Below are positions 1 to 64,000 of a stretch of DNA of 64,000 bases, in pieces (position 1 is the stretch's first letter; each line of letters starts with the position of its first letter). The stretch is from the NCBI GenBank assembly GCA_902627805.1, contig CACOKN010000002.1, positions 1-64,000 on the forward strand, in the 5' to 3' direction. Position numbers and translations under genes: made by a program. The notes beneath the pieces are model-generated. The model was not told where the DNA came from. It searched no databases and was given only the letters and a program-made list of their open reading frames with translations. The DNA is from an uncultured Pelagibacteraceae bacterium (lineage in GTDB: Bacteria > Pseudomonadota > Alphaproteobacteria > Pelagibacterales > Pelagibacteraceae).

Positions 1-1
1 T

Positions 2-568
2 GTTGTGCCAAAAACTTTTAATTTGATTAAAAAATATTTTCATAAAAAAACTAAAATTAGATGCTATGAGATTAAAAATCTAAATTTGAGTTCATTAATT
101 AAAATAAAAGTTAATTATAAACAGGCCGGTTCAGATCGTTTAGCTAATGCAATTAGTCTGCAAAATGATAAAGATAATTTTATTATTTTGGATTTTGGCA
201 CTGCTACCACATTTGATGTAGTTGAAAAAAAATATTATAAAGGTGGCATAATAGCTCCTGGAATAAAAATATCACTTGATACTTTGTCTGACAAAGCCTC
301 ATTAATACCTCAAATAAATTTAAAGAAGATTAGAAATATAGTTGGCAACAATACAATTTCGGCAGTTCGTTCAGGTTTTTTTTGGGGTTATATAGGATTA
401 ATTGACAATATTATTAATTTGATTAAGAAAGAAACTAGAAAATCTTTCAAACTTGTAATTACTGGTGGTTACTCTGATTTGTTTAGAAAATCTTTAAAGA
501 CTCGTGTAATACAAAATAAAGATATCACAATTAAAGGATTAATTAAAATTGCTAGGTTAATAAAATAG
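2..568 (+). CDS. coaX: Type III pantothenate kinase (CoaX), 5' end outside the window
   Basis: This enzyme phosphorylates pantothenate with ATP in the first step of coenzyme A synthesis in the cytoplasm. The visible 188 codons carry family hallmarks: AGSDRLANA (type III consensus G-A/S-D-R-xx-N), the acidic nucleotide-binding motif DFGTATTFD, and GGIIAPGI. Family members are about 250 residues, and the N-terminal DxGNT phosphate-binding motif is missing here. The frame is open to the left edge, so the GTG at position 5 is probably internal and the gene starts upstream. It abuts rnj directly (stop at 566-568, next ATG at 569), as in the alphaproteobacterial birA-coaX-rnj arrangement. Confidence 0.9.
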   Translation, partial: VVPKTFNLIKKYFHKKTKIRCYEIKNLNLSSLIKIKVNYKQAGSDRLANAISLQNDKDNFIILDFGTATTFDVVEKKYYKGGIIAPGIKISLDTLSDKASLIPQINLKKIRNIVGNNTISAVRSGFFWGYIGLIDNIINLIKKETRKSFKLVITGGYSDLFRKSLKTRVIQNKDITIKGLIKIARLIK

Positions 569-2227
569 ATGAAAAAAGAATTATTATTTTGTCCACTAGG
601 AGGTTCAGGTGAAATTGGAATGAACATGAATCTTTTTGGGTATGGTGAGCCTGGAAATCATAAATGGATAATGGTGGATATTGGAGTAACTTTTGCAGAT
701 GATACTATACCAGGTATTGATCTTATATATCCAGACCCGGGATTTATTGTTGAGAGAAAAGATAATTTATTAGGAATAATATTAACTCATGCACATGAAG
801 ATCATATCGGAGCAATTGCACATTTATGGCCAAAATTGAAATGTAAGATTTTTGCAACTCCGTTTACTGCAGTATTAATAAAAGAAAAATTTAGAGAAAA
901 ACATATCGATATAACAAAAGATTTACAGATAGTTGAGTTAAATGGAAATGTGCTATTGGAAGATTTTGAAATTGAGTACATTACTTTAACCCATTCTATT
1001 TTAGAACCCAATGGGTTAAGGATTAAAACTCCAGCAGGTGTTGTTTTACATACTGGTGACTGGAAAGTTGATCCAAATCCCCTAATAGGTGACGAAATAA
1101 ATGCACAACGATTAAAAGAAATAGGTGATGAAGGTGTATTAGCGATGATTTGTGACTCTACAAATGTTTTTAGTGCTGGCAGATCAGGTTCAGAGCTAGA
1201 TGTAAGAAAAAATTTATTAAATATAATGGGTCGATTAAAAAAAAGAGTAATTGTGACATCTTTTGCTTCAAACGTTGCTAGAATGGAGACAGCTTTTTAT
1301 TGTGCTGAACAAACTGGAAGACAAATTTCACTAGTAGGAAGATCTATGCATAGAATTTATAAGGCAGCAAGACAATGTGGATATTTACAAAATACCATTG
1401 ATCCAATTGATCCAAGAGAAGCTAAAAATTTTGCTAGAGAAAAAATAGTTTATTTGTGTACAGGAAGCCAAGGTGAACCAATGGGTGCAATGATGAGGAT
1501 ATCAAATTACACACATCCTGATGTTTTTATTGAAAAAGGTGATGCAGTAATCTTCTCATCAAAGATAATTCCAGGAAATGAGAAAAAACTCTATAAATTA
1601 CACAATCAATTAGTCAAAGATGGAATTGAGGTTATCTCAGAAGAAACAGAATTTATACATGTCTCTGGACATCCAAATCGTGAGGATCTTAAAGATATGT
1701 ATCAATGGGTTAAACCAAAATGTGTGATCCCTGTTCATGGAGAGCACAGACACATGATAGAACATATAAATTTTGCTAAAGAAATGCAAGTACCTCATCC
1801 GGTTCAAGTTGAAAATGGTGATATAGTCAAGCTATACCCTGGTGAAGCACCTGAGGTATATGATAAAGCACCCAGCGGAAGATTGTACCTAGATGGAAAT
1901 GTGAGTGTAGAAGAGGATTCTCAATCAATCAAAGATAGAAAAAATTTGAGTAGCAATGGATATTTGGAAGTTACTATATTAATAACACCTAAAGGTAATA
2001 TCCATAATAACCCTGTCACAACATTTAGGGGTTTACCAATTTATGAAAGAGATGAATTTCTATATGGGTTAGAGGATGAGATTGAGAAAACTACAAGATC
2101 CTTTAAACTTGGAAGCAAACAACAAGAAAGTAATTTAATTGATGCTCTTAAAATTGCTTGTAGAAAATTTACAAAAGAAAAAACAGGAAAAAGACCATAT
2201 ACTAATATTAATTTAGTAAGAATTTAA
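569..2227 (+). CDS. rnj: Ribonuclease J
   Basis: RNase J is a zinc-dependent endonuclease and 5'-3' exonuclease that takes part in mRNA decay and rRNA maturation. The metallo-beta-lactamase core has the HxHxDH motif THAHEDH at residues 73-79, followed by GDW near 169 and the beta-CASP region with GSQGEPMGA near 307 and SGHPNREDL near 371. At 552 residues it is full length. The ATG starts at the base after the coaX stop, and the stop overlaps the next ATG by one base (TAATG), so coaX, rnj and the DUF1467 gene are very likely co-transcribed. The same neighbourhood occurs in many alphaproteobacteria. Confidence 0.95.
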   Translation: MKKELLFCPLGGSGEIGMNMNLFGYGEPGNHKWIMVDIGVTFADDTIPGIDLIYPDPGFIVERKDNLLGIILTHAHEDHIGAIAHLWPKLKCKIFATPFTAVLIKEKFREKHIDITKDLQIVELNGNVLLEDFEIEYITLTHSILEPNGLRIKTPAGVVLHTGDWKVDPNPLIGDEINAQRLKEIGDEGVLAMICDSTNVFSAGRSGSELDVRKNLLNIMGRLKKRVIVTSFASNVARMETAFYCAEQTGRQISLVGRSMHRIYKAARQCGYLQNTIDPIDPREAKNFAREKIVYLCTGSQGEPMGAMMRISNYTHPDVFIEKGDAVIFSSKIIPGNEKKLYKLHNQLVKDGIEVISEETEFIHVSGHPNREDLKDMYQWVKPKCVIPVHGEHRHMIEHINFAKEMQVPHPVQVENGDIVKLYPGEAPEVYDKAPSGRLYLDGNVSVEEDSQSIKDRKNLSSNGYLEVTILITPKGNIHNNPVTTFRGLPIYERDEFLYGLEDEIEKTTRSFKLGSKQQESNLIDALKIACRKFTKEKTGKRPYTNINLVRI

Positions 2228-2472
2228 TGAGTCCAACTGGCTTAGCTATAATCTACATTATTATCTGGTGGATTGTTTTTTTTGCAATTTTACCAATAGA
2301 TGTTGAAAGGAAAAAAATAGTTAAAGTAGATGGTGAAGATCCGGGTTCACCAGAAAATCCTAAAATGTTAAAAAAATTCCTTTATTGTACTGGAATAACA
2401 ACAATTATATTCATAGCCATTTATTTATTAATGAAATTTGAATATTTAAATTTAAGAAATATAATCATTTAA
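2227..2472 (+). CDS. DUF1467 family small membrane protein
   Basis: This is an 81-residue protein with two membrane segments (about residues 5-24 and 53-72) joined by a short hydrophilic loop containing VERKKIVKVDGEDPGSPENP, the kind of loop typical of DUF1467. The family has no known function. It is characteristic of alphaproteobacteria, where it usually sits just upstream of proS, as here. The start overlaps the rnj stop by one base, and proS begins one base after its stop codon. Co-transcription with an RNA nuclease and a tRNA synthetase does not say what it does; the position is more likely conserved by operon structure. Confidence 0.85.
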   Translation: MSPTGLAIIYIIIWWIVFFAILPIDVERKKIVKVDGEDPGSPENPKMLKKFLYCTGITTIIFIAIYLLMKFEYLNLRNIII

Positions 2473-2473
2473 C

Positions 2474-3808
2474 ATGCATATTTCTAAATCTTTTATTCCG
2501 ATTTTAAAAAATAACCCTTCAGAAGCAAAGATAAAGTCCCACCAGCTAATGTTAAGAGTTGGAATGATAAAACAATCTTCAGCAGGCATATATTCTTGGT
2601 TGCCTTTAGGTTTCAAAATAATGAAAAAAATCGAGAGAATTGTGAGAGAAGAGCAAAATAAAATAGGTGCACAAGAAATACTAATGCCCACAATACAATC
2701 GAGCGAGATTTGGAAAGAGAGTGGACGTTACGAGGATTATGGTGAGGAAATGTTACGAATTAAAGATCGCCAAGATCGAGAAATGCTTTATGGACCAACA
2801 AATGAGGAATTAGTAACAGATATTTTTAGATCTTCTCTAAAATCATATAAATCATTACCTCAACTTCTTTATCATATTCAATGGAAATTTAGAGATGAAA
2901 TCAGACCAAGATTTGGAATTATGCGATGTCGGGAATTTTATATGAAAGACGCATACTCTTTTGACATTACAGATGAAGATGCTTTATTTTCTTATAATAA
3001 ATTTTTCTTATCTTACTTAAAAACTTTTAAAAGATTAGATCTTACAGCAATTCCAATGGCAGCTGACACGGGCCCGATCGGTGGAAATCTTTCTCATGAA
3101 TTTATTATCCTAGCAGAAACTGGAGAGAGTAAAATTTATGCAGATAAAAGAATATTTGACTTAAATTTTGAGGGAACAAAACTTGATGTTAAATCCTTAC
3201 TTGCATTAAGAAATCAATATGAAAAATTTTACTCAGTTACTGATGATAAATTTAAAGAGGATGAGTTTAAAGAAAAAGTTTCAGAGAAAAATAGATTGAA
3301 AACAAAAGGTATAGAAGTTGGTCATATTTTTTATTTTGGTGACAAATACTCCAAACCAATGGATGCAGCAGTCGATTTACCTGGAGGTAAAAAAGACTAC
3401 GTAAAAATGGGATCTTACGGTATAGGAGTTTCAAGGTTAGTAGGAGCAATTATAGAGGCAAAATATGACGAAAAAAATGAAATCATGAAATGGCCAATTT
3501 CTGTTGCACCATATGATATTGCGATAATTCCTATGATTAATAAAAATGATACATCTGCACTTGATAAAGCAAACAAAATAAGTTTTGAATTAAATCAAAA
3601 TAATATTGATTCAATTATTGATGATACTGATGAAAATTTATCTTCAAAAATAAAAAAAATGAATTTGATTGGTGCTCCTTATCAAATAATTATTGGAAAA
3701 CAAACTGAAGGTGATTTATTTGAATTTAAAGAAATAAATAAAGAAACTCAAAAAATTAATTTAAAAGAAATTATTAAGATTATTAATAAACAAAAAGCTC
3801 ACAATTGA
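2474..3808 (+). CDS. proS: Prolyl-tRNA synthetase, short alphaproteobacterial form
   Basis: It charges tRNA-Pro with proline. It is a class II synthetase with the catalytic segment GPTNEE at residues 107-112, the motif 2 arginine region RDEIRPRFGIMRCREF at 140-155, and a motif 3-like GSYGIGVSRLVGA near 313. At 444 residues it lacks the large insertion (INS) editing domain of the 570-residue E. coli enzyme, which is the normal state of the short alphaproteobacterial type. The C-terminal anticodon-binding domain (about 345-440) is present. The last codons overlap the TTG start of the following lol gene by four bases (TTGA). Confidence 0.95.
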   Translation: MHISKSFIPILKNNPSEAKIKSHQLMLRVGMIKQSSAGIYSWLPLGFKIMKKIERIVREEQNKIGAQEILMPTIQSSEIWKESGRYEDYGEEMLRIKDRQDREMLYGPTNEELVTDIFRSSLKSYKSLPQLLYHIQWKFRDEIRPRFGIMRCREFYMKDAYSFDITDEDALFSYNKFFLSYLKTFKRLDLTAIPMAADTGPIGGNLSHEFIILAETGESKIYADKRIFDLNFEGTKLDVKSLLALRNQYEKFYSVTDDKFKEDEFKEKVSEKNRLKTKGIEVGHIFYFGDKYSKPMDAAVDLPGGKKDYVKMGSYGIGVSRLVGAIIEAKYDEKNEIMKWPISVAPYDIAIIPMINKNDTSALDKANKISFELNQNNIDSIIDDTDENLSSKIKKMNLIGAPYQIIIGKQTEGDLFEFKEINKETQKINLKEIIKIINKQKAHN

Positions 3809-5037
3809 TTTCAACTTTAGAAAAAGAAATTACATTTAGATTTTTAAAAGCAAGAAAAAAAGACGGCTTTTTAAATGTTATATCTATTTTTTCATTTATT
3901 GGAATAAGCTTAGGTGTTGCAGTCCTAATTATTGTGATGTCAGTAATGAATGGATTTAGATCCGAATTAATAAATAAGATAGTTGGTTTTAATGCTCATA
4001 TAACTGTTGATACTTATGAAAATCAAATTCAAATTGACAAAGTAAAGAATACTAATCTCAATCTTATCGCGAGTGAAATGATATTAAGCAACTCAGGAGA
4101 AGCAATAATTATTAAAAAAGATACCTCTAAAGGTATTGTTTTGAGAGGTTATTCAAGGGAAGATTTTCCCAAACTAAAGATAATAAAAGATAAAACATTT
4201 GTAGGGAATAAAAGTAATTTAACAGGTAACTATATTTCTTTAGGTAAAGAATTAAGTTTCACATTGAATCTTAAGCTCGGTGATGATGTATCAATAATGT
4301 CATCATCAGGTGTAGATACAATAATAGGCAGTATCCCAAAGAAAAAATCTTTTACTATTGTTTCATTGTTTGAAAGCGGCTTAGCAGATTTTGATAATAA
4401 TGTAGCATTTATTAATATTGATACTCTTGATGAATTTATGAATCTCTCAAAAAATGATAGAAAGCTAGAAGTCTATTTAAAGGATCCTCAAAAGATTGAA
4501 AATCAAAAAGAGATTGTTCAAAAAATATTTCCTAATGATTTTGTTTATAGTTGGGCTGATACTAACAGCTCTTTATTCTCAGCTTTAAAAGTAGAACGAA
4601 ATGTAATGTTTATCATATTATCTCTTATAATTATTGTTGCAGCTTTCAATATTATTTCAGGCTTGACGATATTGGTAAAAAACAAAACTAGAGATATTGC
4701 TATTTTAAAATCTATTGGTGTATTAAATAAATCTATTATAAAGATATTTTTTTTGGTTGGGGTAATAATAGGTACTACCGCTACATTGTTTGGAATAATA
4801 TTAGGGGTTACATTTTCTATGTATGTTGAAAATATTAGAAAATTCCTTAGCGATGTTTTTAATATAAGTTTATTTCCTGAAGAAATATATTTCTTAAGCA
4901 CAATGCCGTCTGAAATAAACCCATCTTCTATTTTTATTATTTCATTATGTTCAATTTTTATAACAATAATTGTATCTATATTCCCAGCTATGAAGGCGGC
5001 TAAACTAGATCCAATAAAAGCATTAAAATATGAGTAA
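3805..5037 (+). CDS. lolC: Lipoprotein-releasing ABC transporter permease (LolC/LolE type)
   Basis: This is the inner-membrane permease that extracts mature outer-membrane lipoproteins and hands them to LolA. The first membrane segment (about residues 21-48, with ISLGVAVLIIVMSVMNGF) is followed by a MacB-like periplasmic domain, and three more segments lie at about 265-400, giving the four-helix layout of the family. Only one permease gene is next to lolD, so it probably forms a homodimer, as is usual outside the gammaproteobacteria. The start is TTG at 3805, overlapping the proS stop by four bases. A later start is unlikely because the amphipathic TLEKEITFRFLKARKKDGF segment before helix 1 is conserved in the family. 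Confidence 0.92.
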   Translation: MISTLEKEITFRFLKARKKDGFLNVISIFSFIGISLGVAVLIIVMSVMNGFRSELINKIVGFNAHITVDTYENQIQIDKVKNTNLNLIASEMILSNSGEAIIIKKDTSKGIVLRGYSREDFPKLKIIKDKTFVGNKSNLTGNYISLGKELSFTLNLKLGDDVSIMSSSGVDTIIGSIPKKKSFTIVSLFESGLADFDNNVAFINIDTLDEFMNLSKNDRKLEVYLKDPQKIENQKEIVQKIFPNDFVYSWADTNSSLFSALKVERNVMFIILSLIIIVAAFNIISGLTILVKNKTRDIAILKSIGVLNKSIIKIFFLVGVIIGTTATLFGIILGVTFSMYVENIRKFLSDVFNISLFPEEIYFLSTMPSEINPSSIFIISLCSIFITIIVSIFPAMKAAKLDPIKALKYE

Positions 5038-5707
5038 TTTAATTCAACTATCAAACATTAATAAAAGTTTTTTAAGTTTTAAAAGAATAAATGTTTTAAA
5101 AAAAATTTCATATAAATTTAAGTCTGGAAAAATTTATTCTCTAATGGGACCTTCGGGTTCAGGTAAATCAACTTTATTAAATTTACTGTCCTTAATAGAT
5201 CGACCAAGCTCAGGATCTATAATTATTGATAATAAAAAGATTGATCCAAACAATTCTAAAAAAAATGATCTATTAAGAGCTAATAAAATTGGGATAATCT
5301 ATCAACAGGATAATCTTCTGTCTGATTTCACAGCAATAGAAAACTTAACCTTAGCTAGTTTAGCAAGCGGTAAAAATAAAGAGGAAGCTTCAAATAAATC
5401 AAAAATAATGCTCAAGAAAGTTGGTCTTGCAAAAAGATTAAATCACTACCCCTCACAATTATCTGGGGGTGAAAAACAAAGGGTATCGATTGCAAGAGCT
5501 TTGATAAATAATCCACAAATTATTCTTGCAGATGAGCCTACTGGAAGTTTAGACATTGAGACTGCAAAAGGAATTTTTAAGCTTTTAAAAAATCAGATAA
5601 AGCCTGATAGAATAATAATATTTGCAACTCATAATAGATTTTTTGCTGATAAGTCGGATTGCTTATTGGAAATAATTAATGGTAATATAAAAACCATCAA
5701 TGGCTGA
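5030..5707 (+). CDS. lolD: Lipoprotein-releasing ABC transporter ATPase LolD
   Basis: This ATPase drives the lipoprotein extraction carried out by the preceding permease. Walker A is GPSGSGKST at residues 40-48, the ABC signature is LSGGEKQR at 144-151, and Walker B/D-loop is IILADEPTGSLD at 164-175. The 225-residue length is typical of LolD/MacB-type ATPases. Its ATG lies eight bases inside the 3' end of lolC, and its own 3' end overlaps the dnaE start by eight bases, so the three genes are translationally coupled in one operon. Confidence 0.95.
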   Translation: MSNLIQLSNINKSFLSFKRINVLKKISYKFKSGKIYSLMGPSGSGKSTLLNLLSLIDRPSSGSIIIDNKKIDPNNSKKNDLLRANKIGIIYQQDNLLSDFTAIENLTLASLASGKNKEEASNKSKIMLKKVGLAKRLNHYPSQLSGGEKQRVSIARALINNPQIILADEPTGSLDIETAKGIFKLLKNQIKPDRIIIFATHNRFFADKSDCLLEIINGNIKTING

Positions 5708-8700
5708 GTCTCAAATTCAAAACTTTAATCATCTAAAAATACACTCTCAATTCTCAATATGTGAAGGAGCAATTAAAATTGATGACTTAAAAGAAATATC
5801 TAAAGAAAAGAAAATTAGATCTCTAGCTTTATGTGATACATCGAATTTATGTGGTGCCCTAGAATTTGCAGAAAAGATATCTAAAGTTGGAACCCAACCA
5901 ATTATTGGTACTCAGATCAATTTTAAATTAGATGATACTATTGGTTTATTACCATTATTCGCATTGAATAAAATTGGATATAAAAGAATAATTGAATTAT
6001 CTTCATTATCGTATCTTAATAGTGATGGAAGCTCCGATCCACATTTAAATTTTGAGGAATTGTTAGAAAATAATGAAGGTGTTGCCATTTTTTCAGGAAC
6101 AATAAATGGGTTAGTAGGTCAATTATTCAATAAAGGAAAATTTACAGAGATTGAAAAATTATACTCTAAACTCAAAAAAAAATATGGTGATAAATTTTAC
6201 ATAGAAATTCAACGTCATGGGGATCAAAATGAAATTTCATTTGAAAAGTTTAATCTATCGCTGTCTTTAAATTTAGAAATATCAATAATAGCCACAAATG
6301 AAGTATTTTATTCAAACAAAGACATGTATGAGGCCCATGATGCATTAATTTGTATTAAAAACAAAACTTACGTAAATGAAAAAAATAGAATTAAATACTC
6401 AAATCAGCACTATCTTAAAGATAATTATGAGATGTCCGAATTATTTTCTGATTTACCTGAAGCGTTAGAAAATAATTATAATTTCCCGTATCGTTGTAAC
6501 TTTCGACCACATTTTTCAACACCCAATTTACCTGACATTAGTTCAGATAAAGGCGGAAATGCAGATGAGATATTAAAAAAAGATTCTCTAAATGGGTTAA
6601 AAGAAAAATTCAAGAATATTTTTAACATCCAAGGTAAGGATCTTTTTAAAAACAAAAAATTCTTAATTTATAAAGATAGGTTGGATCATGAATTAGATAT
6701 AATTATACAAATGAAATACTCCAGTTATTTCTTAATCGTTTCCGATTATATCATATGGGCAAAAAAAAATGATATACCAGTTGGGCCTGGAAGAGGATCT
6801 GGTGCAGGTTCCTTAGTAGCATGGTGTCTTTTAATTACAGACGTTGATCCAATAAAATTTAATCTTATTTTTGAAAGATTTCTGAATCCTGATCGTGTTT
6901 CAATGCCAGACTTTGATATCGATTTTTGCGAGGAAAAAAGAGATCTAGTTTTTGAATATTTAACTGAAAAGTATAAGGACAGTGTTGCTCATATAATTAC
7001 TTTTGGAAAATTGAAGGCTAGAATGGTTATTAGAGACGTGGGAAGGGTCTTGGGGTTATCCTATGGTTTTGTTGACAGTATATCCAAAATGATACCTTTT
7101 GATCCCTCAAGACCTCAAAATCTAACAGAATGTATTGCTGGAGAGCCAAGACTTCAAAAATTAATTAAAGATGATCCAAGAGTAAAAAAACTTACAGAAC
7201 TTTCTTTAAAACTAGAGGGATTGAACAGAAATGTTGCAACTCACGCAGCAGGTGTTGTTATAGCTGACAAAAAATTACAGGAAGTTGTTCCTTTATATAA
7301 AGATGCAACAACTGATTTACTACTGCCCTCAACTCAATTTGATATGTATTCAGCTGAGGATGCTGGATTAATTAAATTCGATTTTTTAGGATTAAAAACA
7401 TTAACAGTTATTAGTAACACACAAAAATTAATAAAAAAAAAAGAGAAAAATTTTAATATTGAAAATATTAATTATGAAGATAAGAAAGTTTTTGAAATGC
7501 TATCTTCAGGTAATACAGTTGGCTTATTTCAAATTGAAAGTTCTGGAATGAGAGAAGCGTTAACTCATATGAAGCCTAATCATATTGAAGACATAATTGC
7601 ATTAGTTGCTTTGTATAGACCAGGTCCTATGAGCAACATCCCAACTTATAATGATTGTAAGCATGGTAAACAAGAACCAGATTATTTACACCCTTTGTTA
7701 GAAGATATTTTAAAACCAACCTATGGCGTAATCATATATCAAGAACAAGTAATGCAAATTGCACAAAAATTGTCAGGTTTTACTGCTGGTCAGGCAGATA
7801 TTTTAAGAAGAGCGATGGGAAAGAAAAAAAGATCTGAGCTGGAAAAACAAAAACAAAATTTTATTGCTGGTGCTGTTAAAAATGGAATTAGCAAAGAGGT
7901 GGCAGCTGGAATTTTTTTAAAAATAGAGCCGTTTGCAGAATATGGATTCAATAAAAGTCATGCTGCTGCATATGCAATTATATCTTATCAAACAGCATAT
8001 TTGAAAACTTATTTTCCGAGAGAATTTATTGCAGCCTCAATGACTATGGATATATCCAATCAAAATAAATTGAGTGAATTTTATGAGGAGCTTAAAAGAT
8101 TGAATATTGAAATTATTAGACCAGATATAAACCAATGTTTCGCAGATTTTAGAACTGAAAATGGGAAATTTTATTATGCTTTAGGTGGTATTAAAGCGGT
8201 GGGGTATGAGGCTGTTTCTAATATTGTTCAAGAAAGAATAGGGAAAGGACCATTTAAATCAATTAAAGATTTTTTAAATCGTGTAAATCCAAAAGATATT
8301 AACAAATTGCAACTAGAGGGACTTGTTAAAGCAGGCGCTTTCGATAATTTAAATACTAATCGACAATCTTTGTTTAATTCTATTCCCAATTTTATTACAA
8401 AATCAAAAAATATTTTTGAAAATAAATCTGCTAATCAGATAGATTTATTTGGTGAAAATGCTGATGAAGAAGATGGTATTACTGCTAATATTGATGACTG
8501 GAAGTTCGAAGAAAGATTATCTAAAGAGTTTGAAGCAGTAGGTTTTTTTATTTCAGATCATCCATTAAATCAGTTTAAAGATGTTTTTGATGATTATAAT
8601 ATTTATGATTATCAAAAATTTAATAACCAAGATGATCTTAAAGAGTCAAATGTAGCTGCAACATTGCTTAAAATACAAGAGAGAAAAACTGCAAAAGGCA

Positions 8701-9116
8701 ACCCTTATGCAGTTTTAAAACTTACTGATTTATCAAGTGTTTTTGAGTTGTTTATTTTTTCAGACATATTGGAATTGAATCGAGAAATTTTAAAAGAAGG
8801 AAACTCTTTTATTTTGACTTTATTTAAATCTTCATCAGACTCAGAAAATAGATTTAAAAGGTTAAATGTTCAAAAAATTGTATCTTTAAAGGATTTGTTA
8901 AACAGACCAATTCAAGAAGTTACATTTAATTTAAGATCCACAAAAGAACTAGATGAAATATCAAGATATTTACCTAAACAAGGAAATACATTGATAAAAA
9001 TTAATATTAATGACAATAAAAATGATTTAAAGTTTCAATTAAAAAATAAGAGAAATATTGACAGAAAAACAATAAATATTTTGAGAAATATGGAAATTTC
9101 AGCAATAATTGGATAA
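5700..9116 (+). CDS. dnaE: DNA polymerase III alpha subunit
   Basis: This is the catalytic subunit of the replicative DNA polymerase. It starts with a PHP domain (HLKIHSQFS near residue 11) and has the C-family active-site aspartates in PDFDIDF at residues 403-409. GPGRGSGAGSLV near 362 and GFNKSHAAAYA near 757 are other conserved polymerase segments. A helix-hairpin-helix/OB-fold C-terminal region follows, ending near residue 1138, close to the usual 1150-1160. Co-location with lolCD is the common alphaproteobacterial order. The stop is at 9114-9116 and a 130-bp non-coding stretch follows before rpsB. Confidence 0.97.
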   Translation: MAESQIQNFNHLKIHSQFSICEGAIKIDDLKEISKEKKIRSLALCDTSNLCGALEFAEKISKVGTQPIIGTQINFKLDDTIGLLPLFALNKIGYKRIIELSSLSYLNSDGSSDPHLNFEELLENNEGVAIFSGTINGLVGQLFNKGKFTEIEKLYSKLKKKYGDKFYIEIQRHGDQNEISFEKFNLSLSLNLEISIIATNEVFYSNKDMYEAHDALICIKNKTYVNEKNRIKYSNQHYLKDNYEMSELFSDLPEALENNYNFPYRCNFRPHFSTPNLPDISSDKGGNADEILKKDSLNGLKEKFKNIFNIQGKDLFKNKKFLIYKDRLDHELDIIIQMKYSSYFLIVSDYIIWAKKNDIPVGPGRGSGAGSLVAWCLLITDVDPIKFNLIFERFLNPDRVSMPDFDIDFCEEKRDLVFEYLTEKYKDSVAHIITFGKLKARMVIRDVGRVLGLSYGFVDSISKMIPFDPSRPQNLTECIAGEPRLQKLIKDDPRVKKLTELSLKLEGLNRNVATHAAGVVIADKKLQEVVPLYKDATTDLLLPSTQFDMYSAEDAGLIKFDFLGLKTLTVISNTQKLIKKKEKNFNIENINYEDKKVFEMLSSGNTVGLFQIESSGMREALTHMKPNHIEDIIALVALYRPGPMSNIPTYNDCKHGKQEPDYLHPLLEDILKPTYGVIIYQEQVMQIAQKLSGFTAGQADILRRAMGKKKRSELEKQKQNFIAGAVKNGISKEVAAGIFLKIEPFAEYGFNKSHAAAYAIISYQTAYLKTYFPREFIAASMTMDISNQNKLSEFYEELKRLNIEIIRPDINQCFADFRTENGKFYYALGGIKAVGYEAVSNIVQERIGKGPFKSIKDFLNRVNPKDINKLQLEGLVKAGAFDNLNTNRQSLFNSIPNFITKSKNIFENKSANQIDLFGENADEEDGITANIDDWKFEERLSKEFEAVGFFISDHPLNQFKDVFDDYNIYDYQKFNNQDDLKESNVAATLLKIQERKTAKGNPYAVLKLTDLSSVFELFIFSDILELNREILKEGNSFILTLFKSSSDSENRFKRLNVQKIVSLKDLLNRPIQEVTFNLRSTKELDEISRYLPKQGNTLIKININDNKNDLKFQLKNKRNIDRKTINILRNMEISAIIG

Positions 9117-9246
9117 TTAAGACTTGTCTAATTCAAAATTTTTTTGTAAATAATCTCCAATTTAAATAAATACGCACACAGTTTGTTGGTTATAAACCTC
9201 CGGTCCTTAATTGGAAATAACTGTGGTGGCTTAACCGGGAAAATAT
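9117..9246 (+). promoter_or_regulatory. rpsB leader: promoter region and structured 5' UTR with potential pseudoknot
   Basis: This 130-bp gap is clearly richer in G and C in its right half than other gaps here. CACAGTT at 9177-9183 pairs perfectly with AACTGTG at 9219-9225. GGTT 9188-9191 can pair with AACC 9195-9198. CCGGT at 9200-9204, inside the loop of the first stem, is complementary to ACCGG at 9234-9238, which would form a pseudoknot covering the GGGA ribosome-binding region (9237-9240) six bases before the rpsB ATG. A candidate cis-regulatory RNA before rpsB has been described in Pelagibacter and marine metagenomes, and this is very likely that motif. The AT-rich left half (9141-9172) probably holds the promoter, for example TTGTAA-17-TAAATA, but that reading is weak. 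Confidence 0.75.
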
Positions 9247-10062
9247 ATGAAAATACCAAACGTTACTATTCAACAATTATTAGAGGCAGGAGTTCATCTT
9301 GGTCACAAGACTTTAAGATGGAATCCTAAAATGAAGAAATATATATTTGGAAAAAGAGATAGTATTCACATTATCGATTTAACCCAAACCTTAGAATTAA
9401 CAAAAATCGCTTTAGAAAAAGTCTATGAGACAATTTCAAACAATGGAAAAATTTTGTTTGTCTCAACAAAAAAACAAGCCTCAGAGGCAATCGCAGAAGT
9501 AGCGAAAGAAACAGACCAATATTTTGTTAATTATAGATGGTTAGGTGGGATGCTTACTAATTGGGGCACAATTTCAAACTCTATTAAAAAATTGAAAAAA
9601 TTAGAGACAGATTTAGTTGCTGAGAATAGAGGATTTACAAAAAAAGAGCTTTTAAAAATGAGTGTAAAAAAGGATAAATTACAAAGATCACTCGGAGGAA
9701 TAGCTGAAATGAAAAAAGTTCCTGATTTAGTATTTATTATTGATACAAATTATGAGTCACTTGCAATCCAAGAATCTATTAAATTAGGTATACCAATTAT
9801 TGCAATATTAGACAGCAATTCAAATCCTGATGGAATTGATTTTCCAATACCTGGCAATGATGATGCTAGAAGATCGATAGATCTATATTGTAATCTTATT
9901 AAAGAAACAATTGTAGGTGCAAAAAAAGCTGCACCAGTTATTGAAACAAAGAAAGTTTCTGAGAAAAAAGAAAAAGTGGATAAATCTAAAACTATTGCTG
10001 AAACAGATCGAGAAAAACTGGAAAAAAAATTCTCTAAAAAAAAGCCTGAAAAACTAAATTAA
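9247..10062 (+). CDS. rpsB: 30S ribosomal protein S2
   Basis: S2 is a late-assembling small-subunit protein. The N-terminal signature GVHLGHKTLRWNPKM (residues 15-29), FGKRDSIHIIDL and YRWLGGMLTNWGTI are unmistakable. The conserved core ends near residue 225, and a Lys/Glu-rich tail of about 45 residues follows; such tails are common in this family. It opens the rpsB-tsf-frr-uppS-cdsA-dxr-bamA series. Expression is probably autoregulated through the preceding leader, because S2 is known to control rpsB-tsf in other bacteria. The tsf ATG follows the stop codon directly. Confidence 0.97.
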   Translation: MKIPNVTIQQLLEAGVHLGHKTLRWNPKMKKYIFGKRDSIHIIDLTQTLELTKIALEKVYETISNNGKILFVSTKKQASEAIAEVAKETDQYFVNYRWLGGMLTNWGTISNSIKKLKKLETDLVAENRGFTKKELLKMSVKKDKLQRSLGGIAEMKKVPDLVFIIDTNYESLAIQESIKLGIPIIAILDSNSNPDGIDFPIPGNDDARRSIDLYCNLIKETIVGAKKAAPVIETKKVSEKKEKVDKSKTIAETDREKLEKKFSKKKPEKLN

Positions 10063-10914
10063 ATGAGTGATATAGAAAAAGTAAAAAAACTTAGAGAGGC
10101 AACAGGGGCAGGATTTAAAGATTGTAATTTAGCAATTAAAGAATCTGGTGGTGATTTAGATAAAGCTGTTGAAATTTTAAGAGTAAAAGGAATTTCAAAA
10201 GCCTCTAAAAAAATGTCAAGAGATGCAAAAGAAGGGGTTGTTGCGGTTAGTGGAGATGAAATTAAGACATCAATTATAGAAGTAAATTGTGAAACAGATT
10301 TTGTTGCTAAAAATGACGATTTTATTAATTTTGTGAAAGAATTAAGCGAACTAAACAATGAAAATAATTCAGATATCGAAAGATTGAAAAAATCTAAAAT
10401 GAAAAATAATAGTACTGTTGAAGAAAATTTGGTTGCTTTAATTGCTAAGATTGGAGAAAAAATTACGATTGGAAAATCAAAAACAATTTCAAATTCTTCT
10501 TCAGTAAATTATCAATATTTGCATACTGTGGTTAAAGATAATTTGGCTAAATTAGCTGTGATAGTCTCGATAGAAACTAAAAACAACTCTGATATTGTAA
10601 AAACATTTGGAAAACAATTATCTATGCATATAGCTGCATCAAATCCTCTAGCTTTAGAATCAAAATTAATTGATAAATCTATCATTGATAAGGAGCAGGA
10701 ACTAGTTACTGAAGAACTTAAAAATTCAGGAAAACCAGAGGAGATTGCGAAAAAAATTAGTTTGGGTAAGATGAATAAATTTAAAGAAGAAAATGCTCTT
10801 CTAACACAAGCTTGGGTTATGGAACCAAAAAAAAAAGTTCAAGATGTTTTAAAAGAACTTGCTATTAATGATTTAAAAATCAAGGAGTTTAGCAGAATTA
10901 AAATAGGGGAATAA
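10063..10914 (+). CDS. tsf: Elongation factor Ts
   Basis: EF-Ts is the guanine-nucleotide exchange factor that recharges EF-Tu during translation. The UBA-like N-terminus has [16 protein letters not shown] (residues 9-24), and the core signature [11 protein letters not shown] lies at about 78-88. The 283-residue length fits the family. It is immediately preceded by rpsB and followed, without any intervening base, by frr. In most alphaproteobacteria pyrH (UMP kinase) lies between tsf and frr; it is absent from this junction. Confidence 0.97.
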
Positions 10915-11466
10915 ATGTTTGATGAAAAATCACATAGCCTCAAAATGGATAAATCAATTGAAGCTTTTTCTAAAGAGTTATCATCATTAAGAACTGGCAG
11001 AGCAAATTCAGCTATGTTGGATTTGATTAAAGTTGATGTTTACGGCCAACAAATGCCAATTAATCAAATAGGAAGCATAACTACCCCTGAACCAAGAATG
11101 ATAAATGTTCAAATTTGGGATCAAAATAATGTATCTTTAGTTGATGCGGCTATTAAAAAATCTGAATTAGGTTTAAATCCACAAATTGATGGTCAATTAA
11201 TTCGGTTGCCAATACCTGAATTAAATGAGGAAAGAAGAAATGAATTAAAGAAATTAATTAAATCTATGGGTGAAAAATGCAAAATATCAATAAGAAATAT
11301 TCGTAGAGATGCAAATGAGGAACTTAAAAAACTTTTAAAATCTAAAGAGATCGGTGAAGATGAAGAAAAATCTTTTGAAAAAAGCGTTCAAAATATCACT
11401 GATAAACATATTCAAATTGTTGATGAAAAAGTTTCTTCAAAAGAAAAAGAAATAATGACCATATGA
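10915..11466 (+). CDS. frr: Ribosome recycling factor
   Basis: With EF-G, this factor splits the post-termination ribosome. The protein has 183 residues, close to the universal 185. The family segments LRTGRANSAMLD (residues 26-37), VQIWDQNNV, and the long-helix motif ISIRNIRRDANEELKKL (about 125-141) are present. It starts at the base after the tsf stop, and its last four bases overlap the uppS ATG (ATGA), pointing to coupled translation. Confidence 0.96.
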   Translation: MFDEKSHSLKMDKSIEAFSKELSSLRTGRANSAMLDLIKVDVYGQQMPINQIGSITTPEPRMINVQIWDQNNVSLVDAAIKKSELGLNPQIDGQLIRLPIPELNEERRNELKKLIKSMGEKCKISIRNIRRDANEELKKLLKSKEIGEDEEKSFEKSVQNITDKHIQIVDEKVSSKEKEIMTI

Positions 11467-12137
11467 ATCCATTAAATCATGTAGCCATTATCATGGATGG
11501 TAATGGAAGATGGGGTTTAAAATATAGAAATTCTAGAAACGTAGGACATAAAAAAGGGTTAAAAACAGTTGAAACGATAATCAAATCCTCAATAAAAAAT
11601 AGAATTAAGTTTCTTACATTATATGCTTTTTCTACAGAAAATTGGAAAAGACCAAAAAAAGAAATCAATTATCTTTTTAAATTATTAGAAAATTTTTTAG
11701 CCAAGAGACTTGATGATATTCATAAGCAAAATATTAGAATTAAAATTTTAGGCTATAAAAAATTTTCAAAAAGATTGAATTTTCTTTTGAACTTTGCAGA
11801 AAAAAAAACAATAAAAAATTCAAAATTACAAATTAATTTGGCTTTAAATTATGGATCAAAAACAGAACTTATAAATGCTTTTAAAAAAATTCGAAGAAAT
11901 AAAGTAAAAATAAATGAAAAAAACTTAGAAAAACATCTTCAAACTAAAAATATTCCAAATCCAGATATATTAATTAGAACTGGCAATACAAAAAGGTTGA
12001 GTAATTTTTTATTATGGCAACTAGCTTATTCAGAAATTTTTTTTGAAAAAAAATTATGGCCGGCATTTACTGAAAAGGATTATATAAAAATTATTAAAGA
12101 TTATAAAAATATCAAAAGAAATTTCGGAAGAGTATGA
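11463..12137 (+). CDS. uppS: Undecaprenyl diphosphate synthase (cis-prenyltransferase)
   Basis: It extends farnesyl diphosphate with isopentenyl units to make the C55 carrier for peptidoglycan and other envelope glycans. The catalytic motif MDGNGRWG is at residues 11-18, TLYAFSTENWKRP near 60, and the C-terminal substrate-binding segment PDILIRTGNTKRLSNFLLWQ near 166 (RTGNTKRLSNFLLWQ in place of RTGGExRLSNFLLWQ). At 224 residues it is slightly shorter than the 245-253 of well-studied homologues. It overlaps frr by four bases and cdsA by four bases. Confidence 0.94.
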   Translation: MNPLNHVAIIMDGNGRWGLKYRNSRNVGHKKGLKTVETIIKSSIKNRIKFLTLYAFSTENWKRPKKEINYLFKLLENFLAKRLDDIHKQNIRIKILGYKKFSKRLNFLLNFAEKKTIKNSKLQINLALNYGSKTELINAFKKIRRNKVKINEKNLEKHLQTKNIPNPDILIRTGNTKRLSNFLLWQLAYSEIFFEKKLWPAFTEKDYIKIIKDYKNIKRNFGRV

Positions 12138-12829
12138 TTAATAAAGAATTACAAAAAAGAATATTAAGTTCAATTATTTTAATACCATTAGCATTATTTT
12201 TTATAATTAAAGGTTCAGAATTTTTAATTTTTTTTCTCTCTGTTTGTTTTTTTATTACAAGCTTTGAGTGGTATATGATGAGTAAGAAAAGATTATATAA
12301 TATTCCAGGTCATATATTTATAATCATATCTTTTTATACGGTATATTTAGTAAGGGGAGATCATTTATTGATTGCTGATTCTCATGGTATTTTAATTATA
12401 GTTTTGATCTGTATTTCAACAGATGTTGGTGGTTATTTATTTGGAAAATTGTTTAAAGGTCCTAAATTAACTAAAATAAGTCCAAACAAAACTTATGCAG
12501 GAATGATTGGTGGATATTTATTGTCATTAACCTTAGGTAGTTTTTTTATTTTTTGGAAAATTACAGGTGAAGGAATAAATTATTTTTTTAAAACTTTTGG
12601 TAATTTAAATTCTATATATGGATTTGGATTAAATGATTTAATTTTCATCTTTATAGTTTCAACCATAAGTCAATTAGGAGACATTACCATTTCATATTTT
12701 AAAAGATTATCTAAAATAAAAAATACTGGTAAAATTATCCCTGGACATGGAGGTCTTTTAGATAGAATCGATGGTATGTTATTTGCTTTCCCATTCGTTT
12801 ATCTAATTTATTTTATAATGTTGACTTAA
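12134..12829 (+). CDS. cdsA: Phosphatidate cytidylyltransferase (CDP-diglyceride synthase)
   Basis: It makes CDP-diacylglycerol, the precursor of all phospholipids, at the inner membrane. Several hydrophobic helices are visible (about residues 10-40, 50-70, 75-95, 115-140, 165-185 and 210-230). The family signature is near the C-terminus: SQLGDITISYFKRLSKIKN followed by PGHGGLLDRIDG. At 231 residues it is shorter than the 270-285 of E. coli, mainly through fewer N-terminal helices. It sits between uppS and dxr in the usual order. Confidence 0.93.
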   Translation: MINKELQKRILSSIILIPLALFFIIKGSEFLIFFLSVCFFITSFEWYMMSKKRLYNIPGHIFIIISFYTVYLVRGDHLLIADSHGILIIVLICISTDVGGYLFGKLFKGPKLTKISPNKTYAGMIGGYLLSLTLGSFFIFWKITGEGINYFFKTFGNLNSIYGFGLNDLIFIFIVSTISQLGDITISYFKRLSKIKNTGKIIPGHGGLLDRIDGMLFAFPFVYLIYFIMLT

Positions 12830-12834
12830 TAATT

Positions 12835-13998
12835 ATGAAAAAAAAAATTGCTATTTTAGGTTCAACAGGTTCTATTGGAAAATGTTTAATTGATATAATT
12901 AAAAAAGACAAAAAGAATTTTGAAATATTATTATTATCCGCTGATGTAAGTGATAAAGAATTATTAAAGCAAGCAAAGTTTTTTAAGGTTAAAAATTTAA
13001 TTATTACTAATGAAGATAGTTTTAATAAATTAAAAAAAGATAAAACATGTAAAAATATAAATATTTATAATGACTTCAACAATTTTAGAAAAATTTTTAG
13101 GAAAAAAATTGATTATACTATGTCTTCTATTGCAGGAATACAGGGACTTAAACCTACGATTGAAATTATTAAATATACAAAAAAAATAGCAATTGCTAAT
13201 AAAGAGGCAATTGTATGCGGATGGGATTTAATCGAAAAAAACTTAAATAAATATAAGACTAAATTTATACCCGTGGACTCAGAGCACTTTTCAATTTGGT
13301 ACGCCTTACAAGGTATTAAAAAAAATCTTATAGAAAAGATATATTTAACGGCATCAGGTGGACCATTTCTTGATAATTCTTTTAAAAAATTAAACAAGGT
13401 TAATATTAAGCAAGTAACAAATCATCCTAATTGGAAAATGGGAAAAAAAATATCAACAGACTCTGCAACTATGATAAATAAAGTTTTTGAGGTTATTGAG
13501 GCAAAAAAAATATTTAATATAAAATATAATAAAATATCAATACTAATTCACCCAAAATCATATGTACACGCAATAATAAGATTTAAGAATGGATTAACTA
13601 AAATTGTTGTACATGATACCAGTATGGAAATACCAATTTTTAATTCTTTATATTCATCTAAAAAGACCATTTATTCAAATAATTTAGATTTAAAAATTTT
13701 GAATAATTTAGATTTTAGAGAAGTAAATTTAAAAAGATTTCCGTTAGTTAAAATTATAAAAACACTTCCAGATAAATCATCATTATTTGAAACTATTTTG
13801 GTCTCAATTAACGATAAATTTGTAGAATTATTTCTAAATAATAAGATTAAATTTACTGATATTTCAAAAAAAATGAATAAAATGTTAAAATTATATAGCT
13901 TAAAAAAATATAAAAAAATAAAACCAAGAAATATTGATCAAATTATTAAGATGAATACAAAAATTAAGAATGATATTGAAAAGTTTATTCAAAAATAG
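12835..13998 (+). CDS. dxr: 1-deoxy-D-xylulose 5-phosphate reductoisomerase
   Basis: It converts DXP to MEP with NADPH, the committed step of the non-mevalonate isoprenoid pathway; ispDF for the following steps is at 35774-36880. The N-terminal Rossmann motif GSTGSIGKC (residues 9-17), AIANKEAIVCGW near 119 and the metal/substrate segment PVDSEHFSIW near 146 are present, then TASGGPF near 177 and HPNWKMGKKISTDSATMINK near 196. The 387 residues are full length. bamA begins two bases after the stop; the site-2 protease gene rseP, usual at this point, is missing. Confidence 0.96.
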   Translation: MKKKIAILGSTGSIGKCLIDIIKKDKKNFEILLLSADVSDKELLKQAKFFKVKNLIITNEDSFNKLKKDKTCKNINIYNDFNNFRKIFRKKIDYTMSSIAGIQGLKPTIEIIKYTKKIAIANKEAIVCGWDLIEKNLNKYKTKFIPVDSEHFSIWYALQGIKKNLIEKIYLTASGGPFLDNSFKKLNKVNIKQVTNHPNWKMGKKISTDSATMINKVFEVIEAKKIFNIKYNKISILIHPKSYVHAIIRFKNGLTKIVVHDTSMEIPIFNSLYSSKKTIYSNNLDLKILNNLDFREVNLKRFPLVKIIKTLPDKSSLFETILVSINDKFVELFLNNKIKFTDISKKMNKMLKLYSLKKYKKIKPRNIDQIIKMNTKIKNDIEKFIQK

Positions 13999-14000
13999 AT

Positions 14001-16247
14001 ATGTTTAAATCAATTTATAAAACTATTTATATTTTAATATTTTATCTATTTATTTTAAGCTCATTATCAAAAGCCGAAATCATCAATAACATTAATATAG
14101 AGGGGAATAACCGAATTTCTGAGGAAACAATTATAATGTTTGCTGATGTTTCAATAAAGGATGAATTATCAGATAAAGACCTAAATATAATATTGAAAAA
14201 ACTATATGATACAAATTTTTTTAATTTAGTATCTGTCAAAATTATTAATGATACTCTTATAATAAAAGTAGATGAAAATCCAATTATACAAAATATTAAT
14301 TATGAGGGAATAAAATCATCTAGATTACTTGAAGATTTAAAAAATAATGTTGTATTAAAATCCAGGTCTTCTTTTAATGAAGTTTTGTTGAACAAAGATA
14401 AAACTAATATTAAAAGTTATCTTAAAAATAATGGTTATTATTTTTCTACAATTAAAGTTTCTTTAGATGAATTGAAAGACAATAAAATCAATCTTACTTA
14501 TAACATCACACTAGGGGAAAAAGCCAAAATTCAAAAAATTTCTTTTATTGGAGATAAAATTTTCAAAGATAAGAAATTAAAAGCGGTGATTTTAAGCGAA
14601 GAATATAAGCCTTGGAAATTTTTGTCTGGTAAAAAATATTTAAATGAATCTAAGATTAAATTTGATGAACGATTACTTAAAAATTTTTATTTAAATAAAG
14701 GTTATTACGATGTTGTTATAAATTCATCATTTGCAAAATTGACAGAGGATCAAAATTTTGAGTTAATATTCAGCATTGATGCAAATCCAAAATTATTTTT
14801 TGGTGATCTGAAAATAAGTTTACCAGTTGATTTTTCTAAATCAAATTATGAAGAAGTAGAAATATTTTTTAATAAACTCAAAGGTGAGCCTTATTCTGTA
14901 AATCGAATTGAAGATATTATAGAAAAAATTGAAATGATTACTATTGATGAACAATACGAATCAATCAAAGCAAGTGTAAAAGAAAATATAGTTTCAAATA
15001 AAATAAATATAGAATTTAAAATAGAAGAAACTGAAAGATTTTTTATTGAAAAAATAAATATTTTTGGAAACAATGTCACTAGAGAATCAGTTATCAGAAA
15101 TCAGATTGAAATAGATGAAGGAGATCCTTTCAATCAAATTCTTTACGCAAAGTCTTTAAATAATATAAAAGCATTAAATTTTTTCGAAGATGTTGATGGT
15201 GAAATTTTGGATGGAAAAGATTTTAATACTAAAATTATAAATATTAGTATTACTGAAAAGGCTACTGGTGAAATTTTTGCAGGTGTTGGCACTGGAACAG
15301 ATGGTTCAAGTTTTTCTTTTGGAGTTAAAGAAAATAACTACTTAGGAAGAGGTGTAAAAGTTGATAGTAATTTAAAAGTTTCTGAGGAAAGAATAAAAGG
15401 AAAATTTTTAGTTTCAAATCCTAACTATAAAAACTCTGATAAGAATTTAGATTTATCACTTGAAGCTACTTCTATTGATAGATTAGGAACATCTGGATAT
15501 AAATCTAATGTTACTGGATTTTCAATTGGAACTCAATTTGAGTATTTAGATGATCTTAAATTTGGATTATCAACTAAAAACACTTTTGAAAAAATAGATG
15601 TTGATACTAACGCATCAATTAAACAAAAAGAACAAGATGGAAATTATTTTGATAGTTTTATTGGTTTAGATTTTTTTTATGACAAAAGAAATCAAAAATA
15701 TCAGACCACAAGCGGTTTTTTTAGTAATTATAATGTGAACTTGCCAATATTAAGTGACACAAACACACTTACAAATACCTACAATTATAAAATTTTTAAA
15801 GAATTATATGAAAATAATGTTTCAACATTTTCATTTTCGTTTCAAGGTGCCAGTTCTCTTAGTGGTGACGATATTAAATTATCAGAAAGATTATATATTC
15901 CAGGAAGAAGATTAAGAGGGTTTGAGTCTGGCAAAATTGGACCTAAAGATGGAAGTGATTATATAGGAGGTAACTATGTTTCAACGATTAATGCAACAAC
16001 AACAATACCCAAAATACTTGAAAATGTTCAATCAGTAGACATAGTAGTGTTCGCAGACGCTGCAAATATTTGGGGAGTAGATTATGATGACTCTTTAGAC
16101 AAAAATGGTATTAGAAGTTCCATAGGTGTTGGATTAGACTGGCTAACGCCAGTTGGTCCTTTGACATTCTCATTCGCTCAACCAATTACAAAAGAGCCTT
16201 CCGATATTGAGGAAACATTTCGATTTAATATAGGTACAAGTTTTTAA
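14001..16247 (+). CDS. bamA: Outer membrane protein assembly factor BamA
   Basis: BamA is the central Omp85 insertase that folds beta-barrel proteins into the outer membrane. It has a signal peptide (about residues 1-25, ending SKA), a series of POTRA domains (about 26-355) and a C-terminal 16-strand barrel (about 385-748). The Omp85 L6 motif appears as GRRLRGFESG near residue 635, and the protein ends in phenylalanine (RFNIGTSF), the outer-membrane targeting signature. The 748-residue length is typical. It begins two bases after dxr and its stop overlaps the ATG of the skp-like gene by one base. Confidence 0.96.
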   Translation: MFKSIYKTIYILIFYLFILSSLSKAEIINNINIEGNNRISEETIIMFADVSIKDELSDKDLNIILKKLYDTNFFNLVSVKIINDTLIIKVDENPIIQNINYEGIKSSRLLEDLKNNVVLKSRSSFNEVLLNKDKTNIKSYLKNNGYYFSTIKVSLDELKDNKINLTYNITLGEKAKIQKISFIGDKIFKDKKLKAVILSEEYKPWKFLSGKKYLNESKIKFDERLLKNFYLNKGYYDVVINSSFAKLTEDQNFELIFSIDANPKLFFGDLKISLPVDFSKSNYEEVEIFFNKLKGEPYSVNRIEDIIEKIEMITIDEQYESIKASVKENIVSNKINIEFKIEETERFFIEKINIFGNNVTRESVIRNQIEIDEGDPFNQILYAKSLNNIKALNFFEDVDGEILDGKDFNTKIINISITEKATGEIFAGVGTGTDGSSFSFGVKENNYLGRGVKVDSNLKVSEERIKGKFLVSNPNYKNSDKNLDLSLEATSIDRLGTSGYKSNVTGFSIGTQFEYLDDLKFGLSTKNTFEKIDVDTNASIKQKEQDGNYFDSFIGLDFFYDKRNQKYQTTSGFFSNYNVNLPILSDTNTLTNTYNYKIFKELYENNVSTFSFSFQGASSLSGDDIKLSERLYIPGRRLRGFESGKIGPKDGSDYIGGNYVSTINATTTIPKILENVQSVDIVVFADAANIWGVDYDDSLDKNGIRSSIGVGLDWLTPVGPLTFSFAQPITKEPSDIEETFRFNIGTSF

Positions 16248-16759
16248 TGAATTTTATAAAAATAACTTCCACTATCTTTATAGTGTTTATGATTTTTATA
16301 TCTTCATCAAATAGTGAAGACCAAATTGTCTACTTAGATTTAGACAATGTAGTAAGTAATACAAAAGCTGGTAAATTAATTTTAAGTAAACTTGAAAAAT
16401 CTAAAAATTCAGCATTGTCAAGATTTGAAAAAAAAGAAAAAGATCTTAAAAAAATCGAAGATGAAATTAAAAAACAAAAGAACGTAATTTCAGAAGATGA
16501 ATATAAAAAAAGATTAGTTGAATTTAGAAAAGAAATTACTAAATTTAGAAATGATAAAAAAAAAGTTATAAATGAATTTAACCAAAAGAAGCAAATTGAA
16601 TTTGCTGAATTTTTTAAAAAGATAACCCCAATTATTGAAGAATTTGTAAGAGAAAAAAAAATAGATATTGTGCTTGATAAAAAAAATATCTTTATAGCAA
16701 CAAAAAAAAAAGACATTACACAAGAAATAATAAATATAATAGACTCTAAAATTAAATGA
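16247..16759 (+). CDS. skp: OmpH/Skp family periplasmic chaperone
   Basis: Skp-type chaperones hold unfolded outer-membrane proteins in the periplasm for delivery to BamA. The 170-residue protein has a signal peptide (about 1-23, SSSNS) and a short beta segment with IVYLDLDNVVSNTKAG. A highly charged Lys/Glu coiled coil follows (about 48-130), forming the tentacle of the family, and then a C-terminal beta return (IDIVLDKKNIFIA). Sequence conservation in this family is low, so the call rests on architecture and on its place directly after bamA, with a one-base overlap. It overlaps fabZ by four bases. Confidence 0.88.
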   Translation: MNFIKITSTIFIVFMIFISSSNSEDQIVYLDLDNVVSNTKAGKLILSKLEKSKNSALSRFEKKEKDLKKIEDEIKKQKNVISEDEYKKRLVEFRKEITKFRNDKKKVINEFNQKKQIEFAEFFKKITPIIEEFVREKKIDIVLDKKNIFIATKKKDITQEIINIIDSKIK

Positions 16760-17205
16760 CCACTTCTTTAAATAAAAAACAAATAATTGAACTTTTACCT
16801 CATCGTGAACCAATGTTATTAATTGATGAACTTCATGATATAAAAAAATTATCTTCAGCTACTGCTATTGTAAATGTAAAAAAAGATAGTTTTTTTGTTG
16901 ATGGTCATTTTCCAGGTCAACCTGTTATGCCAGGTGTCTTAATTGTTGAGTCTTTTGGTCAAGCTGCTGCAGCCTTAACAGCACATGGGTTGGATAAGTC
17001 AACATATGAAAATAAATTGGTTTTTTTAATGGGAGTAGAAAAGGCGAGATTTAGAAATCCAGTTATACCAGATTGTAAGTTAATTTTAAAGATAGAAGCA
17101 ATTAGATCTCATGGGCGTGTTTGGAAGTATAAGGGTGAAGCATTTGTTGGTGATAAGAAAATGGCAGACGCAATATGGTCTGCTACAATTGTTGATAAGA
17201 AATAA
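16756..17205 (+). CDS. fabZ: 3-hydroxyacyl-[acyl-carrier-protein] dehydratase FabZ
   Basis: This hot-dog-fold enzyme removes water from 3-hydroxyacyl-ACP in fatty acid elongation and balances fatty acid against lipid A synthesis. LLPHREPMLLIDEL lies at residues 13-26, and the catalytic motif GHFPGQPVMPGVLIVES gives His51 and Glu65. The 149-residue length is standard. It overlaps skp by four bases. A 51-bp gap containing a strong hairpin separates it from lpxD, the only sizeable break in the bamA-to-lpxB run. Confidence 0.96.
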   Translation: MTTSLNKKQIIELLPHREPMLLIDELHDIKKLSSATAIVNVKKDSFFVDGHFPGQPVMPGVLIVESFGQAAAALTAHGLDKSTYENKLVFLMGVEKARFRNPVIPDCKLILKIEAIRSHGRVWKYKGEAFVGDKKMADAIWSATIVDKK

Positions 17206-17231
17206 TTAGCAATAATTCTTGATAACATACT

Positions 17232-17259
17232 CATAATTGCTTTGGTAAAAGCAATTATG
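17232..17259 (+). promoter_or_regulatory. 12-bp perfect hairpin spanning the lpxD start codon
   Basis: Bases 17232-17243 are the exact reverse complement of 17248-17259, with a four-base GGTA loop. The right arm ends in the likely lpxD start codon (ATG 17257-17259), and the alternative TTG (17242-17244) spans the end of the left arm and the first loop base. A run of ten T (17268-17277) follows within eight bases; it encodes the FFF of the LpxD N-terminus. The element could block lpxD initiation, act as an attenuating terminator between fabZ and lpxD, or process the mRNA. GCAAT at 17209-17213 could compete weakly for the left arm. The function is inferred. Confidence 0.55.
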
Positions 17260-18234
17260 TCTAATCCTTTTTTTTTTAATAATGGACCATTTTATATTAC
17301 TGAAATTTTAAAGCTATTTGATACAAGATCTGACATTAAAGAAAAACACAAAGTTAAAGATATAAAAGATTTATTTAACGCTAAAAGAGATTATATCACG
17401 TTTTTTCACTCAAAAAAATATAATGAAATCGCAAAGAAAACCAAAGCCTCTTATTGTATTACCACACAAAATTTAAAAGATTATCTCCCAAAAAAATGCA
17501 CTCCTATCATTGTTGAAAATGTATTGATTTCAACATCACTTGTGACTCAGAAGTTTTATCCAAATTCAATAGAGGACGAGTATGACGCTTCTGCTATTGA
17601 TATAAATGATACCAATCTCAAAGATATTGTAACTTCTGGAAAAAATGTATTAGTTGGAGATAACGTCAAGATTGGAAAAAACTGTTTAATTGGACACAAT
17701 TCGATTATTGAACGAAATGTTCAAATTGGTAATAATTGTAAAATTGGATCAAATACAATTTTAAGAAACTCTATAATCAAAGATAATGTAACTATTTTAG
17801 ATAACTGTGTTATTGGAAAAAAGGGATTTGGCTTTTTTCCATCAAATAACAAAAATTTAAGATATCCTCATATAGGTATCGTAATAATTAATGAAAATTC
17901 TGAAATTGGATGTGGATCTACTATAGATCGTGGTTCTTTATCTAATACAGAAATTGGTAAAAATACTTTTTTAGATAATCAAATTCATATCGCGCATAAT
18001 GTAAAAATTGGAGATAATACAATTATAGCTGGACAAGTTGGAGTTGCAGGGAGTTCTGTTATTGGAAACAATGTAAAAATTGGTGGTCAAGCAGGAATCT
18101 CTGGACATATTAAAGTTGGTAATAATGTAGAAATTGGTGGTGGAAGTGGAGTCATAAAAGATGTGCCAGATAATTCTAAAGTTATGGGTTATCCAGCAAA
18201 AAGTATTAGAGAATTTTTAAAAGATAATAGATGA
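17257..18234 (+). CDS. lpxD: UDP-3-O-acylglucosamine N-acyltransferase LpxD
   Basis: It adds the N-linked acyl chain in the third step of lipid A synthesis. An N-terminal uridine-binding domain (about residues 1-95) is followed by a left-handed beta-helix with many hexapeptide repeats (about 105-300); the catalytic His is the second one in HIAHN (about residue 247), and GGSGV and GYPAK follow. I chose ATG 17257 rather than the in-frame TTG at 17242, because the five extra residues (MVKAI) do not look like the family N-terminus and the TTG lies in a hairpin. Length is 325 residues. The stop overlaps the lpxA ATG by four bases. Confidence 0.93.
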   Translation: MSNPFFFNNGPFYITEILKLFDTRSDIKEKHKVKDIKDLFNAKRDYITFFHSKKYNEIAKKTKASYCITTQNLKDYLPKKCTPIIVENVLISTSLVTQKFYPNSIEDEYDASAIDINDTNLKDIVTSGKNVLVGDNVKIGKNCLIGHNSIIERNVQIGNNCKIGSNTILRNSIIKDNVTILDNCVIGKKGFGFFPSNNKNLRYPHIGIVIINENSEIGCGSTIDRGSLSNTEIGKNTFLDNQIHIAHNVKIGDNTIIAGQVGVAGSSVIGNNVKIGGQAGISGHIKVGNNVEIGGGSGVIKDVPDNSKVMGYPAKSIREFLKDNR

Positions 18235-19013
18235 TACACAAAACTGCTATTGTTGATGCAAAATCCAAAATATCATCTAATGTAAAAATAGGTGCATATT
18301 CAGTAATTGGACCAAATGTTGAGGTGGGAGAAAATACTATAATTCAATCTCATGTAAATATTGTAGGAAACACGAAGATCGGAAAGAAGAATAAGATATA
18401 TCCGTTTGCTTCTATAGGAAATGATCCCCAAGATTTAAAATTTAATGGTGAGGATACTAAATTAGAAATTGGAGATAACAATAAGATTAGAGAATATGTA
18501 ACAATAAATCCAGGCACTAAAGGTGGGGGTGGTATTACTAAAATTGGTAATGGATGTCTATTTATGGTCTCTTCACATATTGCACATGATTGTTTAGTTG
18601 AGGACGATGTGATACTTGCAAATAATGTTCCTCTTGGCGGACATGCACATATTGAGCAAAATGTAATAATCGGTGGAAATTCAGCTGTGCAACAATTTAC
18701 TAGAGTAGGCAAGTTTGCAATGATAGGTGGAATGTGTGGTGTTGTAAGAGATATCATTCCTTATGCTATGGTACATGGTAACAGAAGTGTCCTTCAAGGT
18801 TTGAATTTAATTGGTTTAAGAAGAAAAAATGTACCTAATAAAGAAATCTTAGTTTTAAGTGAAGCATATAAAGAAATTTTTAAAAATGAAAATTTAACGG
18901 AAAATTTGAAAAATTTAAGCACTGAGTTCAAAAAAAATAGTCTTGTAAAAGATGTTGTTGAATTTTTAGAAAAAGATAAAAAAAGACCAATATGTACACC
19001 TTTTTCAAAATAA
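18231..19013 (+). CDS. lpxA: UDP-N-acetylglucosamine acyltransferase LpxA
   Basis: It performs the first step of lipid A synthesis, acylating UDP-GlcNAc from hydroxyacyl-ACP. Hexapeptide repeats form a beta-helix over about residues 1-190, with the catalytic His in SSHIAHDCLV (His119). Other conserved segments are NDPQDLKFNGEDT (64-76), GGHAHIEQNV and GLNLIGLRRKN. A helical C-terminal part completes the 260 residues, matching the E. coli enzyme (262). It is coupled to lpxD by a four-base overlap; lpxI begins one base after the stop. Confidence 0.96.
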   Translation: MIHKTAIVDAKSKISSNVKIGAYSVIGPNVEVGENTIIQSHVNIVGNTKIGKKNKIYPFASIGNDPQDLKFNGEDTKLEIGDNNKIREYVTINPGTKGGGGITKIGNGCLFMVSSHIAHDCLVEDDVILANNVPLGGHAHIEQNVIIGGNSAVQQFTRVGKFAMIGGMCGVVRDIIPYAMVHGNRSVLQGLNLIGLRRKNVPNKEILVLSEAYKEIFKNENLTENLKNLSTEFKKNSLVKDVVEFLEKDKKRPICTPFSK

Positions 19014-19014
19014 A

Positions 19015-19800
19015 ATGATAGGTTTATTTTTAGGTGATACAGATTTTTCAAAAATTGTTCTCAAAAAGATAAAAAAACTAAAAAAGAAGTATTTTATAAT
19101 TGATTTTTCTAAAAACAATGTATTTTCAAAAGAAAAAAACTCTTATCGAATAAGCATTGGAAAATTTGGCAAAATTATAGATTTAATTAAAAAGCAAAAA
19201 TCGAATAAAGTTCTTTTTGCAGGAAAAATCGCTAAACCAAAATTTTCTTCATTGAGATTAGATTTAAAAGGGATTTATTATATGCCAAGTATAATTAAGG
19301 CTGCCAAAATAGGTGATGCAGCTATAATAAAAGCTATCATTAAAATTCTTAAAAATGAAAAAATTGAAGTTATAAGTTCAATTCATTTTAATCCTGAGTT
19401 AACTGGTAAAAAAGGCATATATACAAAGATAAAACCTTCTCGAACAGATATTAGATCAATCAATCGAGGTATAAAATATTTAGCTAAAACCAATAGTTAC
19501 GATCATATTCAAGCACTAATAGTAAAAGACAATAATATAATAATGAAAGAAGACATTAGAGGTACCAAAAAAATGATATCTAAATTAAAGAATAACTCAG
19601 ATGGTATTTTAATTAAATTTCCCAAAAAAAAACAAGATTTGAGAATAGACTTACCAACAATAGGGATCCAAACTATAAAAGATTGTAAAAAATATGGATT
19701 AAAAGGAGTAGTCCTTAAATCTAAAAAAAATATCTTCTTAGATAAATCTAAAAGTATTAAATTTGCAAATAAAAGTAAAATTTTTATTTTGATAAAATGA
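19015..19800 (+). CDS. lpxI: UDP-2,3-diacylglucosamine pyrophosphatase LpxI
   Basis: It hydrolyses UDP-2,3-diacylglucosamine to lipid X in the cytoplasm and replaces LpxH in alphaproteobacteria. It belongs to the DUF1009/LpxI family: the N-terminal domain begins IGLFLGDTDFSKIVLK, and the C-terminal catalytic domain contains the family segments GDAAIIKAI, SYDHIQALIVKDNNI and KFPKKKQDLRIDLPTIGI. The 261 residues are slightly shorter than the 270-290 of characterised members. Its place between lpxA and lpxB, with a four-base overlap into lpxB, supports the call. Confidence 0.92.
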   Translation: MIGLFLGDTDFSKIVLKKIKKLKKKYFIIDFSKNNVFSKEKNSYRISIGKFGKIIDLIKKQKSNKVLFAGKIAKPKFSSLRLDLKGIYYMPSIIKAAKIGDAAIIKAIIKILKNEKIEVISSIHFNPELTGKKGIYTKIKPSRTDIRSINRGIKYLAKTNSYDHIQALIVKDNNIIMKEDIRGTKKMISKLKNNSDGILIKFPKKKQDLRIDLPTIGIQTIKDCKKYGLKGVVLKSKKNIFLDKSKSIKFANKSKIFILIK

Positions 19801-20933
19801 AAAAAATATTTGTACTTACAGGAGAACCTTCTGGAGATAAATTGGCATCAACGGCAATTTCAAAACTTCAGAAAAATTTTACCGATATTGAATATCTATC
19901 TGTGGGTGGATCAAATTTAAAAAAAATTGGTATAAAATCAATATTTGATTTAAAGGAAATTACTTATTTGGGTTTTACAAGTGTCATATTAAATATTTTT
20001 AAAATTAAAGCAAAGATAGATCACACAGTTCAGGAAATATTAAAATTTAATCCAGATATTTTATTTAGTGTAGATAGTCCAGATTTTACTTTAAGAGTTG
20101 CCGAAAAGGTAAAAAAGATTAATCCTCAAATTAAGACAATTCATTATGTAGCCCCGCAAGTTTGGATATGGCGAAAAGGTAGGGTAAAAAAAATTAAAAA
20201 ATTTATTGATCATATTCTTTTATTATTTGATTTTGAAAAAAAATTTTTTGATGAAGAAAATATAAATAATACTTTTGTAGGTCATCCGTTAATAGAAAAT
20301 AACAAAAATAATAAAACAGATATCAATAATTTTATTTCTAATGATAAAAAAATAATCTCTATTTTTTCAGGTAGCCGAAAGTCTGAAACAAGTGTTTTAT
20401 TACCAATATTGATTGAGTTTATAAATATGATGAACAAAAAAAATTTAAATCATAATTATATTTTTCATGCAACTGAAGAAAATAAAAAAGATATTATTGA
20501 TTATGTTAAAGATAAAAATTTGAATAATGTTGAAGTAATTTCAGATGAAAATATAAAAAAAGAAATATTATCAAATTCTATTTTTGCTGTCTGTAAATCA
20601 GGGACGGTATCCCTTCAAGTTTGTAACGCCAACATTCCCTCGATAATAATATATAAACTTAGTTTCATAAATTTTATGATCTTTAAATTTTTAGTAAATG
20701 TTAAATTCGCAAATATTATTAATATAATTAATAATAAAGAAGTTATTCCAGAATTATTACAAGGCGAATGTAATGCAAAAGAAATTTACAATTCCGTTTT
20801 ATATATGCTTAAAAATCCAGAAATAGGAAAAAAACAATTAGAGCAATGCAATCAAACTTTAAAAGGAATTAGATCAAAGTCATCATCATCTAGTGAAGTA
20901 GCCACAATTTTAAGAAATAGTCTTATTGGTTAA
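19797..20933 (+). CDS. lpxB: Lipid A disaccharide synthase LpxB
   Basis: This GT19 glycosyltransferase joins lipid X and UDP-diacylglucosamine to make the lipid A disaccharide. TGEPSGDKLA is at residues 8-17, with IHYVAPQVWIWRKGRVK near 116 and VGHPLIE near 161. SGTVSLQV, near 266, is the usual SGTATLE-like segment. The 378-residue length is normal. The gene ends convergently with gltX and the two coding regions overlap by 24 bases, so no separate terminator fits between them. Confidence 0.95.
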   Translation: MKKIFVLTGEPSGDKLASTAISKLQKNFTDIEYLSVGGSNLKKIGIKSIFDLKEITYLGFTSVILNIFKIKAKIDHTVQEILKFNPDILFSVDSPDFTLRVAEKVKKINPQIKTIHYVAPQVWIWRKGRVKKIKKFIDHILLLFDFEKKFFDEENINNTFVGHPLIENNKNNKTDINNFISNDKKIISIFSGSRKSETSVLLPILIEFINMMNKKNLNHNYIFHATEENKKDIIDYVKDKNLNNVEVISDENIKKEILSNSIFAVCKSGTVSLQVCNANIPSIIIYKLSFINFMIFKFLVNVKFANIINIINNKEVIPELLQGECNAKEIYNSVLYMLKNPEIGKKQLEQCNQTLKGIRSKSSSSSEVATILRNSLIG

Positions 20934-22310
20934 TCTTTTTTTAACCTCTTCTTTACCTAAAGATATAATAATATCATAAATGCCAGGGCCAAATTTTGAA
21001 CCTGTTAAAGCTATTCTTAAAGGCTGACCAACACCTTTAAAATTTGTATTATTTGATTTTATTAGTTCCTGAACTATCGGTTCTAAATTTTCTCTTGTAA
21101 AGGTGCTAATTCCCTCAATATTTTTATTAAATTCATAGATAATTTTTTGTGCATTAGCATCAATTAATTTAAGATCTTCTTTATTAAAATTAACTTCATC
21201 ATTAATAATATATTGGCCATTATTAAATATATCTTCTAGTGTTTTAGCTTTATTCTTAAGAAAAGTTAGAGATTTTTTAATTTTATCTTTTTTCTCCCCA
21301 AAAATCTTATTTTTAAAAATCTCACAATAATTAATTAGTTGATCAAACAATTCGTTTTCATCAATGTTTTTTATATAGTGTTCATTCATAGATAGAATTC
21401 TACTTAAATCTAATTTTGATGGTGATTTTCCAATACCTTCAAGATTAAAATATCTTACACTTTCATCTAAAGTAAAAATTTCTTTATCTTCATATGACCA
21501 ACCCAATCTTAAAAGATAATTTCTCAAAGCATCTGGCATAATACCTATTTTAGAATAGTCCTCTAGAGTTGATGCTTTATCTCTTTTTGATAATTTCTTC
21601 CCCTCAATTGTATGAATTAATGGTATATGTGCAAACATAGGTAAAGCCCAATCCATTGCTTCATAAATTTGAATTTGTTTAAACGTATTGATTTTATGAT
21701 CATCACCTCTAATAATGTGTGTCATGTTCATCTGATGATCATCAACAGCAGCAGATAAATTGTAAGTTGGTGTTCCATCATTTCTTAAAATTACAAAATC
21801 TTCGATGGTATTATTTTCAATTTCTACGTTTCCCTGAACTTTATCTTTTAATATTGATTTACCATCAATTTTACTTTTAAATCTAATAACAGGTTTTAGA
21901 TCTTTAGGAGCCTCATTCTCATTTTTGTCTCTCCATTTTCTATCATAAACGTATGGAATTTTTTTTTGCTTAGCTCTTTTTTTTTGTGCTTCAATTTCTT
22001 CAGTCGAGCAATAACATTTATAAGCGCTACCTTTTTTAAGTAGTTCATTTGCAACTTTTATATGATCATCAATTTTTTGAGATTGTATATATTCTACCCC
22101 ATCATGATTGATACCTATCCATTTAAGAGATTTTATAATTTGATTTTTGTATTCTTCTTTTGATCTTTCTTTATCTGTATCTTCTATCCTTAGATAAAAA
22201 TTACCATTTTGGTTTTTTGAATATAACCAATTAAATAAGGCTGTTCTCACCCCACCAATATGCAAAGGTCCGGTAGGTGATGGAGCAAATCTAGTTGCTA
22301 CTTTTTTCAT
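20910..22310 (-). CDS. gltX: Glutamyl-tRNA synthetase
   Basis: This class I synthetase charges tRNA-Glu. The HIGH-type motif is PTGPLHIGG at residues 12-20, and the KMSKS-type motif is KKLSKRDKAST near 237. RIEDTDKERS (42-51) and GVEYIQSQ are also family segments. It has 466 residues. A CYCS motif (CYCSTEE near 118) is present. It is the only gltX in the window. In many alphaproteobacteria gltA and comEC flank gltX; here lexA lies directly upstream, with 23 bp between. The 3' end overlaps convergent lpxB by 24 bases. Confidence 0.95.
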   Translation of the reverse strand: MKKVATRFAPSPTGPLHIGGVRTALFNWLYSKNQNGNFYLRIEDTDKERSKEEYKNQIIKSLKWIGINHDGVEYIQSQKIDDHIKVANELLKKGSAYKCYCSTEEIEAQKKRAKQKKIPYVYDRKWRDKNENEAPKDLKPVIRFKSKIDGKSILKDKVQGNVEIENNTIEDFVILRNDGTPTYNLSAAVDDHQMNMTHIIRGDDHKINTFKQIQIYEAMDWALPMFAHIPLIHTIEGKKLSKRDKASTLEDYSKIGIMPDALRNYLLRLGWSYEDKEIFTLDESVRYFNLEGIGKSPSKLDLSRILSMNEHYIKNIDENELFDQLINYCEIFKNKIFGEKKDKIKKSLTFLKNKAKTLEDIFNNGQYIINDEVNFNKEDLKLIDANAQKIIYEFNKNIEGISTFTRENLEPIVQELIKSNNTNFKGVGQPLRIALTGSKFGPGIYDIIISLGKEEVKKRLTNKTIS

Positions 22311-22333
22311 TAAAAATGGTTTAGACTATTTTT

Positions 22334-23011
22334 TTAGAAGTTTCTATATAAAGATACTAAGACACCTTGAACTTTTACTCTATCAGGGCCGAAAATTTTG
22401 GTTTCATAGTTTTTATTAGCACTTTCTAACGCTACAACTTTACCTTTTTTTCTAATTCTTTTAAGCATAGCTTCGTGTTCGTCAATTAAAGCTACCACTA
22501 TTTTTCCATTATCGGCTGTATCGGTTCTTTTGATGATGACTGTGTCACCCTCATGAATTCCAGCTTCAATCATTGAATCTCCTTGAACTTTAAGGCCAAA
22601 ATAATCTCCATTTTTTTCTAAGTTATTTGGTAATGGAATTCTAGAAACTTCATTTTGAATTGCTTCAACAGGTGTACCTGCTGCTATTTTACCCAAAACT
22701 GGCACCTCTGCATCGTCGGATAAAGGTTTATCTTCATCCAAACCTCCTTTAATGACACTTGGGGAAAAATTATTGTAAATATCATTTGCAGAAGCAGTCT
22801 CTGGTAATTTTATAACCTCCAAAGCTCTAGCTTTATGAGCAAGCCTTTTAATGAAACCTCTTTCCTCTAAGGCGCTAATTAATCTGTGGATCCCAGATTT
22901 TGATTTAAGATTTAGAGACTCCTTCATTTCTTCGTAAGAAGGGGATACACCAGAGCTCCTCAACTTCTTATTGATAAATAAAAGCAGATTTTTTTGTTTT
23001 TTTGTGAGCAT
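22334..23011 (-). CDS. lexA: LexA repressor
   Basis: LexA is the SOS-response repressor, which cleaves itself when RecA is activated by DNA damage. The N-terminal winged HTH (residues 1-65) contains GVSPSYEEMKESLNLKSKSG. The autocleavage site is Ala111-Gly112 in KIAAGTPVE, and the catalytic dyad is Ser146 (GDSM) and Lys184 (AMLKR). All are intact, so self-cleavage should work. At 225 residues it is longer than E. coli LexA (202), as in other alphaproteobacteria, because of a longer linker. A perfect SOS box lies 25-39 bases upstream, implying autoregulation. Confidence 0.96.
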   Translation of the reverse strand: MLTKKQKNLLLFINKKLRSSGVSPSYEEMKESLNLKSKSGIHRLISALEERGFIKRLAHKARALEVIKLPETASANDIYNNFSPSVIKGGLDEDKPLSDDAEVPVLGKIAAGTPVEAIQNEVSRIPLPNNLEKNGDYFGLKVQGDSMIEAGIHEGDTVIIKRTDTADNGKIVVALIDEHEAMLKRIRKKGKVVALESANKNYETKIFGPDRVKVQGVLVSLYRNF

Positions 23012-23035
23012 AAGAACAAATATCGTACAAACAAT

Positions 23036-23050
23036 GTTCTATAAAAGTTC
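23036..23050 (-). promoter_or_regulatory. LexA operator (alphaproteobacterial SOS box)
   Basis: On the plus strand the sequence is GTTC (23036-23039), seven bases, GTTC (23047-23050), a perfect match to the alphaproteobacterial LexA site GTTC-N7-GTTC. It lies 25-39 bases before the lexA start on the minus strand, where it would overlap the -35 region of the promoter; TACGAT at 23027-23022 is a possible -10. Binding there would repress lexA itself. Confidence 0.85.
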
Positions 23051-23069
23051 TTTAAAATTAACAATAGTT

Positions 23070-23097
23070 AAAAAGTCATGAAAATAATGACTTTTTT
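23070..23097 (-). terminator. Intrinsic terminator after trpC, usable on both strands
   Basis: AAAAAGTCAT (23070-23079) and ATGACTTTTT (23087-23096) form a 10-bp stem with a seven-base loop. It lies three bases beyond the trpC stop codon (complement of 23100-23102). A U-run is available in either direction. It should end the ppiD-trpEGDC transcript and insulate the lexA promoter. Confidence 0.75.
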
Positions 23098-23099
23098 GA

Positions 23100-23891
23100 C
23101 TATAAAACGGAAAAAATCGAATTATCGTTTAAATTTTTTAAAAGTGATTCACCAATTAAAAAGGTTTTGATGGATGTTTTATTTGATAGTTGCAATAGTT
23201 CTTCTTTAGTTTTAATTCCACTTTCAGAAATCAATGGGCCAGGGTGATTAACCAAAACATCGTGGATATCATAAGTTGTATTAATATCAGTTTTTAGAGT
23301 TTTTAAATTTCTGTTGTTAATACCTAATAAAGCATCTTTAAATCTAAGTGCTTGTTTAGCTTCATTAACAGTATGGACCTCTACAATAACTGACATATTT
23401 AATTTTAAAGCTTCTTCATATAAATCATCTGCCAATTTATCTGAAACTCCAGCTAAAATAATTAAGATAGCATCGGCACCATAACTTTTAGCTAAAGGAA
23501 TTTGAAATTTATCTATAAAAAAATCTTTACAAAGAATCGGTAAATTAACATCTCGTTTTATTTTATTAATATGTAGCAAGTTTCCTAAAAAAAAATCCTC
23601 TTCAGTTAAAACAGATAAACAGGTTGCTTTATTTGATTTATATATATTAGCTATGTTTACAGGGTCATAGTCTTTAATAATTATTCCTGCAGAGGGACTT
23701 GCTTTTTTTATTTCAGCAATAATTGAGAATTTTTTATTTTCAACATTTTTTTTAATCGTATCTTTAAAATTAACGTATGTACTATTTTTTTTTATTAATT
23801 CTTCGAGTGTCTCAAGACTTATACTTTTTTTAAGCTCTAAAATTTTTTCACTTTTAATATTTATTATTTTTTCAAGAACATTTTCAGCCAT
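23100..23891 (-). CDS. trpC: Indole-3-glycerol phosphate synthase
   Basis: This TIM-barrel enzyme closes the indole ring in tryptophan synthesis. It shows the family motifs IAEIKKASPSAG (residues 58-69), LSVLTEEDFFLGN (94-106), LCKDFFIDKFQI (121-132), EVHTVNEA and GINNRNLKT near 189. SESGIKT near 222 and LIGESLLK near 243 bind the phosphate. The 263 residues are a stand-alone TrpC, not fused to TrpF. Its ATG overlaps the end of trpD by eight bases. It is the last gene of ppiD-trpE-trpG-trpD-trpC; moaC and moeA, usual next neighbours, are absent. Confidence 0.95.
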   Translation of the reverse strand: MAENVLEKIINIKSEKILELKKSISLETLEELIKKNSTYVNFKDTIKKNVENKKFSIIAEIKKASPSAGIIIKDYDPVNIANIYKSNKATCLSVLTEEDFFLGNLLHINKIKRDVNLPILCKDFFIDKFQIPLAKSYGADAILIILAGVSDKLADDLYEEALKLNMSVIVEVHTVNEAKQALRFKDALLGINNRNLKTLKTDINTTYDIHDVLVNHPGPLISESGIKTKEELLQLSNKTSIKTFLIGESLLKNLNDNSIFSVL

Positions 23892-24876
23892 TTTGAATTT
23901 TCTCTAGTTGTTTAAATGCTTGACCTGATAAAATGTGTTTTCTAGCATCATCATAAGCTTTATCGAAATTCTGATGAGTTTCATTAACAACTAATCCTGC
24001 TGCAGTATTTAAACAAACTGCTTTAGAAAAATCATTATCCTTACCTTTAAAAATATTAATCATTTTATCTGCATTAAAAGCTGCATCATTACCAATGAGA
24101 TTTTCAAACTTATCTGCATTGATATTTAACTTGTTTGGATCAATAATAATCTCAGAGATGACACCATTTTTTAATTGAATTACATTGGTTTTAGCATAAG
24201 GTGAAATTTCATCTAATCCATCTTCACTATTTACTATCCAAGCAAATCTAATATCTAAATTTTTAAAAGCATGAGCAAATATTTTTAATAGTTTTTTATC
24301 AAAAACACCAACAACTTGTCTTTTTACTAGAGCAGGGCTACTCAAAGGTCCGATCATATTGAATATAGTTCTTTTTCCAATTTTTTTCCTTGTAGGTCCA
24401 ACAAATCTCATTGCACTATGATAGTTGGGTGCAAACATGAATCCAAAATTATTATTATCAATTTGATTTTCAATATCTTTTGGCTCTAAATTTATTTTTA
24501 TATTTAAAGCTTCTAAAACATCACCAGATCCACATTTTGAGGATACAGCTTTATTTCCATGTTTAGCTACTTTAACACCCATACTTGAAAGTAATAATGC
24601 TGAAGCTGTTGATATATTAAGTGTATTCATACCATCTCCACCGGTTCCGCAAGTATCAACACAGTTTTCCACATTAACTCTTTTAGACTTGTTTCTAAGA
24701 ACAAAAACTCCACCAGCTATCTCATCAGAAGATTCACCTTTAGCTGATAAAAGTGTCAAAAAATCAAATATTTCTTGATCTTCTGCTTTACCTTCCATCA
24801 ATAATTCAAAAGCAGCTTTACTTTCATCAAAAGTTAAATTTTCTTTTTTTTTAATTTTTTCGATGAATTGTTTCAT
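23884..24876 (-). CDS. trpD: Anthranilate phosphoribosyltransferase
   Basis: It transfers phosphoribose from PRPP to anthranilate, the second step of tryptophan synthesis. CGTGGDG (residues 76-82) followed by NISTA is the PRPP-binding glycine-rich loop, and KHGNKAVSSKCGSGDVLE (about 104-121) is the family signature. GPTRKKIGKRTIFNMIGPL near 166 completes the pattern. The 330 residues are standard. It overlaps trpG by one base and trpC by eight. Confidence 0.95.
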   Translation of the reverse strand: MKQFIEKIKKKENLTFDESKAAFELLMEGKAEDQEIFDFLTLLSAKGESSDEIAGGVFVLRNKSKRVNVENCVDTCGTGGDGMNTLNISTASALLLSSMGVKVAKHGNKAVSSKCGSGDVLEALNIKINLEPKDIENQIDNNNFGFMFAPNYHSAMRFVGPTRKKIGKRTIFNMIGPLSSPALVKRQVVGVFDKKLLKIFAHAFKNLDIRFAWIVNSEDGLDEISPYAKTNVIQLKNGVISEIIIDPNKLNINADKFENLIGNDAAFNADKMINIFKGKDNDFSKAVCLNTAAGLVVNETHQNFDKAYDDARKHILSGQAFKQLEKIQNG

Positions 24877-25451
24877 TAATCCTTAATTCTTATAAAATTT
24901 TTTAAGATTTTAATCCCTAATTTAGTTTTAATACTTTCAGGGTGAAATTGCACTCCATGAATATGGTATTTCCTATGTTGTACTCCCATTATAAGTCCAT
25001 CTTGAGTCTGAGCAGTAATTTCAAGATCCTCAGATAATGATTTTTTATCAATAATTAAGCTGTGATATCGAGTGGCTTCAAACGTTTTAGGGAGATTTTT
25101 TAAAATACCCACTTTTTTTGAAAAAATCTTACTGGTTTTTCCATGCATTAGCTTTTTAGCTTGAACAATTTTTGAGCCAAATACTTGACCTATAATTTGA
25201 TGGCCCAAACAAACTCCGAGTATTGGTATTTTTTTGTATAAAGATTTAACGATTTTAAGACAATTACCTGATTGATTAGGATTGCCAGGCCCAGGTGAAA
25301 TTACGATCTTATGATATCTTTTTTTTAAAATTTCATTAGATGTAATTTGATCATTTCTAATTACTTCAACATTCACTTTTAATGAAGATAAATAATGATA
25401 GAGATTAAAAGTAAAACTATCGTAATTATCAATTAAAATTATCTTTTTCAT
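24876..25451 (-). CDS. trpG: Anthranilate synthase glutamine amidotransferase subunit
   Basis: It supplies ammonia from glutamine to TrpE. It is a class I amidotransferase with the nucleophile Cys81 in GVCLGHQ and the His-Glu pair in VQFHPES near 167. The oxyanion segment SPGPGNPNQSG is at 52-62. It has 191 residues and is not fused to TrpD or TrpE. It overlaps trpE and trpD by four bases and one base. A dual role as PabA for folate synthesis is possible, because no separate pabA is visible here. Confidence 0.95.
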   Translation of the reverse strand: MKKIILIDNYDSFTFNLYHYLSSLKVNVEVIRNDQITSNEILKKRYHKIVISPGPGNPNQSGNCLKIVKSLYKKIPILGVCLGHQIIGQVFGSKIVQAKKLMHGKTSKIFSKKVGILKNLPKTFEATRYHSLIIDKKSLSEDLEITAQTQDGLIMGVQHRKYHIHGVQFHPESIKTKLGIKILKNFIRIKD

Positions 25452-26908
25452 TTCAACGCATTAATTAAAGCTTTTGCTTTATTTACAGTCTCTTCATATT
25501 CTTTTAATGGTTTGCTATCTGCAACAATCCCTGCTCCAGCTTGGACATAAAATCTATTATTTTTTGCAACAGCTGTTCTCAAAGCAATACATGTATCAAA
25601 TTCTCCATTAGCTGCGAAATACCCAATGCCACCGGCATAAACTTTTCTTTTTGTGGTCTCTAGTTCATCAATAATTTCCATAGCTCTTATTTTGGGAGCT
25701 CCAGAAACAGTTCCAGCTGGAAAACCTGCTAAAAGAGACTTAAATTTAGAAAATCTTTGATCATGTTTACCTATTACGTTCGAAACTATATGCATTACAT
25801 GTGAATATCTTTCAATTATAAAACTTTCAGTTACTTTGATGGAATTAGTTTTAGATACCTTTCCAGCATCATTTCTTCCAAGATCTAATAACATTAGATG
25901 TTCAGAAAGCTCTTTTTTATCTCTAAGTAAATCTTTCTCATAAAAACGATCTTCTTTAATTGTTTTTCCTCGAGGCCTTGTTCCAGCAATAGGTCTTACA
26001 GTTATTTCGCCATCTCTTAACCTTACTAATATTTCAGGGCTTGCACCTATTATTTGAAAATCAGAAAAATTAAAAAAAAACATAAATGGAGATGGATTAG
26101 TTATTCTCAATTTTTTATAAATATCGATAGGTTTTTTTGTCAACTTAGTTTCAAAACGCTGACTTAGAACGACTTGAAATATATCTCCTAATTTAATGTA
26201 TTTTTTTGCCTTATTAACTATAGATAAAAATTTATTTTTAGAGGTATTTGAATTAATTATAATCTTTTTTGATTTACGATTTATTTCATTATCTATTTTT
26301 TGAACAGATGATTGCAAAGAAAGTTTGAAAAGTTCAGATTGGATATCTTTATATTTATTTTTATAATTCGTTATTTTTTCATCTTTAAAAATATTGTTGA
26401 TAAAGAATATTTCCTTTTTCAAATTGTCATGAATAATAAGTGTTCTTGGACGTAATAATCTAACATCAGGTAATTTTAAGTCATTGTTACAACTATTTGG
26501 GATTTTTTCGATATATCTAATTGCATCGTATGAAAAATATCCTGAAATCAAAGAACAAATTTTCGGTAATTTTTTTGGAGTTTTAAATTTAAAATCTTCA
26601 ATTATCTTCTCAATCAAATATTTAGGTTTATCTTTTAATTTTATTTTTTTATTTTTTTTAATTAAATAAGAATTATTATTATTAAATTCCCAAATTTTAT
26701 CAGGATTTTTCCCAAATATAGTATATCTGCCTTTAATCTTACCTTTTTCAACTGACTCAAATATAAAGCTATTTTTTTCAGTCAAAAAGTTATCAATTAA
26801 ATTAATTATTTCTTTATCAGTTCTTACTTTTTTTGAGATATAGATTATTTGATTTTCGTTGTTTCTGTGTCGAAACTTGAATTCTTTGAAGCTTCGATTA
26901 ATTTTCAT
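25448..26908 (-). CDS. trpE: Anthranilate synthase component I
   Basis: It makes anthranilate from chorismate using ammonia from TrpG. The chorismate-binding domain in the second half contains GDIFQVVLSQRF, FFFNFSDFQIIGASPE, RPIAGTRPRGKT and LGRNDAGKV. SAPKIRAMEIIDELE and the C-terminal VQAGAGIVADS close the domain. It has 486 residues. The N-terminal regulatory region that binds tryptophan is present but divergent. Its ATG overlaps the end of the ppiD-like gene by four bases, so there is no room for a trp leader peptide or attenuator directly before it. Confidence 0.94.
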   Translation of the reverse strand: MKINRSFKEFKFRHRNNENQIIYISKKVRTDKEIINLIDNFLTEKNSFIFESVEKGKIKGRYTIFGKNPDKIWEFNNNNSYLIKKNKKIKLKDKPKYLIEKIIEDFKFKTPKKLPKICSLISGYFSYDAIRYIEKIPNSCNNDLKLPDVRLLRPRTLIIHDNLKKEIFFINNIFKDEKITNYKNKYKDIQSELFKLSLQSSVQKIDNEINRKSKKIIINSNTSKNKFLSIVNKAKKYIKLGDIFQVVLSQRFETKLTKKPIDIYKKLRITNPSPFMFFFNFSDFQIIGASPEILVRLRDGEITVRPIAGTRPRGKTIKEDRFYEKDLLRDKKELSEHLMLLDLGRNDAGKVSKTNSIKVTESFIIERYSHVMHIVSNVIGKHDQRFSKFKSLLAGFPAGTVSGAPKIRAMEIIDELETTKRKVYAGGIGYFAANGEFDTCIALRTAVAKNNRFYVQAGAGIVADSKPLKEYEETVNKAKALINALK

Positions 26909-28323
26909 TTAAAATAGTTTTTAACTCGTTCAATAGTCTGTTGATTTAGAGAAACATCATACTTATTGTTTAAAAAAGTATCATAAGATTTTAGAAGTGA
27001 ATTTTTGCTGTTAGATTTTTGTTTAGCAATATATTGTTTAAATTCATCGTTATTAGTATCAACAATTTGTTTTTCAAATTTTTTAACTTTAGCCAAGTAA
27101 ATATTGTTATTTTCATCGTTTATTAAAGTAAATGATTTCTCAGGTAAGCTATATAAGACCTCAACAGCATTAATATCAAATTTTTTATTATCTCTAACAG
27201 AATTTAAATTTATTGTCTGGATCTTTTCTTTTCCCATTTCTAAAAAATTATTATTATTAAATTTCTTATTTGTTATTTCATTTAATAATTTTTGATTATA
27301 ATCAAATTTATTTTTTTGAAAAACTAGCTCGAGAACTTCATTTTTAATTTGTTTATCATTTAAATCTGGTGATTTTTGGATAATATTTTTTATATTATAA
27401 AGGATATAATCATTTTCATTTTCAAAAATATCAAATTTATTATTTCTTAATTCATAAATTTTTTTTTCAATTTTATTTTTATCTGTAGAAAATTTAAAAT
27501 TGCTTATATCAACTGGTTTTAAATCAAAATTTGATGTGATTGTTTTAAAATCGATTTCATTAGATATAGCAACTTCAATTTCATCAATTTTATCAAAAAA
27601 AGACTGATTGAAATCATCTACTCCAATTAAACTCTTAGGATTTATAATTGCATAGCTAAAATCGAGGTATTCTACTTTTAATTCATCTTTATTATTCTTT
27701 ATAAAATTTTCTAATTCACTATCAGTGATATCATCTTTTTTTAAATAAAAATCACTCAAATCAATGAATTCTATTTCTAGTTTTTGATTTTCTTCTTTAT
27801 ATAACTTTGTTGTAAGAAATTGGGGGGAGGCTGTACCAGCACCAATATAATCAAAAAGATTTTTTTGTAATTCCCGTAATTTGAGTCTTTGTTCAAAACC
27901 TGGGGCAGATAAATTATTTTCTAATAAAAATTTTTCGTATTTAATTCTTTGAAAAACTCCATTTTCATCAATAAAATTTTTGTTTTTTTTTATTCTTTTT
28001 AATAAAGTAACTTCAGAAATTGTAAGCTCAAAATCTTTTATTTCTAAATCAAGTAAAGTGGTAGAAACTAAGCCAGACAGAAGCTCTTCAACAATGTTTT
28101 GATCTAAATTTTCCCTGATTGTTTTTTCAGGAATTCCTGATTTATTTAAGTAATCAATAAAATCTTCAGTCGAAATACTATTGTTATTAATTTTAGCAAC
28201 ATTGTTAGTATTTCCGCTACTGAACATTCCACCCATTCCCCAGAATACAAACGGAATTATCATTATAAAAACTAACAAACCAGCAAACTTAGTTTTTGCA
28301 AAATTTCTTAAACTACTAATCAT
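26905..28323 (-). CDS. ppiD: PpiD/SurA-N-like membrane-anchored periplasmic folding factor, reduced
   Basis: PpiD-type proteins are inner-membrane-anchored chaperones facing the periplasm near the Sec exit. One membrane segment lies at residues 13-32 (GLLVFIMIIPFVFWGMGGMF), followed by the SurA_N-like region with VAKINNNSISTEDF (41-54) typical of the family. At 472 residues it is far shorter than E. coli PpiD (623), and I cannot see the conserved parvulin active-site segments, so isomerase activity is doubtful. Its position before trpE and divergent from tpiA is the standard alphaproteobacterial one. It leads the trp operon here. Confidence 0.8.
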   Translation of the reverse strand: MISSLRNFAKTKFAGLLVFIMIIPFVFWGMGGMFSSGNTNNVAKINNNSISTEDFIDYLNKSGIPEKTIRENLDQNIVEELLSGLVSTTLLDLEIKDFELTISEVTLLKRIKKNKNFIDENGVFQRIKYEKFLLENNLSAPGFEQRLKLRELQKNLFDYIGAGTASPQFLTTKLYKEENQKLEIEFIDLSDFYLKKDDITDSELENFIKNNKDELKVEYLDFSYAIINPKSLIGVDDFNQSFFDKIDEIEVAISNEIDFKTITSNFDLKPVDISNFKFSTDKNKIEKKIYELRNNKFDIFENENDYILYNIKNIIQKSPDLNDKQIKNEVLELVFQKNKFDYNQKLLNEITNKKFNNNNFLEMGKEKIQTINLNSVRDNKKFDINAVEVLYSLPEKSFTLINDENNNIYLAKVKKFEKQIVDTNNDEFKQYIAKQKSNSKNSLLKSYDTFLNNKYDVSLNQQTIERVKNYFK

Positions 28324-28377
28324 TACTATAAATTTATTGATCTATAAAAAGCAAACCTATAAATTAAAATAAGCCAC
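28324..28377. promoter_or_regulatory. Divergent promoter region between ppiD and tpiA
   Basis: This 54-bp AT-rich gap must carry the promoters of both ppiD-trp (minus) and tpiA-secG (plus). For tpiA, TATAAA at 28358-28363 lies 20 bases before the ATG. On the minus strand, the complement of 28325-28330 reads TATAGT. I see no clear -35 hexamers and no operator or attenuator. Confidence 0.45.
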
Positions 28378-29115
28378 ATGACAAATAAATATATGTATTT
28401 TATTGCAAATTGGAAAATGTTTGGTGTTTTAAATTCATTAAATACACTAAATAAAGTTGTTAAATTTTTTAAAAACTTAAAAAAAAGAAAATTCTTGAAA
28501 ATTATTTATTGCCCACCGAATACTCTAATAGAGCCAATGTCAAAAAAATTGAAAGGTTTAAACATTGAGGTAGGTGCCCAAAATTGTCATGAGCAAGATG
28601 TTTATGGTGCTTTTACAGGTTCAGTCAATTCCTCCATGTTAAAAAGTGTTGGTGCTAAATATATTATTATTGGCCATTCTGAAAATAGACAAGCTGGTGA
28701 AACTGATAAATTAATAAATCTTAAAATTAAAAGTGCATTGAAGTCTGGGCTAAAGGTAATTTTTTGTATTGGTGAGACGCTGAAAGCAAAAAGAAAAAAA
28801 ATTACTAAAAGTATTTTAAATAAACAGATTAAAGCAGGTCTAAAGAATATTAAAAATAATAAAAAAATTATTATCGCTTATGAACCAGTTTGGTCAATTG
28901 GTACAGGCATTATACCAAAATCTGATGACTTATTTAAAACGATCAGCTTTATTAAAAAAGAAAAAAAAAATTACAAAGTTCTTTATGGTGGATCAGTAAA
29001 TCCAAAAAATATTAATCAATTAAAATCTATAAATAATATAGATGGTTATCTAATAGGTGGAGCATCTCAAGATCCAAAAAAATTTATTGATATAATTAAA
29101 AAAACATATAATTAA
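28378..29115 (+). CDS. tpiA: Triose-phosphate isomerase
   Basis: It interconverts dihydroxyacetone phosphate and glyceraldehyde 3-phosphate. The N-terminal ANWKM (residues 10-14) carries the catalytic Lys. The electrophilic His is in IIGHSENRQ, where the second Arg of the usual GHSERR is shifted (ENR). The catalytic Glu is in AYEPVWSIGTG, and GGSVNPKNI and GYLIGGAS bind phosphate. The 245 residues are normal. It is first of tpiA-secG; eno is at 31902. Confidence 0.95.
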   Translation: MTNKYMYFIANWKMFGVLNSLNTLNKVVKFFKNLKKRKFLKIIYCPPNTLIEPMSKKLKGLNIEVGAQNCHEQDVYGAFTGSVNSSMLKSVGAKYIIIGHSENRQAGETDKLINLKIKSALKSGLKVIFCIGETLKAKRKKITKSILNKQIKAGLKNIKNNKKIIIAYEPVWSIGTGIIPKSDDLFKTISFIKKEKKNYKVLYGGSVNPKNINQLKSINNIDGYLIGGASQDPKKFIDIIKKTYN

Positions 29116-29120
29116 CCCCC

Positions 29121-29423
29121 ATGGAAAATATATTATTAATTTTGAACATCATATTTGGATTAATATTAGTGTTACTAGTTTTGATGCAAAAGTCTGAAGG
29201 TGGTGCTCTAGGAATTGGAGTTTCTCAGGAAAGCTTCATGTTTTCCAGATCAGCAGGTAATTTTATGACCAAAGCAACAGCCGTTGTTGCCACTTTATTT
29301 ATAGTTTGTAGTTTAGCACTTACAATTGTATCTAGAGGAGAATTAACACCAACCTCATCTGTATTAGACACTATAGAGGAAAAAGCAGAAGATACTCCCG
29401 CTATTCCAGAAAATAACAATTAA
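29121..29423 (+). CDS. secG: Protein translocase subunit SecG
   Basis: SecG is a small, non-essential subunit of the SecYEG channel. Two membrane helices (about residues 3-22 and 54-72) flank the conserved loop VLMQKSEGGALGIG (20-33), which is diagnostic. The C-terminal tail is acidic. The length is 100 residues. It follows tpiA by five bases and precedes pyrG, matching the alphaproteobacterial order tpiA-secG-pyrG. Confidence 0.93.
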   Translation: MENILLILNIIFGLILVLLVLMQKSEGGALGIGVSQESFMFSRSAGNFMTKATAVVATLFIVCSLALTIVSRGELTPTSSVLDTIEEKAEDTPAIPENNN

Positions 29424-29449
29424 CACTTTTAATTTTCATTTTTATTCGC

Positions 29450-29455
29450 TATAAG
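29450..29455 (+). promoter_or_regulatory. Candidate -10 box of pyrG
   Basis: TATAAG begins exactly 14 bases before the pyrG ATG in the 40-bp gap after secG. There is no Shine-Dalgarno sequence between it and the ATG. If used, transcription would start about two bases before the start codon. The -35 region is not recognisable. Confidence 0.45.
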
Positions 29456-29463
29456 ATACTTCC

Positions 29464-31080
29464 ATGGCGCGATTTATTTTTGTCACGGGCGGCGTGGTTT
29501 CATCATTAGGAAAAGGTCTCTCCTCAGCATCTCTAGCTTATTTACTTCAATCGAGAGGATATAAAGTTAGATTAAGGAAATTAGATCCTTATTTAAATGT
29601 AGATCCTGGAACAATGAGCCCATTCCAACACGGAGAGGTTTTTGTAACTGATGATGGTGCCGAAACAGATTTAGATCTTGGACATTATGAAAGATTTACC
29701 GGAGTATCTGCAAAGAAGTCTGATAATATCACAACAGGTAAAATTTATAGTGATGTATTAAAAAAAGAACGTGAAGGCAAATATCTCGGAAAAACAGTTC
29801 AAGTTATTCCACATATAACTGATAGAATAAAAGAGTTCATAAAGAATGACTCATCAAAAGAAGATTTTGTTATCTGTGAAATTGGTGGAATTGTTGGTGA
29901 TATTGAGAGCCTACCATTTATTGAGGCTATAAGACAATTTGCAAATGATATAGGAAAAAAAAATGCATTATTTATCCATCTAACCCTGGTACCATATTTA
30001 AAGTCCTCAGATGAAATTAAAACTAAACCTACCCAACATTCTGTAAAAGAATTAAGAAGCATCGGTGTTCAACCTGACATAATAATATGTAGATCAGAAA
30101 GACCTATCCCGTTAGAGCATCGTAAAAAAATCTCACTTTTCTGCAACGTGGATATTAAAAATGTAATAGAAACTGTTGACGTAAGAACAATTTATGAAGC
30201 ACCAATAAGTTTTTTTAGAGAAAAACTTGATGTACAAGTATTAAATTATTTTAAGCTTAAATCAAAAAAACCTGCAAACCTTAAACCCTGGAAAAAAATT
30301 ACTAAAATTATTTTACAAACTAAAAAACAAGTGAATATTGCCATAATTGGTAAATACGTTGAGCTAAAAGATGCTTATAAATCTCTAGATGAAGCTCTTA
30401 CTCATGGAGGTATTCAAAATAATGTTAAGGTAAATTTAGTAAGAATAGACTCTGAAAAATTAAAAGTTTCTGAGATTAAATCAAAACTTAAACACATTTC
30501 AGGTATATTAATACCCGGTGGTTTTGGTAAACGAGGAACAACTGGAAAAATAGAGTCAATAAAGTATGCTAGAAAAAATAAAGTTCCCTTTCTTGGAATA
30601 TGCTATGGAATGCAAATGGCAATTATAGAATTTGCGAGAAATCAATTAAATTTAAAAAAAGCAACTTCAAGTGAATTTGATAGAAATGGTATACCTGTAA
30701 TTGGATTAATTAATGAGTGGATTAAAGATGGAAAAACTATCAAAGGAACTGATAAAAATTTAGGTGGAACGATGAGATTGGGTTCTTACGATGCTAAATT
30801 ACAAAATAATTCCAAAATTAAAAAAATTTACGGAAAAAAAACTATCAAAGAAAGACACCGACACAGATATGAAGTTAACATCAATTTAAAAGACAAATTT
30901 GAAAAGAAAGGAATGAGTTTTTCTGGTTTATCACCTGATGGTTTTTTACCTGAGATAATCGAGTTAAAAAATCATCCCTGGTTTATTGGAGTACAGTTTC
31001 ATCCAGAATTTAAATCTAGACCTTTTGCTCCACATCCTTTATTCTCATCTTTTATCAAAGCATCAAAAAATCATAAATGA
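29464..31080 (+). CDS. pyrG: CTP synthase
   Basis: It aminates UTP to CTP using glutamine. The N-terminal synthetase domain begins FIFVTGGVVSSLGKGLSSAS (residues 4-23), with the UTP/Mg segment DPYLNVDPGTMSPFQHGEV near 41. The C-terminal amidotransferase domain has the catalytic Cys in LGICYGMQMA near 380 and the His-Glu pair in QFHPEFKSRP near 510. It has 538 residues. It ends overlapping kdsA by four bases. Confidence 0.97.
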   Translation: MARFIFVTGGVVSSLGKGLSSASLAYLLQSRGYKVRLRKLDPYLNVDPGTMSPFQHGEVFVTDDGAETDLDLGHYERFTGVSAKKSDNITTGKIYSDVLKKEREGKYLGKTVQVIPHITDRIKEFIKNDSSKEDFVICEIGGIVGDIESLPFIEAIRQFANDIGKKNALFIHLTLVPYLKSSDEIKTKPTQHSVKELRSIGVQPDIIICRSERPIPLEHRKKISLFCNVDIKNVIETVDVRTIYEAPISFFREKLDVQVLNYFKLKSKKPANLKPWKKITKIILQTKKQVNIAIIGKYVELKDAYKSLDEALTHGGIQNNVKVNLVRIDSEKLKVSEIKSKLKHISGILIPGGFGKRGTTGKIESIKYARKNKVPFLGICYGMQMAIIEFARNQLNLKKATSSEFDRNGIPVIGLINEWIKDGKTIKGTDKNLGGTMRLGSYDAKLQNNSKIKKIYGKKTIKERHRHRYEVNINLKDKFEKKGMSFSGLSPDGFLPEIIELKNHPWFIGVQFHPEFKSRPFAPHPLFSSFIKASKNHK

Positions 31081-31901
31081 GTAGCATTAAAGTAAATTGT
31101 GGAAAAATAGACATTTCGAACAATGATAAGATTTGTATAATTTCTGGACCTTGCCAGCTTGAAAGTGAACAACATGCAATTGATATGGCAGGAAAAATTA
31201 AGGAAATTACCTCAAAATTTGGTCTCGGATTTATTTACAAAACTTCATTTGATAAAGCGAACAGAACAAGCTTAAAAGGCAAAAGGGGAGCTGGATTAGA
31301 AGCTTCTTTACCTGTGTTTGATAAAATTAAAAAAGAATTAAATATCCCTATTCTAACAGACATTCATAATGCTGAGCAATGTGCAATCGTTTCAAAACAC
31401 GTTGATGTTTTACAAATCCCAGCTTTTTTATGTAGACAAACAGACTTGTTAATTGCTGCAGCTAAAACGAATAAAATTATTAATGTAAAAAAAGGTCAAT
31501 TTCTTGCACCATGGGATATGGTTAATGTAACAAAGAAAATTTCGGATTCTGGAAATGACAAAATATTAGTAACTGAAAGAGGTGCAAGTTTTGGATACAA
31601 CACTTTAGTTTCCGACATGAGGTCATTACCAATAATGGCTAAGAATGGTTATCCAGTAATTTTTGATGCAACACATTCAGTGCAACAACCAGGTGGTCTT
31701 GGAGAAAAAAGTGGTGGTCAAAGAGAGTTTGTTGAATATCTAGCAAGAGCTGCAGTTGCAGTTGGAGTTGCAGGAGTTTTTATTGAAACCCATCAAGATC
31801 CAGATAATGCTCCATCTGATGGGCCTAACATGGTACCATTAGATAAATTAGAAGATCTTCTAAAACAATTAAGCGATATAGATAATCTTATTAAAAATTA
31901 A
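31077..31901 (+). CDS. kdsA: KDO-8-phosphate synthase
   Basis: It condenses phosphoenolpyruvate with arabinose 5-phosphate to make KDO 8-phosphate for the lipopolysaccharide inner core. Family segments include ISGPCQLES (residues 22-30), YKTSFDKANRTS (about 54-65), LTDIHNAEQC near 96, CRQTDLL near 118 and FDATHSVQQPGG near 198. It has 274 residues. With lpxD-A-I-B nearby, it shows the cell makes lipid A with KDO. The next gene starts at the following base. Confidence 0.96.
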   Translation: MSSIKVNCGKIDISNNDKICIISGPCQLESEQHAIDMAGKIKEITSKFGLGFIYKTSFDKANRTSLKGKRGAGLEASLPVFDKIKKELNIPILTDIHNAEQCAIVSKHVDVLQIPAFLCRQTDLLIAAAKTNKIINVKKGQFLAPWDMVNVTKKISDSGNDKILVTERGASFGYNTLVSDMRSLPIMAKNGYPVIFDATHSVQQPGGLGEKSGGQREFVEYLARAAVAVGVAGVFIETHQDPDNAPSDGPNMVPLDKLEDLLKQLSDIDNLIKN

Positions 31902-33158
31902 GTGAGTAAAATTCTAAAAGTTAAAGCAAGACAAGTTTTTGATAGTAGAGGAAATCCAACTATTGAAGCAGAGGTTTATGTTAAAAATAAAAGTGCCAAA
32001 GCAATATCTCCCTCAGGAGCTTCTACAGGTACTTATGAAGCCTATGAAAAAAGAGATACTAACAATAAAAGATATTTAGGCAAAAGTGTATTCTCAGCAA
32101 TTAATTTAATTAATTCCAAAATATCAAGAGCTTTAAGAAATAAAAATATACATGATCAAGAAAGAATAGATGAAATACTTATTAATTTAGATGGGACTAA
32201 GCAAAAAACAAAACTAGGAGCTAATGCAATAATAGCGGTATCGATGGCTGCAAAAAAATTATCAGCAAAAGTAAAAAGAATTCCTCTTTATAAATCTTTT
32301 TATGCAACAAAAAATTTTCAATTACCTTATCCATTAATGAATATTATTAATGGTGGAGCACACGCAAATAATGGTCTTAGAATTCAAGAATTTATGATTA
32401 GACCAGATAAAGCAAAATCTTTTTCTGAGGCGATGAGAATTTGTTATTTAGTAATAAAAAACCTAAGTAAATTAATTAAAGCAAGAGGCTTATCTTCATC
32501 AGTTGGAGATGAAGGCGGATTTGCACCGATGATTAATAGCAACAATCAGGCCTTAGATTTGATTGTTTTATCAATTAAAAAATCAGGATTTAGAAACGGT
32601 AAAGATGTTTCAATTTGTTTGGATGTTGCAGCTAATGAATTATTCAAAAAGGGTAAATATTCTATTCACTCAAAAAAATTTGTTTCTGTTGATAAAACAA
32701 TTTCAGAATACAAAAAAATGATTGATAAATATAAAATTAAATCAATTGAGGATCCATTTTCTGAGAATGATTGGACGTCGTGGAGTAAATTAATGAGATC
32801 TACTAAAAAAGTGCAGATAGTTGGAGATGATCTCTATGTTACAAATTTGGAAAGGTTAAAAAAGGGATTTTTAAATGTTTCATCAAATTCAATTTTGATA
32901 AAACTAAATCAAATTGGTACAGTTACCGAAACACTTGATGTCATAAGATTTGCTCAAACTATTGGATTTAATACTATCATTTCACATCGATCAGGAGATA
33001 GCGAAGATACATTTATTGCTGACTTGGCAGTGGGTACTAACTCCAACCAATTAAAAACAGGATCTTTAGCTAGATCTGAAAGAGTGGCTAAATATAATCA
33101 ATTAATTCGTATAGAAGAAGAACTTGGAAAAAAAGCTAGAATGAATAAGATTCATTAA
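31902..33158 (+). CDS. eno: Enolase
   Basis: It interconverts 2-phosphoglycerate and phosphoenolpyruvate. Conserved segments are ARQVFDSRGNPTIEAEV (residues 9-25), NGGAHANN near 150, SVGDEGGFAP near 200 and SIEDPFSENDW near 281. GDDLYVTN, LIKLNQIGT and SHRSGDSEDTFIADLAV follow. It has 418 residues. The start is GTG at 31902, directly after the kdsA stop; there is no better ATG because the conserved N-terminus begins at residue 4. Its stop overlaps the ftsB ATG by one base. Confidence 0.97.
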   Translation: MSKILKVKARQVFDSRGNPTIEAEVYVKNKSAKAISPSGASTGTYEAYEKRDTNNKRYLGKSVFSAINLINSKISRALRNKNIHDQERIDEILINLDGTKQKTKLGANAIIAVSMAAKKLSAKVKRIPLYKSFYATKNFQLPYPLMNIINGGAHANNGLRIQEFMIRPDKAKSFSEAMRICYLVIKNLSKLIKARGLSSSVGDEGGFAPMINSNNQALDLIVLSIKKSGFRNGKDVSICLDVAANELFKKGKYSIHSKKFVSVDKTISEYKKMIDKYKIKSIEDPFSENDWTSWSKLMRSTKKVQIVGDDLYVTNLERLKKGFLNVSSNSILIKLNQIGTVTETLDVIRFAQTIGFNTIISHRSGDSEDTFIADLAVGTNSNQLKTGSLARSERVAKYNQLIRIEEELGKKARMNKIH

Positions 33159-33466
33159 TGCTTCAAAGATTAAAAAAAAATTACCTTTTATTAGTTTCTA
33201 CTTTTCTGATTCTTTATTTCTTTTTTAATCTCTTATCTGGTCAAAGAGGGTTAATTTCATATTTTGAAAAAAAAGAGATTTTAAGAAACTTAAAACAACA
33301 AGAATCTTTTATAATTAACCAAATAAGTGACTTGGAATTTAAGAATTCATTGTTAAGTGACAATCTAGATCTTGATTATATAGAATCTTTGATTAGAGAA
33401 AGGTTTATATTTGGAAAAAAAAATGAAAAAATTTATATTATAAAAAAAAATGACTCAAAAAATTAA
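33158..33466 (+). CDS. ftsB: FtsB/DivIC-family septum formation protein
   Basis: This is a bitopic inner-membrane protein of the divisome. It has a single N-terminal membrane helix (about residues 9-28) followed by a coiled coil (about 35-75) and the short conserved motif [17 protein letters not shown], which corresponds to the E/ARExLgmv segment of the family. It has 102 residues. It follows eno as in most proteobacteria. The last 17 bases overlap the lipA start. The pyruvate dehydrogenase genes usually found after ftsB in alphaproteobacteria are absent. Confidence 0.88.
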
Positions 33467-34382
33467 ACCAAGACATCCAGAAAAAGTTAAAAATCCAATC
33501 AACCCAATAAAAAAAAAACCAGAATGGATAAGATCGAAATTAATTAATAGTAAAGAATTTTTTACAACGAAAACAGTTGTTAATAGAAGTAATCTTGTAA
33601 CTGTATGCCAAGAAGCTAATTGTCCAAATATAACTGAATGTTGGAGCAAACGACACGCCACATTTATGATAATGGGTGACACATGTACTAGAGCTTGTGC
33701 ATTTTGTGACGTAAAAACTGGAAAACCAGAAAAATTAGATCCATTTGAGGATATTAAGATAGCAAATGCAGTTAAAAAATTGAACTTAAGACATGTAGTT
33801 ATCACTTCAGTTGATAGAGATGATTTACCGGATGGTGGATCAAATCATTTTAAAAAAGTAGTTGAAACTACTAGAAGAAAAAATCCAAATACTACTATTG
33901 AAGTTTTAACACCAGATTTTTTAAGAAAAGGAGATTCTTATAAAAAATTACTTGAGGCAGATTTAGATGTATTTAATCATAATATAGAGACTGTACCTAG
34001 ACTTTATCTTAAAGTTAGACCAGGGGCTAGGTATTTTGCATCTCTAGAACTTCTTAAAAATGCAAAAAAAGATAATACTAAAGTATTTACTAAATCAGGA
34101 ATAATGGTTGGTCTTGGAGAGGAGCATGATGAAATATTACAAGTTATGGATGATTTAAGATCTGCAAATGTAGATTTTATTACAATAGGTCAATATCTTC
34201 AGCCATCTGTTAAACATCATCCTCTTGAAAGATATTATCATCCAGATGAATTTAAAGAATTAGAACAAATAGCAAAATCAAAAGGTTTTCTTTTAGTTTC
34301 ATCTTCTCCTTTAACCAGATCTTCTTACCATGCTGACGAAGATTTTGCTAAACTTCAAAAAAATAGATTAAATTTTAATTAA
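33450..34382 (+). CDS. lipA: Lipoyl synthase
   Basis: This radical-SAM enzyme inserts two sulphurs into protein-bound octanoyl groups to make lipoate. Both iron-sulphur clusters can be assigned: auxiliary cluster cysteines 53, 58 and 64 ([13 protein letters not shown]) and the SAM cluster CxxxCxxC at 79, 83 and 86 (CTRACAFCD). The C-terminal RSSYHAD supplies the conserved serine ligand. It has 310 residues. The ATG lies inside the end of ftsB (17-base overlap), and the stop overlaps ratA by one base. Confidence 0.96.
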
Positions 34383-34840
34383 TGCCAAAAGCTTCTGTAA
34401 AGAGGTTAATTAAATGTAAGAAAAAAGATTTGATAAATCTTGTGCTTGATATTGAAAAATACCCTCAGTTTGTTCCCTTTTGTTATGATGCTAAAATTTA
34501 TGAAGATAAAAATGAAGGTGACTTACAAAAAATAATTGCTGATTTAACCATAGGTAAAGGACCATTTAAAGATACTTACAAAAGTGATGTCGCCTTTAAT
34601 AAAAAAACTGACTCAATTTATGTTAAAAACATAGAGGGACCATTAAATCATCTAACAAATAATTGGACTTTTAGTGATAAAAATAATGGTATTACTGAGG
34701 TCACCTTTGATATTGATTTTGAAATAAAAAATAAATTTTTAAATTCTTTAATGGTAGTCTCTTTTCAATTTGGCTTAGAAAAAATAGCTGATGCCTTTCA
34801 AAAAAGAGCTGAAGAATTATTTGGAAATTCTAAGAATTAA
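34382..34840 (+). CDS. ratA: RatA/Coq10-type START-domain protein
   Basis: It is a polyketide-cyclase/START-fold protein that begins in the family manner, with two predicted helices around LVLDIEKYPQFVPFC (residues 20-34). VTFDIDFEIKN and the C-terminal helix FGLEKIADAFQKRAEEL follow. Members bind ubiquinone (Coq10) or were reported as the RatA toxin that hinders subunit joining; which applies here is unknown. It has 152 residues. It follows lipA in alphaproteobacteria generally. It ends convergently with cinA, the coding regions overlapping by 24 bases. Confidence 0.85.
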   Translation: MPKASVKRLIKCKKKDLINLVLDIEKYPQFVPFCYDAKIYEDKNEGDLQKIIADLTIGKGPFKDTYKSDVAFNKKTDSIYVKNIEGPLNHLTNNWTFSDKNNGITEVTFDIDFEIKNKFLNSLMVVSFQFGLEKIADAFQKRAEELFGNSKN

Positions 34841-35278
34841 ATCCGAGGTTTTTTTAACTGTTGCTTTTTGAATTGAAGATCTTTTTTTACTTTTGAATAA
34901 ACACCTATTAATCTGCACTTTTTTACCTTTTTTTATACCAATATAAACTAGACCTACAGGCTTTTGTTTGGTGCCACCTTTGGGGCCAGCGATTCCAGTG
35001 ATGGAAACGTTTACATGTGATTTTGATATTTTAGATAAGTTATTTACCATTGCCAAACAACATTGGTGACTAACCGCGCCATAATTTTTGATAATATTTT
35101 TATTAACTTTAAGAATTCTAATTTTGGCTTGGTTAGAGTAGGTGACCAGTCCTAAATTAAACACTTTTGAAGAACCACTTATTGACGTAATTGAACTAGC
35201 TAACATCCCACCAGTACAAGACTCAGCAACAGAAAGTTTTAATTTTTTTTTTGTTAAAAGTCTGACTAAAGATTTCAT
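34817..35278 (-). CDS. CinA C-terminal family nicotinamide-nucleotide amidase (PncC-like)
   Basis: It probably deamidates nicotinamide mononucleotide to recycle NAD. It is a stand-alone CinA-C domain of 153 residues with the signature LSVAESCTGGMLASSITSI (residues 15-33), GLVTYSNQAK near 43, GAVSHQCCLAM and the GIAGPKGGTKQKPVGLVYI segment near 95. The N-terminal molybdopterin-like domain of full-length CinA is absent, which is common in alphaproteobacteria. The start codon abuts the pgpA stop with a one-base overlap (TAATG). Confidence 0.92.
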   Translation of the reverse strand: MKSLVRLLTKKKLKLSVAESCTGGMLASSITSISGSSKVFNLGLVTYSNQAKIRILKVNKNIIKNYGAVSHQCCLAMVNNLSKISKSHVNVSITGIAGPKGGTKQKPVGLVYIGIKKGKKVQINRCLFKSKKRSSIQKATVKKTSDLILRISK

Positions 35279-35781
35279 TAATTTAAATAACTACTTAATA
35301 ACATAAAACAAATTAATGATAGAACAACATATAATCCTGCACAAACATCGTCCATTATTACACCAAAACTATTTTTGTAATTTTTGTCAAAATAACTTAC
35401 TGGAAATGGTTTCAGTATGTCAAAAAATCTAAAAAGTACGAAGCAAATTCCATAAAAAATTATGGCTTCATCAGATGTTTTTTGTGTTCCATGAGATATT
35501 TCATATATATAAATTGGCAAAGATTGACCTATAAATTCATCAATAATTACCTCTTTAGGATCTTTATTTTCTTTATCCTTAATGTGTGATGCAACTGCCA
35601 TGAATGAATAAATAAAAATAATAACTAAACATAATAAGATTATATTTGGTGATAATTTTAGTATGTGAAAAAAAAAATAAAGAAAAATAATTGTAGCAAA
35701 GGATCCAAAAGTTCCAGGAATAATCTTAATTTTTCCTAGCCCAAACATTGTTACTAATAATGAATTAAAAGTTTTAATCAT
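35278..35781 (-). CDS. pgpA: Phosphatidylglycerophosphatase A
   Basis: It dephosphorylates phosphatidylglycerol phosphate in the inner membrane to give phosphatidylglycerol. Family segments are GLGKIKIIPGTFGS (residues 15-28), DPKEVIIDEFIGQSLP near 73 with the acidic metal-binding residues, and the C-terminal FGVIMDDVCAGLYV. Membrane segments lie at about 25-45, 45-65, 105-120 and 145-163. It has 167 residues. It overlaps ispDF by eight bases. Confidence 0.92.
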   Translation of the reverse strand: MIKTFNSLLVTMFGLGKIKIIPGTFGSFATIIFLYFFFHILKLSPNIILLCLVIIFIYSFMAVASHIKDKENKDPKEVIIDEFIGQSLPIYIYEISHGTQKTSDEAIIFYGICFVLFRFFDILKPFPVSYFDKNYKNSFGVIMDDVCAGLYVVLSLICFMLLSSYLN

Positions 35782-36880
35782 ATTTTGTGATTGAAATTAT
35801 GGTTTCACATGCGATAGCCTTTTCTTTTCCTATCAAACCTAATTTTTCCACAGTTTTACCCTTTAAATTTATTTGGTTTTCATTAAGACCAGTTAATTTT
35901 GAGACTGATTTTATTATTTTGTCTCTATATTTTGAAACTTTTGGTTTCTGACAAATTAAGTTTATATCTAAGTTATTTATAATTAAATTAGATTTATTAA
36001 GATCAAATATAATTGGTTTTAGCATTTTTGGAGATCTAATATTTTTAAATTTTTTTGTATTAGGAAAATATGTTCCAATATCCTTTTTTCTTATAGCTCC
36101 TAAAATAGAATCAATAATTGCATGTAAAATTACATCTCCGTCAGAGTGCCCTTCAAGACCTGAATGAAAAGGAATCTTTAATCCTCCAAGATAAAGTTTC
36201 TTATTTTTTACTAACTTATGGATATCGAAACCTATACCATAAAAAGTCTTGGGAGTTTTTATATCATCAATATATGTAATTTTATTATTTTCTTTTTCAC
36301 CTGGTATAAATTTGATTTTGAAATCTTTATTTATAAATAATGTTGCTTCATCAGTGACTTTATTTTTTTGATCTTTTGCAATTTTATATAGCTCTTTAAA
36401 TCTAAATGCTTGTGGGGTCTGTGTTAATAATAAATTATTTCTGTTAAGATTAAATATTCGATTTTGAGTTTTATATTTTATTGAGTCTTTTGAATTGATA
36501 ATTGGAACTACAGCTTTGTTATTTTTCAAATTTTTAGCAATATTTTTAAGTAATCTAATTGTGAAATTAGGTCGAGCAGCATCATGTATAAATACATTTT
36601 TTGGCTTATATCTTTTTAGATATCTTAGAGCTTTAAAAGAGGAATCTGATCTTTCCTTTCCTCCTTTAATAGTACTTATTGATTTAGGATACTTCTTTTT
36701 TTTTAAATGTTTAAGATTACTTGAAACAATTAAAATTTTCTTAAATAGCTTTGAATTGAGGGATTTTTCTACGGAATAATCAATTATTTCTTTATTTCGG
36801 TAATTAAAGAATTGCTTGGGTATTTTTTTATTAAATCTCTTACTTTTTCCAGCAGCTAATATTACAAAATAGTTGTTCAT
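35774..36880 (-). CDS. ispDF: Bifunctional IspD/IspF (MEP cytidylyltransferase and MECDP synthase)
   Basis: This fused enzyme performs the third and fifth steps of the MEP isoprenoid pathway after Dxr. The IspD half (about residues 1-205) has AAGKSKRFNKKIPKQF (9-24), HDAARPNF near 99 and LTQTPQAFR. The IspF half (about 210-368) has GIGFDIHKL, GLEGHSDGDVILHAI with the metal-binding residues, and IGTYFPNT. The 368-residue fusion is the normal state in many alphaproteobacteria. It starts 26 bases from divergent ntrY; TAGCAT 14 bases upstream of its ATG is a possible -10. Confidence 0.95.
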   Translation of the reverse strand: MNNYFVILAAGKSKRFNKKIPKQFFNYRNKEIIDYSVEKSLNSKLFKKILIVSSNLKHLKKKKYPKSISTIKGGKERSDSSFKALRYLKRYKPKNVFIHDAARPNFTIRLLKNIAKNLKNNKAVVPIINSKDSIKYKTQNRIFNLNRNNLLLTQTPQAFRFKELYKIAKDQKNKVTDEATLFINKDFKIKFIPGEKENNKITYIDDIKTPKTFYGIGFDIHKLVKNKKLYLGGLKIPFHSGLEGHSDGDVILHAIIDSILGAIRKKDIGTYFPNTKKFKNIRSPKMLKPIIFDLNKSNLIINNLDINLICQKPKVSKYRDKIIKSVSKLTGLNENQINLKGKTVEKLGLIGKEKAIACETIISITKYD

Positions 36881-36892
36881 TCGTTTAAATGC

Positions 36893-36898
36893 TATAAT
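36893..36898 (+). promoter_or_regulatory. Candidate -10 box of ntrY
   Basis: A consensus TATAAT begins exactly 14 bases before the ntrY ATG, within a 26-bp gap between divergent ispDF and ntrY. No Shine-Dalgarno sequence follows it. The -35 region would have to lie inside the ispDF coding sequence; TTGTTC at 36873-36878 is present but only 14 bases away. Confidence 0.5.
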
Positions 36899-36906
36899 TC
36901 TAATTT

Positions 36907-38703
36907 ATGTTAGAATTTTTGAAAAAAAATATAATCATCATTATTCTATCTAGTATCACACTATTTCTGGGTTTTTTAACTTTTTTGACATTTATTGATA
37001 GAAGTTTTGTTGATTTAAATGAAAAAAATTTACAATATTTACTAATTTCAAATATTTTTTTACTTATTTTATTATTCATCTTTATTTTCGTAGAAATTAA
37101 AAATTCAATTAAAATTGACATTGATAAAGATGGTTTAAAATCAAACAAAAAATACATAACGTATTTTTCATTGTTTACTTTAATACCATCAATTTTAATT
37201 TCAATTTTCTCCTTATTTCTTTTTTCTTTTGCTCTAGAAAAGTATTTTGATAAGAAAGTTACAACTGTTGTAAATAATTCCTATGAACTTGCTAAAAATT
37301 ATGTTGAAGAAGTAAGAAATAAAATTCAGTCAGATATAATTTTGATTGCTTTTGATACTAACAAAAGTGCGAATTTTTTAAATGAAAATGCAAAGGAGTA
37401 TTTAAGGTTTTTAAGGACACAAAAACTAATAAGGAATGTTGATGAAATTCATATAATTGATGAAAATAAAAAACTATTATACTCAACTGAAAAAAAAGAA
37501 AAATATATTCCACCTGTTGATAAAGCACTCAAGTTAGTTCTTGAAGATGATAGACCATTAAAGATAATTGACACTAAAGCAAATATTTCAGCTGCAATAA
37601 TGAGATTACAATCATCGAAAGATAGATTTATTTATGTGGTAAAATTTTTAGATAAAGATATTTCGAATTATTTAGCTGAATCTCAGGAGGCTATAAATTT
37701 TTATTATACTGTTGAGGATAGAAGCACAGGCATAAAAATTTCCTTTTTTATCATTTATATTATAATTGTTTCATTGCTATTATTTATTTCTATTACAATA
37801 GCAATTAGATTTTCATCAAGATTTTTTAGATCTATTAACAATCTTATTCTAGCATCAACAGAAATAGGTTATGGAAACTTAAATACAAAAGTACCAGAGA
37901 TTAAAACTGATAAAGATATGGAAGTGTTGAATAAAAACTTTAATTCTATGATTAGTAGACTTAAAAACCAGCAAGAAAAATTAATAATAAATGAGAGATA
38001 TAAAGCATGGGGAAATCTATCAAGAAAGTTAGCCCATGAAATCAAAAATCCTCTTACACCAATACAATTAACAATAGATCGTATTAGAACTAAATATTCT
38101 GGACAAATAACTAGTGAAGACCAACAATCATTTAAAGAAAATTTAAAAATTATAAACTCTCAAATAAAACAAATAGAAAATTTAGTAAATGAATTTTCTG
38201 ATTTTGCAAGAATGCCAAAACCTATTTTAAAGAGAAATGATTTAATAAAGTTATTAAAAGAAAATATCAAATTATTGTCAGAGGTTAATAAATCCATCGA
38301 AATAGATTTAAATAAAAAAGATGAGGTGATTTTACTGGAATGTGACAAAGAGCAAATTTCAAGAGTTTTCATTAACTTGATAAAGAACTCTATTGAGAGC
38401 ATCGAACAAAAGGTTGAAAAAAACCCTGATTTTAAAAAGAAAATTTTAATTGATATTTCATCAAATAATGACCATATTTTAATATCAATAGAGGATAATG
38501 GTGTTGGTTTTGATAAAAATAATATAAAGGAAATTTTAAATCCGTATTACACAACAAAAAAAAATGGAACTGGACTAGGACTATCTATAGTAAACAAAAT
38601 TATAAATGATCACAAAGGTGAACTTGAATTTATCCCAATTAATAATGGTGCAAAAATACAGATAAAATTTTATTTTAATGACTACAGAAATATTAATAGT
38701 TGA
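36907..38703 (+). CDS. ntrY: Sensor histidine kinase NtrY
   Basis: It is the membrane sensor of the NtrYX two-component system, linked to nitrogen metabolism, envelope and redox in alphaproteobacteria. It has an N-terminal multi-helix region (about residues 7-110), an extracytoplasmic stretch, a further membrane helix near 280-300, HAMP (about 300-355), and HisKA with the phospho-accepting His377 in LAHEIKNPLTPIQLT. The HATPase domain shows NLIKNSIESIE and GTGLGLSIV. A distinct PAS domain is not evident between HAMP and HisKA. It has 598 residues, against roughly 750 in rhizobia. It overlaps ntrX by 26 bases. Confidence 0.93.
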   Translation: MLEFLKKNIIIIILSSITLFLGFLTFLTFIDRSFVDLNEKNLQYLLISNIFLLILLFIFIFVEIKNSIKIDIDKDGLKSNKKYITYFSLFTLIPSILISIFSLFLFSFALEKYFDKKVTTVVNNSYELAKNYVEEVRNKIQSDIILIAFDTNKSANFLNENAKEYLRFLRTQKLIRNVDEIHIIDENKKLLYSTEKKEKYIPPVDKALKLVLEDDRPLKIIDTKANISAAIMRLQSSKDRFIYVVKFLDKDISNYLAESQEAINFYYTVEDRSTGIKISFFIIYIIIVSLLLFISITIAIRFSSRFFRSINNLILASTEIGYGNLNTKVPEIKTDKDMEVLNKNFNSMISRLKNQQEKLIINERYKAWGNLSRKLAHEIKNPLTPIQLTIDRIRTKYSGQITSEDQQSFKENLKIINSQIKQIENLVNEFSDFARMPKPILKRNDLIKLLKENIKLLSEVNKSIEIDLNKKDEVILLECDKEQISRVFINLIKNSIESIEQKVEKNPDFKKKILIDISSNNDHILISIEDNGVGFDKNNIKEILNPYYTTKKNGTGLGLSIVNKIINDHKGELEFIPINNGAKIQIKFYFNDYRNINS

Positions 38704-40033
38704 TGATAATGCGGATATAAGAAATATCCTAAATGAATTAATTGTTGATGCTGGTTACAAAACCAGAGTAGCGGCCAATTATAGTCAAGCTTTAAAAGAA
38801 ATTGACAAAAAAATGCCTGATGTAGCTATCCTAGATGTTAAACTAGATAAAGGTGATAATGATGGAATAGAACTATTATCTCATATCAAGTCTAAAAATA
38901 AAGATGTACCAGTAATTATTATTACTGGCCATGCTAACATTGAAATGGCTGTTAATTCATTAAAACATGGTGCGTTTGAATTTGTAGAAAAACCTTTTGA
39001 CCAAGCGAGATTATTAAACTTTATAACTAGGGCTGTTGAAAATCTTCAATTAAGAAAACAAAATAAGGATTATGAAAATAAGTTATTTTCTTCATATGAT
39101 TTAATAGGTGATAGTAAAAACATATCTACAATACGAGAACAAATAAAAAAGATATCTTTAACTGAGAGTAGGATTCTTATTAATGGGCCATCAGGTTCAG
39201 GAAAAGAATTAATTGCAAGAAAAATTCATAGAAATTCTAAAAGAAAAAAAAATCCATTTGTTATACTAAATGGAGCACTTCTTGACTCAGAAAAATATGA
39301 ACAAGAATTATTTGGGGAGGAAAAGAGTGATGGTTCCATTTCATATGGTGCTTTAGAAAAAGCTAATAAAGGCACTTTATTAATTGATCAAGTTTCTGAA
39401 ATACCCCTAGTAATTCAATCAAAAATATTAAGAGTTCTTATTGATCAAAAATTTAAAAGATTAAATGGTAATAATGATATTAATGTTGACGTTAGATTAA
39501 TTTGTTCATCAAGTAAGGATTTAAAAGATGAGATAAAAATAGGCAATTTTAGAGAAGATCTTTATCATAGATTAAACGTTTTTGAAATTAACATTAAATC
39601 TTTAAACGAAAGAATTTCAGATATACCCCTGTTAATAAGATATTTTTCAAAGATGATTTCTGAAAATTATAATATTAAAGAATTAGATATTGATGAAAAT
39701 GACTCATATATTTTGAATCATGATTGGAAAGGTAATGTGAGAGAACTCAGAAATTTGATTGAAAGGATTGCAATTTTACAACCTGATACAAAAGACAAAA
39801 TTTCCAACATTGTAAAAGAGTCTTTAAAAAGCTACAATTATGATGATAAAATTGGTGAAAATAACTTATCAGTGCCGTTAAAAGAGGCTAGAGAAAACTT
39901 TGAAAAAGAGTATTTAACTATTCAACTTAAAAAATTTAAAGGGAATATATCTAAAACAGCTAACTTTGTTGGTATGGAGAGAAGCGCTCTTCATAGAAAG
40001 CTTAAAGGCTTAGGAATAAAAGAATTTAATTAA
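38678..40033 (+). CDS. ntrX: Response regulator NtrX, without a recognisable GAFTGA motif
   Basis: It has a receiver domain with Asp53 as the phosphorylation site (AILDVKL), an AAA+ domain (Walker A GPSGSGKE near residue 170, FREDLYHRLNVFEI) and a Fis-type DNA-binding helix-turn-helix at the C-terminus (FKGNISKTANFVGMERSALH). The sigma-54 contact loop GAFTGA is replaced: residues 210-227 read ELFGEEKSDGSISYGALE. It is therefore unlikely to activate sigma-54 RNA polymerase and more likely acts directly as a repressor or activator at sigma-70 promoters. It has 451 residues. trkA follows one base after its stop. Confidence 0.92.
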   Translation: MTTEILIVDDNADIRNILNELIVDAGYKTRVAANYSQALKEIDKKMPDVAILDVKLDKGDNDGIELLSHIKSKNKDVPVIIITGHANIEMAVNSLKHGAFEFVEKPFDQARLLNFITRAVENLQLRKQNKDYENKLFSSYDLIGDSKNISTIREQIKKISLTESRILINGPSGSGKELIARKIHRNSKRKKNPFVILNGALLDSEKYEQELFGEEKSDGSISYGALEKANKGTLLIDQVSEIPLVIQSKILRVLIDQKFKRLNGNNDINVDVRLICSSSKDLKDEIKIGNFREDLYHRLNVFEINIKSLNERISDIPLLIRYFSKMISENYNIKELDIDENDSYILNHDWKGNVRELRNLIERIAILQPDTKDKISNIVKESLKSYNYDDKIGENNLSVPLKEARENFEKEYLTIQLKKFKGNISKTANFVGMERSALHRKLKGLGIKEFN

Positions 40034-40034
40034 A

Positions 40035-41426
40035 ATGAATATAATTATCTGTGGCGCAGGTAGAGTAGGTTTTACTATTGCAAAGTTATTGAGTGAGCAG
40101 GGCCACTCTATAACAGTTATTGATCAATCAAGTGAAGATATACAAAAAATTAATGATAGCTTAGATGTTAAAGCTATCGTTGGAAAAGCTACATATCCAT
40201 CAATTCTTGAAAAAGCTAATGCCGCTGAAACAGACATGATTATAGCAGTTACTAGAAATGACGAAATTAATATGCTTATTTGTCAAATAGCATTTTCTAT
40301 ATTTAATATTCAAAAAAAAATTGCAAGAATTAGATCTCAAGACTACCTAAACCCAAGATTTACAAGAGTTTATAATAAAGAAAACTTACCAATTGATGTA
40401 ATTATTTCTCCTGAAATTGAAATTGCTAAATCAATCCAAAGAAAATTAGAGGCCCCAGGCGCATTAGATAGTGTACCATTTGCTGACAATAAAATAAGAT
40501 TACTGGAGATATTTATTAAAGAAGATTGTAAATCTTTAGATATCAAGTTTAATGAACTCACAAAAAAATACCCAAGATTAGAGGCAAATATAATTGGTAT
40601 TAATAGAGATAATAAATTTTTTATTCCAAAAAAGACAGACTCAGTAAAAATAGATGATAAAATTTATGTAATTATTAATTCATCTCAGATGGCAGAAACT
40701 CTTGAGGCTTTTGGACATGAGGAAAAAATTTCAAAAAAGATTTTAATAATAGGTGGCGGAAATATTGGCTTTAATTTAGCTAAGAACATTGAAGAGACCT
40801 TAGAATCAGTGAGAGTTAAAATCGTTGAGAAGAATAAAGAAAGAGCGGAGTTTTTAGCAAATCAATTAAACGATGCTATTGTTATAAATGGTGATGGACT
40901 AGATGAAGAAGTATTAACTGAAGCAAATTTAGGCGAAGCCGAAACTGTATTAGCTTTAACAAATGATGATGAAGATAACCTTATGGTAAGTGTGTTAGTT
41001 GAAAAATTTGCTAAAGATCAAAATGATATAGATGATAAAAGAACAATGGCATTGATTAACAAACCAAATTATTCACTTCTCCAATCATCATTAAAGATTG
41101 ATGATTTAATTGATCCAAGAATGACTACTGTTTCAAGTATTTTAAAACATATCCACAAAGGAACAATTGAAAATGCTTATACTCTATCAAATGGTGAATA
41201 CGAGGTAATTGAAGCTGAAATAATCGAAACTTCAGAATTAATCAATAAAGAAATTAAAAATTTCAATTTACCAGATGAACTTAGAATTGGTGCTGTATTA
41301 AGAGATAAAAAAATAATTATACCTAGATCAAATTTTGTTTTTAAAAAAGACGATAGAGTTGTATTTATTGTTAAAAAGGACTCTATATCTTTTGTTGAAA
41401 ATATTTTTAGATTAAGTTCAGTATAA
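40035..41426 (+). CDS. trkA: Trk potassium uptake regulatory subunit TrkA
   Basis: This peripheral NAD-binding protein gates the TrkH potassium channel. Two tandem RCK units are visible: the first starts IIICGAGRVGFTIAKLL (residues 3-19), the second IIGGGNIGFNLAKNI near 237. Each is followed by a TrkA-C ligand-binding domain (about 135-225 and 370-460). It has 463 residues. The ntrYX-trkA order is typical of alphaproteobacteria. trkH follows four bases after its stop, so the complete transporter is encoded together. Confidence 0.95.
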   Translation: MNIIICGAGRVGFTIAKLLSEQGHSITVIDQSSEDIQKINDSLDVKAIVGKATYPSILEKANAAETDMIIAVTRNDEINMLICQIAFSIFNIQKKIARIRSQDYLNPRFTRVYNKENLPIDVIISPEIEIAKSIQRKLEAPGALDSVPFADNKIRLLEIFIKEDCKSLDIKFNELTKKYPRLEANIIGINRDNKFFIPKKTDSVKIDDKIYVIINSSQMAETLEAFGHEEKISKKILIIGGGNIGFNLAKNIEETLESVRVKIVEKNKERAEFLANQLNDAIVINGDGLDEEVLTEANLGEAETVLALTNDDEDNLMVSVLVEKFAKDQNDIDDKRTMALINKPNYSLLQSSLKIDDLIDPRMTTVSSILKHIHKGTIENAYTLSNGEYEVIEAEIIETSELINKEIKNFNLPDELRIGAVLRDKKIIIPRSNFVFKKDDRVVFIVKKDSISFVENIFRLSSV

Positions 41427-41430
41427 TTAG

Positions 41431-42837
41431 ATGTTTGGATTACAAATTAAATATCTAAGTTTCTTTTTTGGATTAATTTCTGTTTTATCCTTTTTCAATA
41501 TAATTTATTCTTACTATTTTAATCTTTATCTAAATTTAGATACTTATTATTTAAGTTTATTTTTATCTTTAATTCTAGCAATCCTTTTTTATAATTTAAA
41601 AATAACTTCCAAAAAAACATCAATTTTTCAAAAAATTTTAACTGTTTTTCTTGGATATATTTTACTACCTTTGATTTTATCTATTCCTTTTTATTTAAGT
41701 ATTTATAATCTAACTTTTATAAATTCTTTTTTTGAAGCTGTTTCAGGTTTTACGTCTACTGGTTTTACTATTTTTGAAAATATCAAAAATATAGATCAAA
41801 GCCTAATTTTATGGAGGTCAACTACCCAATGGATTGGAGGATTGTATTTCCTATTTTCTATAATTTACTTAATAGATATTTATGATGAAAACTTTAAAAA
41901 AACGTTAACAAATTTTTTTTCATTTAATACTTCTGAAGTATTTAAACAAGCCATAAAAGTTTTTTTTATATATTCTGGTATAACTTTAGTAATTTTTATA
42001 ATACTAAATTTATTTTCTATAAGGATTTTTGACTCTTTAAATCTAGCATTATCATTAATTTCTTCGGGTGGTTTTTTACCTACAAATAATTTATCCAGTA
42101 TAATTAGAGATGACACTCAAACTATTATTCTATCATTTTTGATGTTGACATCTTTTTTTAGTATTTTTTTCAGTTATAACTTATTTTTTTTCAAGAGAAA
42201 AAATATAAATTTTTTGTATGAAGATCTTAACCTGATAATTTACTTCATCATAGTTTTAATCATTTTTTTTTTATTTTTTAGTTTTAATCAAAATTTTTTG
42301 AATTATTTTTTATCAATATCAAGTAGTATGTCGAATATTGGTTTTACCTTAGATAATTCGAATACAAATTTGACTTTAGTTTATTTAATTTTAGTAATAA
42401 TTGGAGGATCTTTTTTTTCCACAAGTTCAGGTTTGAGATTTATGAAGATTTATTCTTTGTTCAAATATTCAGTAAATCAAATTTTATCTTTCAGCAGACC
42501 AAAAAATATATATAAGAATAAGTTATTTTTCTCAGAAGTTAATTTTGATTTTGATGAGATAAGTAAATATTTTTTATCAGTTCTTATATTTATCTTATCA
42601 CTTTTTATTTCAACAGCTTTACTGACTATAAGTGAATTTAGCTTTGAAAATTCTTTTAAATTATCTATTTTAACATTGATGAATACTGTTAATTCAAGTT
42701 CATATGGTTTAGGTGATCTAACATTTTATAATCTCTCATATTTTACCAAATATTGTCTTATATTTTTTATGATTGTTGGACGAATTGAGTTATTAACAAT
42801 TTTGCTTCTTGTGAAAAAATTTCTTTTTAAAAATTAA
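41431..42837 (+). CDS. trkH: Trk potassium transporter membrane subunit TrkH
   Basis: This is the pore-forming subunit for potassium uptake. About ten to twelve hydrophobic helices cover the 468 residues. The four P-loop selectivity-filter segments can be picked out: SGFTSTGFT near residue 105, SSGGFLPTNN near 211, SMSNIGFTLDN near 299 and NSSSYGLGDL near 422; each has the central Gly needed for the filter. It forms one operon with trkA. The next gene downstream is the tRNA-Arg. Confidence 0.93.
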   Translation: MFGLQIKYLSFFFGLISVLSFFNIIYSYYFNLYLNLDTYYLSLFLSLILAILFYNLKITSKKTSIFQKILTVFLGYILLPLILSIPFYLSIYNLTFINSFFEAVSGFTSTGFTIFENIKNIDQSLILWRSTTQWIGGLYFLFSIIYLIDIYDENFKKTLTNFFSFNTSEVFKQAIKVFFIYSGITLVIFIILNLFSIRIFDSLNLALSLISSGGFLPTNNLSSIIRDDTQTIILSFLMLTSFFSIFFSYNLFFFKRKNINFLYEDLNLIIYFIIVLIIFFLFFSFNQNFLNYFLSISSSMSNIGFTLDNSNTNLTLVYLILVIIGGSFFSTSSGLRFMKIYSLFKYSVNQILSFSRPKNIYKNKLFFSEVNFDFDEISKYFLSVLIFILSLFISTALLTISEFSFENSFKLSILTLMNTVNSSSYGLGDLTFYNLSYFTKYCLIFFMIVGRIELLTILLLVKKFLFKN

Positions 42838-42865
42838 TTAATTATTGTATATGTAATAAGATTTT

Positions 42866-42942
42866 GCGCCCTTAGCTCAGCTGGATAGAGCATCGGTTTT
42901 CTAAACCGAGGGTCGTAGGTTCGAATCCTTCAGGGCGCGCCA
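42866..42942 (+). tRNA. tRNA-Arg (UCU)
   Basis: A complete cloverleaf can be drawn. The acceptor stem is 42866-42872 with 42932-42938. The anticodon stem is 42893-42897 with 42905-42909, enclosing a seven-base loop with anticodon TCT at 42900-42902. The T-arm contains GGTTCGAATCC, and CCA is encoded at 42940-42942. It marks the border between the housekeeping block and the DUF4956/CotH/VTC genes. Confidence 0.95.
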
Positions 42943-43098
42943 CATATTCCAAAGGTATTTTAATTAAAGAAATTTTAATTTATTACTCTCAAACTATTCT
43001 AATTAATAGATATCAAAAAATTTGAGGAAAAATATGAATTTATAATTTCGAATTATATTGACCATATAGTATGTTTTTAAGTACAAAGTATAATTATT
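42943..43098 (+). promoter_or_regulatory. Upstream region of the DUF4956/CotH/VTC genes
   Basis: This 156-bp AT-rich gap holds no gene. A consensus TATAAT at 43089-43094 begins ten bases before the DUF4956 ATG (43099), with no Shine-Dalgarno sequence in between. TTGACC at 43058-43063 looks like a -35 box but is 25 bases away, too far for a normal spacer. A short AT-only inverted repeat (43041-43047 with 43051-43057) is of doubtful meaning. There is no repeat of the tRNA 3' end. Confidence 0.4.
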
Positions 43099-43797
43099 AT
43101 GAATAATTTAATAGATAATTTATCAAGTGCAAATCAAATCACCCATATATATTTTCCAACAGAGATTATATTAAACTTAACTTTATCTTTTATTTTAGGA
43201 ATAGTAGTTAGTGTTGTTTATAAAAAAACCCATAAAGGTCTAAGTTATTCTCAATCTTTTATGGTAACCAACATCTTCGTTTGTGTGATTGTTTGTATGG
43301 TAATAATGATAATTGGAAATAGTTTGGCAAGAGCTTTTGCGTTAGTTGGAGCATTATCGATAATCAGATTCAGAACAGTCGTAAAAGATACTAAAGATAC
43401 AGCTTATATTTTTTGGTCTTTAGCAGCAGGGATGGCTTGTGGAACTGGTAGTTATTTTTTAGCTTTATCAGGAACTATTATTTTAAGTGGAATTGCATTT
43501 ATATTATATTTTACTAATTTTGGGTCAATTATTAAAAGTGAATTCATTCTTCAATTTAGAACAGCTTCTGGTGATGATAAGATTACATCTGAATATAATA
43601 AAATAATAAATGAATATGCAAAATCATCAACTCTTTTACATTCAGAAGCATCTGGAGATGGAAAAACAATTAAAATAAGTCTAGATATCGTAATGAAAGA
43701 AGATAGAAAACAAGACGAATTAATTTCAAAAATATCTAACGTTACTGGCCTAAGTGAAGTAGTGCTTGTTGCGGCTAAAAGCGATGTGGATTATTAA
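43099..43797 (+). CDS. DUF4956 family membrane protein
   Basis: It has 232 residues. The N-terminal half carries about four membrane segments (residues 22-41, 55-74, 77-92 and 103-140) around the family-specific stretch GALSIIRFRTVVKDTKDTAY (84-103), followed by WSLAAGMACGTGSYF. The C-terminal part (about 150-232) is a soluble alpha/beta domain. DUF4956 has no established function. In other bacteria it is frequently encoded beside VTC-domain and CotH proteins, as here, suggesting it is the membrane component of that system. The gene starts a four-gene unit; a 23-bp gap separates it from the next gene. Confidence 0.85.
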   Translation: MNNLIDNLSSANQITHIYFPTEIILNLTLSFILGIVVSVVYKKTHKGLSYSQSFMVTNIFVCVIVCMVIMIIGNSLARAFALVGALSIIRFRTVVKDTKDTAYIFWSLAAGMACGTGSYFLALSGTIILSGIAFILYFTNFGSIIKSEFILQFRTASGDDKITSEYNKIINEYAKSSTLLHSEASGDGKTIKISLDIVMKEDRKQDELISKISNVTGLSEVVLVAAKSDVDY

Positions 43798-43820
43798 TTT
43801 CTATTTGAAAATATTTTAAG

Positions 43821-44843
43821 ATGACTAATAAAATTGTGAAATATTTTTTTATTTTCACTTTATTAACAGTTTTTGGAATATCTTCATTAGTAGCTTTGGA
43901 CTCAGACCTAAGACGCTATTTATTTGGAAGAGCAATTTCTGCATATAAATTATATCAAATTATTGCTCTTCAGCCATATCTGAAGAAAGATAATATTAAA
44001 GGTGCAAGTCTACAATTAATGAAATACATCCAAACATCTGAAAAATTTGCAAATGGAAAAAGTATATTACTTCTCGGAATTTATGATGCGGCTAAACTTA
44101 TAGAGATTAAAGCCACATCTGAAGAAGATTATTTACATTTAGAAAAAGTCTTTAAAAAATTGGTCGAACAAGATCCAAATCTTTATGAAGCTCAGGTTTG
44201 GTTAGCAAAATCTTATAGTTATAAAGATACCGAATTAGCATTAAAACATATTGATAAGGCTATCGAAATTTCATCTGCACAGGATAGTGCTTACAGGGTT
44301 GCAATTAAAATTGCCCAGGAAAAAGGAGATAAAGATTTGGCAAATTTTTATTGTAATAAATATAAGAATTCAAAATTTGGTGGTTCTATACCAAGATATA
44401 CAAAAAGTTTTTTTGAAGGCAATGTGATTACAAAAATGGCTTTAGAATTTCTACCAGAAAAAAATACTCAAAATTTTTACACACATTCAGGTTTACAATT
44501 AAATAATTTTGATAAATATGAATTCATTCCGATAAAACCTCTTGATGTGAGTGGTTTTAAAATTTATCTAAGTTTTTTACCTGGTATAAAGATAGATTTA
44601 AATGAGATTATTGTTACAAATTCTGAAAATTTAAAATCGATACCTTTAAATGAAATTTCCGTTACTAGTAATTCTGCTTACGTTGATAATAATTATAAAG
44701 ATAGGATATTATTTTTAATAATGAATGAAAGTGATGAAGTTCTTAATTTTAAATTTAAAAATAAAATTTCATCATTAAACAAAATCTCACTTAAAATGAA
44801 AATAAGCAAACTTGATTTAACAAATCATGTCTTATGTAATTAA
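43821..44843 (+). CDS. Membrane-anchored TPR-like protein of unknown function
   Basis: I do not recognise this gene. The 340-residue product has an N-terminal signal anchor (about residues 6-26, YFFIFTLLTVFGISSLVAL). Helical repeats resembling TPR units follow (about 95-190, containing EDYLHLEKVFKKLVEQDP, EAQVWLAKSYSYKDTELALK and DSAYRVAIKIAQEKGD). A beta-rich C-terminal part (about 205-340) has no clear family. It lies between the DUF4956 and CotH-like genes with no gap to the latter, so it is probably a partner protein in the periplasm. Confidence 0.7.
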   Translation: MTNKIVKYFFIFTLLTVFGISSLVALDSDLRRYLFGRAISAYKLYQIIALQPYLKKDNIKGASLQLMKYIQTSEKFANGKSILLLGIYDAAKLIEIKATSEEDYLHLEKVFKKLVEQDPNLYEAQVWLAKSYSYKDTELALKHIDKAIEISSAQDSAYRVAIKIAQEKGDKDLANFYCNKYKNSKFGGSIPRYTKSFFEGNVITKMALEFLPEKNTQNFYTHSGLQLNNFDKYEFIPIKPLDVSGFKIYLSFLPGIKIDLNEIIVTNSENLKSIPLNEISVTSNSAYVDNNYKDRILFLIMNESDEVLNFKFKNKISSLNKISLKMKISKLDLTNHVLCN

Positions 44844-47594
44844 ATGAAAAAGTTAATTAAATTAATAATTTTTTGGCTTTTCCCAGTATCATTTATATTA
44901 ATGATAACATTTGCGATTAATATATTTATTTTAGATTTTAGATATTCTCATCAATCTCATATGATTTATCAACCCCCATTCTCATGGAGTAAATATTACA
45001 CATCTTTATATTTTAAAAAATTTATAATTAATACTTTTGTCTCAAAAAAAATTGGATTACCTCAAGTTCATATTTACGTAAATGAACAATCTAAAGAAAA
45101 GTTACTTAGTAGAACACCTAACTCAACGAAAAAATGGGTTAATGGATCTATGTTAAATAGCGATGGAAAATTACAGGAGATACAGCTCCGATACAGAGGG
45201 GATAATCCTCAAAATTGGTTATTAGAAAAAAAAAATTTAAGATTAAAAACAAGAAAAAAAGAAATGCACGATAGAAGAAGGTATTATGAGTATACTGGTT
45301 TTGATTTGGAGTTGTTCCCAATCAATAATATAGCAAAAAGAATGGGGATTTTAACTAATAACTCAAAATTAGTTGAATTATATATAAATGGACAAAGCAA
45401 TGGTGTTTTTATGCAAGATGAAAGATTTGATGAGAATTATTTACGGCGAAATAAGATAATGCCAATAAATCTTTATAAAGGCGAAAATCATAATGTGGAA
45501 AAAAGAATTGGTCTCGACGAAAATTTATATAATAATCCAGGCTTGTGGGTTAAAACAGCAATTTTTAATCAAAAAGATTTAAATGATAAATCTGATTTAA
45601 AAAATTTTTTAACAACTCTTCAATCAGCAGAAGTAAGAAAAGAAGATTTTTATAATTTACTTGAATATATAGATTTAGAGACTTGGGCTAACTATTTATC
45701 TTTTATGATCTTAACAAAGAGCTATCAGGCAGATCATTTTCATAATGTTCGTATAGCTATTGATCCTTGGAATGGACATGTTTATCCAATTTTGCAGGAT
45801 CCACATCCGGTAAAAATTGATGATAAAATTTATACATTAGAATATTCAAAAGATGACTTAATTTCATTATTAAATAGAAATAGTGAGTTTATTGATAAAA
45901 AATACGATAAATTACTCAACTATGTTATTGATAAAAAAATTTTATTTGAAGAAATTAATTATTTTGAAAAAATTAATGAAAAACTTGAAATATCCTTAAA
46001 AAGGGATCCAGAAATAAATGCAAAAAAAATGTTTAAAGAAATAGAAATATTTAAACAGAATTTGAAAAAGACTGAAAGAATAATTAAAAATAAACTTTTT
46101 AAAAAGCCATCTGTTGGATGGAGTAAAAATTTATATGGTATAAATATTTTTGTAGAGGGTGAAATGCCGGCTAGCACTATTGAATTAATTTTTGATGATG
46201 AAATTCCAAAATGGGCTGGATTTGATACTAATTATAACGGACTTATTGATGAAAATGAGCATAAATTTTTCCCTAACAAAAACAATAGCATTATTATCCC
46301 CGCAAAATTATATGCGAATAGAATTGCTTATAGTTTAAGAAAAACAAATATGTTTGCTAATCCAAATTATAAAATTGAAGCATCTCCTACAAAGTTTAGT
46401 ATAATTACGGAAAAAAATATTAAGCCAAATAATATACGGGCTCAAAATCATTTCTCACAAGAAAAATTTTTTGTAAAATATTTTACAAATTTTGATGCTG
46501 CTGAAACCAATAAATTTAATAATATTATTTTTGAAGAGTTATTGTTCAATAACGACAAAAAAACTCAAAGTATTTCAGGTCAAATAAAAGTCAAAAAGAA
46601 TTTAGTTTTTACTAAACCTGTAGAAATAAGCCCTGGCACTAAATTTTTAATAAGTGAAGGTGCTCATGTAATATTTAAAAACAAAGTAATTGCAAATGGC
46701 ACTATTGAAAAACCAATCATATTTCAAAGAGATAAAAAAAAGGCTAAACCTTGGGGTTCAGTAAGTTTAATTGGAAAAAAAACAACTAATAGTGAAATTT
46801 CAAATATAATTATTGATGGAGGAAGTGGAGGATATTACAATCAAGTTAGTTTCACATCTATGTTTTCATTGCATAATACAAGTAATATTTTTATTAAAAA
46901 TTTAAAATTAATTAATCATTCAAAATATGATGATATGATGCATGTTATTTATTGTGATGATATTACTATTGATAATGCTGAATTTATGAATGCTCCCGGT
47001 GATGCTATTGATGTTGATATTTCAACAAATATAAAAATTAATAATTCAAAATTTATAAATTCAAATAACGATGCAATTGATTTTATGGAAAGTGAAGCCT
47101 TAGTTGAGTCCTCCTTTATTTATGGCTCAAAAGATAAGGGTTTATCTGTAGGTGAAAGTTCAAATATACTTATATATAACACTCTGCTTGAAAAAAATAA
47201 TATCGGGATCGCAGTTAAAGATAAATCAATAGCTAAAGTTCTTCATGTAAGTTTTAGAGACAACGAAATACAATTAAGTGCGTATAGAAAAAATTGGCAG
47301 TATGGAGGTGGTGGAAGTGCAAGTATTTACAGGTCTATCATTTCTGCTGAAAGGAATTTATTAGAAGTTTCAAACGAATCAGATTTAGAAATAAATGATA
47401 CGTCAATTATTGGATTAAATTTGATGGAGGAAAAAAATATATTAATAAAAAATGTTGATTTCTTAGATTATTCCAGTGAACAGCCTAATAAAAAAAGTCA
47501 GGTTGTTTCTAAAGATTTAGAATTGACACATCCCTTGTATTCAAATTTACAAGTAAATCGAAACCAAAATCGAGGTTATGATTTCAAAAATTAG
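44844..47594 (+). CDS. CotH-kinase-like protein with EF-hand loop and beta-helix domain
   Basis: The 916-residue product begins with a membrane segment (about residues 5-28). The N-terminal half resembles the CotH family of atypical protein kinases: RYRGDN at 116-121, ELFPINNIAKRMGILTNN and VELYINGQSNGVFMQDE in the region about 155-200, and PILQDPHP at 315-322 where CotH proteins have a conserved PWDxD-like acidic motif. Residues 461-472 (DTNYNGLIDENE) form a textbook EF-hand calcium loop. The C-terminal part (about 590-870) has repeated I/V-N-N-S-x-F-I units typical of a right-handed parallel beta-helix. It is probably exported or periplasmic. Its substrate is unknown. Confidence 0.75.
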   Translation: MKKLIKLIIFWLFPVSFILMITFAINIFILDFRYSHQSHMIYQPPFSWSKYYTSLYFKKFIINTFVSKKIGLPQVHIYVNEQSKEKLLSRTPNSTKKWVNGSMLNSDGKLQEIQLRYRGDNPQNWLLEKKNLRLKTRKKEMHDRRRYYEYTGFDLELFPINNIAKRMGILTNNSKLVELYINGQSNGVFMQDERFDENYLRRNKIMPINLYKGENHNVEKRIGLDENLYNNPGLWVKTAIFNQKDLNDKSDLKNFLTTLQSAEVRKEDFYNLLEYIDLETWANYLSFMILTKSYQADHFHNVRIAIDPWNGHVYPILQDPHPVKIDDKIYTLEYSKDDLISLLNRNSEFIDKKYDKLLNYVIDKKILFEEINYFEKINEKLEISLKRDPEINAKKMFKEIEIFKQNLKKTERIIKNKLFKKPSVGWSKNLYGINIFVEGEMPASTIELIFDDEIPKWAGFDTNYNGLIDENEHKFFPNKNNSIIIPAKLYANRIAYSLRKTNMFANPNYKIEASPTKFSIITEKNIKPNNIRAQNHFSQEKFFVKYFTNFDAAETNKFNNIIFEELLFNNDKKTQSISGQIKVKKNLVFTKPVEISPGTKFLISEGAHVIFKNKVIANGTIEKPIIFQRDKKKAKPWGSVSLIGKKTTNSEISNIIIDGGSGGYYNQVSFTSMFSLHNTSNIFIKNLKLINHSKYDDMMHVIYCDDITIDNAEFMNAPGDAIDVDISTNIKINNSKFINSNNDAIDFMESEALVESSFIYGSKDKGLSVGESSNILIYNTLLEKNNIGIAVKDKSIAKVLHVSFRDNEIQLSAYRKNWQYGGGGSASIYRSIISAERNLLEVSNESDLEINDTSIIGLNLMEEKNILIKNVDFLDYSSEQPNKKSQVVSKDLELTHPLYSNLQVNRNQNRGYDFKN

Positions 47595-47609
47595 ATTTAA
47601 TTTATTTTT

Positions 47610-48353
47610 ATGAAAGATAATCAATTTTTTCAAAGATATGAATTCAAATATATCTTAAACAAAGAAATATCAGATCAGATAGAGAAAGAGGCTAAAAATT
47701 TTATGACCTTTGATAGTTTTGTTCAAAAAAGATTAGATAATCAATATTTTGTTCGTTCTTTATATTACGAAAATATCTTCTCATCTAATTTTTTTGAAAA
47801 AGTTGATGGAATGAGAACTAGAAGAAAATATAGACTAAGGACTTATGGTAAATCATTAGAGGAAAATGTCCCAATTTTTTTTGAAGTAAAGGGTAGAAAT
47901 TTGGAAAGGACTTATAAAAAAAGAATGAATGTGGATTTTAAATATTTAAATTTTTTTTTAAATAAAAAGCTACATTATAAGCTTTTAGATACTTACCCTG
48001 ATAATGAATTGATTCAAAATTTTGTATTTGATTCTTTTAAAAAAGACTTAAAACCTTATATTATAGTTGATTATACCCGACGACCATATGTAAATAAGTT
48101 TGGTCTATATTTTAGACTAACATTTGATAAAAGTTTATTAAGTACAAAAGCTAACAATCTTTTTTATAATGCAAATCATCTATCTTGGCTTGAATGTAAG
48201 GCAGGCTATACAATCTTAGAAGTTAAATTTGATAGAAGCATACCAGCATGGTTTCATAGGATAATACAATCATATAATTTGAATAGAAAATCTATATCAA
48301 AATTTGCCATTGGAATGACTACATGTGGTGTTGCAAAAGAAACATCTGATTAA
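47610..48353 (+). CDS. VTC-domain protein (polyphosphate polymerase-like)
   Basis: It is a 247-residue single-domain member of the triphosphate-tunnel superfamily related to the yeast Vtc4 polyphosphate polymerase. It shows RYEFKYIL (residues 9-16), the basic strand RRKYRLRTYG (71-80), FFEVKGR (90-96), IIVDYTRRPY near 150 and LECKAGYTILEVKFD near 201; these supply the Arg/Lys/Glu residues expected to line the tunnel. There is no SPX or membrane domain, so it should be cytoplasmic. In other bacteria such proteins occur with DUF4956 and CotH proteins. Activity is inferred from family only. Confidence 0.85.
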   Translation: MKDNQFFQRYEFKYILNKEISDQIEKEAKNFMTFDSFVQKRLDNQYFVRSLYYENIFSSNFFEKVDGMRTRRKYRLRTYGKSLEENVPIFFEVKGRNLERTYKKRMNVDFKYLNFFLNKKLHYKLLDTYPDNELIQNFVFDSFKKDLKPYIIVDYTRRPYVNKFGLYFRLTFDKSLLSTKANNLFYNANHLSWLECKAGYTILEVKFDRSIPAWFHRIIQSYNLNRKSISKFAIGMTTCGVAKETSD

Positions 48354-48557
48354 TCAATCATTATTTAAGACATCATATCTTTCTGCCGCGTTATTTCCCA
48401 ATAATTGTAGGCAAGATTTATCTTGACTAGATTTCTCATAATTATTCAAAAGAATATTATTTTCCTTGAAGACCTTTTTTGAAAATGCTTAAATTAAGAA
48501 TATTCAAAAGTAATTTTGAATTATTTGTTAACAAATAAATAAACAATAGGAAGAAAT
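48354..48557 (+). promoter_or_regulatory. aapJ upstream region with promoter-like elements
   Basis: This 204-bp gap contains no gene. Candidate hexamers are TTGACT (48423-48428) and TTGAAG-17-TTAAAT (48466-48471 and 48489-48494); neither is convincing. The 10-bp sequence TATTCAAAAG occurs twice, at 48443-48452 and 48501-48510, and the second copy starts an inverted repeat (48502-48509 with 48514-48521). A strong ribosome binding site AGGAAG precedes the ATG. An 18-bp palindrome is listed separately. Confidence 0.5.
48521..48538. promoter_or_regulatory. 18-bp perfect palindrome, candidate operator of aapJ
   Basis: TTATTTGTTAACAAATAA reads the same on both strands with no mismatch and lies 20-37 bases before the aapJ ATG, close to or just after the likely transcription start. 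Its form suits a dimeric repressor. Candidates in the window are the XRE regulator at 53171 and NtrX, but the regulator cannot be assigned from sequence. Confidence 0.5.
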
Positions 48558-49598
48558 ATGTTTAAATACTTAAAACAATTAACTTCTTTAGTTGCTATGG
48601 TTGCTGTGTTGTTCACTTTTACAACAGAGTCTATGGCTGCTAAAAAATCTAAAACACTTAAAAACACTCAGAAAAAAGGGTTTGTAAGATGTGGAGTATC
48701 TCAAGGTCTTCCAGGATTTTCTAACGCTGATGCGGCAGGAAATTGGACTGGTGTTGACGTTGACGTATGTAGAGCTGTAGCTGCTGCAGTATTAGGTGAT
48801 GCAAACAAAGTTAAGTTTACACCACTAAGTGCTAAAGAAAGATTTACTGCTTTAACTTCTGGTGAGATTGATATCTTATCAAGAAACACAACTTGGACTC
48901 TTTCTAGAGATGCTGATATCGGACTTACTTTTGTAGGAGTAAACTTCTACGATGGTCAAGGCTTCATGGTAAGAAAAAGCTCAGGTATCACTTCAACTAG
49001 CCAATTCAAAGATGGTATCTCAGCTTGTACAAACATTGGTACAACAACTGAGTTAAACATGAGAGACTTCTTTAACTCAAAAGGAATATCTTATGAGCCG
49101 GTTGCTTTTGAAAAAGCTGACGAAGTTGTTGCTGCTTACGATGCAGGTAGATGTGATACATACACTACTGATAAATCTGGTTTAGCTGCTCAAAGAACAA
49201 AAATGAAAAACCCTGATGAACACATTGTTCTACCAGAAACTATTTCTAAAGAACCTTTAGGACCAGTTGTTAGACAAGGTGATGCAGTTTGGGAAGATAT
49301 CGTAAGATGGTCTTTGAACACTATGATCGAAGCTGAAGAATATGGCATTACTTCATCAAATGCAGACATGATGAAAACTTCTGACAACCCAGCAATTAAA
49401 AGATTAGTTGGAGCAGAAGGTGAATTAGGCGCTGCTTTTGGTCTAGATAATGACTGGAGCTTAAGAATTATCAAGCAAGTTGGTAATTATGGTGAAAGTT
49501 ATAAGAGAAATATAGCTGACACTGGAATTTTACCAGACAGAGGTCCAAACCAATTATGGACTAAAGGCGGAATACTTTACGTTCCACCTGCAAGATAA
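48558..49598 (+). CDS. aapJ: General L-amino acid ABC transporter substrate-binding protein
   Basis: This periplasmic protein captures amino acids for the AapQMP transporter (also named YhdW). The signal peptide covers about residues 1-27 (ending SMA), and mature sequence includes RCGVSQGLPGFSNAD, GNWTGVDVDVCRAVAAAV, SRNTTWTLSRDADIGLTF and the ligand-binding CTNIGTTTELNMRDF. It has 346 residues. Codons are richer in GC and more uniform (GCT, GGT, AAC, GAC) than in neighbours, a sign of very high expression; related proteins are among the most abundant in SAR11 cells. A strong terminator follows, separating it from the permease genes. Confidence 0.95.
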   Translation: MFKYLKQLTSLVAMVAVLFTFTTESMAAKKSKTLKNTQKKGFVRCGVSQGLPGFSNADAAGNWTGVDVDVCRAVAAAVLGDANKVKFTPLSAKERFTALTSGEIDILSRNTTWTLSRDADIGLTFVGVNFYDGQGFMVRKSSGITSTSQFKDGISACTNIGTTTELNMRDFFNSKGISYEPVAFEKADEVVAAYDAGRCDTYTTDKSGLAAQRTKMKNPDEHIVLPETISKEPLGPVVRQGDAVWEDIVRWSLNTMIEAEEYGITSSNADMMKTSDNPAIKRLVGAEGELGAAFGLDNDWSLRIIKQVGNYGESYKRNIADTGILPDRGPNQLWTKGGILYVPPAR

Positions 49599-49616
49599 TT
49601 GTAGTTTAAATTAATT

Positions 49617-49649
49617 AAAAAGGGCTAGATTTTTCTAGCCCTTTTTTTT
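49617..49649 (+). terminator. Intrinsic terminator after aapJ
   Basis: GGGCTAGA (49622-49629) and TCTAGCCC (49634-49641) form an eight-base-pair stem with a TTTT loop, extended by A-run/T-run pairing, and followed by eight T (49642-49649). It is the best intrinsic terminator in the window. Partial read-through would give high aapJ and lower aapQMP expression. Confidence 0.9.
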
Positions 49650-49660
49650 ATAAACTCATA

Positions 49661-49666
49661 TATTAT
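49661..49666 (+). promoter_or_regulatory. Possible -10 box of aapQ
   Basis: TATTAT (one mismatch to TATAAT) begins 13 bases before the GTG start of aapQ, just after the aapJ terminator. No Shine-Dalgarno sequence follows. It could give aapQMP its own leaderless transcript. The -35 region overlaps the terminator and is not recognisable. Confidence 0.3.
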
Positions 49667-49673
49667 TCCAATC

Positions 49674-50825
49674 GTGAATTTTAAACTTAAAGATATTGTT
49701 CCTCAACTAATCACAGTTATTGCCGTAGTTTTAGTATTTGGTTTCTTTACTTATAACGCCCAAATTAATATGGAAAATAGAGGTATTGATTTTGGATATG
49801 GTTTTTTATCTCAAGAGTCTTCTTTTGACGTTCAGTTTTCATTAATTGAATATGACGGATCACACTCATATTTCAGAGCTTATTTAGTTGGTCTTTTAAA
49901 TACAATTCTTGTTTCAGTAATTGGAATAATTATTGCAACAATCTTAGGAGTAATAGTTGGCATAGCAAGATTATCACCTAATTATCTCATTAATAAATTT
50001 GCAGCTTTCTATGTTGAGTTTTTTAGAAATATTCCACTGCTACTTCAAATTTTCTTTTGGTATTTTGCTGCATTACGTGCTTTGCCACTTCCACAAGATG
50101 CTGAAGCAATGTTTGGAGTTTTTTTTCTAACTATAAAAGGCTTATATGTTCCAGCATTTATTTGGCAAAATTTTGATATTTTCTTTTATTCAATTATAGC
50201 TGCAATCATATCGATCATTATTATACGAGCGCATGCCAAAAAAGTTCAGGAAAATCAAGGTAAACAAATTCCAGTTTTTTTAATTTCTATAGGACTGATA
50301 TTTATTCTTCCACTTTTAAGTTTTTTAATTGGTGGCGTAAGTCTTTCTTTTGAGGTTCCTGTTTTAAAACAATTGGCAACAACATCATTTATTTATGAGG
50401 GTGGAGTTAGTTTACCTCCAGAATTAATTGCATTAACATTGTCCTTATCTTTATATACAGCTACATTTATTGCTGAATGTGTTAGAGCTGGAATTCAAGG
50501 CGTCGGCAAAGGTCAAAAAGAGGCAGCTGCATCAATCGGACTAACTCCTAATCAAGTTCTTAAATTAGTAATTATGCCTCAAGCTTTAAGAATAATTATT
50601 CCACCAACAACGAACCAATATCTAAATTTAACTAAAAATTCATCTTTAGCAGCAGCGATAGCTTATCCAGATTTAGTATTAGTTTTTGCAGGTACAGCAT
50701 TGATGCAAACTGGTAAGGCAATAGAAATAGTATCAATCACCATGTTTACTTATTTAACTTTGAGTATTTCAATCTCAATTTTAATGAATTGGTATAACAA
50801 AAAAATAGCTATTCAGGAGAAATAA
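49674..50825 (+). CDS. aapQ: General L-amino acid ABC transporter permease AapQ
   Basis: It is the first of two inner-membrane permeases for broad-specificity amino acid uptake. It has an N-terminal helix near residues 12-27, a His/Glu/Gln/Arg-Opine-type permease core and about eight helices. The conserved core segments are FYVEFFRNIPLLLQIFFWY near 120 and the ATPase-contact EAA loop GIQGVGKGQKEAAASIG near 277. It has 383 residues. The start is GTG at 49674; residues from there match the family N-terminus. It overlaps aapM by one base. Confidence 0.93.
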   Translation: MNFKLKDIVPQLITVIAVVLVFGFFTYNAQINMENRGIDFGYGFLSQESSFDVQFSLIEYDGSHSYFRAYLVGLLNTILVSVIGIIIATILGVIVGIARLSPNYLINKFAAFYVEFFRNIPLLLQIFFWYFAALRALPLPQDAEAMFGVFFLTIKGLYVPAFIWQNFDIFFYSIIAAIISIIIIRAHAKKVQENQGKQIPVFLISIGLIFILPLLSFLIGGVSLSFEVPVLKQLATTSFIYEGGVSLPPELIALTLSLSLYTATFIAECVRAGIQGVGKGQKEAAASIGLTPNQVLKLVIMPQALRIIIPPTTNQYLNLTKNSSLAAAIAYPDLVLVFAGTALMQTGKAIEIVSITMFTYLTLSISISILMNWYNKKIAIQEK

Positions 50826-52267
50826 TGTCTAATATTAATTTTTTAAAACCTGATAGAAGTAACCTCAATACCTTTTTGTATCTAGGTTCTTTTTTGTTTT
50901 TTATAAGTATTTTAGATGTTTTCTTAAATTCTTTTTTTAGTTTAAATTTAACTGGTTTTTTACCCAATTTTTTAAGTTTTTTATTACCTCTAATACTCGG
51001 TTTTATTGGTCTTTATTTCATCAGAATAGAGTTTAGCGGAATTAAAAATTTAGATCTTTTAAACAAACATATTAATACAAATAATTTTAATGCAATTTTA
51101 TCTTTGTTGATAATATTCATAATTATCAAATCTATTCCACCTATATTAAGCTGGTTTGTTATCGATGCTAGTTTTGCAGGCGATAGCAAGGATGTTTGCA
51201 CTGGTTCTGGTGCTTGTTGGACATACATAAAAGTTTGGATCAGAAGGTTTATGTATGGAATGTACCCAAATTCAGAACAATGGAGAATTAATTTATCATT
51301 TGTAGCATTAGTACTTCTTGGTTCCGTTGGATATTTTGCGACTGAAAAATTTAGGAAATATTTAACACTTTATTATGTAATTATTTATCCTTTAATTGCG
51401 TTTTTATTTATCTTCTTTTTTATTTCAGGAGGCCCTGTATTTTTTGACTTTTCTTATGGGATTATTGCTGCAATTCTGTCTATCATAATTGGTTTTTTCA
51501 TTCCAAGTAAATTTAAGTTTTATTATTTTTTAATAGTTCCTATAGCGCTTTATGTAATTTTAAAATATTTTCTTTTTTTTGAAGAATACATTGAGCTTGG
51601 AAAATTAGATGGTTTAAATTGGGTTGAAACAGGTGCATGGGGAGGTCTGTCACTAACATTTATAATTTCTTTTTTCTGTCTTATTTTCTGTTTTCCGATT
51701 GGAATGGCTTTTGCTCTTGGACGAAGATCGGAATTTCCATTAATAAGATATATATCAGTTGGTTTTATTGAATTCTGGAGAGGTGTTCCACTAATAACAG
51801 TTTTATTTATGTCTGCTGTAATGTTTCCCATGTTTTTACCAGAAGACTTTTTTATTGATAAATTAGTAAGAGCCATAATTGCAATTTCTTTATTTGAGGC
51901 TGCGTATGTTGCAGAGGTTATAAGAGGTGGTTTACAAGCTTTACCAAGAGGTCAATACGAAGCTGCAAAATCATTAGGTATGGGTTATTGGAAAATGCAT
52001 ATTTTTGTAATTTTACCTCAAGCTCTTAAATTAGTAATACCAGGGATAGCAAATACTTTCTTAGCACTAGTAAAAGATACTCCATTAATATTTGTTGTGG
52101 GATTATTAGAAATAGTTGGAATGTTAAATTTAGCTAAAACAAATCCGAAATGGTTAGGATTTGCTATGGAAGGGTATGTATTTGCTGCTATAATTTTCTG
52201 GATTATTTGTTATGCAATGAGTAAATATAGTTATAATCTAGAACAAAAATATAAAACCGATAGATAA
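50825..52267 (+). CDS. aapM: General L-amino acid ABC transporter permease AapM
   Basis: It is the second permease of the Aap system. It has many hydrophobic helices over 480 residues, longer than the usual 380-430 because of an extended N-terminal multi-helix region. The permease core has FIEFWRGVPLITVLFMSAV near residue 317 and the EAA loop GGLQALPRGQYEAAKSLG near 371. It starts overlapping aapQ by one base. aapP follows six bases after its stop. Confidence 0.92.
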   Translation: MSNINFLKPDRSNLNTFLYLGSFLFFISILDVFLNSFFSLNLTGFLPNFLSFLLPLILGFIGLYFIRIEFSGIKNLDLLNKHINTNNFNAILSLLIIFIIIKSIPPILSWFVIDASFAGDSKDVCTGSGACWTYIKVWIRRFMYGMYPNSEQWRINLSFVALVLLGSVGYFATEKFRKYLTLYYVIIYPLIAFLFIFFFISGGPVFFDFSYGIIAAILSIIIGFFIPSKFKFYYFLIVPIALYVILKYFLFFEEYIELGKLDGLNWVETGAWGGLSLTFIISFFCLIFCFPIGMAFALGRRSEFPLIRYISVGFIEFWRGVPLITVLFMSAVMFPMFLPEDFFIDKLVRAIIAISLFEAAYVAEVIRGGLQALPRGQYEAAKSLGMGYWKMHIFVILPQALKLVIPGIANTFLALVKDTPLIFVVGLLEIVGMLNLAKTNPKWLGFAMEGYVFAAIIFWIICYAMSKYSYNLEQKYKTDR

Positions 52268-52273
52268 AGATTT

Positions 52274-53008
52274 ATGTCAAATAGTATTATCCAAATAAGT
52301 AATATGAATAAGTGGTTTGGAGATTTTCAAGTTTTAAAAGGAATAAATTTAGAAGTTAAACCAAAAGAAAAAATTGTTGTATGTGGTCCATCTGGATCAG
52401 GAAAGTCTACGCTAATTAGATGTATTAATAGATTAGAAGAACATCAAGAAGGTAATATTGTCGTTGATGGAACTGAATTAACAGAGGATACAAAAAATAT
52501 AGAACAAATTAGAGCTGAAGTTGGAATGGTATTTCAGCAATTTAATTTATTTCCTCACTTATCTATTTTAGATAACTGCACATTAGCGCCTATTTGGGTT
52601 AAAAAAATGCCTAAAAAAGATGCAGAAGAATTAGCATTAAAACATCTAGAAAGAGTGCAAATTCTTGATCAATCACAAAAATATCCAGGACAATTATCTG
52701 GTGGACAACAACAAAGGTGTGCAATTGCAAGAGCTTTGTGTATGGAGCCAAAAATAATGCTTTTTGACGAACCGACATCTGCTTTAGATCCCGAAATGAT
52801 TAAAGAAGTATTAGATGTTATGGTAAATTTAGCAAAACAAGGAATGACTATGATTGTAGTTACACATGAAATGGGTTTTGCAAAAGAAGTTGCAGATCAA
52901 ATGATATTTATGGATGAAGGAATGATAGTGGAAAAAGCTGATACCAAAGAATTTTTTGCTAATCCAAAGAGCGATAGAACCAAACTTTTCCTAAGCCAGA
53001 TACTATAG
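52274..53008 (+). CDS. aapP: General L-amino acid ABC transporter ATPase AapP
   Basis: This is the ATPase that powers AapQM. Walker A is GPSGSGKST at residues 38-46, the Q-loop [10 protein letters not shown] near 92, the signature LSGGQQQR near 143, Walker [16 protein letters not shown] near 163 and the H-loop THEMG. It has 244 residues, standard for polar amino acid ATPases. It ends the aap operon; a stem-loop without U-run follows in the gap to the XRE regulator. Confidence 0.96.
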
Positions 53009-53170
53009 TTCAAGCTAATTTCAAGAAATATTTCTCAAATTATAGCTTAAGTTATGCTTGACATATTTCCCTCAAAATGGGTTTTTAAGCAAAAAAAATA
53101 AAAATTTATTGTTGCAGTAGGTATTAAAAACTAGTTCAATTAGTTTTTTAAAAAATTAAGAGGGGTCTTA
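53009..53170 (+). promoter_or_regulatory. Gap between aapP and the XRE regulator: stem-loops and promoter-like elements
   Basis: This 162-bp gap has no gene. A long imperfect hairpin at 53012-53048 (AAGCT/AGCTT outer pairs, AATTT/AAATT inner pairs) directly follows aapP and may protect or end its mRNA. TTGACA at 53058-53063 is a perfect -35 hexamer but no -10 stands at 16-18 bases. An eight-base inverted repeat AAAAACTA (53126-53133)/TAGTTTTT (53141-53148) lies just before the Shine-Dalgarno sequence AGAGGGG of the regulator and could be its operator. Confidence 0.45.
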
Positions 53171-53542
53171 ATGGAAGATAATTTTAATAAGCATTTAGGC
53201 AATAAGCTTAAGCTTAGAAGACTAGCACTAGGTTTAACTCAAACTAAAGTAGCAAAAGCAATCAACGTCACTTTTCAACAAATTCAAAAATATGAAAAAG
53301 GCACTAACGGGGTAAGTTCAATAAGATTATTACAATTATCGAACTATCTTAAAGTACCAATTAATTATTTTTTCGAAGATTTTTCAGAATATCTTATAAA
53401 TTTAGAAAAATCACAAGAAGGTCATATGAACGTAAATTATAACTTTTTAGTGAAATTGTACTCTGAACTAAATGCTGATCAAAAATTAAAATTTAATAAA
53501 TCATTACAGGCTGGAAGTAACAATATTTCAAAGGTTGGGTAG
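53171..53542 (+). CDS. XRE-family transcriptional regulator
   Basis: The 123-residue protein has a Cro/CI-type helix-turn-helix at residues 11-68 (LGNKLKLRRLALGLTQTKVA, then VTFQQIQKYEKGTNGVSS). The recognition helix lies about 34-43. The C-terminal half is helical and has no known sensor domain. This form is widespread in alphaproteobacteria (PraR/SinR-like), where members act on quorum, biofilm or stress genes. Here it follows aapJQMP and has its own leader, so it may control that transporter, itself, or distant genes. Confidence 0.88.
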   Translation: MEDNFNKHLGNKLKLRRLALGLTQTKVAKAINVTFQQIQKYEKGTNGVSSIRLLQLSNYLKVPINYFFEDFSEYLINLEKSQEGHMNVNYNFLVKLYSELNADQKLKFNKSLQAGSNNISKVG

Positions 53543-53546
53543 TTTT

Positions 53547-53622
53547 TGGCTCCTCGGGCAGGACTCGAACCTGCGACCAATTGATTAACAGTCAACTGCT
53601 CTACCAACTGAGCTACCGAGGA
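53547..53622 (-). tRNA. tRNA-Asn (GUU)
   Basis: On the minus strand the acceptor stem TCCTCGG (53622-53616) pairs with CCGAGGA (53557-53551), followed by G and an encoded CCA (53549-53547). The D-arm, the anticodon loop CTGTTAA with GTT (complement of 53587-53589), and the T-arm GGTTCGA are intact. It lies downstream of tRNA-Cys on the same strand and five bases from the XRE gene end, convergent with it. Confidence 0.95.
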
Positions 53623-53672
53623 ATATTAAAATCTCAACTTACTTTTTTTTTTCACTAAAACAAGATTTTTTT

Positions 53673-53746
53673 TGGAGGCAACGCCCGGAATCGAACCGGG
53701 ATACAAGGATTTGCAATCCTCTGCGTAACCATTCCGCCACGTTGCC
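53673..53746 (-). tRNA. tRNA-Cys (GCA)
   Basis: On the minus strand the acceptor stem GGCAACG (53746-53740) pairs with CGTTGCC (53683-53677), with discriminator U (53676), the usual one for tRNA-Cys, and encoded CCA (53675-53673). The anticodon GCA is the complement of 53712-53714. It is separated from tRNA-Asn by 50 bp and probably co-transcribed with it. Confidence 0.95.
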
Positions 53747-53867
53747 ATATGTTTTAGAAGATAGCTACACTGAGTTTTATATTAAATATTTGCAATTAGT
53801 CTATTAAATAACGTTCCAATTTGATTATTGTTTATTTAGATTATTAAATTATAAACTAATAACACCC
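53747..53867. promoter_or_regulatory. Divergent region between tRNA-Cys and valS
   Basis: This 121-bp AT-rich gap should carry promoters for the tRNA genes (minus) and valS (plus). For valS, TTGATT (53821-53826), a 17-base spacer and TTAAAT (53844-53849) give a plausible but weak promoter. I see no T-box (none is expected in this group) and no other element. Confidence 0.35.
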
Positions 53868-56495
53868 ATGATAAGCGATAAATATATACATTCAAAAGTT
53901 GAGGATAAAATTTATGGTTATTGGGAGAAGAATAAATTATTTAAACCACAAAAAAATTCAAAAAAATTTTCAATTGTAATTCCACCACCCAATGTAACTG
54001 GCAGTTTACATATGGGGCATGCTTTAAATAATTCAATTCAAGATCTATTAGTTCGTTATTATCGAATGAATAACTACGAAACATTATGGCAACCCGGAAC
54101 TGATCATGCAGGAATAGCCACCCAAGCGCTCGTAGAGAGAAAATTAGAAAAAGAAAATTTAAGTAAAATTGACCTTGGTAGAGAAAAATTTATAGAAAAA
54201 GTATGGGAATGGAAAAATGAATATGGGGACATTATTATCAACCAACTAAAAAAATTAGGATGTTCATGTGATTGGTCAAGAAATGCATTCACTATGGATG
54301 AAAATTTATCAAAATCAGTCATTAAGGTTTTTGTAGAATTGCATAAAAAAAAATTGATTTATAAGGCTGAAAAACTTGTAAATTGGGACACTGTTTTAAA
54401 AACAGCGATTTCAGATTTGGAAGTAGATCAAAGAGAAATGAATTCTAAGATTTACTATATTAGATACCCAATAGATAATTCGTCAGAATTTATCACTATT
54501 GCTACAACGAGGCCTGAGACAATGCTAGGAGATACTGCGATTGCGGTTAACCCGAAGGATAAAAGATATAAAAACTATGTTGGCAAAACTGTCACAATAC
54601 CAATCGTAGGTAGAAAAATTAAAATTATTAAAGATAATTATGCTGATCCAGAGCAAGGAACTGGAGCACTTAAGATCACGCCAGCACATGATTTTAATGA
54701 CTATGATGTTGGTCAAAGAAATAAATTAGAAATAATTAATGTTTTTACGGAAGAAGGAAAAATAAATGATAATGCTCCGAAAGATTATATTGGCTTAGAT
54801 AGGTTTGATGCTCGTAAAAAAATATTAAATGAATTAAAAGAAAAAAATTTTTTTGTTAAAGAAGAAAATATCAAAAATAAAGTTCCATATGGCGATAGAT
54901 CAAATTCAGTAATTGAACCTTTTTTAACAGAACAATGGTTTGTTGATGCAAAAAAACTAGCGATCAAAGCTAAAAAAATTGTTAAGACGAAAAAAACAAA
55001 TTTCTTTCCAACCAACTGGTCTAAAACTTATTTCCAGTGGATGAATAATATTGAGCCATGGTGTATTTCACGACAATTATGGTGGGGACATCAAATACCA
55101 GCTTGGTATGGACCTGATAAAAAAATTTTTGTTGCTATCAATGAAAATGATGCAATTAAACATGCAAAAAAACATTATAAAAAAGATGTAAAACTTACCA
55201 GAGATCCTGATGTTTTAGATACATGGTTTTCTTCAGGATTATGGCCATTCGCAACTTTAGGCTGGCCCGATAAAAAAGATTATGTAAAGAAATTTTATCC
55301 AACAACAGTTTTAGTAACGGGTTTTGATATTATTTTTTTCTGGGTAGCTAGAATGATTATGTTTGGTATGGAATTTTTAAATAAAGAACCATTTAAAAAT
55401 ATTTATGTACACGCTTTAGTAAGAGATGAGAAAGGACAAAAAATGTCTAAGTCAAAAGGGAATGTTATTGATCCACTAGATCTAATTGAAAAATATAGCG
55501 CTGATGCATTACGCTTTACTTTACTTTCTATGGCATCTCCAGGAACTGACGTTAAACTTTCAGAGGATAGAGTTAAAGGATATAGAAACTTTTTAAATAA
55601 ATTATGGAATGCCAATAATTTTTTAATCACCAATAAATGTAATTTTAAAAAAACCAATAAAGTTCCTAAAATCTCGTTAAATATCAATAAATGGATCTAT
55701 TCAGAGTTAATAGAAACTAAAAATAAGATTCAAAAAAATATTGAAGATTATCGATTTGATGAAGCAGCAAAAAATGCTTATCAATTTGCATGGCACTCAT
55801 ATTGTGACTGGTATATTGAGCTTTCTAAAACAATTCTATACTCAGAAGATAAAAAAGCAAAAACAGAGGTAAAAGAGGTTTCTGCTTATGTTTTTAAGCA
55901 AATATTGGTTATGCTTCATCCTTTCATACCATTTGTAACCGAGGAAATATGGTTAAAGAACAAATTTGATGAGTCTAATAAAAATTTCCTCATGTATAAA
56001 AATTGGCCTACTGGAAAAATCAAAAAAGACCAATCTCTTAAAGAAGTTGAAAAAATTATTAAAATTATCTCTGAATTAAGATCATTTAGAAATGAATTAA
56101 ATGTCAGCCCCGGGTCATTTGTTGATGTTGCAATTAACAAAATAGCTAAAAAGAACAAATCATTAGTTAATGATAATGATGTAATTTTAAAAAAACTTGG
56201 TCGTATTAATAATTTTTTTGATAAAGAACAAAATAAACCATCCGCGACACTTGTAATTTCTGGTGATATTTTTAAGGTTTATTTTGACGAAAATGTAGAC
56301 CTTAGTTTAATTAAAGAAAACTTACAAAAACGTCAGAATAAATACCAGGAGGAGCTTAATAAGATTTCTCAACGATTATCTAATAAAGGTTTTACAGATA
56401 GAGCACCAAAAAATATTGTTGAACAAGAAAAAACTAACTATAGTAATCTAAAAGATAATATCAAAAAAATATCTTTGACAATTGAAAGTTTATAA
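53868..56495 (+). CDS. valS: Valyl-tRNA synthetase
   Basis: This class I synthetase charges tRNA-Val and edits threonine. The HIGH motif appears as [14 protein letters not shown] (about residues 39-52) and KMSKS as [11 protein letters not shown] near 523. The editing domain in between has [17 protein letters not shown] near 213. The C-terminal coiled coil (about 810-875) is present. The 875-residue length is typical of alphaproteobacteria. Its stop overlaps the ilvD ATG by one base, linking a branched-chain amino acid tRNA synthetase to a branched-chain biosynthesis gene. Confidence 0.96.
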
Positions 56496-58213
56496 TGCGG
56501 AAGTTCAATAAAAAAAAATTACCAAGTAGACATACATCTTTAGGTCCAGATAGAGCACCGCATAGATCTTTTTATTATGCAATGGGTGAAACTGAAAAAG
56601 ATGTATCAAAACCATTTATTGGAGTTGTATCAACTTGGAATGAAGCTGCTCCATGCAATATAGCTTTAATGAGACAGGCACAATCAGTTAAAAAGGGGGT
56701 TAGAGCATCAGGGGGGACACCAAGAGAATTCTGCACAATTACAGTTACTGATGGTATTGCCATGGGTCATGAGGGAATGAAATCGTCTTTAATTTCAAGA
56801 GAAGTAATAGCTGATAGTGCTGAATTAACTGTTAGAGGACATTGTTATGATGCATTAGTAGGTATCGCAGGTTGTGACAAATCTTTGCCAGGATTAATGA
56901 TGTCAATGGTTAGATTAAATGTACCAAGTGTTTTTATATATGGTGGCTCAATCCTTCCGGGAAAATATAAAGGTAAAGATGTTACTGTTGTAGACGTGTT
57001 TGAAGCGGTTGGAAAACATTCATCAGGTCAAATGTCTGCAAAAGAATTAAGAAAATTAGAATTAGTAGCGTGTCCTACAGCCGGCGCTTGTGGCGGTCAG
57101 TTTACAGCTAATACTATGGCATGTGTTTCAGAAGCAATAGGTTTAGCGTTACCATATTCAGCAGGAACACCTGCTCCATATGAAGAAAGAGATAAATATG
57201 CAAAAGCTAGTGGTCAAATGGTGATGGAATTATTAGCAAAAAAAATTAAACCAAGAGATATTGTTACAAGAAAAGCATTAGAAAATGCCGCAACAATTGT
57301 TGCTGCCACTGGTGGTTCAACTAATGCAGCATTACATTTACCAGCAATTGCAAATGAAGCTGGAATAAAATTTGATTTAATGGATGTTGCAAAAATATTT
57401 AAAAGAACTCCTTATCTTGCAGATTTAAAACCAGGTGGAAAATATGTTGCTAAAGATATGTGGTTAGCGGGTGGCGTACCAATGCTTTTAAAAACTCTTT
57501 ATGATGGTGGCTATATTCATGGAGATTGCATGACTGTTACGGGCAAAACAATGAAAGAAAATTTAAAAGGAATAAAATTTAATCCTAAACAAAAAGTTTT
57601 AAGAGCATATGATAGACCATTATCACCAGACGGTGGAGTTGTGGGATTAAAAGGAAATTTAGCTCCAGAAGGTGGAATTGTGAAAATTGCGGGTCTTAAA
57701 AAATTACAATTTACTGGAAGAGCAAGATGTTTTGATAATGAGGAAAGTGCAATGAAAGCAGTGCAAAGTAGAAAATATAAAGATGGTGATGTAATTATTA
57801 TTAGATATGAAGGACCAGTTGGTGGACCAGGTATGAGAGAAATGCTTTCAACAACAGGTGCAATTTATGGTCAAGGTAAAGGAGAAAAAGTTGCCTTAAT
57901 AACTGATGGACGTTTCTCTGGAGCAACTCGGGGATTTTGTGTGGGCCATGTAGGACCAGAAGCTGCATTAGGTGGACCAATCGCTCTTTTACGTAACGGA
58001 GATATTATTGATATTGATGCTAAGAAGGGGACAATTAATGTTCGTCTAACTAAATCACAATTGGCTTCAAGAAGAAGAAGATGGAAGGCTAGAAAATCTG
58101 ATTTTGGCTCAGGAACTCTTTGGAAATATGCACAAACAGTTGGACCAGCAAGTTTAGGAGCCCCAACCCATCCTGGTAAGAAAAAAGAAGTTAAGGAATA
58201 TTCAAAAATTTAA
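56495..58213 (+). CDS. ilvD: Dihydroxy-acid dehydratase
   Basis: It dehydrates 2,3-dihydroxy acids in valine, leucine and isoleucine synthesis using an iron-sulphur cluster. Cysteine motifs expected to hold the cluster are present: AAPCNIAL (near residue 53), [11 protein letters not shown] (near 123) and [20 protein letters not shown] (near 193). [37 protein letters not shown] and [15 protein letters not shown] are further signatures. It has 572 residues, fitting the shorter bacterial type. The next gene begins at its stop codon (one-base overlap). Confidence 0.96.
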
Positions 58214-59403
58214 TGAAAATTCGCCCAGTTATTTTATGTGGTGGCGCCGGAACAAGACTTTGGCCAAAAGCTAAAAAACACCAAGCAAAACAATTTATTG
58301 ATTTTGGTAATTGGACTTTATTGGGCAAAACATTAGAGAGAGTTAAAGCATCTATATTTGATGCACCAATTATAAGCACTAATGCAAAATATTTAAGACA
58401 AGTAAAACAACATCTAAAGAAACACAAAATAAGAAAATTTAAGATAGTTTTAGAACCAGCTAAAAGAAATACAGCACCCGCTATATTAAGCACCGCTTTA
58501 ATTAAAGATATTCCTAAAGAACAACCATTAATGTTTTTAGCTGCTGATCATTTGATAGAAAAAGTAAGTTTATTCAATAAAGCTATCAAAAAAAATCAAA
58601 AGAAACTTACTCAAAATAATATCTTTATTTTTGGTATTAAACCCAAAATGCCCTCTAGTGAATTTGGTTATTTTTTAACAAAAAGTGAGAAAGTAACTAG
58701 ATTTGTAGAGAAACCTAAAGAGGCTAAAGCTAAACAAATAATAAGTAAAAAAGGTTATTGGAATTCTGGAATGTTTTATTTGAGAAAGGACTCAATCATT
58801 AATAATTTTAAGAAATACCAACCAAATATTTTTCAAAACTGTAACAAAGCTGTAACAAAAGCAAAATATAAAAGTAACGTATATTATTTAAACAAACAAG
58901 CATTCACCAAAGCAACAGCTAAGTCTTTTGACTATGCGATATTAGAAAAAACTAAAGATATAAATGCGATCAAATTAGATATTCCTTGGTCTGATTTAGG
59001 ATCTTGGAAAGAAATCTGTAAGATGTACGGAAGAAATAAAAGACATTATTTCAAAAAGAAGAATGTATTCCATAGACCTTGGGGTAGTTATGTTAATTTA
59101 TTTAATGGTAAAGAATTTTTGATTAAAGAATTATATGTAAAACCCAAAGGTATATTAAGTCTTCAGAAACATCATCATAGAGCTGAACACTGGGTAGTTA
59201 CCCAAGGTAAACCTAAAATTACTTTAAATAAGAAATATTTTACAATGAAACCAGATGAAACTATCTTTATTCCACTAGGTGCAATTCATCGAATAGAAAA
59301 TCCCTACAAAAAACCAGTTAAAATAATTGAAGCTCAAGTAGGATCTATATTAAAAGAAACTGATATAGTTAGATATCAAGATATTTATGGCCGTGTTAAA
59401 TAA
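58213..59403 (+). CDS. manC: Mannose-1-phosphate guanylyltransferase with cupin domain
   Basis: It probably makes GDP-mannose for glycan synthesis. The N-terminal nucleotidyltransferase domain starts PVILCGGAGTRLWP (residues 5-18), with the catalytic region KKHQAKQF (21-28) where the usual form is SRxxxPKQF. FVEKP is near 160. The C-terminal cupin (about 285-390) contains HRPWGSYVNL, LQKHHHRAEHWVVTQG and PLGAIHRIENP, as in type II phosphomannose isomerase/GDP-mannose pyrophosphorylase proteins. At 396 residues it is shorter than the 470-480 usual for bifunctional members, so isomerase activity is uncertain. No other sugar-nucleotide genes are near. Confidence 0.85.
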   Translation: MKIRPVILCGGAGTRLWPKAKKHQAKQFIDFGNWTLLGKTLERVKASIFDAPIISTNAKYLRQVKQHLKKHKIRKFKIVLEPAKRNTAPAILSTALIKDIPKEQPLMFLAADHLIEKVSLFNKAIKKNQKKLTQNNIFIFGIKPKMPSSEFGYFLTKSEKVTRFVEKPKEAKAKQIISKKGYWNSGMFYLRKDSIINNFKKYQPNIFQNCNKAVTKAKYKSNVYYLNKQAFTKATAKSFDYAILEKTKDINAIKLDIPWSDLGSWKEICKMYGRNKRHYFKKKNVFHRPWGSYVNLFNGKEFLIKELYVKPKGILSLQKHHHRAEHWVVTQGKPKITLNKKYFTMKPDETIFIPLGAIHRIENPYKKPVKIIEAQVGSILKETDIVRYQDIYGRVK

Positions 59404-59423
59404 TTAAGACGATATAAATAAAT

Positions 59424-60389
59424 TTAAAACCAACTATTTGGAATAATAATGTAGTGAATTGCTAAAACAATTCCAACTGATACGCTTAATCCAAAGATCA
59501 TTTTAAGAAAGTCTTTACCAATTAATGGGAAAACATACTTAAACTTGTAATCTTTGTTCATAGTTGAAATTGCAAGTTCTCTACCACATAATAAACCAAC
59601 GAAAACCCATGTAGTTGACATAGGCAAATCATTAAGTTCTTTAAAGTAGAATAAGACACCAGCATAAATTACGTTGATAATTGTAGCCGATCTTGCATAT
59701 CTAGTTCCAGTTTTTTCTAAAACTACAGTTTGTATTCGTCCACCTTGAATGTAAAAGATGTAAAATAGTAAAACCGTAAAATATGTCATTACAGTAAGCA
59801 GAATTGTTATATCTAGTTGTCTTGGAAGATATACGGCAATATTTGCTACGTCGTGAGATAACCAAACCCACCATAGCCAACCTGAAGTAACCCATACTGA
59901 GTTTCTCCAAAAGCCTATATATTTTTCATCAACTTCATCTAATTTTTCATTGATAAATTTCGATACAACTATCCAAGCAATATAAGCGACCATTGCTGCT
60001 AAACCGTAACCAACTACACTTTTTAACAACATTTTTTCAAGCACAACTGTTGAAGCAAATGCGGAAAGAACTAAAAAGGTTGTTGATACAGGTATTCCAA
60101 CTCTTGTTAATAATAAGAGTATTGCTGGTGCTACTGCATGATACCATTGAATTTCTTGATAAGGTATTCTAGTTAATCTTCCGTATGAAATATCACCATC
60201 ATATGAATACCATCCCCATGCTAAAGCTAAAATCATTACACTAGAAGCTGATCCTGCTAGTACGTACCATTTAAACCACTTCTTTTTTGAAGCTATAAAT
60301 GTACCTAATGTTTGAATTGAGTCGTTAGCGATTACGCTATAACCGGCAAGGGCAAACCCTATAACCGTGTAAACTAAAGTCATTTCCAT
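59424..60389 (-). CDS. PiT-family (PHO-4-like) anion transporter
   Basis: It is an integral membrane protein with eight to ten helices and the internal duplication of the PiT family: first-half motifs ANDSIQTLGTF (residues 21-31) and PVSTTFLVLSAF near 101, and second-half motifs SHDVANIAVY near 178 and PMSTTWVFVGLLCGRE near 259. It probably co-transports phosphate with a cation. Some relatives, such as Bacillus CysP, move sulphate, so the anion is not certain. It has 321 residues. The start ATG at 60389 has a good AAGGAG seven bases upstream, preceded by a 164-bp leader. It is convergent with manC, 20 bp away. Confidence 0.8.
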   Translation of the reverse strand: MEMTLVYTVIGFALAGYSVIANDSIQTLGTFIASKKKWFKWYVLAGSASSVMILALAWGWYSYDGDISYGRLTRIPYQEIQWYHAVAPAILLLLTRVGIPVSTTFLVLSAFASTVVLEKMLLKSVVGYGLAAMVAYIAWIVVSKFINEKLDEVDEKYIGFWRNSVWVTSGWLWWVWLSHDVANIAVYLPRQLDITILLTVMTYFTVLLFYIFYIQGGRIQTVVLEKTGTRYARSATIINVIYAGVLFYFKELNDLPMSTTWVFVGLLCGRELAISTMNKDYKFKYVFPLIGKDFLKMIFGLSVSVGIVLAIHYIIIPNSWF

Positions 60390-60553
60390 TCTTTTCTCCT
60401 TTATATTATTGTTTTCGGTTCCTATCGATTCATGACTTAAGGAGTATGTAATCTGAGACGGAAACTAATTCTATATATAAATTTATTGATTTGAGAATTA
60501 AAGGGTGGATTCGTCAATATCTAAACTAATTAAAATTAAAGTCTACTTTATAA
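60390..60553 (-). promoter_or_regulatory. Long leader of the PiT-like transporter gene
   Basis: This 164-bp gap has no gene. On the minus strand TTGACG (60517-60512), a 17-base spacer and TCAAAT (60494-60489) could be the promoter, giving an untranslated leader of about 90 bases. The section 60417-60467 is richer in G/C than the rest and holds several short palindromes; GTTTCCG and CGAAAAC at its two ends can pair with one mismatch. I do not recognise a known riboswitch or a Pho box. Confidence 0.4.
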
Positions 60554-60775
60554 TTAAAATACAACCTTATAAATACCAATGATAAATAATGGTATCTGTA
60601 ATCCAAAATTAGTTAGTATCGCTTTATCCTTGCTTATGAATCCAGCGATAGTCCATCCAACAACACCTAATCCATGAAAGTATATATTTAAAGGATATAT
60701 ATTTAGGTTTGTTAATAGAATACCAACTAAAACTAGAAATGTACTTATCCATTTTATATAGTTATTTTTTGACAT
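60554..60775 (-). CDS. Small hydrophobic protein of unknown function
   Basis: I do not recognise a named function. From the ATG at 60775 the product has 73 residues (MSKNNYIKW...) with three likely membrane segments (about residues 7-24, 27-44 and 51-70). A start five codons upstream (60790) is possible, but the extra residues are not hydrophobic. Short proteins of this shape are common next to transporter genes in marine alphaproteobacteria. It is followed by the PiT leader and preceded by another small membrane protein on the same strand, 2-17 bp away, so the two may be co-transcribed. Confidence 0.6.
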   Translation of the reverse strand: MSKNNYIKWISTFLVLVGILLTNLNIYPLNIYFHGLGVVGWTIAGFISKDKAILTNFGLQIPLFIIGIYKVVF

Positions 60776-60792
60776 AATTATCCTTTCCATTT

Positions 60793-61131
60793 TTATAAAA
60801 AATTAGCGATATATTTGTGTATGAAGAAACCAATAACTAACAATCCTAGGCCTGCGCCATAAATCATGAAGAAATTCATATTTAAAGATTTTGTAAAGAA
60901 AAAGGGTAAAAAAAATAGATAACTTACAGGCACAGCAACTAGTATACTTTTAGTAAATAGAATTGTTTTTTCTATATCATTGTGTTCATAGTAAGAAAAA
61001 GCGATAGCTATAAGCGATAAAAGTGGAAAAGCTATAATAAATCCGGCTAATTTCGGATTTTGCCCAGATAACCAACTTGCAAAAGCAATAATTAGTGCAG
61101 CACCAACAACTTTAGCAATGAATAGAATCAT
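60793..61131 (-). CDS. Small four-helix membrane protein (DUF3147/GlpM-like)
   Basis: It has 112 residues with four predicted membrane helices (about 3-20, 28-46, 60-80 and 88-108). The pattern GAALIIAFASWLSGQNPKLA followed by GFIIAFPLLSLIAIAFSY resembles the GlpM/DUF3147 group, whose function is poorly defined; the match is by eye. It is divergent from the Fur/Zur-type regulator across a 57-bp gap holding a Zur-like palindrome, so it might share regulation. A perfect TATAAT (61145-61140 on the minus strand) begins exactly 14 bases before its ATG. Confidence 0.6.
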   Translation of the reverse strand: MILFIAKVVGAALIIAFASWLSGQNPKLAGFIIAFPLLSLIAIAFSYYEHNDIEKTILFTKSILVAVPVSYLFFLPFFFTKSLNMNFFMIYGAGLGLLVIGFFIHKYIANFL

Positions 61132-61139
61132 AAATAAAT

Positions 61140-61145
61140 ATTATA
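61140..61145 (-). promoter_or_regulatory. Candidate -10 box of the DUF3147-like gene
   Basis: Read on the minus strand, 61145-61140 is TATAAT and begins exactly 14 bases before the ATG at 61131. No ribosome binding site lies between. It suggests a leaderless transcript. Confidence 0.5.
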
Positions 61146-61154
61146 TCATTTTTC

Positions 61155-61186
61155 TTGACTTATCGTTGTGATGTTATAACATAACA
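61155..61186 (+). promoter_or_regulatory. Promoter and Zur/Fur-type operator of the regulator gene
   Basis: The 20-bp dyad at 61167-61186 has a perfect core ATGTTATAACAT (61171-61182) and one mismatched pair outside it. It closely resembles known Zur boxes of proteobacteria (TGTTATAACA-type). It covers the presumed -10 (TATAAC 61175-61180), which begins 14 bases before the ATG at 61189; TTGACT at 61155-61160 may be the -35. Binding would shut off the gene, i.e. autoregulation. Confidence 0.7.
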
Positions 61187-61188
61187 CT

Positions 61189-61554
61189 ATGTCAAATAAG
61201 GAATTAGTCTTTAATATTATTAAAAAATCTCCAAAGCATTTAACTGCTTATGAGATATTAGATAAGCTTCAAAAGGTTAAAAAAACACAACCTATGACAG
61301 TTTATAGAGCTCTTACTAACCTAATAGAAGAAGAACGAATTCATAAATCTAATCAAACAAAAACTTTTATGCTGTGCAATCATTCACATTCAAAAAATCA
61401 CAGTACCGCAATCGCCATATGCAAAAAATGTGGGGATACAGAAGAATTAAAATCAAATCTTTTTGAAAGTTTGTTTAAAAAAAACAACTTAAAAAATTAT
61501 GATTTTAATACATTTAATATGGAAGTTTTAACTACTTGTAAGGAGTGCAATTAA
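61189..61554 (+). CDS. zur: Fur-family metalloregulator, Zur-like
   Basis: This 121-residue regulator has a winged helix at about residues 5-60 (LTAYEILDKLQ, QPMTVYRALTNLIEEERIHK) and a metal-binding dimerisation domain. Structural zinc ligands are Cys78/Cys81 (CKKC) and Cys117/Cys120 (CKEC). The cluster LCNHSHSKNHS at 62-72 is typical of Zur rather than Fur. Zur represses zinc uptake when zinc is plentiful. The upstream palindrome indicates self-control. No znuABC is in the window. Its stop overlaps the ATG of the next gene by one base, so they form one operon. Other Fur-family specificities (Mn, Fe) remain possible. Confidence 0.85.
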   Translation: MSNKELVFNIIKKSPKHLTAYEILDKLQKVKKTQPMTVYRALTNLIEEERIHKSNQTKTFMLCNHSHSKNHSTAIAICKKCGDTEELKSNLFESLFKKNNLKNYDFNTFNMEVLTTCKECN

Positions 61555-62018
61555 TGAAAAAAATAAGTTTTTTAACTTTAACAATGTGTATTTTTGGTTT
61601 TACATTTGTTAGAGCAGCAGAGGGTCATTCTCATGAATTACCAGAGTTTCTTCATTTTATGGAAGAACTAATAGAAGAACATAGCATTTTAAGAGGAGCA
61701 ACTTTTGGCTTTATTCATACATTAATACCTTTAATTGGATTTTATACTGGTTGGAGTATCAATAGATTTCTTAAAATTATCTCTAATGGAGCGATCGCTG
61801 GTATAGTTGGAATAGTTTTAGCCCATATCATTGCAGACTTTATAGCAGCTTTAGCTGATCCAGATTTACAAAGTGCTGCATATGGAATTGTTATAGGTGG
61901 TTTCCTACCATTATTAGCAGTCCCTTTTTTAGAAAAATATGTCACTAAGAGTAGATATCATACAGTTGTTGGTGACCACGAAGATCTAAAAAAAGATTTG
62001 AAAAGAAAACATAGATAG
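61554..62018 (+). CDS. His-rich exported/membrane protein in the zur operon
   Basis: I do not recognise a family with certainty. From ATG 61554 (AGGAG eight bases upstream decides this start over GTG 61545) the product has 154 residues. A signal peptide (about 1-21, FVRA) is followed by a mature N-terminus GHSHELPEFLHFMEELIEEH rich in His and Glu, then three membrane helices (about 48-68, 78-100 and 108-127) with buried His (FIHTLIP, LAHIIAD), and a charged tail containing HTVVGDHED and ending KHR. Coupling to a Zur-like regulator and the metal-ligand-rich termini suggest a role in zinc handling, which is an inference. Confidence 0.65.
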   Translation: MKKISFLTLTMCIFGFTFVRAAEGHSHELPEFLHFMEELIEEHSILRGATFGFIHTLIPLIGFYTGWSINRFLKIISNGAIAGIVGIVLAHIIADFIAALADPDLQSAAYGIVIGGFLPLLAVPFLEKYVTKSRYHTVVGDHEDLKKDLKRKHR

Positions 62019-62032
62019 TATTTAATGTAAGG

Positions 62033-63031
62033 GTGAGTACGGTTTCCCTTACATTAGATGAAATTTTTGAATTAGCTAAAAAAACTTTATTAGCTAATGG
62101 TTGTAATGATGAAACAGCTTCTATTCTGTCTGATCTAATTAGAAATGCCGAAAGGGATGGATCTTTATCTCATGGTTTGTTTAGATTACCTGCATATGTA
62201 AGTGGTTTAAAAAGTGGAAAAATTAATGGTAAAGGAAAGCCTGAAATTAAAAAAATTTCTTTATCAGTTATAAAAGTTCAAGGGAATAATTGTTTAGCAC
62301 CAGTAGTTTTAAATAAAGGGTTGCCTGAATTAGCTAAAGCTGCAAAAGAAAATGGTGTAGCAGTGCTTGCAATAAATAATTCTCATCACATGGCAGCGAT
62401 GTGGCCTGAAACAGAAAAGTTAGCAGAAGAAGGTTTGGTTGCTTTTGCATGCACATCATACAAACCTGCTGTAGCACCTGCTGGTGCAATCAAACCATTA
62501 TTTGGAACCAACCCTATTTCATTTGCTTGGCCACGAGCTGGTAAAACTCCAGTCGTTTATGATATGGCAACAGCATCAATGGCAATGGGAGAAGTCCAAG
62601 TTGCAAAAAGAGAAGGGCACAAAGTTCCACTTGGAACTGGTTTAACTAAAGATGGTAAAGAAACTACTGATCCAGGAGCAATTGCAGATGGTGGTGTATT
62701 ACTTCCTTTTGGAGGCTATAAAGGTTCAGCAATAGCGATGATGGTTGAACTGATGGCTGGTGCTTTGGTTGGTGATAATTTTAGTTTTGAAACAGCTGCA
62801 AAGGATAACAATGATGGTGGCCCACCAAGTGGAGGTGAGTTTATTTTAGCTATATCACCAGATAAAACCTCAGGAACAAATTGGCAAAAACATGCAGATG
62901 AATTCTTTGATAAAATGAAATCTTTTGATGGGGTTAGACTTCCAGGTGAAAGAAGACACAAAAATAGATTAGACAAAGGCCCTCGACATATTAATGAAGA
63001 CTTGGTTAATAAAATAAAATCGTTAAGCTAA
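62033..63031 (+). CDS. Ldh2-family NAD(P)H-dependent oxidoreductase
   Basis: It belongs to the malate/L-lactate/ureidoglycolate dehydrogenase (Ldh2) family, distinct from Rossmann dehydrogenases. Segments seen are NAERDGSLSHGLFRLPAYV (about residues 38-56, with the catalytic His), INNSHHMAAMWPETE near 118, GTNPISFAWP near 158 and LPFGGYKGSAIAMMVE near 224. The best-matching subgroup by eye is delta1-piperideine-2-carboxylate/pyrroline-2-carboxylate reductase (DpkA), but lactate, malate or sulpholactate-type substrates cannot be excluded. It has 332 residues. The start is GTG at 62033. It ends convergently with xthA, with nine bases of overlap. Confidence 0.8.
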   Translation: MSTVSLTLDEIFELAKKTLLANGCNDETASILSDLIRNAERDGSLSHGLFRLPAYVSGLKSGKINGKGKPEIKKISLSVIKVQGNNCLAPVVLNKGLPELAKAAKENGVAVLAINNSHHMAAMWPETEKLAEEGLVAFACTSYKPAVAPAGAIKPLFGTNPISFAWPRAGKTPVVYDMATASMAMGEVQVAKREGHKVPLGTGLTKDGKETTDPGAIADGGVLLPFGGYKGSAIAMMVELMAGALVGDNFSFETAAKDNNDGGPPSGGEFILAISPDKTSGTNWQKHADEFFDKMKSFDGVRLPGERRHKNRLDKGPRHINEDLVNKIKSLS

Positions 63032-63799
63032 TTTAATTTCAATTGGAGTGTGGTCAGAAGGTTTTTCTCTTCCTCTTGGGTCTTTATTAATATTTATAGA
63101 TCTTACTTGATCGATTAAAGAATTTGATACTAAGAAGTGATCTATTCTCATACCATTATTTTTTTGCCAAGCTCCTCTCATATAGTCCCAAAAAGTATAG
63201 CCTTCTTTTGTTTCATTAAAGTGTCTATAAACATCATTAAATCCCAAGTTAAGCATTTCTCTGAATTTTTTTCTTATTTCCAATCTGTATAAAGCGTCAT
63301 CTTCAAAACTTTTAACATTATAAACATCTTCGGCAGCTGGAATAACATTGAAATCACCCGCAAGAATAATATTTGAGTTTTTTTTAGACAAGGTCTTTAA
63401 TTGTTTTATTAATTGATCCATCCAATTTTTTTTATAGTCATATTTCTCAGTATCTACCGGGTTTCCGTTTGGAGTATATATATTTATCAATTGAACAACT
63501 TTTTTCTTATACTCAACTTCAGCAGAAATAATTCTTGATTGTTTCAATTTATCTTTAATTAGATCTGTCCTAATATTTTTTAATTTTCCTTTGGAAATAA
63601 TTGCAACACCATTATAGCTTTTTTGGCCAAATACGTGACTTTCATAATCCACTGCTGAAAAATCATCATAAGGAAAGTTTACATCCTCTGTTTTGATTTC
63701 CTGCATCATTAGGATATCTGGTTTATATTTTATGAGATAACTTTTGATATTATCTATACGAGCTCTCACAGAATTTACATTCCATGACGAAATAATCAT
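63023..63799 (-). CDS. xthA: Exodeoxyribonuclease III (AP endonuclease family)
   Basis: It is a DNA-repair nuclease acting at abasic sites and 3' ends. The endonuclease/exonuclease/phosphatase fold starts IISSWNVNSVRAR, with LMMQEIKTED (catalytic Glu), IYTPNGNPVDTEKY, LAGDFNVIPAAEDV (Asp/Asn), and SDHTPIEI (Asp-His) at the C-terminus. I start it at 63799 (258 residues), because that codon gives the conserved MIISSWNVN and overlaps the upstream gene's stop as TAATG; ten further upstream residues would be inside the neighbouring gene. Overlap with convergent Ldh2 gene is nine bases. Confidence 0.95.
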   Translation of the reverse strand: MIISSWNVNSVRARIDNIKSYLIKYKPDILMMQEIKTEDVNFPYDDFSAVDYESHVFGQKSYNGVAIISKGKLKNIRTDLIKDKLKQSRIISAEVEYKKKVVQLINIYTPNGNPVDTEKYDYKKNWMDQLIKQLKTLSKKNSNIILAGDFNVIPAAEDVYNVKSFEDDALYRLEIRKKFREMLNLGFNDVYRHFNETKEGYTFWDYMRGAWQKNNGMRIDHFLVSNSLIDQVRSININKDPRGREKPSDHTPIEIKLA

Positions 63800-64000
63800 T
63801 AAAGAGAAAAAGAAACACCACAACCACAAGATGACTTGGTTTGTGGATTAGTTATCTTAAATTGTTCACCAATTAATTCTGAGACATAATCAACTTCAGA
63901 GCCTTTTAATAAATCTGCTGAAGTTTTATCAATCAAAATATTTTCAAATTTCAAATCATCATTTGATTTTTCCTTATCAAAAGTGAATTCATATTGAAAT
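63799..64000 (-). CDS. erpA: ErpA/IscA-type iron-sulphur insertion protein, 5' end outside the window
   Basis: This open frame runs off the right edge. The visible C-terminal 66 residues read through LLKGSEVDYVSELIGEQFKI to NPQTKSSCGCGVSFSL and stop (TAA, complement of 63799-63801). The paired cysteines in SSCGCGxSFS are the hallmark of A-type iron-sulphur carriers; with a third Cys expected upstream they pass [Fe-S] clusters to target enzymes such as LipA and IlvD, both encoded in this window. ErpA and IscA/SufA cannot be separated from the fragment. Its stop overlaps the xthA ATG by one base. Confidence 0.88.
   Translation of the reverse strand, partial: FQYEFTFDKEKSNDDLKFENILIDKTSADLLKGSEVDYVSELIGEQFKITNPQTKSSCGCGVSFSL

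Follow-up and report, generated by a model that had tools for sequence, protein, structure and literature searches.

What four genes might be doing together behind a tRNA gene, in a genome whose assembly comprises 1,137,314 bases, is the question raised by a locus in the 64,000-nucleotide stretch of DNA analyzed here (the window). On the forward strand, the tRNA-Arg(tct) gene at 42866-42942, called by ARAGORN and Rfam, is followed by open reading frames for a DUF4956 membrane protein of 232 residues (43099-43797), a weakly TPR-like protein of 340 residues (43821-44843), an exported CotH-like kinase-fold protein of 916 residues with a C-terminal right-handed beta-helix (44844-47594), and a soluble VTC-domain polyphosphate polymerase-like protein of 247 residues (47610-48353). 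The spacings between them are 23, 0 and 15 nt. A first-pass annotation made from the sequence alone had described four adjacent same-strand genes at a tRNA gene; all four reading frames lie exactly where it placed them, and the tRNA gene is present.

Insertion site and linkage of the module

Profile matches identify the upstream flank of the module as NtrX, TrkA and a TrkH family protein and the downstream flank as an amino-acid ABC transporter, such that the module interrupts the order trkH - tRNA-Arg - aapJ. This order was found without the module in all 12 of the same-genus relatives opened, with the same tRNA between trkH and aapJ in each. Because the site occurs without the module in these relatives, the module at tRNA-Arg is an insertion. 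The idea that the tRNA holds a mobile element was rejected, since the window shows no repeat of the tRNA's 3' end on the distal side of the module. A viral origin was likewise rejected after one scan of viral contigs, in which the lone DUF4956 match (L165), with VTC beside a MiaB-like gene, reads by eye as host DNA.

Across the genus, VTC was detected in 65 of 399 genomes, the window's included; many of the 65 are incomplete, and gene context was opened for 21 of them, again counting the window's. In SAR11 relatives, the genes for DUF4956, CotH/beta-helix and VTC occur as a group at various places on the chromosome, and the group is maintained although gene order varies across loci. Within the first 150 genomes, a CotH/beta-helix gene lies in the VTC cluster of 17 of the 18 VTC-bearing relatives (19 genomes with the window's own), and in the single exception (G020) the contig breaks at that point. 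The linkage of CotH/beta-helix with VTC is beyond chance. The linkage of DUF4956, CotH and VTC holds; the fourth member of the proposed unit, the TPR-like gene, fell away as a core component, having a homologue in just one other locus (L024) among the open reading frames of the loci scanned.

The trio was also found in five other proteobacterial loci (L054-L058). In three Bacteroidota loci (L133, L134, L138) the beta-helix occurs, but Pfam and a single pass of the local profile detect no CotH kinase domain with it; the domain appears there only once the local profile is iterated, and these were not counted as CotH loci. Sugar genes lie next to six SAR11 modules, and no polysaccharide genes were seen among the scanned neighbours of the window's module, L028, L031 and L035. 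Genes for CotH, VTC and DUF4956 are neighbours from rumen Bacillota to ocean SAR11.

Proteins of the module

The profile searches that the first-pass annotation had proposed for DUF4956, CotH and VTC all returned scores above the Pfam cut-offs. For the VTC protein, PF09359 reached 119.4 bits against a cut-off of 23 (E 2.4e-34), and a simple hydropathy scan found no hydrophobic segment. The VTC profile matches the yeast Vtc4 structure 3g3q (E 1.8e-16), and the columns that do not vary across 17 SAR11 rows include R9, E11, K13, K73, R75, R77, E92, K94, K103, R157, R169, E204, K206, S230 and K231. Among these, K13, R75, R77, E204 and S230-K231 correspond to Vtc4 tunnel residues K200, R264, R266 and E426 and the C-terminal SK, with residue numbers counted by eye on the profile alignment. 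R264, R266 and E426, which align with R75, R77 and E204, are the three residues changed in a Vtc4 variant named in a legend of PMC9911596, and we read this change as inactivating Vtc4. At the sequence level, these conserved active-site residues support the earlier proposal that VTC makes polyphosphate, and its production from ATP in the cytoplasm is a well supported prediction. The likeness to the yeast VTC complex (Vtc1/3/4; PMC9911596) extends to a VTC-family polymerase, the Vtc4 tunnel residues and a membrane-protein partner. The partner differs, being of Vtc1-type helices in yeast and the MgtC-like DUF4956 protein, with a putative role in export, here. Unlike the yeast complex, the module proteins gave no SPX domain match in a Pfam scan.

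The DUF4956 assignment was likewise confirmed (PF16316, 55.2 bits against a cut-off of 30.6, E 9.6e-15). The protein consists of MgtC-like helices and an ACT-like C-terminal domain, and a Foldseek search with a low-confidence model (mean pLDDT 68.2) matched the MgtC C-terminal domain and ACT domains. Residues R90, R92 and K96 are invariant in the alignment, and an R[FY]R motif is present in 34 of the 35 DUF4956 reading frames found by the local profile. The position of this basic motif relative to the membrane was guessed from charge, and the adjacent helices were not flagged by the simple hydropathy scan.

For the 340-residue second protein, the description as membrane-anchored and TPR-like stood in part: a hydropathy scan gives one N-terminal hydrophobic segment, whereas the TPR call is weak. 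No Pfam match exceeded its cut-off, and the hint of TPR type comes from NCBIfam PilW alone, at 17.4 bits against a cut-off of 154 (E 0.0025).

The CotH-like protein has a single N-terminal hydrophobic segment (residues 7-25), a kinase-fold part at approximately residues 73-420 (45060-46103, borders approximate) and a beta-helix part at approximately residues 575-856 (46566-47411), the latter placed by conservation and secondary structure. Both domains named by the first-pass annotation scored above cut-off, CotH (PF08757) at 41.7 bits against 23.8 (E 1.3e-10) and Beta_helix (PF13229) at 39.1 bits against 25.9. Pfam CotH at E 0.1 is matched by 2 of the 15 SAR11 CotH/beta-helix proteins of the alignment; the SAR11 CotH proteins were mostly identified by adjacency and a self-built profile, and this profile does match the solved Bacillus cereus CotH 5jd9 (E 1.2e-12). 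A Foldseek search with a model of mean pLDDT 67.5 found 5jda (E 1.2e-10, TM 0.67 by target length).

The likeness to the CotH spore-coat kinase (5jd9/5jda; PMC7821199) lies in the kinase-like fold and in the metal-binding aspartate, B. subtilis D251, which is D319 here. This position is aspartate in 25 of 26 rows and glutamate in L026, in a comparison that left out four incomplete rows from L133, L134 and L138; an L133 fragment outside the 26 rows also has glutamate there. The SAR11 protein differs in being a membrane-anchored, 916-residue protein with a beta-helix, and in that the catalytic aspartate (B. subtilis D228) is not kept: the window protein has A296 at this position and D297 one residue on, and histidine occupies the position in 22 of the 26 rows. 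The protein as an ordinary CotH kinase, as first annotated, is consequently not supported, and because the catalytic aspartate is replaced, phosphotransfer by the CotH-like protein is uncertain. In the beta-helix, D720, D743, D746, D764, K765, D793 and S795 are invariant across 15 SAR11 rows. Weak Foldseek matches of this part are to the beta-helices of GH87, AlgE4, GH28, PL6 and NosD, and weak pectate-lyase matches (Pfam) were seen in 2 of the 15 beta-helix proteins, the best at 0.0025. Identification as a GH28 enzyme was rejected, since GH28 was among the Pfam families listed at E 0.1 in none of the 15 members, despite a motif order that looks similar by eye.

A pyrophosphatase in relatives of the module

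A family-I inorganic pyrophosphatase (PF00719) scored above cut-off in 6 of the 399 genomes of the genus, with no match in the remaining 393. Each of the six belongs to a VTC module, as an exported protein or in fusion with CotH; the chance that six pyrophosphatases would all fall within the 65 VTC genomes is 1.5e-5, before adjacency is counted. Fusions occur in G043 and G587 of the genus sample, with a third outside the sample in AG-404-P08 (L059), and the four of the six that are separate proteins have, by eye, signal-peptide-like starts. The 13 family-I active-site residues, from a list that we take to be canonical, are invariant in an alignment of four SAR11 sequences and one from Vibrio (L059, L166, L167 and the Bacteroidota rows lie outside it), and PDB pyrophosphatases match the module enzyme at 2.3e-32. 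Some relatives of the module carry the family-I enzyme with its full active site, and it stands apart from the known family in being exported, lipoprotein-like or CotH-fused; the window's own module is without one. That some relatives have an exported pyrophosphatase within the module raises the likelihood of phosphate chemistry on the far side of the inner membrane and suggests that this chemistry involves polyphosphate or pyrophosphate.

The exported pyrophosphatase as a universal part of the module was rejected, given its presence in just 6 of the 65 VTC-bearing genomes, many of them incomplete, and its absence from L054-L058 and from four Bacillota plasmid loci. In four Bacteroidota loci, genes for VTC, DUF4956 and a beta-helix protein are clustered with a distinct, lipoprotein-type group of pyrophosphatases, whose starts look lipobox-like by eye. 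In L133, L134 and L138 the enzyme is tied to these three rather than clearly to a kinase, because Pfam and the uniterated profile detect no CotH domain there. The pyrophosphatase tree requires at least three label changes, so that separate gains by SAR11 and Bacteroidota are parsimonious; one gain with two losses somewhere would also fit. Among the rows of this tree, L040 and L103 have the same sequence and contigs of equal length and so are apparently a single record, while L029 and L074 are almost the same; L166 and L167 are not among the rows. Among 80 loci with relatives of this exported enzyme, 73 have no VTC in the available stretch, so that the enzyme has other uses; many of the 80 are short contigs, and a VTC past their ends would escape notice.

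Known relatives and possible function

The DUF4956-CotH-VTC trio is already known from Gram-positive Pel loci, which carry accessory genes for cotH, polyphosphate polymerase, DUF4956 and DUF4832 (PMC7112168; PMC12345266), whereas the confinement of a family-I pyrophosphatase to the module in the genus is new. In both settings the same three families are adjacent, as a secreted CotH, a membrane protein with an ACT-type C-terminal domain and a soluble polyphosphate polymerase domain; the SAR11 module differs in its CotH protein, which has a beta-helix and does not keep the catalytic aspartate, and in the exported pyrophosphatase of some versions. PMC12345266 reports that the trio was not found outside Pel loci in its analyses. 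The trio loci of the present analysis lie outside Pel loci, and no contiguity with pelDEADAFG or DUF4832 was seen in the window, where the flanks are NtrX/TrkA/TrkH and the amino-acid ABC transporter and the other reading frames were judged by eye. In Streptococcus intermedius, deleting the CotH gene or SIR_1592, an MgtC/ACT membrane protein that we take to be the DUF4956 gene, alters Pel amount and aggregation, while aggregation and Pel are still present in the VTC-gene mutant (PMC12345266). The Clostridium perfringens NELoc-2 cluster similarly combines VTC-domain, CotH and glycosyltransferase genes; it differs in having two VTC copies and a HEAT-repeat gene, and the accessible part of PMC2879425 lists no beta-helix or pyrophosphatase for it. 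No joint function for CotH, VTC and DUF4956 is assigned in the literature found, where what is in print amounts to partial data from gene deletions in a Pel locus (PMC12345266), in agreement with the first-pass annotation. For pyrophosphatase together with CotH and polyphosphate, and for SAR11 together with CotH, no relevant paper was found in the open-licence PMC literature, where absence is weak.

Our leading reading, which we consider plausible while placing it somewhat short of probable, is that the module is a polyphosphate-driven device for modifying the cell surface. The soluble VTC protein would make polyphosphate from ATP in the cytoplasm, the step that sequence supports well, and DUF4956, a small membrane protein with a conserved basic R-F/Y-R motif, may hold VTC at the membrane and let the chain through it, in the manner of the membrane part of the yeast VTC complex. 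ATP is scarce in the periplasm, where the anchored CotH-like protein would move phosphoryl groups from polyphosphate to an acceptor held by or near the beta-helix, most likely an envelope glycan and less likely a protein. The chain would end as pyrophosphate, which the exported pyrophosphatase of some versions, as genomic context suggests, would clear to phosphate; the window's version lacks this enzyme and has the TPR-like protein. In favour of this reading are the kept VTC active site, the confinement of the pyrophosphatase to the module in the genus and its fusion to CotH, the Bacteroidota clusters, the constancy of the gene set, the sugar genes next to six SAR11 modules, and the altered Pel amount and aggregation after deletion of the S. 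intermedius CotH gene or SIR_1592. Against it stand the use of ATP by CotH of B. subtilis in vitro (PMC7821199), the persistence of aggregation and Pel in the S. intermedius VTC-gene mutant, the replaced catalytic aspartate, the sparse occurrence of the pyrophosphatase and its presence away from VTC, the three Bacteroidota loci lacking a clear kinase domain, and two alphaproteobacterial loci in which DUF4956-VTC goes with a phosphate transporter. The proposals of the first-pass annotation that DUF4956 ties VTC to the membrane and that the CotH-like protein acts on an envelope target, by phosphorylating or holding it, likewise stay inferences. A kinase system outside the cytoplasm fuelled by polyphosphate rather than ATP, in which VTC feeds export through DUF4956, the CotH-fold enzyme phosphorylates surface glycans and the exported pyrophosphatase finishes the chain, is offered tentatively, as a rather doubtful proposition.

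The replaced catalytic aspartate also fits a CotH-like protein that has no catalytic role and binds glycans or helps to assemble a surface polysaccharide, with VTC and DUF4956 only adjusting cytoplasmic polyphosphate or signalling phosphate status and the pyrophosphatase a loosely useful neighbour. The same trio in Pel loci (PMC7112168), the sugar genes adjoining several modules, the Pel and aggregation retained by the VTC-gene mutant (PMC12345266), the weak resemblance of the beta-helix to carbohydrate-active folds and its occurrence with no clear kinase domain in three Bacteroidota loci all agree with such a scaffold. We nonetheless hold it to be somewhat unlikely: 25 of 26 rows retain the metal-binding aspartate, none of the scanned neighbours of the window's module, L028, L031 and L035 is a polysaccharide gene, and the CotH-pyrophosphatase fusion and the confinement of the enzyme to the module in the genus are hard to explain without phosphate chemistry.

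That chemistry could be of another kind. SelO and SidJ are kinase-fold enzymes that perform nucleotidyl or acyl-adenylate chemistry with release of pyrophosphate, and a CotH-like enzyme of this type, its reaction pulled by the pyrophosphatase while VTC supplies or senses phosphate, would suit both a kept metal-binding aspartate beside a replaced catalytic one and the direct fusion of pyrophosphatase to CotH. However, such an enzyme would depend on a nucleotide beyond the membrane, and the modules opened showed no exporter for one; VTC, the defining member of the modules, is also left without a direct part in this scheme, which we regard as improbable. Phosphate storage and scavenging in a phosphate-poor ocean, with VTC-DUF4956 storing polyphosphate, the exported pyrophosphatase gaining phosphate from outside and CotH a separate adhesive surface protein, is equally improbable in our estimation. 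Plain storage fits two alphaproteobacterial loci in which a PHO4 phosphate transporter accompanies DUF4956-VTC and no CotH was seen, exported-type pyrophosphatases occur without nearby VTC in many bacteria, including Prochlorococcus MIT 9302, and 16 of the 19 VTC-bearing genomes among the first 150 (the window's included; genomes incomplete) have no PPK1 match. Storage leaves unexplained, however, both the steady linkage of CotH/beta-helix with VTC and the CotH-pyrophosphatase fusions.

How phosphate chemistry is powered outside the cytoplasm is an old question, and SAR11-type marine bacteria are very abundant. The exported pyrophosphatase, fused to CotH in some SAR11 and found only in the module across 399 genomes of the genus, leads one to expect polyphosphate or pyrophosphate on the outer side of the membrane, which makes this question one that can be assayed at the bench. 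The enzyme is also a concrete clue to how a widespread gene set, carried here by an ocean bacterium with a tiny genome, may work, and it bears on how abundant marine bacteria may decorate their surfaces. If the system fuelled by polyphosphate is real, it would be a novel means of driving reactions outside the inner membrane, with parts of it common to marine SAR11, Bacteroidota and the exopolysaccharide loci of Gram-positive bacteria.

The module in the window and its insertion site

The module sits at a tRNA gene, as the first-pass annotation had claimed; it follows a tRNA-Arg(tct) (42866-42942) and consists of four same-strand open reading frames spaced by 23, 0 and 15 nt. These encode a DUF4956 protein (43099-43797), a TPR-like protein with one N-terminal hydrophobic segment and a weak TPR-type hint (43821-44843), a CotH-like protein with a beta-helix (44844-47594) and a VTC protein (47610-48353). 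The DUF4956, CotH and VTC families named in that annotation were all recovered by profiles above curated cut-offs, as was the beta-helix. By profile matches, NtrX, TrkA and TrkH family genes lie upstream and an amino-acid ABC transporter lies downstream, in a genome sequence of 1,137,314 bases. Elsewhere in the window, a minus-strand membrane protein (59424-60389) resembles a short phosphate permease by eye and matches no Pfam family at E 0.001.

Of 31 genomes searched for aapJ, 22 gave a match; the 12 of these that belong to the window's genus were examined, and each of them has this tRNA-Arg between its trkH and aapJ genes. Because the tRNA-to-aapJ gap is 126-175 nt in nine of these relatives and is filled by 1.1-1.3 kb of different content in the other three, compared with 5,615 nt in the window, the window module has been inserted at a position that accepts other cargo as well. 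In two of the three (L145 in genome G017 and L147 in G009), the content is a single glycosyltransferase-like gene of 375-377 aa, which by eye resembles a glycosyltransferase (Pfam match) following the module at locus L166. The third (L142 in G015) holds a small island of ~1.1 kb; the 3' part of the tRNA recurs at its far end, which points to tRNA-directed insertion at the spot used by the window module. Genomes G002, G009 and G012, also among the 12, carry the module elsewhere.

Across 150 genomes including that of the window, VTC was found in 19, DUF4956 in 18 and Pfam CotH in nine, all within the window's genus, where VTC reaches 65 of 399 genomes (window's included). Gene context was read at 18 further VTC loci from these 150 genomes. 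A CotH-like/beta-helix gene shares the cluster at 17, the contig breaking there in G020, and every locus retains DUF4956 except that of G034, where the contig begins within the CotH gene. The linkage proposed earlier is therefore conserved for these three families; the proposed four-gene unit is not supported in that form, as a homologue of the TPR-like gene was seen in L024 alone among the open reading frames scanned. Flanking genes vary between genomes, and close relatives of the module occur in the Pelagibacteraceae records AG-404-P08, AG-916-A10 and AG-907-I02, which suggests that the window genome belongs to SAR11. PPK1 is patchy, occurring in 50 of the 150 genomes and three of the 19 with VTC (window's included), with no match in the window genome.

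Conserved residues of the CotH-like and VTC proteins

The profile of the SAR11 CotH-like proteins matches Bacillus cereus CotH (E 1.2e-12), and a predicted model matches CotH by fold (5jda, E 1.2e-10). Activity of B. subtilis CotH requires D228 and D251, according to the accessible part of PMC7821199. In an alignment of 26 rows, which excludes four incomplete ones (from L133, L134 and L138), 25 rows have Asp at the D251 position (D319 in the window). At the D228 position, 22 rows have His, an Enterococcus plasmid copy has Asp and the window has Ala (A296, adjoining D297). Since the first position is kept and the second replaced, the window protein, earlier called a CotH-like kinase, is no plain CotH kinase: it has the CotH fold, but its catalytic loop is altered. 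Within the beta-helix, a number of Asp, Lys and Ser residues are invariant across 15 SAR11 rows, and the predicted model gave weak fold matches to carbohydrate-active and other beta-helices.

Invariant columns of 17 SAR11 VTC proteins include R9, E11, K13, K73, R75, R77, E92, K94, K103, R157, R169, E204, K206, S230 and K231. Their profile recovers structures of yeast Vtc4 (best E 1.8e-16) and places Vtc4 K200, R264, R266 and E426 in register, by numbering counted by eye; R264, R266 and E426 are altered in a named Vtc4 variant (PMC9911596, in the sections available). From its sequence, we regard the window VTC protein as an active polyphosphate polymerase.

Exported pyrophosphatases in module relatives

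Some relatives of the module also contain a family-I inorganic pyrophosphatase (PF00719), which is absent from the window. The family was detected in six of 399 genomes of the genus, the other 393 yielding no match, versus nine of 14 control genomes. All six copies lie inside a VTC module: between CotH and VTC in G012 and G042, just before DUF4956 in G037, before DUF4956 in G656, as the terminal part of a CotH fusion protein in G043, and fused to CotH and adjoining VTC in G587. A third fusion occurs in AG-404-P08 (L059), outside the 399 genomes. The chance that all six genomes would fall among the 65 with VTC is 1.5e-5, adjacency not counted in. By eye, the four unfused copies have signal-peptide-like starts and the G043 fusion begins as an exported CotH protein; the G587 gene start lies off its contig. 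The 13 residues that we take to be the canonical active-site set are invariant in five aligned proteins, four from SAR11 and one from Vibrio, and PDB pyrophosphatases match the module proteins at 2.3e-32.

A scan with the SAR11-type enzymes gave 80 loci, seven of which contain the VTC module (SAR11 L059, L074 and L103; Bacteroidota L131, L133, L134 and L138), with no VTC in the stretch around the pyrophosphatase at the other 73. The four Bacteroidota copies read as lipoproteins. At L131, pyrophosphatase, beta-helix, VTC, DUF4956 and CotH are five neighbouring genes, the beta-helix and CotH being separate proteins (158 and 131 bits with uniterated profiles). At L133, L134 and L138, beta-helix, VTC, DUF4956 and pyrophosphatase are linked; a kinase there is unproven, because the 562-aa partner carrying the beta-helix (136-146 bits) gave no kinase domain by uniterated profile or Pfam. 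As the SAR11 and Bacteroidota copies fall in different supported groups of an 87-row tree, the pyrophosphatase probably entered the module at least twice, by parsimony. It is an optional part of the module, and the exported enzyme family also has other settings. Prochlorococcus MIT 9302 (L062) encodes a lipoprotein-like copy; its group branches together with the SAR11 copies in the tree, and exchange between these ocean bacteria is possible. Proteins of ~512-524 aa with a C-terminal pyrophosphatase of this type were seen at L046:7044-8588, L093, L095, L096, L101, L119, L122 and L123, the Vibrio pelagius member being annotated 'ParB-like'.

Other settings of the module and a proposed mechanism

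CotH, DUF4956 and VTC occur together, without pyrophosphatase, at five other proteobacterial loci (L054-L058), with the beta-helix in L055-L058. The CotH protein at L054:1839-4904 is of a different build, with lamin-tail and chitobiase-type domains, and lies by VTC, DUF4956 and an HlyD-type gene. On Bacillota plasmids (Pseudobutyrivibrio, Planococcus) CotH-VTC-DUF4956 lies near glycosyltransferase genes, and at the alphaproteobacterial L051 and L053 DUF4956-VTC is followed by a PHO4 phosphate transporter with no visible CotH. Sugar-nucleotide or glycosyltransferase genes adjoin the SAR11 modules at L024, L034, L036, L059, L074 and L166, and at L029, a near copy of L074.

These three families are described as accessory genes of Pel exopolysaccharide loci in the accessible part of PMC7112168. 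In Streptococcus intermedius, mutants lacking the CotH gene or SIR_1592 (taken here to be the DUF4956 gene) show altered Pel amount and aggregation, and the VTC mutant still aggregates and makes Pel (PMC12345266, in the sections available). That study reports that its own analyses detected the trio nowhere but in Pel loci; the loci described here lie outside Pel loci.

We propose that VTC would make polyphosphate inside the cell, a step well supported by sequence. DUF4956, whose R-F/Y-R motif is present in 34 of the 35 open reading frames, may receive and pass on the chain, much as the basic path does in the yeast complex (PMC9911596, as far as its available sections describe it). The anchored CotH-like protein could then spend polyphosphate on an envelope glycan or protein and, as linkage and fusion suggest, the exported pyrophosphatase, where present, would clear pyrophosphate, the last piece of the chain. 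The full route from VTC through DUF4956 and the CotH-like protein to the pyrophosphatase is put forward tentatively, somewhat short of probable, the main doubts being that the catalytic loop is altered, that the pyrophosphatase is rare and that some Bacteroidota loci show no clear kinase.

The trio itself is already known. No description of the SAR11 beta-helix form, of the loss of the catalytic Asp, or above all of the exported, fusion-forming pyrophosphatase, was found in searches of the open-licence literature, and this exported pyrophosphatase provides a new clue to the workings of the module.
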